DNA from: a virus
DNA length: 26,469 nt
Strand: one strand, 5' to 3'
Virus record (IMG/VR): IMGVR_UViG_3300020222_000151
Span: 1 to 26,469 of that record
Shown: positions 1-26,469 of the stretch, piece after piece
Layout of the letters: each line of letters begins with the position of its first letter
How positions within the stretch are numbered: position 1 is the first letter of the stretch
Notes under the pieces: model-generated
Told to the model about the DNA's origin: nothing
The model's input: the letters and a program-made list of their open reading frames with translations, nothing else
The model's database searches: none
Program-made: the position numbers and the translations under genes

Positions 1-373
1 GAATTCTTGACATATCACACCCCGCTTTCTTCATGAATTCAGGGTCAATAGCACTTTCGGAATCAAAGTAAATAACATCAATTCCCATCTTTTGTGCATT
101 AGCAGCTATCTGTGCTGCCATATAGGACTTACCGCTACCTTCAAGACCAGCTAATTCGCTAATCTTTCCTACTGGAATACCTGCGAGCTTTCCACGGCAG
201 ATAATTGAATCAAGCCAACGTGAACCTGTTGGAATCCAATCTGTTACTTCTGTTGGATTATCGTCTTGCAAATCATATGCTACTTCACGACCGCTTTTTT
301 TATTTAATAAATCTCTTAATTGATTAATTGATACTTTACCTGCTGATTCTTTTTTATTTTTTGACATTTGCAT
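1..373 (-). CDS. uvsX: UvsX/RecA-like recombinase, N-terminal part (runs off window)
   Basis: The first 124 residues of a RecA-superfamily recombinase are present; the rest lies beyond position 1. A Walker A/P-loop GLEGSGKS is at residues 76-83. It is followed by AAQIAANAQKMG and then YFDSESAIDPEF (about 102-113), which matches the RecA/UvsX block after the P-loop (YIDTE-A-DP in the family). The segment TGSRWLDSIICRGKLAGIPVGKI precedes it as in RecA (G-LD-LGGGLP-GRI). UvsX coats ssDNA and drives strand exchange in recombination-dependent replication, and it works with gp32, whose gene is just upstream. The start at 373 is chosen because GGAG lies 5 nt before it and the same GGAGATAACATGCAA string starts the preceding ORF. 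A second in-frame ATG at 367 is also possible. The assignment to a RecA-type recombinase is secure; the name uvsX comes from the T4 context. Confidence 0.9.
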   Translation of the reverse strand, partial: MQMSKNKKESAGKVSINQLRDLLNKKSGREVAYDLQDDNPTEVTDWIPTGSRWLDSIICRGKLAGIPVGKISELAGLEGSGKSYMAAQIAANAQKMGIDVIYFDSESAIDPEFMKKAGCDMSRI

Positions 374-382
374 GTTATCTCC
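368..382 (-). repeat. 15-bp initiation-region repeat, copy 1 (uvsX)
   Basis: GGAGATAACATGCAA on the minus strand contains the Shine-Dalgarno, start codon and second codon of uvsX. An identical string sits at the start of the upstream 69-aa ORF (589-603). It supports position 373 as the uvsX start and suggests that the two initiation regions were duplicated or are co-regulated. Confidence 0.6.
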
Positions 383-384
383 GG

Positions 385-594
385 TTATATTTTATACGCT
401 ATTTTTAACATTCCTTCAAGAGCATCAAGATTTATTTTTTTGCCTTCTTCGGTTAAAGTAGTTACAGAGTCGTCTAATTCTGGATTATTTAAAGGACTCC
501 ATATAATTCTTGTGTTCTTGCCGTTCTTATTTATAATTTTTCCATCAACTAATTTGCATTCGTATTTTTCAAGCAGATTTAAGTATTCTTGCAT
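385..594 (-). CDS. Small hypothetical protein between gp32 and uvsX
   Basis: A 69-residue protein of unrecognised family. It starts MQEYLNLLEKYECKLVDG, has a central segment NKNGKNTRIIWSPLNNP and ends in a helical-looking tail (DALEGMLKIAYKI). There is no signal peptide, membrane segment or cysteine cluster. The Shine-Dalgarno GGAG is 5 nt before the ATG. The stop is 11 nt from the uvsX start, so it is co-transcribed and probably translationally coupled to uvsX. The hairpin terminator after gp32 lies immediately upstream, so read-through or a separate start must supply this gene. Function is unknown; placement suggests an accessory role in recombination or replication. Confidence 0.65.
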   Translation of the reverse strand: MQEYLNLLEKYECKLVDGKIINKNGKNTRIIWSPLNNPELDDSVTTLTEEGKKINLDALEGMLKIAYKI

Positions 595-603
595 GTTATC
601 TCC
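589..603 (-). repeat. 15-bp initiation-region repeat, copy 2 (69-aa ORF)
   Basis: Identical to 368-382. It holds the GGAG Shine-Dalgarno and ATGCAA of the 69-aa ORF. The T5 tract of the upstream terminator (604-608) abuts it directly. Confidence 0.6.
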
Positions 604-644
604 AAAAAGGAAGAAGGGAACAAGTTTTACCCTGTTCCCTTCTT
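604..644 (-). terminator. Intrinsic terminator after gp32
   Basis: A perfect 12-bp stem (611-622 with 633-644, arm AAGAAGGGAACA) has a 10-nt loop. On the minus strand it is followed after two bases by TTTTT (608-604). It lies 57 nt after the gp32 stop. It would end the gp32 message or act as a partial terminator that reduces expression of the 69-aa ORF and uvsX relative to the abundant gp32. Confidence 0.75.
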
Positions 645-701
645 TATACTATATCTGCTCTACAATGTTAAGCGTAGTTGACCTAGCATTTGAAGAAAAG
701 A

Positions 702-1469
702 TTAATTAGACATTAACTCCTCAAATGCGGAATCGACTGCACTCTTACCCTTAACAGGGGCAGCAGCAGCAAACTTCTTTGTCTCAGAAGAAGCTTCCTC
801 TGCTTCTTCATCTGTGTTACCAGCAAGATATGCATCAAGAATAGCTGACACTTCTTCGCTGGTCTTACGTTGGTGCAGGGTTTCAAACTCTGGGAGGGTT
901 TCTAGAAGTTCCTTGCATTCCACATCAGTACCTTGGCATAGTTTACTGGTCTTACGAGCAGGAGTTACCTTGGTTGTTGGGAATGATTGACCGGGAGCCT
1001 TGTTGGCTGTAATAGTCAAATCAGTACCAGCTTCTGGATCAGTAATATCGCCATAGTCTGGGTTGAGAACAAGGTTAATTAGATCTTGATAAACAAGCTT
1101 ACCATAACCCCAGATTTTTACACCTTCCTTTTCTTCGCCGCGTACTAGAACTGGTGAGAAGAAGCGTTGACGTGGCAAGAGCTTCTTTGCCATCTTGGCA
1201 CTCTCTTCATTCTTTTCCTTGTAAAGCTTGCTGGCAAAATCACAAGCTGGGCAGGAATCACCATAGTTCTTCTTGGGACACAGGAATCCGCCCGTTGTAC
1301 CAAGTTCATAGTGGAACCATGACTCCTTGAATGGATCACCGTCTGGTGTTGGAACTACACGGATAGAGTAAGTTTGTCCTTCCTTTGGACTCCAAAAATT
1401 AGTCTTGTTGCCGCCCTTGTTATTTAGTGCGTTTAGCTTTGCCTTCATCTTCTTTAGATCAATACCCAT
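702..1469 (-). CDS. 32: Single-stranded DNA-binding protein gp32
   Basis: A 255-residue T4 gp32-type SSB that coats ssDNA in replication, recombination and repair. The N-terminus is basic and helical (LKKMKAKLNALNNKGG), like the gp32 cooperative domain. The core carries a zinc-binding set like that of T4: H53, C64, C73 and C76 (WFH, FLCPKK, SCPAC). The tail is acidic (TDEEAEEASSETKK, ending SAFEELMSN), as expected for the partner-binding C-terminus. An upstream TTG (1496) opens the same frame, but ATG 1469 is preceded by AGGAG at good spacing and is preferred. The gene has its own 76-nt structured leader, a terminator behind it and uvsX downstream. T4 gp32 represses its own translation; the leader here could serve that role, but this is inference. 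Confidence 0.93.
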   Translation of the reverse strand: MGIDLKKMKAKLNALNNKGGNKTNFWSPKEGQTYSIRVVPTPDGDPFKESWFHYELGTTGGFLCPKKNYGDSCPACDFASKLYKEKNEESAKMAKKLLPRQRFFSPVLVRGEEKEGVKIWGYGKLVYQDLINLVLNPDYGDITDPEAGTDLTITANKAPGQSFPTTKVTPARKTSKLCQGTDVECKELLETLPEFETLHQRKTSEEVSAILDAYLAGNTDEEAEEASSETKKFAAAAPVKGKSAVDSAFEELMSN

Positions 1470-1545
1470 TTTTACTTCTCCTTTATATATCAGCACGGTA
1501 AATTTCCCGGCTGATGGTTAGACTCTAACACGGTCTGTATAAGAG
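1470..1545 (-). promoter_or_regulatory. Structured leader upstream of gp32 (candidate autoregulatory element)
   Basis: A 76-nt gap with two inverted repeats. GTTAGA-G-TCTAAC is at 1517-1529. An imperfect stem CAGCCGG/CCG-A-bulge-GCTG is at 1491-1513, about 10 nt before the gp32 Shine-Dalgarno. T4 gp32 binds a folded leader of its own mRNA to repress translation (established for T4). This leader has the right place and size, but no T4-like pseudoknot could be demonstrated by eye. Confidence 0.4.
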
Positions 1546-1785
1546 TTACAACACAAACAATTCGTCTTGTTTCTTTACTTCACCTACAACCGTATTCCAA
1601 TTAAAAATACGGAAATCTTGTGCATCCAAATCCCAAACTACTTCCATGCCTTCTGTTAATTTTGTGTTCTTGGATTTACGAATCTTATCAGGAACAAACT
1701 GCTTTGGCAACTGCCTAAGTTTTGTAAAGCGCATGCTACGAAATTGACCATTCTTTTTTCTATATAATGCCTTGTAAGTTATCAT
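1546..1785 (-). CDS. Small Sm/SH3-like barrel protein, resembles WYL_2 (DUF2693)
   Basis: A 79-residue protein. The pattern K-K-N-G-Q-F-R-x-M-R-F (10-20), then a lysine-rich stretch (35-45), then EVVWDLDAQDFRIFNW (48-63) resembles the small phage family with an Sm-like barrel (WYL_2/DUF2693), in which a K-DG-R strand pair is followed by V-WDL-...-WR-F. This is a pattern match from memory. The function of that family is unknown. The Shine-Dalgarno AGAGGA precedes ATG 1785. The start is 7 nt after the stop of the tubulin-like gene, so it is the last gene of that cassette before the gp32 leader. Confidence 0.55.
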   Translation of the reverse strand: MITYKALYRKKNGQFRSMRFTKLRQLPKQFVPDKIRKSKNTKLTEGMEVVWDLDAQDFRIFNWNTVVGEVKKQDELFVL

Positions 1786-1792
1786 ATGTCCT

Positions 1793-2617
1793 CTATTGTA
1801 TAATTTTAGTATATGCTTTTAAATAACAGTAATTATTATTATTTTTGGTACTATGAATAGTATAAGACAATTTTATATTATCACCAGTTTTAGATTTAAT
1901 TTTTTGTTTTATTTTTTTGTATAAAGTATTATCGTTTTTTAAATTTTCTTCATTTATAAAGAAATTATAGCACTTGTTCTGTATCAAATTTAAATTAAAA
2001 AATAGCTTTTCTGTATCGCTTTCTAAATCATAATATCCTATAGAACAAATTCTATTTGTTGGATTTGGTTTACTGTCATATTTTATAATTGGATCTGCGT
2101 TTTGTAAATTATAGATTGAATTAATACAATTATATATTAATGAATTATATGAGTCAGCGACTTCTGTAATTGGCAAGTCGCCTATTATAGTTTCTGTATT
2201 TTTTTCGTCTAGCAATATTAATTCAGCAAATAAGGCAGATCTCGCATATTCTTGAAAAATTTTAAATATAGCTCTACTTTGCAGAATTTGCGTTTCAGAC
2301 AAAAATTCAATTTCTGGAATAATATATGATACGCTTATATTTTTATTTTTTATCTGTTCCAATAGTTTTAACGAACAACTAGCTAATTCACTATCGCCAC
2401 TAGTTATAAACAAAACATCGTCACTTATATCGTGAAAAAACTTTTTAAAGTTAGGAGTGTTTTTTTCGTATTCTTCAGGACTTTCATAACGCTTTAAAGA
2501 AAAGCAATTATCGCCTTCGATATCTATATCTAATAATTTAACTTTATAGTTATCGTTATTTTCAAACTTTTCTCCTATATCGCAGGCTTTATCGCCAAGA
2601 CAAATAACTGTTTGCAT
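1793..2617 (-). CDS. Tubulin/FtsZ-like protein with degenerate GTP-binding motif (tentative)
   Basis: A 274-residue protein. The N-terminal 170 residues read like a tubulin/FtsZ nucleotide-binding domain. A first strand VICLGDKACDIGEKF (4-18) stands where FtsZ has IGVGGGGGNAV. KVKLLDIDIEG (25-35) matches the second strand (FIAINTD). DVLFITSGDSELASCSLKLLEQIK (67-90) stands where FtsZ has D-VF-TAGMGGGTGTGA-P-IAE-AK. IIGDLPITEVADSYNSLIYNCINSIYN (144-170) fits the region leading into core helix H7. The canonical GGGTGSG is replaced by SGDSELAS, so normal GTP binding is doubtful. The C-terminal 100 residues are Asn/Lys-rich and unassigned. The start is just after the polymerase stop, with no strong Shine-Dalgarno. 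Known phage tubulins (PhuZ, TubZ) keep the glycine motif. An unrelated Rossmann-like fold is the main alternative. Confidence 0.42.
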   Translation of the reverse strand: MQTVICLGDKACDIGEKFENNDNYKVKLLDIDIEGDNCFSLKRYESPEEYEKNTPNFKKFFHDISDDVLFITSGDSELASCSLKLLEQIKNKNISVSYIIPEIEFLSETQILQSRAIFKIFQEYARSALFAELILLDEKNTETIIGDLPITEVADSYNSLIYNCINSIYNLQNADPIIKYDSKPNPTNRICSIGYYDLESDTEKLFFNLNLIQNKCYNFFINEENLKNDNTLYKKIKQKIKSKTGDNIKLSYTIHSTKNNNNYCYLKAYTKIIQ

Positions 2618-2618
2618 A

Positions 2619-3827
2619 TTAAACCTTTAAATTAAGTTTTTTCATATTATAGAAATCTTTACCTGCTTTAATATTTACAGGAAATATTCCATATGGTGTT
2701 TCTTGAAGCGTTTTAGCAACATCAATAAGTAATTCTTTTTCCTCTTCTTTAACATCAAGAACAAATTCATCATGTATCATAAAAGCAATAAATGATTTTT
2801 TATTTTCTAATAAATCATCAACTTTGATGATTTGTCTATGAAATAAATCAATAAATGTAGATTGATTTAGATAAGAGATAGCATGATGATTGTCGCTTTC
2901 AATAATTCTATTATATGGAGTATGTACATAACCATCAATCCAATATTTATTTTTTAAATGTTCTTTAGAAAATAAAGCAGATAATTGATCATCGTATTTT
3001 TGTGTTAGCACGCTATTGCTGTTATACAACCACGATGTTGTTGTTTCTTTAGCCAAAGATCTATTTAATTCATTATTATAGATATTGCCGACAGTCCATT
3101 CATGAAAATCTCCTGCTGGCTGCTCTTTCCCTAGTAATGCCAAAGCAGTCCTTAATTCGGCTGCATTTATATCAAAACTTATAAACCAATCATTTGTTGG
3201 CTTTAATATATTTCTATATTGTTTTTCAAAGGTTAAAATAGGAAAACTATCTTTTTTAACTGTTAAGCGACCAGTGATGCTACCATACAAATTATAATTA
3301 ATATAATGACTGCCATTGACAATCTTTTTATAAAATCCCATAGCAGCATCTTTATATAGCTTGTTTTGTATTTCATTCGCATCAACGTTTAATTTACGGT
3401 ATTTAATGTCATTAATTATTTCAGTAAACCTTTTATAAAAAGCATACTCTTTTGGCTTTTCATAATTATCAAAAACATATTGACAAATTTTATTTTTTAT
3501 ATCGCAATATTGAATTAAAAACTTTTGTGGTGTCAAATCAAAAAAACAATTTTCTTTTAAAGAAACTTTTGATTCAACAAAAGAATTAATAAAAGCTTTC
3601 AATCTATTGTTGATATTTGTCCATTCTTCTTTTAGATGTTCTGGGCAGACAGAATCCAGAGATTTTCCTTCAACATATAAAGCAGCATAATCAATATCTT
3701 GGCCTTTTAAGAAAGAGCTGTAGTTCCATGTTTTTTTGAGGTTTGTGAAATCTAAATGATAATTTAATTTATTGTCAGCATATATCGCAACACATTCTTT
3801 TTTATCATCTAAAGTTTGAAATAGCAT
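2619..3827 (-). CDS. Miniature family A (Pol I-type) DNA polymerase, no exonuclease domain
   Basis: A 402-residue protein whose C-terminal half is a PolA polymerase domain. YGSITGRLTV (181-190) matches the T-TGRLS motif. Motif A is FISFDINAAELRTALALLG (215-233): D219 and E224 hold the spacing of E. coli D705/E710. Motif B is R256-x3-K260-x7-Y268, the spacing of R754/K758/Y766, but the F762 position is T and the following Gly is Asn. Motif C is FMIHDEFVLDV (349-359), with H352-D353. GKDFYNMKKL near the end matches the usual G-nW terminus. The 180-residue N-terminus shows no 3'-5' exonuclease motif that I can see. T7 polymerase is about 700 aa, so this is heavily reduced. T4-like phages replicate with family B gp43, so a second polymerase is unexpected. 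AGAGGA precedes ATG 3827, 7 nt after the stop of the 423-aa gene. Confidence 0.82.
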   Translation of the reverse strand: MLFQTLDDKKECVAIYADNKLNYHLDFTNLKKTWNYSSFLKGQDIDYAALYVEGKSLDSVCPEHLKEEWTNINNRLKAFINSFVESKVSLKENCFFDLTPQKFLIQYCDIKNKICQYVFDNYEKPKEYAFYKRFTEIINDIKYRKLNVDANEIQNKLYKDAAMGFYKKIVNGSHYINYNLYGSITGRLTVKKDSFPILTFEKQYRNILKPTNDWFISFDINAAELRTALALLGKEQPAGDFHEWTVGNIYNNELNRSLAKETTTSWLYNSNSVLTQKYDDQLSALFSKEHLKNKYWIDGYVHTPYNRIIESDNHHAISYLNQSTFIDLFHRQIIKVDDLLENKKSFIAFMIHDEFVLDVKEEEKELLIDVAKTLQETPYGIFPVNIKAGKDFYNMKKLNLKV

Positions 3828-3834
3828 TTTTCCT

Positions 3835-5106
3835 CTATAATTTTATTAATGGTCTTTGATAATTTGTTATATCATCAATTTTTTCTTCTGGAATGGTAAT
3901 TTTTGACTTATAATATAATATATTATTATAATCTTTAAAAAAGTCATTTATATATTTTAAAGATCTCTCTTGCTTGCCAATCTTGCAATATTCTCCAGCT
4001 TCTCTAACTATATTATCAAATTGCGTTTGTGTCAAGCCCTTTTGAAATTCAAGATTTTTAAAATATGTATAAACTTTAATCCAATAATTATCTTTATAGT
4101 TTTTATAAAATTCTTCTTTATTAGCTAGTTGTCTTGTTAAAATTATAGTTTTGGAAGAATTTTCAGCACATATATCTTTATGGTTTTTGTGATACCGTTC
4201 ATTATCTTTTATATAAAAATTATAACTATCAAAATAAAAATTTTTGATATTTTTTAATTCATCTGTATAAGTTTTTTTATAATATTTAGAAAAAACATCA
4301 TTTATATTTTTTATTTGATATCTTTCATAATATTTATACATCGCTTTAGAATTTAGGTCTGCGATTAATCTCCAAGGAACATTAACATCGATTCTGAATC
4401 CAAAACGCAAACATGCTTCAGCAAAAATAATAAATTCTTTTGTTGATAAAAACTGTATATATTTCAGTAAATCATTGTCTGCTTCTGTATTAGCGATATC
4501 AAAAACTAATCCGCTACTAAAACCGATAAAATTGCTGGATAGCAGGGAGGTGCCCTTGGTTAAGGGGTAGGAGCCAATATTATTAATTAAATAATTGTTA
4601 TAATGAATAATAAAATCATGATAATCAGTTATAGACGAATTTAATTCTTGGCTTTTTATATATTCATTTTTAAAGTTGTTTTTTATAATATCTTTAATAA
4701 CTATATCGTAAGAATCAGGATTAATATATGCCCTATATATCTGCATCTCAGTCATAAAATTATTAGCTGGCATTTTGCCAATTAAAAATACCTTATTTAA
4801 ATATTCTTTTAAATCCAAGTAAGCATCAGCAATAAAATTCAAAAGTTTGAAATTTTCATTATTATAGCCGTTGACTATTTTTAAGTCAGTATTTGGATTT
4901 TTTAATTGTATTAAATCGGCGTTTAAATCCACCAAACCATACAGTGAATTATCTAGATATAGATCAGCAAATGGTATTTTGCTACCATAATCTTCAATTA
5001 ATTTTATTTGCTCAATAAAATATTCTTTATATAGCTTTCTATCTTCAAAAAGAACGCTTGTGGATTTTACTTTATTGCTACCATATGGAAAAGATGTGGG
5101 ATTCAT
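3835..5106 (-). CDS. Unknown 423-aa protein upstream of the mini-polymerase
   Basis: No family is recognised. It is rich in Asn, Lys, Tyr and Ile and begins MNPTSFPYGSNKVKST. It contains SSNFIGFSSGLVFDIA (about 190-205) and an aromatic core FAEACLRFGFRIDVNVPWRL (about 229-248) followed by ADLNSKAMYKYYERY. There is no signal peptide, long hydrophobic helix or metal-binding cluster. ATG 5106 has no clear Shine-Dalgarno and lies 12 nt after the stop of the hub-like gene, so translation may be coupled to the baseplate genes. It could be a virion protein at the end of the tail operon (favoured by position) or a partner of the polymerase and tubulin-like proteins (favoured by tight spacing and similar composition). 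Confidence 0.6.
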   Translation of the reverse strand: MNPTSFPYGSNKVKSTSVLFEDRKLYKEYFIEQIKLIEDYGSKIPFADLYLDNSLYGLVDLNADLIQLKNPNTDLKIVNGYNNENFKLLNFIADAYLDLKEYLNKVFLIGKMPANNFMTEMQIYRAYINPDSYDIVIKDIIKNNFKNEYIKSQELNSSITDYHDFIIHYNNYLINNIGSYPLTKGTSLLSSNFIGFSSGLVFDIANTEADNDLLKYIQFLSTKEFIIFAEACLRFGFRIDVNVPWRLIADLNSKAMYKYYERYQIKNINDVFSKYYKKTYTDELKNIKNFYFDSYNFYIKDNERYHKNHKDICAENSSKTIILTRQLANKEEFYKNYKDNYWIKVYTYFKNLEFQKGLTQTQFDNIVREAGEYCKIGKQERSLKYINDFFKDYNNILYYKSKITIPEEKIDDITNYQRPLIKL

Positions 5107-5118
5107 AAAAATTAATTA

Positions 5119-7914
5119 TTATTTACAATCTTTATTAGGATCATCGTGTTCAATATATTTATGTGCTTTAAATAAAGCTGTCAAATTTGTATTAAATGCA
5201 TTTTCATTAATGTTTGTTTCTACTTCAGTTACTAAATAATATCCACCAATACCAACATAGTCCTGCATGTCAACTAATATAGATATTGTTTTAGTTTCTT
5301 GCTGACCTGTTGCACCTTTCGTAGAATATGCTTGTTGTCTAGTTCTAGAAACATAACTTACATATGGTTCAACATATATTATATCTCCGGGTCTATAGAT
5401 ATTATTACCAAACATTTCTATTTTTGCATCATAAACTTGTTTTATTAGAGAAACGTTGTCTTTGCCTTCTTGAGCAGCTACGGCTTCTCTATAAAAAGGA
5501 GAATCTGTTTTAGAAAAAGTTATTTTTTTAACAATACCACTATCGGTACCCATTCTAAAATGAAATATGCCTTTTTTAGCATCTTCATCTTCATCGCCAA
5601 CATTGCCTTTTTCATTAAATTTTGTAGAGCAATATATAAAATAATAACTTGCTACATCATTAGCTAATAAACTTTCGATATCGGTATCAAAAAACTTTTT
5701 AATCCCATCTCGATATTCTTGCTTAAGATTACTTAAGTCAATAGGATCCGGGTAAGAACTATATTGATTGGCGTTTATAAATTCTTGCGCTGTTTTTTGC
5801 ATTAAAACATCTCTTTTATTATTATCTAAAGGAACGCTTAATAACAAATTAGAAATTCTTATTGCAGAATTAAGCTTTGCAGAAGTACCAAAATATTTTG
5901 GCGATATACAAGCAATCACTAATTCACTTATAACATCTTTAATAAAAAGTGTTACTGGGTATGAAGATTTATTTTGTCTAACAAGTTTATCTATCAAAAA
6001 CGCATTTAATAATTCTAAAGATATCGGTACATCGGCTAAATTTATAGTAGTTGTTATAGTCCAAGATTTAGTTTCTTCATCATCGCCTTCAATATATACG
6101 TGTGGAATCTCAATATTTATATTTCCTAAAACTATTCTAGGAACAGCGCTGGCTGGACTAACGTATTTCATGCATTCCAATGCTGCGTCTAATACATCGC
6201 CAAGAAAGACGAACTTAACATTTACCGTATTGTTGCTTTGTGGATTTAATTCTTCGTTTTCACTATCAGATTTTTTTTGATATTCATCAGCAGCTTTTTT
6301 ATTTTCTATATCTTTTATAATTTCTTGCGATGGCTTATCGACAAGTTTGTTAGCTAATTCTCTTTTAGATTCACCTTTTAATAATTCTATTTTAGAAATT
6401 TTTCTTGAATCACTGATTTTTTTAATTCTTATAGTATCTGCTTTTTCTAATCTCTCTCCACCTGAACTAAAAAAAGATAAAACACTAGATAAAAAACCTC
6501 CTGTAGCCATAGTAATTGTTTCTGCTGCCGCATTGTCAATTAAACTAGTGACACCTACCGCGCTAGGATGCATACTAGCAACGTATACACCTGCATATTC
6601 CTTACCATGGCTATCTTTTTTATTAGCACTAACAGGGCCGGTTTCAAGATTAAGTATTTTTTTGTTTAATGCGCTATAAAGTTTTAGATTAGCAATTCTT
6701 AAATTATTTTGCGCGTCTTGGATTGTTTTTTTATTGTTTTCTTCTGCTTGATTTATTTCTTTTTCTCTGTTAGTTGTGTCTTTTTGATTACATTTTATTT
6801 TATTAAGTTGTTTAAGTTTATTATCTTTAGCATCTTCAAGAGTTTTTTTAGCTTGTTTATACGCTACATATTCTGTTATATTTGCTTTTAATACATCTGC
6901 ATCTTGTGACGCAAGAACTTTATCTATCATTGCATGATATTCAATTTTTAAACTTATATTACCATTTTCATTAAAATCAAAACTATGAGAATAAGGTGTT
7001 AATAACAAAATTACTTTTGAGATATTAATTGCTTTTTTAAGATCTTCTATTTGTTGTTGTGTTAAATTTAAATTGTTTAAATAATTTTGTGGTGGCGTAA
7101 CATAACCAACAACTGCTTTAATTCTATAATAATGCTCATTAACCACTAAGCGTTTATCAATTTTTGTAAAAGCATCAACTCTAATTCTTGATGATTGATT
7201 AACCAAATCAGAATAGGAAAAGCTTATCCCTTCTGGTAATCCGGAAACACCAGCATTAATAAATCTTGGATCATCGTTGCGAATATTTATAGATCTAATT
7301 AAATCATCTGGTGACGACATGAATAATTCTAAGTTTGCAACTATATTTGTATTTATTTCTGCTGGATTTACGCCTTTATAGGAATAGCTAAAAGATTTAA
7401 TACCAGCTCCACCTAATCTACCAGCACCATTTAAAACACCTTGCAACGTTTCATTAACATATTCACTAGAAGTTGGATTACCGGGACTACCAACAGAAAC
7501 ATCGTCAAAAGGTATACGCCAATCGTAACCATTAATAGATTTAGTGCCTTTTTCTGCTGTTTCAACCAATTGTGAAGTTGGATAAAATATTTTATATAGT
7601 TTTATTGTTGGTTGCAAAACAGACATTACATGTGGTGGTAATTTATAAAAAAATGATTTTATACTTTCATTTTTTGTTAATAAATTAGTTATTTCAAAAC
7701 AATCAGTAGTGGTGCTTTTATTTTCACTATCACGAATTGTAGTAAAGTATTTATATTTAACTTTTCTTCTATCTGCGTATTCAGAATTTTGTAATTTATC
7801 TAATATTTTGTCACAATTAAGCATAAGCGCTGCTTGTTGCCCTAATCTATTTTGCGAGGCAGCAGCTGCTTTATCTTCTACTATAGCTTTTTGATTATCA
7901 TTATTAGACGGCAT
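5119..7914 (-). CDS. Large baseplate/tail hub-like structural protein
   Basis: A 931-residue protein, the last large gene of the tail module. After a polar N-terminus come beta-rich segments with many short Gly/Pro turns (about 100-340). A charged coiled coil follows (about 345-418, from KKTLEDAKDNKLKQL to LRIANLKLYSALNKK). Next is a Gly/Ala/Ser-rich stretch (about 440-490) and a second beta-rich half. The end (about 855-925) holds GDIIYVEPYVSYVSRTR, then VGIGGYYLVTEVETNINENAFNTNL. That resembles the C-terminal beta domain of phage hub proteins of the gpD/late-control class, where an L-I-GYYLV-V pattern ends the protein. It follows the LysM protein with 3 nt between them. Hub identity is inferred from that end and from position. 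No lysozyme domain is seen. Confidence 0.6.
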   Translation of the reverse strand: MPSNNDNQKAIVEDKAAAASQNRLGQQAALMLNCDKILDKLQNSEYADRRKVKYKYFTTIRDSENKSTTTDCFEITNLLTKNESIKSFFYKLPPHVMSVLQPTIKLYKIFYPTSQLVETAEKGTKSINGYDWRIPFDDVSVGSPGNPTSSEYVNETLQGVLNGAGRLGGAGIKSFSYSYKGVNPAEINTNIVANLELFMSSPDDLIRSINIRNDDPRFINAGVSGLPEGISFSYSDLVNQSSRIRVDAFTKIDKRLVVNEHYYRIKAVVGYVTPPQNYLNNLNLTQQQIEDLKKAINISKVILLLTPYSHSFDFNENGNISLKIEYHAMIDKVLASQDADVLKANITEYVAYKQAKKTLEDAKDNKLKQLNKIKCNQKDTTNREKEINQAEENNKKTIQDAQNNLRIANLKLYSALNKKILNLETGPVSANKKDSHGKEYAGVYVASMHPSAVGVTSLIDNAAAETITMATGGFLSSVLSFFSSGGERLEKADTIRIKKISDSRKISKIELLKGESKRELANKLVDKPSQEIIKDIENKKAADEYQKKSDSENEELNPQSNNTVNVKFVFLGDVLDAALECMKYVSPASAVPRIVLGNINIEIPHVYIEGDDEETKSWTITTTINLADVPISLELLNAFLIDKLVRQNKSSYPVTLFIKDVISELVIACISPKYFGTSAKLNSAIRISNLLLSVPLDNNKRDVLMQKTAQEFINANQYSSYPDPIDLSNLKQEYRDGIKKFFDTDIESLLANDVASYYFIYCSTKFNEKGNVGDEDEDAKKGIFHFRMGTDSGIVKKITFSKTDSPFYREAVAAQEGKDNVSLIKQVYDAKIEMFGNNIYRPGDIIYVEPYVSYVSRTRQQAYSTKGATGQQETKTISILVDMQDYVGIGGYYLVTEVETNINENAFNTNLTALFKAHKYIEHDDPNKDCK

Positions 7915-7917
7915 ATG

Positions 7918-8256
7918 TTATCCAGATAAATAATTTAAAACTTTTGGTAAAGGAGTAGGGATATATATTACATCGCCAACAGATACATGAGATTCGGTTG
8001 GCTTATTATTAAATTTTGCTATCACCCACCAAGTTTTAGCATCACCATAAAATTGGTCTGCTAATTTAAAGTAACTATCACCCATTTTCCATGTATAGGT
8101 TATGATTTCAAATTTATTTAATTCCTCTCCTTTAGGATATCTAAAGTTTGGAGATTCATATTGACGTATAAATTTTACATTTCTTTTACGAAATGTTTCT
8201 TTATACATTTCTAAATTATTTTGTAGTATTTCTCTATTCTTATAACGATTGGACAT
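7918..8256 (-). CDS. LysM-domain baseplate protein, gp53/tail protein X-like
   Basis: A 112-residue protein. Residues 51-101 form a LysM-type domain: YTWKMGDSYFKLADQFYGDA, then WWVIAKFN and GDVIYIPTP. The D-x-(L/F)-LA-FYGD-WW-IA-N-...-G-IYIP pattern is typical of small baseplate proteins such as T4 gp53 and P2 gpX, where LysM packs against the hub or wedge rather than against peptidoglycan. The N-terminal 30 residues are basic (SNRYKNREILQNN). It sits between two structural genes, as expected for a baseplate component. ATG 8256 has no obvious Shine-Dalgarno and lies 9 nt after the upstream stop, suggesting coupling. Confidence 0.75.
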   Translation of the reverse strand: MSNRYKNREILQNNLEMYKETFRKRNVKFIRQYESPNFRYPKGEELNKFEIITYTWKMGDSYFKLADQFYGDAKTWWVIAKFNNKPTESHVSVGDVIYIPTPLPKVLNYLSG

Positions 8257-8265
8257 AATATATTT

Positions 8266-9222
8266 TTAATTATTAAATACTGCTAATTCCGTAATAGCTG
8301 GCGAGTTGGGTGTTGTAGTAAATCCAACCGAACCACCATTCCGATTTATTGGTATGCCGATAAGTTGTCCATCGGAACTTTTATAGACTTTGTATACATT
8401 CGTTGTATTCACTAAAGTAAATCTTTCAGGTGGCTTGCCACCCATAGAAGTTGGACTAACTTGATATATTCTTCCTTGTGGCGCGGCATTAGGACCAGAT
8501 TCTAATAATCTAGAAGTATATAGTTGTATTTCGTTACTGGGAGTTGTAGCTTGTTGCGTAGCAGCTGATGTTGAACCAGAGGCAGGGGTAGTCGCACCAA
8601 CAAAAGTTCGCTTATCATATTTATGCGCAAAGGCATAACTAAATCCTTCCCCAACTTTTATTCTTGGTACGTGTTTATTTCCAATAACTTTAGTTCCCAA
8701 TGCATGCTCATGCAGCACATTAAAAGTAAAAGAAGCTTTAAGCAATTTTGGATATATTATACCACTATCAATAAAGTGTCCACTATTCATTTCTGGCTTA
8801 AAATCAAATCCGTTTAAATATCCTAATAATCCCTCGCCTGTTTGTACATTACAAATCAAATTAGACATTTCTATTCTGAATAGCGGTGGAGCAGAAATAT
8901 TGCTTGAGCCAGATAATCTTTCATCATACACAGGATATAAACCTTTAATAATTGTATCTAAATTAGATAAATTTTCTTTAGCGTTTATTATATCAGAATT
9001 TGGTATATCAAAAGCTAAATTAATAGTTCTAGATGTATTTTTGAAAGTAGCTATAGGATCCATCCTACCATAAATTTCTTGTGTTGTCCAATTACTTTTA
9101 AAAGAGTCGTTATAATCTGTCACGAACGCAGGAAAAGTTACAGTTTCATTTATACTAAATGAATATATTTTTATTTGATATTCAGTATTTTGATATAAAC
9201 TACTAAATCCATAATATGACAT
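8266..9222 (-). CDS. Baseplate / tail-end structural protein
   Basis: A 318-residue protein. The N-terminal 190 residues are beta-rich: FPAFVTDYNDSFKSNW (about 31-46), QEIYGRMDPIATFKNTSRT (48-66), LAFDIPN, then PPLFRIEMSNLICN and SFTFNVLHEHALG. The segment E-x-YGRMDP-...-R-I-L-F is the kind seen in phage proteins at the tube-baseplate junction. The last 120 residues are Ser/Thr/Gln/Pro-rich and look like a linker and small terminal domain. AAGGA precedes ATG 9222. It lies directly after the tape measure, where T4 places tube-cap/tube-initiator genes 48 and 54, so a role at the tube-baseplate interface is likely. No exact T4 counterpart can be named. Confidence 0.6.
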   Translation of the reverse strand: MSYYGFSSLYQNTEYQIKIYSFSINETVTFPAFVTDYNDSFKSNWTTQEIYGRMDPIATFKNTSRTINLAFDIPNSDIINAKENLSNLDTIIKGLYPVYDERLSGSSNISAPPLFRIEMSNLICNVQTGEGLLGYLNGFDFKPEMNSGHFIDSGIIYPKLLKASFTFNVLHEHALGTKVIGNKHVPRIKVGEGFSYAFAHKYDKRTFVGATTPASGSTSAATQQATTPSNEIQLYTSRLLESGPNAAPQGRIYQVSPTSMGGKPPERFTLVNTTNVYKVYKSSDGQLIGIPINRNGGSVGFTTTPNSPAITELAVFNN

Positions 9223-9236
9223 AATATCCTTAACCG

Positions 9237-11834
9237 TTATCCATTACCGTTAACTAATTTACCCAAATTTCCCGTTAAAGTGCCATTTAGCACTTGACCA
9301 TCTTTTAATACTAATTTAATGTCTATTGGTTCATTGTTAGTTTTTGGTGTTAGTATACCTTTTAATTCTTTTAATGCTACAGCGAGCGCATCTTTATCAG
9401 AATCTTTTGATTTTTCTTGTGCTACATAATATTCTCTTACAGCATCAACAAAGTCTTTAGCTGGTTTAATTTCTTCTTCTTTGATTGTTTTTGCGGTATA
9501 TAGAGTATCGTTTAACGCTCTTAAGGTAACATCCTTACCTTCAGGAATTGCTCTTAAAGCTAATCCTATGGTCAAAATAGCAGCTGCTGTTTGATTTGCT
9601 CCTTCTTTAATATCTTTTATTGCAGAAACTTTATCTGTGAAAGTAGTAAAAGCTTCTAATTTAGTAACATCTAGTGTTTGTAAGGAATTACCCAATGCTG
9701 CTATGGCTATTGACAAACCCATTATACCCAACACACCAGCACCAAAAAATATAAGACCCGGACCTGTAAGAAACGCTCCAAGTGCAAACATACCAATAGT
9801 TAATAAAGTTAAAACTCCTAACCCTTTCATCACTTGTTCAAAATCGATCCCAGTAAATTGTTTAAGAGCAAAAGCAAATACGATCATTGAAGCACCAACG
9901 GCAGCAGCTACTAATGTAAAAATTAAAGCTCCTTTTAAAACACCCGCAGTGTTACCAAAGGCGGCAAAACCTTGTGCCATACCTTCCATTGCCGATTTAA
10001 AAGAAAAACCAGCTTTTGGATCCATTTCTGGTATTTTAGGAACTACTGGAACTTCTGGGGTTTTTCCTTTAAAAAACGCATTAACGCCAGATAAGAAGCC
10101 ACCACCTTCTGGAGCCTTCATTGCAGCTGTCATCGCCTTTATTCTTGCAGGCATGGACGCGATAAAACCATACATGCTTTTTAGTGGAGACAATAGAGAA
10201 GTTATATTGCCACCAAAAAACTTAATTCCTAACCCAACGCCAATTAAAGTTCCACCAAACCCAAATGCTTTATCATTTAACCAAGTAATCCATTCAACTA
10301 ATGTTTCTATAGTAGAAACTAATGGTTTGATGATAACTAAAAATCCATTAAAGATTTCATTCATTTTTTTCTGCGTGGTTACTGCTTCCTTTTGAACAGC
10401 TTCTAATTTTTCTTGAGTTGCTGCCTGTTTTTCCATATCGGCATTTAAATCAGAAGTAGAAGAACCAAATAGTTTACTTGCTTCATTTAAATCGCTTATT
10501 CCCAAAGAAGCAGCAATAGCTTTTTTCTCATATTTATCAAGAGAATCAAAATTCTTTCCACTCATATCAAATGAACGTTTTAATATTTCTATGCGCTCAC
10601 TTTCTGTGGCATTTAACATTTCTACTGAATTTAAATAATCACCGCCTAATATAGCGTTTAATCTGCCTGCTGCACGGGCACCGCCTTCAAATGTATCAAA
10701 GGTATCACCGACTATGCCCATTAAGGTATTCATTTCCATACCAAGCGATTTAGCTTGTTTTTGTAATTGTATAAATACTTCTACGCCTTGCTTGCCGAAA
10801 GCAGCCATTTTAGGTGTTGCAGCAGCAAATTCTTGTGCCATTTTTTGCGGTGGCACACCCATTCCTATAGCTGCACGGGCAAGATATTCATTTGTTGTCC
10901 GTGCTTCATCGGCGGTCATGCGCATACCCTTGGTCAAATCATTTATGATTTTTCCAGTAGTGCTGGCGCTAACGCCTAATAGTTCCATTTTTGCAGCAGA
11001 TTCGGCTAAATCCTTTTGAACGTTTTTATTTAAATTAGAAAAGCCGCTCATTGAGACAAATAATTCACCAGCAGCTTTATTTAATTCTTCAAATCCAATA
11101 CCAAATTGGCTTAAACCCATGCCAAAATTAAAAGTACGATCTGCTATCTGACCGGTTGTTTTAGCAAATTGTGCATTACCTTCATTAACCTTTGAAAGTA
11201 ACTCAGCGGCGTTATCAACAAATTTTTGAAACAATGCGGATGTTAAACTGACGCCTCTTTTATAGTTACGCCATACATCATCTAGAGCAAACATTCTTGA
11301 TGTTTGTATTTCAATAGAATTTATAATTTCTTTATGTATTCTTTGCTCTTGTCCTAGAACCTCAACACGTTTATCGGAAATTTCTAGATTTCTTTGTGAA
11401 GCGGCTATTTGTTCTTTAATTATAGGTATTTCCGCTTTAGCGGCATTTAATTGATTTTGTTGCTCTTTGGTTAAAATACCATTATTGTTTTTTTGTTGTT
11501 CTTCAAGAGTTTTTATTTTTTGATTTATCAATAATAAATCATTTTGTTTTTTTATTAAATCATCAGTAAATTTTTTTCTTTCATCGGCAATTTTTTTTGC
11601 GTCTTCAGATATTCTTGCATTTTTACTGTTTTCTAATTCAGCTAATCTATTTGTTTCTCTTATTAAATCATTGCCCTTTTGTCTTTCTTCATTTTGTTTT
11701 ATTAAAATTTTTACTAGATCAGAAGAAGAAGTTTCAACTAATTTCATAAAATCGTCTAGTTCTTTAACTGACGTGCCAGATTGCTTCAGCAATTCTCTTA
11801 ATTCTTCTAATTGTTCTTTAGTAGGAACAGCCAT
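9237..11834 (-). CDS. Tape measure protein (gp29 functional equivalent)
   Basis: An 865-residue protein that sets tail length inside the tube. Residues 1-190 are almost wholly charged coiled coil (KEQLEELRELLKQSG, KIKTLEEQQKNNNG, LEVLGQEQRIHKE-type heptads). Residues 200-480 hold Gly/Ala-rich helical repeats (GVSASTTGKIINDLTKG, GGARAAGRLNAILGG) as in phage tape measures. Residues 530-720 contain several long hydrophobic helices (ALIFTLVAAAVGASMIVFAF, LTLLTIGMFALGAFL, IMGLSIAIAAL), probable membrane-active segments. It follows the gp26/small-chaperone pair and a terminator. The plain ATG 11834 has a weak GGA-type Shine-Dalgarno. The 252-aa frame antisense to this gene is a compositional shadow. 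Confidence 0.85.
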   Translation of the reverse strand: MAVPTKEQLEELRELLKQSGTSVKELDDFMKLVETSSSDLVKILIKQNEERQKGNDLIRETNRLAELENSKNARISEDAKKIADERKKFTDDLIKKQNDLLLINQKIKTLEEQQKNNNGILTKEQQNQLNAAKAEIPIIKEQIAASQRNLEISDKRVEVLGQEQRIHKEIINSIEIQTSRMFALDDVWRNYKRGVSLTSALFQKFVDNAAELLSKVNEGNAQFAKTTGQIADRTFNFGMGLSQFGIGFEELNKAAGELFVSMSGFSNLNKNVQKDLAESAAKMELLGVSASTTGKIINDLTKGMRMTADEARTTNEYLARAAIGMGVPPQKMAQEFAAATPKMAAFGKQGVEVFIQLQKQAKSLGMEMNTLMGIVGDTFDTFEGGARAAGRLNAILGGDYLNSVEMLNATESERIEILKRSFDMSGKNFDSLDKYEKKAIAASLGISDLNEASKLFGSSTSDLNADMEKQAATQEKLEAVQKEAVTTQKKMNEIFNGFLVIIKPLVSTIETLVEWITWLNDKAFGFGGTLIGVGLGIKFFGGNITSLLSPLKSMYGFIASMPARIKAMTAAMKAPEGGGFLSGVNAFFKGKTPEVPVVPKIPEMDPKAGFSFKSAMEGMAQGFAAFGNTAGVLKGALIFTLVAAAVGASMIVFAFALKQFTGIDFEQVMKGLGVLTLLTIGMFALGAFLTGPGLIFFGAGVLGIMGLSIAIAALGNSLQTLDVTKLEAFTTFTDKVSAIKDIKEGANQTAAAILTIGLALRAIPEGKDVTLRALNDTLYTAKTIKEEEIKPAKDFVDAVREYYVAQEKSKDSDKDALAVALKELKGILTPKTNNEPIDIKLVLKDGQVLNGTLTGNLGKLVNGNG

Positions 11835-11879
11835 AATATTTATCCATTAAAAACTACACAAAATAATTAGACAATAAAT

Positions 11880-11910
11880 AAAAATTGAGCGGATAATTAA
11901 ATCCGCTCAA
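11880..11910 (-). terminator. Intrinsic terminator between the tail chaperone frame and the tape measure
   Basis: A perfect 10-bp stem (11885-11894 with 11901-11910, arm TTGAGCGGAT) has a 6-nt loop. On the minus strand it is followed at once by TTTTTATTTATT. It lies 2 nt after the stop of the 78-codon frame. It should separate expression of gp26 and its overlapping frame from that of the tape measure. Confidence 0.8.
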
Positions 11911-11912
11911 GA

Positions 11913-12149
11913 TTATTTACGACTTGCCTTTTTTATTGCATCATTTTCTTCTTTTAGTTGATCTATTAGCTTTTTAACAAACCATTGTCGCAAACCAATT
12001 GGCAAATTGTAGCTTTCAAAAAGACTGAATCCGCCATAATATTTCAAATAAAAGAATTGTTCATATATATTTTCTTGGTATTCGCTATTTAACCCAAAAA
12101 AAGTCTGCGGACAGCGGCACCTCCATCTCCGCTTCATATGAACAAGCAC
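11913..12149 (-). CDS. Small tail-assembly frame overlapping gp26; probable frameshift extension
   Basis: A 78-codon frame in the +1 frame relative to gp26. Its plausible protein begins after the overlap: NSEYQENIYEQFFYLKYYGG, FSLFESYNLPIGLRQWFVKK, then a helical charged tail. The first 18 residues (RRWRCRCPQ and so on) are simply gp26 read in the wrong frame. GTG 12149 and ATG 12137 have no Shine-Dalgarno, and no start codon occurs after the gp26 stop. The two frames meet at a T7 run (12096-12102) just before the gp26 stop at 12085-12087. A +1 or -2 shift there would append 60 residues to gp26. Its position before the tape measure is that of tail-assembly chaperones (lambda G/GT, Mu) and of T4 gene 51. 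The coding frame is convincing; how it is translated is inferred. Confidence 0.7.
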   Translation of the reverse strand: MLVHMKRRWRCRCPQTFFGLNSEYQENIYEQFFYLKYYGGFSLFESYNLPIGLRQWFVKKLIDQLKEENDAIKKASRK

Positions 12150-12957
12150 TACAAGTAAACGTTTTCTTTAGATCTACTGCTTTTACTGTATTTTGATATT
12201 GTTTACGTAAAAACCTTGAGTCAGCTGCTGGAAGCAAACTAACTACTCTAGTAAGAGTATCTTTATCTGTATTGCCTTGTATGGAAACAATCATACAGCG
12301 TAATTGCTCTAACAGCGTAGAATCGCCGCTATTGCCCTTCTTTTTGCTTTCTGATACACGCAGCAACTCTTTCTCGTCCATACCATTTAAAGCCCTGCAA
12401 ATCACCGTGTACTTCGTTACAGGCAGTGTTACGACGAATAAACCGTTATCATCAACTTGCAATGAGCTTTCTTCGCTTTCTAGTTGCTCAAGCCTTTCTA
12501 ATAAATTAAAAGTGCTTTTAACTTTTTCATTACATGATGGACAGGTAACAGTTGTATTATAATCCGCTCCATAAGCTGAAATGCGTGAAGCAACTATGAT
12601 TGCATTTCTATCCTCTACAGTTAATGTGTCAGTATTGATATTCTTATCCAATACTAGAGATTGTATAAGTTTATCTAATGCAACACCTTTTTTAAGTAGA
12701 TTACGAGAAGTAAGAATATCTTCTTCTTTAGCGGTCATTTGTTTGATTTCAATGCTGTCTTTTTTATGTAATGGGTGATGTGGTGGATAAAATAATCCTT
12801 TGGATGGCAAAGCAACAAATTCTGTTGGTACCATGAAATCTAACTGTGTTGCTTGCAGTGGATTATTTTGTTGTAAAGGTTGGGTTGCTAATTGTTGAGT
12901 TGGTAGTCCGTCTTGACGATTTAAGTTTGCCCCTAAACGATCTTCGTTATTGCGCAT
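12085..12957 (-). CDS. 26: gp26-like baseplate hub assembly / tail chaperone protein
   Basis: A 290-residue protein. An N-terminal Gln/Asn-rich tail (1-38) leads into FMVPTEFVALPSKGLFYPPHHPL (41-63), the LPS-G-Y-P motif that opens T4-type gp26-like hub proteins. Next come IEIKQMTAKEEDILTSRNLLKKG (69-91) and a helical domain. Two CxxC pairs, C139-PS-C142 and C269-SA-C272, probably make one zinc ribbon. The frame ends ADFFWVK, and its last codons carry a T7 slippery run over another open frame. It lies after the tube genes and before the tape measure. In T4, gp26 is needed for hub assembly and is adjacent to gene 51. A candidate late-promoter box WTTAAATA and an AAGTA-C-TACTT palindrome lie 22-39 nt upstream of ATG 12957. 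Confidence 0.75.
   Translation of the reverse strand: MRNNEDRLGANLNRQDGLPTQQLATQPLQQNNPLQATQLDFMVPTEFVALPSKGLFYPPHHPLHKKDSIEIKQMTAKEEDILTSRNLLKKGVALDKLIQSLVLDKNINTDTLTVEDRNAIIVASRISAYGADYNTTVTCPSCNEKVKSTFNLLERLEQLESEESSLQVDDNGLFVVTLPVTKYTVICRALNGMDEKELLRVSESKKKGNSGDSTLLEQLRCMIVSIQGNTDKDTLTRVVSLLPAADSRFLRKQYQNTVKAVDLKKTFTCSACSYEAEMEVPLSADFFWVK
12096..12102 (-). other. T7 slippery run, candidate programmed frameshift site
   Basis: On the minus strand the gp26 frame reads GAC TTT TTT TGG GTT AAA TAG. Skipping one T, or slipping back two, gives TTT GGG TTA AAT AGC and enters the 78-codon frame. A GGAGG sequence lies 17 nt upstream of the run and could act as an internal stimulator. Mu uses a -2 shift at the same place in its tail operon (established). 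The site here is inferred from sequence only. Confidence 0.55.
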
Positions 12958-12978
12958 TTTTTACCTAGCTTTCTTTAA

Positions 12979-12996
12979 AAGTACTACTTATTTAAT
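12979..12996 (-). promoter_or_regulatory. Candidate late promoter/operator upstream of gp26
   Basis: On the minus strand ATTAAATA (12996-12989) resembles the T4 late box TATAAATA. It is followed at once by the palindrome AAGTA-G-TACTT (12989-12979). The same arrangement occurs before the scaffold gene (23833-23856). The box overlaps the last codons of the second tube gene. Only two well-matched copies were found. Confidence 0.35.
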
Positions 12997-13548
12997 TTTC
13001 TTGTTTCTATCGATATCAAATTTTAATTCTGCAAAATCATAATTTATTGTTGCGTCTATGGTAACTATATCTTCACTTGCATAAGATAGATTACCATATT
13101 TTATATTTGATATTAAAGGATTATATAATAACCATTTTTCTATTTCAGCACCACCAGTGTTTATTTGTATAATTTCAATATTTTCTATATTAGTAATCAT
13201 ATCTATTTTATTAATATTATTTTCTTGAGTTAAATTTGGTAAATAATAACCACTTCTGTTTGCCAATACATGAAATATTCTAGAGGCATCTTCGCTATAT
13301 TTTTGCCCAACCACAGAGGCAACTTTAATATTGATTGGCTTCCACTTAACAAGGCCGGGATACTTAAAATAATGATTTAAAAGTAAATGTTCTGATGTAG
13401 TGATTTCCATTTCTGGCTTACCACATTCCATCAGAGCATATCTTAATTTATCTAAATTACTTTCTAATTTATTATCGCCAAACTGTAAATACCAACGATA
13501 TTGGCGTAATGGTTCAGGAGTGTTATTTATGTCAGACCAAAACGCCAT
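12988..13548 (-). CDS. Tail tube protein paralogue (gp19-like, second copy)
   Basis: A 186-residue protein. It starts MAFWSDINN and has EPLRQYRWYLQFGDN, then KPEMEITTSEHLLLNHYFKYPGLVKWKPINIKV (about 43-76), matching the adjacent tube protein at the same positions (MAFWS, EPLRQYRW, LNH-F-YPG---W--IN). The segment EIIQINTGGAEIEKWLLYNPLISNIKYGNL (about 124-153) is the gp19 pattern (I-QL--G---E-W-L-NP-----FG-L), followed by a YASEDIVTI strand. ATG 13548 has no Shine-Dalgarno and follows the first copy by 12 nt, so it is probably translated less. In T4, gp54, the tube initiator, is a tube-like protein made in few copies. This copy could be such an initiator or a minor tube component. Confidence 0.8.
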   Translation of the reverse strand: MAFWSDINNTPEPLRQYRWYLQFGDNKLESNLDKLRYALMECGKPEMEITTSEHLLLNHYFKYPGLVKWKPINIKVASVVGQKYSEDASRIFHVLANRSGYYLPNLTQENNINKIDMITNIENIEIIQINTGGAEIEKWLLYNPLISNIKYGNLSYASEDIVTIDATINYDFAELKFDIDRNKKIK

Positions 13549-13560
13549 ATAGTATTAGTA

Positions 13561-14145
13561 TTATGGAACGCCGAGATTATTAATATTTCTTACGCTATCA
13601 TCCCGATCGTTGACATCCATTAACTTTGCCCAATCATATCTTACAGTAGTAGTAATTTCTACTATTTCTTCACTAGAATAATCTAAACTGCCGAATTGTA
13701 CGCTAGTAAAAAATGGATTAGCTAATCTCCAACGTTCTAAAATTTGACCATCCGGGTTTAATTGTATAATATCAATTGAAGAACCGAGCATATTGCTAAA
13801 TTTTCTTTTTCCTATGCTAGAGACATTATCAAAACCGGTTACATTTGTTGGTACCCCATACCCAGCTCCTAAAAAAACATTATTAACTAAATTTGTGGCA
13901 TTTGGTGTTGTAATCGCTGCAAAAGTCATATTAATCGCTTCCCACTCAAGACGACCGGGATAATAAAAGAAATGATTAAGATATTTGTGCGTTATTTCAC
14001 CAACTTTGGCTTTTGGTTTATCAACTTTTTTTAATGCATATATAAGACTGTCCATAGAGCCGTTGGTAACTTCGGTGGCACCAAAATTTATTATCCAACG
14101 ATATTGTCTTAATGGTTCTGATTCTTGTTTGCTCCAAAATGCCAT
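13561..14145 (-). CDS. 19: Tail tube protein gp19
   Basis: A 194-residue protein, the size of T4 gp19 (163 aa) plus short insertions. Its order fits tube proteins: EPLRQYRWIINFGA (about 9-22), KPKAKVGEITHKYLNHFFYYPGRLEWEAINMTF (about 43-75), IDIIQLNPDGQILERWRLANPFFTSVQFGSLDYSSEEIVEITTTVRYDWA (about 124-173). It lies directly after the sheath gene, as in T4. TAGGAG stands 8 nt before ATG 14145, a strong initiation site that fits a protein needed in about 140 copies per tail. The tube polymerises as stacked hexamers inside the sheath and around the tape measure. The neighbouring copy at 12988-13548 is its paralogue. Confidence 0.88.
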   Translation of the reverse strand: MAFWSKQESEPLRQYRWIINFGATEVTNGSMDSLIYALKKVDKPKAKVGEITHKYLNHFFYYPGRLEWEAINMTFAAITTPNATNLVNNVFLGAGYGVPTNVTGFDNVSSIGKRKFSNMLGSSIDIIQLNPDGQILERWRLANPFFTSVQFGSLDYSSEEIVEITTTVRYDWAKLMDVNDRDDSVRNINNLGVP

Positions 14146-14187
14146 TTTTTTATTCTCCTAAAATTAAATTCCTATAATATATATAGT

Positions 14188-16872
14188 CTAATCGTTGAAA
14201 CTTGCGCCAGTGTTTGTAATAACGAAGTCAAGAGCGATAAATTCAATAGCGCGTGCTGGCTTCAACATGATTTTTGCATATACAACGTTGCGATCTACAA
14301 GTTCTGGCGTTGTTGTTGTTTCATCAAGAATTAAGCGATACTCTGATAAGCCAAAGCGTGACTTAACGCTTGCAAGGAATGGTTCTGCTTGATTTGTGAA
14401 ACGCTTCCAAGTTACTTGGATGTTTGGATCAAATAGAACAACGCTTGCCATGCGGCTAATTTCTTTTTTCAAGTAGATCATCAAACGACGAACATTGATA
14501 CGGTCGAGAGCGCTTGGTGTTACTTGTAGTGTCTTTTGACCGAAGATAACAATACCTTCTGCTGGGAATGTAGCAATTGGATTAATGTTAGCTTCGTAAA
14601 GAGCGTCACGGTCTTTTGAATTTAGACGCAATGAAGTTTGCACGATTGGCAAACCTGCTGAACCGTTTGATAAACCGCCACGGTTAAAGCCTGCTGGTGC
14701 AAACCATAATTCTGTGCTACGTTGTGCGCTAGAGAATGTACCAAGAGCAGCGATAGAAGGTGGCAACCATACTTGTGAATTATTGATGCTGTCTTTAGCC
14801 AATACCCAAGGGAAGTATGCGCAACCATAGCTGCTGTTTAGCGCACGTTCTTTCATATTATTAACAACAGTATCAACATTTGGTCTACCGTTACGTACGC
14901 TTATAGAAGCTTGGTATGGGTTATAATCACCTTTAAGATCAATGATAGCTAATGCATCGCCACGGGTTTCACATTTTTCAATTAATAGATTTGTTAAACC
15001 TTCTGTTTCGACGCCGGGAACAGCTGCTAAATTCATTTCTACTACTTCTGGATCTGCAATGCTTTCGATAGCTACTTTAACGCTATTATATGCATAACTA
15101 GTATTTTCTGTTGCACCATTTCCAAGAGTATCAGAACTGAATTGGTCCTTAACAGTAATATCTAAGCCGTCAAAACCACCAACCATTGGTAATGTAAATT
15201 TGTTGTGTGTGCCTAATATGTTAGATTTAGAAGTGCCAGCAGCTCTACAACCGGGAACCCAAACAGATGAAGTGCTAGTTCCGCTGATTTCATCAAGGGT
15301 AAATAGGAATGAGTAAGAGCCACTTTCAAGACGTGAGTATCTAACAGTATCTACAACATCTTCATTGTATCTCTTGGTACCGTCTATACCCGTGTCCAAT
15401 CCCCAATATAAAGAAGTTAAAGAAGGAGTAACACTGTTGCTAGAGCTATACAACATTGGTATTTGTGGTAATGTGGCAGTTAAGGCAAACGAAGTACTAG
15501 CTGTAAGCACTTGGTCCGCTGCAAATAATGCAGAATCTAAACCACCGCCGTTTGATACAGAAGAAAGTGTTAATACTTTGCGACCATAGAAACCATATGG
15601 TAATAAATCTGATTCTACCAAACCATTATCTACATCTGGATTCATTTCGATCCGAATAAACTTAGAATTATTATCATAGTTGCCATATTCTAGGAATGTT
15701 TTCTTTTCATAGCTCCATTCGGTGTATTTATCACCAATTCTTCTGGCAATATAGTTTTCACTTGTTGGGTCTAGTGACAAGCCAGAAAAGCGTTCAACAT
15801 TTACCGGTGCATTGTCATTGTCGCCCATTCTTCTGATAGATAATGTGAAAGTACCAAACTTCGTATATTTATTAGTAGGTAATTTAATATCTTCTATAGA
15901 AACTTTTAGATTTAAGCTATTCCATTCACCTTCTGTTAGCGCTTTAACTTTGAAAAGATTTGTTACTGGGTATACACCACCGGAAGAGGTAACGAAACTG
16001 CCACTTGCTGCTAAGTGTTGTGATACAACCCAACCGCTTTCTGCATCTTGAGCATTTTCATTATAATCTGAATAGGAATCTTTTAATGGTGCAACGAAAG
16101 CGGCATATTCGCTACCGCTAAAATCACCTAGTGTGTATTCTGTCCAAGAAGCATATGTTTCGCCAAGAAAATACGATAAAGAGCCTGTTGGTACAAGAGT
16201 AGTATTTGTTCTAACAGGATTAGTGTTTAATACTTTACGAATATACTTGCTAGAATCTTTATCAAAATTTGCACTCGCTGTGACTACACCACTATTAGCA
16301 CCAGATAATACTAGGGTAACTAAACCGTTTGCTCCTGCTTTTACAAGAGTGCCTGTTACGTTATTTAATACTGTAGTGCCGCTTAATTCTTGTCCACTTA
16401 ATCCAACGCTGCCTGTTGAATAAATAATAGCAGTTAAAGGAGCTTTAGCATTTGCTACAGTTGTGCTACCAGATGTTTTAACAAGAAACAAGCCATATGC
16501 TGTACCATATTTCCAACCGGCTTCGCCAGTGCCAGTATTTTCATCACCGCCGTATTGATAACCACCCAAACGAACGAATGTCAATGGTGAGGAATTTCTT
16601 AGATATGCTTGTGCGGCATAAGCACCATATGTTGGTGCGCCTTTTGGACCTTCGCGCCATACATCACCCGCTTGATTACCGTTGTGTGGTTCTCCGAAAA
16701 CATCAACGAAATCAGAGAAAGAATTTACTTTAACAGGACGCATCATAGGACCACGAACTGAGCGACCAATAACTACTGGTCCTATTGCTTCTGGTAATCT
16801 TGGTAGTTGAGAATTGTCTATTTCTGCAACTTGTACTCCGGGTGACACAAATCTAAATTTTGACACTGACAT
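14188..16872 (-). CDS. 18: Tail sheath protein gp18
   Basis: An 894-residue contractile sheath protein, longer than T4 gp18 (659 aa), with the extra length in the middle. It opens FRFVSPGVQVAEIDNSQLPR, then GPVVIGRSVRGPMMRPVKVNSFSDF-VFG, the conserved sheath N-terminus that ends in the linker strand. Residues 130-600 are Ser/Thr/Gly-rich, beta-rich and probably exposed. The C-terminal domain is conserved: LAIIDLKGDYNPYQ, YFPWVLAKDSINN, VWLPPSIAALG, then LDRINVRRLMIYLKKEI and the final EYRLILDETTT-...-KIMLKPARAIEFIALDFVIT. GGAG precedes the ATG and is flanked by CTCC four bases away, so a small stem could mask it. Neck genes lie before it and tube genes after. Confidence 0.93.
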   Translation of the reverse strand: MSVSKFRFVSPGVQVAEIDNSQLPRLPEAIGPVVIGRSVRGPMMRPVKVNSFSDFVDVFGEPHNGNQAGDVWREGPKGAPTYGAYAAQAYLRNSSPLTFVRLGGYQYGGDENTGTGEAGWKYGTAYGLFLVKTSGSTTVANAKAPLTAIIYSTGSVGLSGQELSGTTVLNNVTGTLVKAGANGLVTLVLSGANSGVVTASANFDKDSSKYIRKVLNTNPVRTNTTLVPTGSLSYFLGETYASWTEYTLGDFSGSEYAAFVAPLKDSYSDYNENAQDAESGWVVSQHLAASGSFVTSSGGVYPVTNLFKVKALTEGEWNSLNLKVSIEDIKLPTNKYTKFGTFTLSIRRMGDNDNAPVNVERFSGLSLDPTSENYIARRIGDKYTEWSYEKKTFLEYGNYDNNSKFIRIEMNPDVDNGLVESDLLPYGFYGRKVLTLSSVSNGGGLDSALFAADQVLTASTSFALTATLPQIPMLYSSSNSVTPSLTSLYWGLDTGIDGTKRYNEDVVDTVRYSRLESGSYSFLFTLDEISGTSTSSVWVPGCRAAGTSKSNILGTHNKFTLPMVGGFDGLDITVKDQFSSDTLGNGATENTSYAYNSVKVAIESIADPEVVEMNLAAVPGVETEGLTNLLIEKCETRGDALAIIDLKGDYNPYQASISVRNGRPNVDTVVNNMKERALNSSYGCAYFPWVLAKDSINNSQVWLPPSIAALGTFSSAQRSTELWFAPAGFNRGGLSNGSAGLPIVQTSLRLNSKDRDALYEANINPIATFPAEGIVIFGQKTLQVTPSALDRINVRRLMIYLKKEISRMASVVLFDPNIQVTWKRFTNQAEPFLASVKSRFGLSEYRLILDETTTTPELVDRNVVYAKIMLKPARAIEFIALDFVITNTGASFND

Positions 16873-16966
16873 TCTGAATTCTCCTTTTGGAGTCTACAAA
16901 AATTTGTAGCCTAATAACTTAATATAAATAGTAGTAGCGCTTTTGAAAATACTATAATTATTTCTT

Positions 16967-17482
16967 TTATTTAGCATTAAACGTACTTTCACGCGCTTTG
17001 ATACATTTTGCAAATATTTCAAACTTATGGTCTATTTGACCAAACAAATTTTTATTCTCTACCAAAGTAACTATTTCATAATAAACATCACCAAAGAGAA
17101 CAAAATCGCCTTCACGAACATATAAATCTTGATCTTCTGTTAAACGTCTACGATGAAATTTAACAGTTATAGATGTACGACGATCAATACCAAATACTTC
17201 TGTTGTCGTATTGCTGCCTTGCCACTCAACCATAGCTAAAACTTTTATAGGTGAAAGAAAAGTTTTATTAACTGCTTCGCCATATAAATTATAATTTGTG
17301 TGTTCACGGCTTATAGGATAATATGTTATTGTTTGACCAATAACACGTTCAATAACTTCATCGTTTACTTGTTTGACAAGATTGCGCTCTTTCTCACCAA
17401 GAAACAAAGGTGGTGGGGCAACTTCTGGACGATTAGCTATATTTTCTGCTAAACTAGCTTTTGTTTTTTTCTTTCTTGCCAT
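16967..17482 (-). CDS. Neck / head-closure protein, gp14-like candidate
   Basis: A 171-residue protein. The basic N-terminus (MARKKKTKAS) is followed by helical VNDEVIERVIGQTITYYPIS (about 39-58) and then beta-rich NYNLYGEAVNKTFLSPIKVLAM (about 63-84), TEVFGIDRRTSITVKFHRRRL (about 94-114) and YVREGDFVLFGDVYYEIV (about 122-139). The YYPIS-LYGE-K-PI-V...EGDFV-FGD-YYEI order is seen in small phage head-tail joining proteins, including the neck proteins of T4-like phages. The gene lies between the connector candidate and the sheath, where T4 has genes 13-15. The overlap-free 5-nt spacing and lack of a clear Shine-Dalgarno suggest coupling to the upstream gene. Gp14 versus gp15 cannot be decided. 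Confidence 0.55.
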   Translation of the reverse strand: MARKKKTKASLAENIANRPEVAPPPLFLGEKERNLVKQVNDEVIERVIGQTITYYPISREHTNYNLYGEAVNKTFLSPIKVLAMVEWQGSNTTTEVFGIDRRTSITVKFHRRRLTEDQDLYVREGDFVLFGDVYYEIVTLVENKNLFGQIDHKFEIFAKCIKARESTFNAK

Positions 17483-17487
17483 AAAAA

Positions 17488-18780
17488 TTAACCAACAAAT
17501 ATAAGATTGGGCACATAAGTTTGAATTTTGGAAGCGTCTTCCATGATCTTAGAACTATCTTCATTCAATTTAACATATGTCATTTCAGCAAGTTGTGTCT
17601 TTAATTCTTCACGAAGTTTTTCTTTTTCTTCTTTTGCTTCTCCAAGAAGCTTATCGGCATTCAATGTTACGCTATCGCCCGGGATTGGAACTTTATCAAA
17701 TTTTCCACGTACTTGACCAAGCATTTCTTTGCAAATAGCCAATGCAAAACGGCGTATCCATTGTTTACCTATGCTATTGATTTTATTGTATGGAATGTTC
17801 TGAAATGGTAGCGTATTCATGTTATTAATACCATAAACGCCGCTATCAGTGGCTACAGAACCAGATGCATTGGGTGTTTCCAGCCAACTGTTTGATGGAA
17901 CAGAAAAGTCAAACCAGAACTTTAATGGCGAAGCAGAATTTGGTGTTGGATAGATTCTTAACAAATTATTTCTTATTTGAAATGACCAATCGCTAACGCG
18001 AGTTTTGATTGCGTCTTCATAAGCCATAGCTTGTAGCTTATTTTGCCATGCAGGAATAATTTCAAATGTGCTATCGTCTGCATATTGACCATAGGTAGAT
18101 AAGTTGCCTACAACATTAAGACCGCCAAAGTAACCATAAAAGTTCCAAGATGCACCAGCAGTTTTATAATATACTTTGTGTATAACTACGCGCTTATTTC
18201 CTATATTCCAACCATTTGCTGTAGCGGATGAAGAAACAACAGCCTGTAAATCATAATCTTGAACACCGGGAACCATATCAAATGAGGCAGAATATATTGG
18301 CTCATTACCGTTAACAGCAACTTGATTATTTACTGTCATTGACACATTACGCGCATAAGTAAATTGCATTTTTGGAAATGCAAGATTGGCATTAGCAAGT
18401 GAGGCAGAGTTGATACCGGTTAATTGTCCATCACCATTAAAAGAACCAGTTTCTTGTCCAAGAGCAGAAGGAAGTGCATTTTTTGCTTGATGCAAATTAA
18501 TTAAATATGAATATTCCAACACTGCTTGTTCATAAGCAGTATGCACTTGGCCTTCTACCAATTCAATATCAACCACATCACCACCAAGCATTTTATAAAC
18601 AAATGCTACTTGCTCGGCAGAACTACTTTGATAGGTTGCTACTTCATCTGGCGTCCAATAATTTGAATCTATATAAACACCAAATGGTAAACTAGAAGTA
18701 GTTACATAGGCAACATTACCAGTGGCAGGTAATATAACCTTGCTCATTTTTGATAATGGTGAGAAATCTGGTAGTGCCAT
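17488..18780 (-). CDS. Head-tail connector / neck protein, gp13-like candidate
   Basis: A 430-residue protein. The N-terminal part has FGVYIDSNYWTPDEVATYQSS (about 33-53) and a helix VHTAYEQAVLEYSYLINLHQAK (about 79-100). The middle is beta-rich (YSASFDMVPGVQDYDLQAVV, KVYYKTAGASWNFYGYFGG). The C-terminal block has WIRRFALAICKEMLGQVRGKFDKVPIPGDSVTLNADKLL (about 345-383), then EAKEEKEKLREELKTQL. A WI--YA-A--KE-LG--R-K----P-PG--V-LN pattern is common in connector proteins of environmental T4-like phages; the comparison is from memory. Placement between the capsid genes and the sheath supports a neck role. AGGA lies 11 nt before ATG 18780. Confidence 0.55.
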   Translation of the reverse strand: MALPDFSPLSKMSKVILPATGNVAYVTTSSLPFGVYIDSNYWTPDEVATYQSSSAEQVAFVYKMLGGDVVDIELVEGQVHTAYEQAVLEYSYLINLHQAKNALPSALGQETGSFNGDGQLTGINSASLANANLAFPKMQFTYARNVSMTVNNQVAVNGNEPIYSASFDMVPGVQDYDLQAVVSSSATANGWNIGNKRVVIHKVYYKTAGASWNFYGYFGGLNVVGNLSTYGQYADDSTFEIIPAWQNKLQAMAYEDAIKTRVSDWSFQIRNNLLRIYPTPNSASPLKFWFDFSVPSNSWLETPNASGSVATDSGVYGINNMNTLPFQNIPYNKINSIGKQWIRRFALAICKEMLGQVRGKFDKVPIPGDSVTLNADKLLGEAKEEKEKLREELKTQLAEMTYVKLNEDSSKIMEDASKIQTYVPNLIFVG

Positions 18781-18793
18781 TAAAATTTATTTC

Positions 18794-19924
18794 CTATAAT
18801 AAACCAGCTAGCAGCTTATATCTTTTTGCATCTTTCTCAGAGAACAATGCTTCTTTTTTACGTGAAATAAGGTTTTCACTCAGAGTTTCGTTCACGCCCA
18901 TGCCACCAAATTGTTCACGTTCTTTGTCGAATTGTGCTTTTTCTAGTTCGCCAGTAAAGCTATTTTGCAATGAATCAAGAATAGCAACAACTACTTCTTT
19001 GTCTAAGCCTGATTGTTTAACGATTTCATCAACAAGACTGTCATACGATAGTTCTTCTTTTAAATAGTTTTTGCTCATCAACATTTGAACAACTTTTTCA
19101 GCATCTTCTGCAGTGATCATTTTCCCTGTTTTTTGCTGTGCTGCTTTAGCAGCGATCTTAGAATATGTATTTACTCTATCAGCCATTTCTTCAGGAGAAA
19201 TTTGTTTTTGTTTTGCTGGAACGTCCTGCATTGCTGCTTGAACAGCTTCATCATCGGTATTAGGAGTCGGTGCTGGCGGTTGTACGGCTTTTGCTTCCGG
19301 TGGTGGTTCGGGAGGTTCTTCTCTCATGGCTGCTTGTGCTGCTACATCTGGACTAGCTAAATCAGTTAATTTAACTGTAGCATTACCTTCGTCATCAACG
19401 CCTTTTAAGCTTTGAAGAAAATTATATACTGCTTTTCTTTGCATACCAAATGCTTCATTTAATTTTTGTTCATTTTCTTCCATAAATGCTGGCATGGAGG
19501 AATGAATATAATTTGCCAATCTGGCTATGCCGGTAATGATATTATTAGCCTGTTCTGCTGTTAATTTTTTATCTTTTGCATTTTCTAAAACTTTTTCATA
19601 TTCTTGTTTCATTATATTAATAGCAGCGTTTGTTTTGTTCATACCTAAAGAACGAGCAGCGCCAATGCCACCAGTAAATAATTTAGTTGCATCATCGATT
19701 GCACCTAATAATTCGGTCAATGATAAGCCAAGAGATTTTACTTTTTGTTCACCAACTTTTTTCTCTAGATCAGCTAAAGCGGTTTTTAAATTATTAAGAT
19801 TCTTTGGTGCATCTGTAGAGCCGGTTCCTAAACCTTTTGTTTTGCTAGTTGTTCCTCCACGGCTAAATAAACCACCAAGAAATTCATTAACTGGCTTTTT
19901 GCTTTTGCTGATGCGGATTTTCAT
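18794..19924 (-). CDS. Unknown head-region protein with scaffold-like C-terminus
   Basis: A 376-residue, highly charged, largely helical protein. A basic N-terminus (MKIRISKSKKPVNEFLGGLF) is followed by helices with coiled-coil character (LKTALADLEKKVGEQKVK; NIMKQEYEKVLENAKDKKLT). A Pro/Ala/Glu linker (about 199-240, EEPPEPPPEAKAVQPP) and a second helical part (about 245-376) follow. The terminus AKRYKLLAGLL resembles the scaffold's AERLKALAGI. There is no membrane segment or known catalytic motif. It lies between the homing-endonuclease remnant and the connector gene. AAGGA precedes ATG 19924. It may be an internal head or core protein; function is not established. Confidence 0.6.
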   Translation of the reverse strand: MKIRISKSKKPVNEFLGGLFSRGGTTSKTKGLGTGSTDAPKNLNNLKTALADLEKKVGEQKVKSLGLSLTELLGAIDDATKLFTGGIGAARSLGMNKTNAAINIMKQEYEKVLENAKDKKLTAEQANNIITGIARLANYIHSSMPAFMEENEQKLNEAFGMQRKAVYNFLQSLKGVDDEGNATVKLTDLASPDVAAQAAMREEPPEPPPEAKAVQPPAPTPNTDDEAVQAAMQDVPAKQKQISPEEMADRVNTYSKIAAKAAQQKTGKMITAEDAEKVVQMLMSKNYLKEELSYDSLVDEIVKQSGLDKEVVVAILDSLQNSFTGELEKAQFDKEREQFGGMGVNETLSENLISRKKEALFSEKDAKRYKLLAGLL

Positions 19925-19989
19925 AGTATTTTTCCTTCTAATGTTGAATATATTAAATAGTACTTAAACACATGTTTCTACTAGCAATA

Positions 19990-20330
19990 TTAAAGCTGAT
20001 ATAAGTAAATATTGCTTCCGCAGCCATATATCCTTTTAACATTAGATTCTTCAGCTATGTGTTTTTCTGATTTACCATTTTTTGCACGGTATTTAAATCG
20101 ATTATAACGTTGTTTTCCATTTGTATACCAATAATCAACATCGGTAGTACCAACAAATTGGAAATGATTCTTAGAATATACTTCTCCGGTTCCAAATCTC
20201 AAATCAGCATAGGTTAATATCTTGCCAAAGCCATTTTTCCATTAGCGAATTGCCTATTACAGATAAGACATTTGTTTAGGGCCGTTTCTTCTACTGGAAC
20301 TGCTATGTCTAAGTTGTTTTTATTTATCAT
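19990..20330 (-). pseudogene. Remnant of a homing-endonuclease-like gene
   Basis: Two fragments in different frames. From ATG 20330, a 38-codon frame ends at 20214 and contains LNKCLICNRQFANGK, a CxxC zinc-finger start. From about 20230 to 19990, another frame reads GFGKILTYADLRFGTGEVY, then DYWYTNGKQRYNRFKYRAK and KRIYGCGSNIYLYQL. That Y-D-R-G-vY...Y-Y...R--f-K...y-GCG order resembles the C-terminal domain of phage homing or restriction-like endonucleases (pattern from memory). One added base at the A5 run near 20237 would join the frames into about 113 residues. This is too short for a complete enzyme of that type, so an internal deletion is also likely. TTG 20202 could start a 70-aa product, but no good Shine-Dalgarno supports it. 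It lies between two head genes, a typical place for homing-gene invasion. Confidence 0.55.
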
Positions 20331-20354
20331 ATCGCAAATTATACTAGAGCTGTG

Positions 20355-20398
20355 TTGACATGTAAAGGGTTGACAAGGTAAATAGTGCGCAGTATGAT
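20355..20398 (+). promoter_or_regulatory. Near-consensus sigma70 promoter on the plus strand
   Basis: TTGACA (20370-20375), a 17-nt spacer and TATGAT (20393-20398): a perfect -35 and a 5-of-6 -10 at ideal spacing. Another TTGACA lies 15 nt upstream (20355-20360). Transcription would start near 20405, opposite to every gene here. It would run through the gp23 terminator hairpin and a second hairpin (20441-20456, followed by TTTTAATT), giving either a short structured RNA or antisense transcript to gp23. Confidence 0.5.
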
Positions 20399-20409
20399 GT
20401 TATGACAAT

Positions 20410-20439
20410 AAAAAACCCCACAACCTTTCAGTTGTGGGG
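20410..20439 (-). terminator. Strong intrinsic terminator after gp23
   Basis: A perfect 9-bp GC-rich stem CCCCACAAC/GTTGTGGGG (20416-20424 with 20431-20439) has a 6-nt loop. On the minus strand it is followed directly by TTTTTT (20415-20410). It ends the capsid transcript. An AT-rich hairpin AGAGAT-TTTA-ATCTCT (20441-20456) lies between it and the gp23 stop. Confidence 0.92.
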
Positions 20440-20464
20440 CAGAGATTTTAATCTCTTTTAATTA

Positions 20465-22246
20465 TTAACCTTCTAAGTCTTCTACAACTACGAGGCCGTA
20501 CATGTCTGGACGAACCATTGCCTTACCATAACGGGTCAAAACAGCCTTACGTGGTGAGAAGGTGTTTGGATCGAAGATGGTTGGTGTAGCTTGTAGTGGT
20601 ACGTATGGAGCATATACGTAACCGCTTTCCAAGAAGCTGCCGCCCTTACGACCGACAAGAATTACATTGCGGAGGAAGTATGGGTGAACAATTACGTCCC
20701 ACTTCTTGTTTAAATCACCAACCTTAACTGCACCTACGGAACCCTTTTCTGCATCGTTTGTTACAGATGCACGGAAGCCGCTGGTGAATTCAAGTACGTT
20801 AGCAACTTCTGGTGAGCAAACAAGGAAGTTTGCACCGCCGCGAAGTGTCTTACGGTGAATGAGGGCAGATACGTCATTGATTGTTTCAACTAATGTTTCG
20901 TACCACATTGATACGTTGCCAGTGAAATCTGGAGGAGCAGCATAACCAGCTGTTGCATCTTTCAAATCGGCACCTGTGTCGCGGTTTACGAACTTACCGG
21001 GGCGGCGGCTCCAATATTTAACACCACCAGTTGCACCCTTGACTAAATCGTTCAAGATTTCTTGATCAATTTCAAGACCGATTTGTTCAGACAACATGGA
21101 AGTTAACTCTACTTCTGCATCCAAATTATGATAAGCATTCAAGTCTTGACCTAATTCTGGAGTCCATTGAGCCTTTAACTTACGTGTGCGGGCTGTAATG
21201 GAGAAGCTGTCAACCTTCAATTCAATTTCTGGAATGTTTTGTGAACCTTCAAATGTCCAAGGAGTTGCACCTACTACTGCACCAAGAGCATTTGGACCTA
21301 CGTTACCAAGATTATCCTTGATTGGGTAGGAAACAGCTAATTTGCCTGTTGTTAACATTGTTGCCATACCAAGTGTATTGCTTGTGCTTACAACTACAAC
21401 GCGCAAATACTTTACGTTTGATACAGTGACTACTTCTGTTAAACGACGAACAATTCTGGAACCTGCACCAAGGGCAGTTGTACCAGTACGATCACCAGCA
21501 CCTTCTGTACCAGCAGCTGTACCAGCGTCTTCTTGTGCAAGAGAAAGGGCAAAGATATCTTTTTCAGCTAACAAGTTAGCCTTAGTTAAGCCAGCTAATG
21601 GAAGATCGAAAACGTTAGCATACAAGTCGCCATCATTAAGAATATCTGGATCCCAACGAACTAACTTCTTATCAGCATCAACGAAATCGCTAACCTTCTT
21701 ACCGTCTAGCTTTGTTACTAGTGTGCCACCGGCAACGATAGAATACCAACGAGAAGTATTGTAACCGTTAGCTAAATTGTAATAACCTTTTTCTGCGTGC
21801 TCAACGCCTTCTACACGAATACCACCAGTGATTTCAACACCCAAACGATCACCAAAGAAGGATGAAGAAGCGCCGAAGATGCTATCGCCTGTGTTACCAA
21901 CTTGTGTGCCACGGCGGAAATCCATGAAGAATACAAGACCGCTTGGCAAGCTCATTGGTTGTACAGATACAAGATCGTTAGCAATTAAGCCAGCAAATAC
22001 TCTGCGAACGATTGGGAAAGCTACGGAAGCAAAACCTTGAACATCACCTCCTGCCATTGTGGTTGCTTCGCGGAGTAATTCCTTAGCTTGGTTTTCTAAT
22101 AATACTGCCATTGTGCTGCGTTGACGGTCATCTTTCAAACCTTCTAAAAGACCAGAACCTTCCCACTTACCTACTAATGCTTTTGTTTCAGTTAACATGT
22201 TGCGTTCGACAGAACCTTCTGTCAAGCGTTCTAATACATTACTCAT
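20465..22246 (-). CDS. 23: Major capsid protein gp23
   Basis: A 593-residue HK97-fold capsid protein of the T4 type (T4 gp23 is 521 aa). The N-terminal region includes WEGSGLLEGLKDDRQRSTMAVLLENQAKELLREAT (28-62), then FPIVRRVFAGLIANDLVSVQPMSLPSGLVFFMDF (about 77-110), a hallmark gp23 block. Further on are RTRKLKAQWTPELGQDLNAYHNLDAEVELTSMLSEQIGLEIDQEIL (about 358-403) and the terminal YAPYVPLQATPTIFDP, LTRYGKAMVRPDMYGLVVVE. A gp21-type cleavage site (L/I-x-E) is present at L58-R59-E60/A61, near the T4 cleavage point, so removal of 60 residues is predicted. AAGGAGATATAAAATG gives a strong start. The scaffold gene lies upstream and a strong terminator follows. Confidence 0.95.
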   Translation of the reverse strand: MSNVLERLTEGSVERNMLTETKALVGKWEGSGLLEGLKDDRQRSTMAVLLENQAKELLREATTMAGGDVQGFASVAFPIVRRVFAGLIANDLVSVQPMSLPSGLVFFMDFRRGTQVGNTGDSIFGASSSFFGDRLGVEITGGIRVEGVEHAEKGYYNLANGYNTSRWYSIVAGGTLVTKLDGKKVSDFVDADKKLVRWDPDILNDGDLYANVFDLPLAGLTKANLLAEKDIFALSLAQEDAGTAAGTEGAGDRTGTTALGAGSRIVRRLTEVVTVSNVKYLRVVVVSTSNTLGMATMLTTGKLAVSYPIKDNLGNVGPNALGAVVGATPWTFEGSQNIPEIELKVDSFSITARTRKLKAQWTPELGQDLNAYHNLDAEVELTSMLSEQIGLEIDQEILNDLVKGATGGVKYWSRRPGKFVNRDTGADLKDATAGYAAPPDFTGNVSMWYETLVETINDVSALIHRKTLRGGANFLVCSPEVANVLEFTSGFRASVTNDAEKGSVGAVKVGDLNKKWDVIVHPYFLRNVILVGRKGGSFLESGYVYAPYVPLQATPTIFDPNTFSPRKAVLTRYGKAMVRPDMYGLVVVEDLEG

Positions 22247-22266
22247 TTTATATCTCCTTAAGATAG

Positions 22267-23811
22267 TTATTTGTTTGTTTTAATGCCCGCTAGGGCTTTT
22301 AATCTTTCTGCCTGTAGGTCATTGACGCTATTTGCAGAAGATTTACGTACTACAAATGGCGTTGCCGCTCTATTAATTGCTTCGCGGAGAGTCTGAGGAG
22401 TTTCTTTTTCCTTAACAGTATTCTCTACCGCATTTTGAAGAGTTTCATAGATTGTCTTCGCCGCTAATACACTATCTGCTTTAGAAATAGATTCGACAAT
22501 TTGATTTTTTTGTCGCTCATTCAAGGAGATATTTCCTAGAGCCTTATTAGTGTATAAAAGTTTTGCGTTTAATAAATTAGAATCTTCTAATTGTGTTTTA
22601 AACTGTTCTAATGCAGAAAGTAATTTATTATTCATTACTTTCAAATCTTTATTTTCTTTTAATAAATCACCCATTGCTTCTTTTTCAGCTGCACGTTCTG
22701 CTGCTGCTTTAGAATCACGCGCTGCTGCCAATTCTAAATTACGTTGTTCACGCTTTTGAGTTTCTGTAGAACCCATATAACCGTCGCTTAAATTGCCAAT
22801 TTTTAGGTCAACGCGAAGTTCTTCCGCTAATTCCTCTAATTCTTCTTCAGTTAATTGAACTGTTTCTTTCACGCCTTGAGCGGCGGCGGCATTTGCGCCT
22901 GCGGCAATTTTTTCTTCTGCTTTACCAACTAATTTTTCTAATTCAGCTATTCTATTATTGATGTTAATTATTTCTTGTTCGTTATTTTGTGTTTGAGCAA
23001 TATTTAATTTAGTTTTTAAGGCAGAAATTTCTCCCTGTATGCGTGCCTTATCTGCATTACCAGTTTGTTGTGTAACGTTACTAGGAGCTGGAGTGGTGTT
23101 AACAGCGGGGGCTTCTGGTGCTGGCGCGTCAGCTTCTTCCAATTCCCACTCTAATTCTTGTTCTTCGTCACCAATAACAACATTAATACCACCTAAATCT
23201 TCATCGTCGCCTTCTAATTCGCTTGTAGCAAGGACAGCTGTATGTTCTTCGCCAGAAGGTTCGGCTGCTGTTTCTTCCGCAGCAGATAACTCAATTTCTT
23301 CTTCATGCTCAGGAGCATCTTCAAATTCTTCTTCCACTACAGCGGCATCTGCTGCACCGGCTCCAAGAGCGTCATTAGTAGAATCTTGCAATAAACCAGT
23401 ATCATAACGTTCACCCAACATTTCATTTAGGGTAGCACGAATTTGATCAAAGTTAATTGTCACCATTTGATCTTCTGAAACGTCGGAAAAAGAACCCGGA
23501 ACTTTGGAAAAAGCGTCTTTTCCGCCTGTACCGTCTAAAGACATATCAGGTACAGCTGCCATAGGATCTGCCATTAATGGATCTGCTACAGGCTGTTGTG
23601 CTGGTTGAGCATTTGGGTCAGCAGCAGGAGATGCAGCTTGTTGAGCGTTTGGATCTACAGGAGCTACTTCTTCCTGTTCTAATAGTCTTTGAACAGTTTG
23701 ATTAAATTCTTGACTGTATTTTTCAATCAATGCATTTTCTGCATTTTTAATTGCAACTTCTTTTAATGCAGCGGCATCAATAATTGCTTGTTCTAATAAT
23801 TCAGATGACAT
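22267..23811 (-). CDS. 22: Prohead core / scaffold protein, gp22 equivalent
   Basis: A 514-residue, acidic, low-complexity and helical protein immediately upstream of gp23, the gp22 position. Residues 1-50 are helical. Residues 50-85 are Ala/Pro/Gln-rich (DPNAQQAASPAADPNAQP). Residues 160-235 are very acidic (EEEFEDAPEHEEEIEL, EGDDEDLGG). Residues 255-430 form coiled coil (RIQGEISALKTKLNIAQTQN, TEEELEELAEELRVDLK, LLKENKDLKVMNNKLL). A conserved-looking end has NKALGNISLNERQKNQIVES and AERLKALAGIKTNK. T4 gp22 is only 269 aa, so this is an enlarged version. The core is expected to be digested by gp21 during maturation. GGAG precedes the ATG, and a late-promoter-like box with palindrome lies 22-45 nt upstream. 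Confidence 0.82.
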   Translation of the reverse strand: MSSELLEQAIIDAAALKEVAIKNAENALIEKYSQEFNQTVQRLLEQEEVAPVDPNAQQAASPAADPNAQPAQQPVADPLMADPMAAVPDMSLDGTGGKDAFSKVPGSFSDVSEDQMVTINFDQIRATLNEMLGERYDTGLLQDSTNDALGAGAADAAVVEEEFEDAPEHEEEIELSAAEETAAEPSGEEHTAVLATSELEGDDEDLGGINVVIGDEEQELEWELEEADAPAPEAPAVNTTPAPSNVTQQTGNADKARIQGEISALKTKLNIAQTQNNEQEIININNRIAELEKLVGKAEEKIAAGANAAAAQGVKETVQLTEEELEELAEELRVDLKIGNLSDGYMGSTETQKREQRNLELAAARDSKAAAERAAEKEAMGDLLKENKDLKVMNNKLLSALEQFKTQLEDSNLLNAKLLYTNKALGNISLNERQKNQIVESISKADSVLAAKTIYETLQNAVENTVKEKETPQTLREAINRAATPFVVRKSSANSVNDLQAERLKALAGIKTNK

Positions 23812-23832
23812 TAATAATCTCCTGTAAGCAGG

Positions 23833-23856
23833 AAAAAGTAGTACTTTTTATTTAAA
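23833..23856 (-). promoter_or_regulatory. Candidate late promoter/operator upstream of the scaffold gene
   Basis: On the minus strand TTTAAATA (23856-23849) resembles T4 late box TATAAATA and lies 38 nt before the ATG. It is followed by a perfect 17-bp palindrome AAAAAGTA-C-TACTTTTT (23849-23833). A shorter version of the same box plus palindrome precedes gp26. Confidence 0.4.
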
Positions 23857-23882
23857 TAGTATTATTTGATCCAAAATGACAA

Positions 23883-24191
23883 TTATTGTGCTGTTTCTGC
23901 ACGTTTAGCCACTTTTTTCTTTTTCTTTTTTGGCGTTTCGTTGTTAATTTCAGCTAACATATCTAAATTAGCTTTTTGTGCGCTGCGTTTATATTTTAAT
24001 TGTCGTTGACGTTCAAGCACACTTGGTTTGTCAAAACGCTTTGTATAAGAAGAATAATCATATAAATATTGTACAAGAGATTCTTTACTGCACGCTTTTA
24101 AAAATCGATTAATCAATAATTCATTATTTTCTAATGAAGGTTGTAATCCTTTTGGTAATCTTGTTTCTAAATTAATAGGACGCTTACTCAT
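23883..24191 (-). CDS. Phage-encoded bS21-like ribosomal protein
   Basis: A 102-residue basic protein. Residues 18-75 follow the bacterial ribosomal protein S21 pattern: ENNELLINRFLKACSKESLV (21-40), where bS21 has ENE---ALRRFKR-CEK-GVL. Next is SYTKRFDKPSVLERQRQLKYKRSAQKAN (48-75), where bS21 has EFYEKP---RKRK---A-KR. The C-terminal extension has a run of six lysines (88-93) and looks like an rRNA- or DNA-binding tail. bS21 sits by the anti-Shine-Dalgarno of 16S rRNA and aids initiation; phage copies are known and are thought to bias host ribosomes. It lies between two head genes, so late expression is expected. The start is 3 nt after the upstream stop. The family call is good; function in infection is inferred. 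Confidence 0.75.
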   Translation of the reverse strand: MSKRPINLETRLPKGLQPSLENNELLINRFLKACSKESLVQYLYDYSSYTKRFDKPSVLERQRQLKYKRSAQKANLDMLAEINNETPKKKKKKVAKRAETAQ

Positions 24192-24194
24192 ACT

Positions 24195-24578
24195 TTACTC
24201 TTTTGCTTTCTTGCCATTAATGGCATTGTTAGTTAATTTAAGTTTGTTGCTCATTAGCCTACTAATATCGACTCCACGATCTGAACTGTTTAAACCGGTA
24301 ACAGGAAAAGAAGATTCAGATACATCACCAGCTTCAGTTATTGGAGTAGAGCCAGAAAAAGGATCAAAACCAGTATTACCTATTGAATCAAGCATTTTCT
24401 TTCTAGCTTCTGATAAATTAGCTTTTTGTTGTGGGGGTTGTTTTTTAACAGGCATAGTTTCTGTAACCGCATGACGAGATTCAGAAACCATTTTAGTAAA
24501 ACCTTCTTCTATAAGAACTTCTTTTAGGCATTCTTTAATTAATGGTTTTATTAAATTTTTTAGCTCTTGCTTATTCAT
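24195..24578 (-). CDS. Small head-region protein, unknown
   Basis: A 127-residue protein. An N-terminal amphipathic helix (KQELKNLIKPLIKECLKEVLIEEGF, about 3-27) is followed by a disordered, Ser/Pro/Lys-rich part. A short order-promoting segment KKMLDSIGNTGFDPFSGSTPI (about 60-80) and the basic end SNKLKLTNNAINGKKAKE follow. The LK-LIKPL-KEC-KEV-EEG helix recurs, in my memory, in small structural proteins of large myophages, but I cannot name a function. GAGGATTT precedes ATG 24578. An AATAAATA box (24614-24621 minus) lies 36 nt upstream and may be a late promoter. Context suggests a core or head-assembly protein. Confidence 0.6.
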   Translation of the reverse strand: MNKQELKNLIKPLIKECLKEVLIEEGFTKMVSESRHAVTETMPVKKQPPQQKANLSEARKKMLDSIGNTGFDPFSGSTPITEAGDVSESSFPVTGLNSSDRGVDISRLMSNKLKLTNNAINGKKAKE

Positions 24579-24613
24579 AAATCCTCATAAATAAAAACAT
24601 TATAAAATATTGA

Positions 24614-24621
24614 TATTTATT
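24614..24621 (-). promoter_or_regulatory. Candidate T4-type late promoter box
   Basis: AATAAATA on the minus strand, 7 of 8 with the T4 late consensus TATAAATA, 36 nt before ATG 24578 in a 50-nt gap that is otherwise empty. Short AT-rich boxes arise often by chance here, so support is modest. Confidence 0.35.
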
Positions 24622-24629
24622 TGTTAAAC

Positions 24630-25025
24630 TTATCCTATGCCTAAACTACCAGAATATGTAGAGGCTAAATCATAGCCAACAATTCCAGTTAATCCAGCAG
24701 CTACGCTAACATTAGGAATTGCAGCAGCATTAGACAACAAAAACAATTTAGTAGCACGCACTTCCAGAGTTAATGTAGCTTGTGGATTAACTAAAACGTA
24801 ATTGGTGCTTTTAATTCCGTTTTCACTGAATCCAACTCTTAATTGCGGTCCTCCAATAGTTGAAGGATTATTGACACTAATAAATTTAGTTACATTAGGA
24901 AAATCAATTGAAATAGGTGTTCCTGAGCTAGTTGGTGCAGTTAATGAGCCGGTTACAAAAGGTAGACCACTAATTTGATAAGATCCTACATGATTTAATC
25001 CTGCTTTATATTGAAAATCAGCCAT
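24630..25025 (-). CDS. Probable virion / capsid decoration protein
   Basis: A 131-residue beta-rich protein with no cysteine and few charges. MADFQYKAGLNHVGSYQISG (1-20), FPNVTKFISVNNPST (42-56), LRVGFSENGIKSTNYVLVNP (62-81), TLTLEVRATKLFLLSN (84-99) and a Gly/Ala/Ser-rich end (LTGIVGYDLASTYSGSLGIG) suggest a compact beta-sandwich. It sits between the prohead protease and scaffold cluster and has a good Shine-Dalgarno (AAAGGAATAATAAA before ATG 25025), consistent with an abundant head protein. I recall similar proteins labelled virion structural in T4-like phages, but no domain can be named. Capsid decoration is the likeliest role. Confidence 0.6.
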   Translation of the reverse strand: MADFQYKAGLNHVGSYQISGLPFVTGSLTAPTSSGTPISIDFPNVTKFISVNNPSTIGGPQLRVGFSENGIKSTNYVLVNPQATLTLEVRATKLFLLSNAAAIPNVSVAAGLTGIVGYDLASTYSGSLGIG

Positions 25026-25029
25026 TTTA

Positions 25030-25641
25030 TTATTCCTTTACTATATCATTTAGTAATCTATTTAGACGATCAGCTTTAGTCCAAATTTTCTTTGGATCTA
25101 AAGTACGCTTCTTGTTTTCTGTCATCATAAATGCACCGGGAGTGCTAGGTTCTTGTACGAAATCAAAACAAATAAGTTGATAATCGTCATCTACCATAGT
25201 TCTACCATTAGCCTTAAAAGTGCTTCCCAAACCACGACTTGAAATACCTAATTTAACACCACTCTCTATTAATGATTGTAGAATTTTACCTGATGGTGTG
25301 TTTAAAATACGAACTTTGCCCATTACATTATTGCCATCCCACCAAACACGGGTAACAATGTGGGAAACATTCTTTAAGTTGATTACGGAATCTTCTGGGT
25401 GGTCTAATTCACCTAGTGCTCTACGGTCATCAACTAACTTTTGATAATTACGAATTTCACGTTCAAGAATTCTTTTGCTATATATTCTGCCGTTACCATT
25501 TAATTCATCACATTTTTGCATAACGCCACTAAGCATTACGCCACCTTCTTGAATAAAGCGCTTATCTTCTTCTGTAAGTAAATCCTTACAAATTCCGCCT
25601 TCACAAAGTTCAAAAAATTCTCTTAATAGTTCTTTACTCAT
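25030..25641 (-). CDS. 21: Prohead core protease gp21
   Basis: A 203-residue serine protease of the T4 gp21 type, which digests the prohead core and trims capsid proteins at L/I-x-E sites. The motifs are in order: NGNGRIYSKRIL (48-59), the N-NGR-Y signature of phage maturation proteases; GELDHPED (77-84) with catalytic H81; and LGISSRGLGS (131-140) with the nucleophile S134 or S135. DDYQLICFDFVQEPSTPGAF (about 151-170) is the usual DFV--PS-PGA strand. The length matches T4 gp21 (212 aa). The start overlaps the ParB-like gene by 8 nt. A weak AGG lies 12 nt before the ATG. The downstream scaffold and gp23 are its expected substrates. Confidence 0.93.
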   Translation of the reverse strand: MSKELLREFFELCEGGICKDLLTEEDKRFIQEGGVMLSGVMQKCDELNGNGRIYSKRILEREIRNYQKLVDDRRALGELDHPEDSVINLKNVSHIVTRVWWDGNNVMGKVRILNTPSGKILQSLIESGVKLGISSRGLGSTFKANGRTMVDDDYQLICFDFVQEPSTPGAFMMTENKKRTLDPKKIWTKADRLNRLLNDIVKE

Positions 25642-26005
25642 TTTTTAAATAAAACCTGTCTTTTTTATCAGGTATTTTCCATTCAGTTGAATAACCTTTC
25701 CAATCTATTTCTGCAAGAAACTTTATTTGTCCTTTTAATAGCCCTTCAGTTACACGGTGATAGCCATCAGTTAATAAAAACTTATTTTCATTTAGTATCC
25801 ATGTAAGTTGGATTGGACCTTCTGTTTTACTTTTTCTTCCTTCCATGCAGTTCTTAAAAGATGTACGTATACCAACTCCTTTATCAGTATCACCACGCTG
25901 TATAATCATTTCATGTATAGAAACTTCGCGTGTTTCTTTAATACCTCTAAGGCCGTATTTTATATAATTTTTAAAACTTTCTTTTAAATTATATTTGTGA
26001 TACAT
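25634..26005 (-). CDS. ParB/Srx-fold-like small protein
   Basis: A 123-residue protein. The core PIQLTWILNENKFLLTDGYHRVTEGLLKGQIKFLAEID (64-101) fits the ParB-like fold: a strand, then the D-G-x-H-R motif (D80-G81-Y82-H83-R84), a helix and a strand with the G----I-A-I pattern. In ParB-type CTPases and phage ParB-like nucleases this motif lies at the nucleotide site; whether this protein binds nucleotide or cuts DNA is unknown. The N-terminal 60 residues are basic. It overlaps gp21 by 8 nt, so the two are translationally coupled, which is odd for a protease operon. The 22-aa micro-ORF and a hairpin lie upstream. Confidence 0.6.
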   Translation of the reverse strand: MYHKYNLKESFKNYIKYGLRGIKETREVSIHEMIIQRGDTDKGVGIRTSFKNCMEGRKSKTEGPIQLTWILNENKFLLTDGYHRVTEGLLKGQIKFLAEIDWKGYSTEWKIPDKKDRFYLKNE

Positions 26006-26027
26006 CTTTCTGTTCTCTATTAAAGAA

Positions 26028-26052
26028 GCCCCTGCGCTTTTGACGCAGGGGC
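26028..26052 (-). terminator. GC-rich hairpin after the 22-aa ORF
   Basis: A perfect 9-bp stem GCCCCTGCG/CGCAGGGGC (26028-26036 with 26044-26052) has a 7-nt loop and lies 5 nt after the micro-ORF stop. On the minus strand it is followed by TTCTTTAATAG, a poor T tract. It may be a weak terminator, an attenuator between the micro-ORF and the head operon, or an RNA-stability element. Confidence 0.6.
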
Positions 26053-26057
26053 CAAAA

Positions 26058-26126
26058 TCAACAACCTTCAGTACATCTACGAACAGGTTGTAATAAATAT
26101 CTGCGAACGTAAGCTAAATTTTTCAT
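26058..26126 (-). CDS. 22-residue Arg-rich micro-ORF with strong Shine-Dalgarno
   Basis: A 22-codon frame between the membrane protein and the ParB-like gene. It begins MKNLAYVRRYLLQPVRR and ends with two cysteines three residues apart (C18, C22). GGAGGTGTC places a full GGAGG 7 nt before the ATG, the best ribosome-binding site in the window, in a 160-nt gap that otherwise has no gene. The peptide has five positive charges (one Lys, four Arg) and one Glu, and it would form a short amphipathic helix. It may be a real microprotein or a leader peptide for the hairpin 5 nt downstream. No family is recognised. Confidence 0.55.
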   Translation of the reverse strand: MKNLAYVRRYLLQPVRRCTEGC

Positions 26127-26165
26127 GAGGACACCTCCAATCATTTATAATTAGTAGCATATTTC

Positions 26166-26429
26166 TTATTTCTTCATATTTATTACTATTCCACTATCAC
26201 CAACTACCTTACTTAATAAGTAAGAAGTGCCTGAACTAATACAACCGGCAACAAATATATTAAACGGTAATGACGATATTGTTAACCAATTAAACATTCC
26301 AACCCAAAATCCCATGCACATTGTGCAATGAAATAGGTGATATTTTGGTCTTACCTTATCAAATATTTTTCCATAGACTGTTATCATTGTCATTCCATAA
26401 CAGGCTAATATAAAAATAAGTAATTTCAT
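26166..26429 (-). CDS. Small membrane protein, DUF1360-like
   Basis: An 87-residue protein with a hydrophobic N-terminal helix (KLLIFILACYGMTMITVYG, 2-20) and further apolar segments (about 39-51 and 55-72). HLFHCTMCMGFWVG (31-44) contains a CxxC followed by GFW-G, the pattern of DUF1360-type small membrane proteins and of short inner-membrane proteins seen in aquatic T4-like phages. Function is unknown. The ATG at 26429 has no Shine-Dalgarno, and the frame stays open to the window edge, so the true start may lie outside. A competing frame ends at 26431, consistent with coupling to an upstream gene. Confidence 0.6.
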   Translation of the reverse strand: MKLLIFILACYGMTMITVYGKIFDKVRPKYHLFHCTMCMGFWVGMFNWLTISSLPFNIFVAGCISSGTSYLLSKVVGDSGIVINMKK

Positions 26430-26430
26430 A

Positions 26431-26469
26431 TTATTTTTTTGCTGTTTTATTAATTGGTCCAGTAGCGGG
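26431..26469 (-). CDS. Possible C-terminus of an upstream gene (partial)
   Basis: Twelve codons ending PINKTAKK and a TAA stop one base before ATG 26429. The length is too short to identify the protein. By position it could be the end of the portal or another head gene. It is equally possible that this frame is not coding and that the 87-aa gene extends upstream. Confidence 0.25.
   Translation of the reverse strand, partial: PATGPINKTAKK

Follow-up and report, generated by a model that had tools for sequence, protein, structure and literature searches.

A protein of 102 amino acids encoded among the head genes of a phage (IMG/VR record IMGVR_UViG_3300020222_000151; the 26,469 nucleotides analysed are referred to as the window) is, as judged from profile-profile comparison, synteny and a capsid tree, a relative by descent of the ribosomal protein bS21. 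It is proposed to represent a phage bS21 that has been remodelled in a single clade of far-T4 phages, that would be made together with the head proteins, and that would enter host 30S subunits, a reading which we favour with little more than even confidence. No earlier description was found, in the literature consulted, of a single-origin, remodelled and Pfam-invisible bS21 family at a head locus, nor of the contrast in Shine-Dalgarno (SD) use and strand between groups of phage bS21.

The head-gene locus and its expression

The open reading frame (ORF) has exactly the coordinates given in the first-pass annotation, and the bS21-like motif claimed for it is present (NELLINRFLKACSK ... YTKRFDKPSVLERQRQLKYKR, followed by a lysine-rich tail). 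Its placement among head genes was likewise confirmed, as it is flanked by the scaffold gene and a small head-region gene on the same strand. The block and the elements in its bS21-like/scaffold intergenic region are, in the order of transcription of the genes:

25030-25641, minus strand: gp21-like prohead protease (Pfam PF03420, E 2.9e-31)
24630-25025, minus strand: small gene
24195-24578, minus strand: small head-region gene, upstream of the bS21-like gene
23883-24191, minus strand: bS21-derived gene, 102 amino acids (family alignments, profile-profile comparison, purifying selection)
22267-23811, minus strand: gp22-like prohead scaffold, 514 amino acids (position, profile homology)
20465-22246, minus strand: gp23-like major capsid protein (Pfam PF07068, E 1.2e-70)
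23812-23882, minus strand: intergenic region with the conserved element TTGTCATTT-N9-TAATACTA(A/T)TTAA...
23853-23860, minus strand: promoter-like motif ACTATTTA, enriched upstream of genes of the clade
23820-23833, minus strand: hairpin UCCUG-CUUA-CAGGA holding the scaffold SD, conserved as UCCUG-NNNN-CAGGA

The scaffold of the window is homologous to those of Microcystis phage Mel-JY01, Flavobacterium phage immuto and LR756508, as detected with a profile built from these three. The bS21-like ORF is under purifying selection (dN/dS of about 0.11-0.19 versus near relatives). Its product shows 52-85% identity among relatives, mostly more than the scaffold does and, the most distant relatives apart, about as much as the capsid protein. 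The product of the 24195-24578 gene starts with MNKQELKNLIKPLIKECLKEVLIEE, which resembles a capsid-targeting amphipathic helix; other proteins of these phages have N-termini of this kind, as does Mel-JY01 WWT39310, which is encoded at the same position, and this recurrence suggests that the proteins concerned may be packaged in the head.

The bS21-like gene itself has no SD, and the stop codon of the upstream gene lies 3 nucleotides before its ATG (TAA-AGT-ATG), a spacing that is kept in the relatives inspected; on account of both features, translational coupling to the 24195-24578 gene is likely. Late expression together with the structural proteins, as had been proposed for the gene, can fairly be inferred from its position, strand and this coupling, but co-transcription with the scaffold and capsid genes is not assured, because ACTATTTA sits between the bS21-like gene and the scaffold, 49 nucleotides before the scaffold start, and the former may therefore be carried on a different transcript from the scaffold and capsid. 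In three large relatives (G003, G004 and G011) this motif was encountered 19 times upstream of genes versus 0.9 expected, and ACTATTTA(T), which differs from the T4 late TATAAATA, probably serves as a promoter element. Occurrences of ACTATTTA(T) in the window are found at 16932, 19961, 20386 and 23860 on the minus strand, in intergenic positions upstream of genes. The TTGTCATTT-N9-TAATACTA element occurs just once in the window and just once per genome in three large relatives. The hairpin over the scaffold SD displayed no compensatory changes among the relatives and had no match in Rfam.

The earlier remark that several late genes lack a clear SD was half right, in that it holds for the bS21-like gene, but strong SDs precede the capsid, scaffold, sheath and tube genes. 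An SD-like motif was found for 50% of the ORFs in the window versus 10% in shuffled sequences, and for 43-61% versus 10-16% across the window, G011, G004 and L003/12/13, and the host of the window phage is probably an SD user. No SD signal was detected in phage immuto, which is bS21-less at this locus. Much stronger SDs for late genes than for other genes were considered, but the difference is only slight (mean -4.4 versus -3.8, p 0.04), and the fraction of strong SDs is equal. A Bacteroidota host is disfavoured by the strong SD use, with immuto as the SD-less control. Host assignment through a GDP-mannose dehydratase-like gene of a 174-kb relative was dropped, as its matches were scattered over phyla at about 45-55% identity, and the tRNAs examined gave no clue to the host.

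Descent from bS21 and history of the locus

In direct searches the protein was not recognised as a bS21. The PF01165 profile, proposed at first pass as a check, did not match it even at E 5, and on that test alone the bS21 claim would have been dropped; neither was there a PF01165 match anywhere in the records of the 11 relatives first fetched, 3 of which exceed 100 kb. Searches with hmmscan against Pfam, PHROGs and NCBIfam did not find bS21, and the protein matched no Pfam or PHROG family at all, although the T4 gp67/gp68-type core families are too divergent for their absence to exclude them. Moreover, PDB sequences searched with phmmer and with a profile yielded no bS21 and nothing relevant, and Foldseek gave no significant match for two AlphaFold models, with neither search of the window-type model finding bS21.

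The homology was borne out by profile-profile comparison against shuffles, by synteny and by the capsid tree. Relatives were found in IMG/VR contigs, giving a window-type family of 16 members, and relatives of the capsid protein were fetched independently of the bS21-like gene. Alignment of the 16-member family by hhalign gave 96.9%, E 2e-10 and a score of 57.6 with syntenic canonical phage bS21, and 72%, E 3.4e-5 and a score of 31.9 with cellular bS21 from bacterial genomes, versus top scores of 14.7 (phage set) and 16.0 (cellular set) in 40 column-shuffles. An iterative profile started from the window family reached the canonical genes via L083, L066 and others, graded intermediates between window-type and canonical bS21 are provided by L020, L021, L083, L075 and L058, and the N-terminal MSKRPVN is common to the window family, L058 and L075. 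The helices predicted by AlphaFold (residues 20-36, 39-46, 48-52 and 56-79) fall at bS21 positions. The top six rows obtained with VIA-align are small-subunit ribosome chains, with E. coli bS21 in the first row and human mitochondrial bS21 also among the top chains, all at a Z of 4.1 or less, a likeness that is weak and partly built in because the input alignment of the model included canonical bS21.

Canonical bS21 genes lie between protease and scaffold in Mel-JY01 (Pfam E 8e-12), in the 484-kb LR756508 (3.5e-10) and in IMG/VR relatives fetched through their capsid proteins. Among whole records, 24 of 50 contain a bS21 Pfam match at E up to 0.1, and 20 pass the cut-off. Where protease and capsid were both recognised, the gene was present in 22 loci, in every case co-directional and placed between protease and scaffold, and phage immuto was the sole locus without it (1); since 10 of these 22 loci are the window or were fetched via the bS21-like protein, the less biased count is 12 with versus 1 without. 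In the capsid-protein tree the window-type proteins form one derived clade (100/100) that lies within the phages carrying a canonical bS21. The simplest history would be that an inherited bS21 was remodelled once, with no fresh capture.

Remodelling and comparison with known systems

The segments that distinguish or anchor the window protein in the alignments are:

24042-24053, minus strand: insertion of 4 residues (S47-T50) at the junction of helix 2 and the KPS kink (joint alignment, hhalign gap)
24021-24029, minus strand: KPS motif (K55-S57), the bS21 kink (joint alignment)
23913-23930, minus strand: lysine-rich tail (K88-K93), differing in length between family members (alignments)

Residues F30, K32, C34, K36, KPS and R61 are kept in the window family, and the protein thus has the helix 1 aromatic and basic residues (F30, K32, K36) and the K55-P56-S57 kink of bS21; the KPS lysine is conserved in cellular and canonical phage proteins and in 15 of the 16 window-type proteins. 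The basic residues of helix 2 are replaced, with Y44 and Y46 in the R33 and R35 columns of the window protein. Almost all of the 16 family members have lost both arginines, the R35 column being occupied by Y, N or K (Lys is kept in 2 of 16), versus R35 in 16 out of 16 aligned cellular bS21 and an invariably basic residue at position 33. The S47-T50 insertion is Tyr-rich, follows helix 2 and amounts to about one helical turn; it is absent from cellular bS21 and nearly so from canonical phage bS21, two of which have one residue there. Compared with bS21 from cells and with the canonical phage proteins, the family has a further insert, at the N-terminus, which contains LPKGxxP. The Tyr54 column holds R69 rather than an aromatic residue in the window protein, with a conserved Tyr67 two residues earlier. 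Because it falls outside the Pfam cut-off and lacks the conserved R33 and R35, the protein is not filed as a functional bS21, but it may still work like one.

With cellular bS21 (rpsU) the window protein shares three helical segments, F/Y in helix 1, the KPS kink and a basic C-terminal helix, and it differs in the loss of R33 and R35, the helix insert, the N-terminal insert and the lysine tail. Canonical phage bS21 (Mel-JY01 WWT39311, huge phage LR756508, IMG/VR loci L058-L097) are homologous to it and occupy the same protease/scaffold slot on the same strand, but they match PF01165, are free of the 4-residue and LPKGxxP inserts, and have R or K at position 33 and mostly at 35. For Pelagibacter phage HTVC008M, the phage-encoded bS21 was shown in E. 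coli ribosomes, where it strongly lowers in vitro translation (Mizuno et al. 2019, PMC6375957); it likewise comes from a large myovirus, but is close to the host protein, whereas the window protein has diverged much further.

Linkage of phage bS21 to structural genes has already been described for freshwater Bacteroidetes phages (Chen et al. 2022, PMC9723584), in which, as in the window, bS21 adjoins protease, portal and capsid genes, related loci having gp23/gp22/gp21-type neighbours. According to the published late-stage model, the phage bS21 acts as a mimic of the anti-SD-hiding protein of Bacteroidetes (PMC9723584, PMC9976891). In those phages bS21 lies on the opposite strand and is aromatic at Tyr54, whereas in the window and its syntenic relatives it is co-directional, with R69 in the remodelled protein of the window. 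Loci of the Bacteroidetes type (L197-L216), recovered by a search with Flavobacterium johnsoniae bS21, combine a capsid locus of related gp23 type with an opposite-strand bS21 that has, by inspection, an aromatic residue or His at the Tyr54 position; over 151 ORFs they have no SD signal, unlike phages of that capsid superfamily whose bS21 is co-directional. SDs, which were not a criterion in Chen et al. 2022, are thus absent from the Bacteroidetes-type loci and used by the window phage. The anti-SD-hiding model does not transfer to the window phage, because the window family is co-directional, is without a Tyr54-type residue and uses SDs.

Proposed function and alternative explanations

Under the favoured reading, bS21 would have been inherited inside the head-gene block of the gp23-type (far-T4) lineage and strongly remodelled in one clade; co-directional reading and coupling would let the protein appear as capsid parts are made, and it would most likely take the bS21 site on the host 30S subunit, beside the anti-SD. 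Initiation in an SD-using host would thereby be altered in favour of messages with strong SDs, namely those for capsid, scaffold, sheath and tube. This ribosomal reading is supported by the shuffle-controlled homology, the synteny, the single clade and the purifying selection, and by the fact that the records of the 11 relatives hold no other PF01165 match. It also draws support from SD use in the clade, unlike immuto and the Tyr54-type phages, from the entry of a canonical phage bS21 into E. coli ribosomes (PMC6375957), and from helices at bS21 positions with ribosomal top alignments, albeit at low Z. Counting against it, no library recognises the protein as bS21 and late SDs are only slightly stronger, and exchange into host ribosomes in particular is made less likely by the Tyr-rich insert, which changes the helix, and by the absence of R33 and R35.

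Since these two conserved arginines are lost, exaptation has to be taken seriously as a rival, although we regard it as distinctly less probable: the bS21-derived protein would have left the ribosome and now serve, as a small basic protein, in RNA binding or head assembly, for instance as a regulator of scaffold translation or an organiser of the prohead core. The arginine loss, both inserts and the lysine tail are fixed or nearly so in one clade, and the gene lies directly upstream of the scaffold, followed by the single-copy conserved element and the hairpin over the scaffold SD. However, the core bS21 signature (F30, K32, K36, KPS, R61) is kept under selection, the hairpin is without compensatory changes, and position alone ties the protein to capsids. 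Packaging of the bS21 variant in the head, with injection alongside the DNA and an effect on host ribosomes that would begin in the first minutes instead of late, appears improbable; such a possibility was raised by Chen et al. 2022 (PMC9723584) and the gene does lie among prohead-core genes, but the protein is without a capsid-targeting-type amphipathic N-terminal helix, unlike the product of its upstream neighbour, and by eye no conserved protease-like site is present in the family. That the protein is an unrelated basic head protein with a convergent likeness to bS21 would agree with the failure of family libraries, and of Foldseek with the window-type model, to find bS21, but is very improbable given profile-profile scores far above the shuffles, synteny with true bS21, the graded intermediates and the shared MSKRPVN.

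Surveys of phage ribosomal proteins that are based on Pfam will miss the window family, and the reach of phage bS21 is therefore probably underestimated. Across related phages, the head-gene locus holds a canonical bS21, a remodelled one, an opposite-strand Tyr54-type one, or none, and SDs are used with the canonical and remodelled forms and unused in the Tyr54-type loci and in one bS21-less isolate; the effect of bS21 on initiation is thus testable by comparing natural variants. Should exaptation hold, which is possible but doubtful, the bS21 of one clade would have left the ribosome to become an assembly or translation-control factor, and the successive steps could be followed in intermediates that still live at this locus.

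Elsewhere in the window, a short ORF just after the capsid gene (19990-20202, minus strand) matches the C-terminus of homing/HNH endonuclease families (PHROG E 2.4e-9) and is probably an endonuclease remnant. Finally, a 402-amino-acid ORF (2619-3827, minus strand) resembles, by eye, the C-terminal half of a family A DNA polymerase, and the first gene of phage immuto is a polymerase A fragment of similar size.
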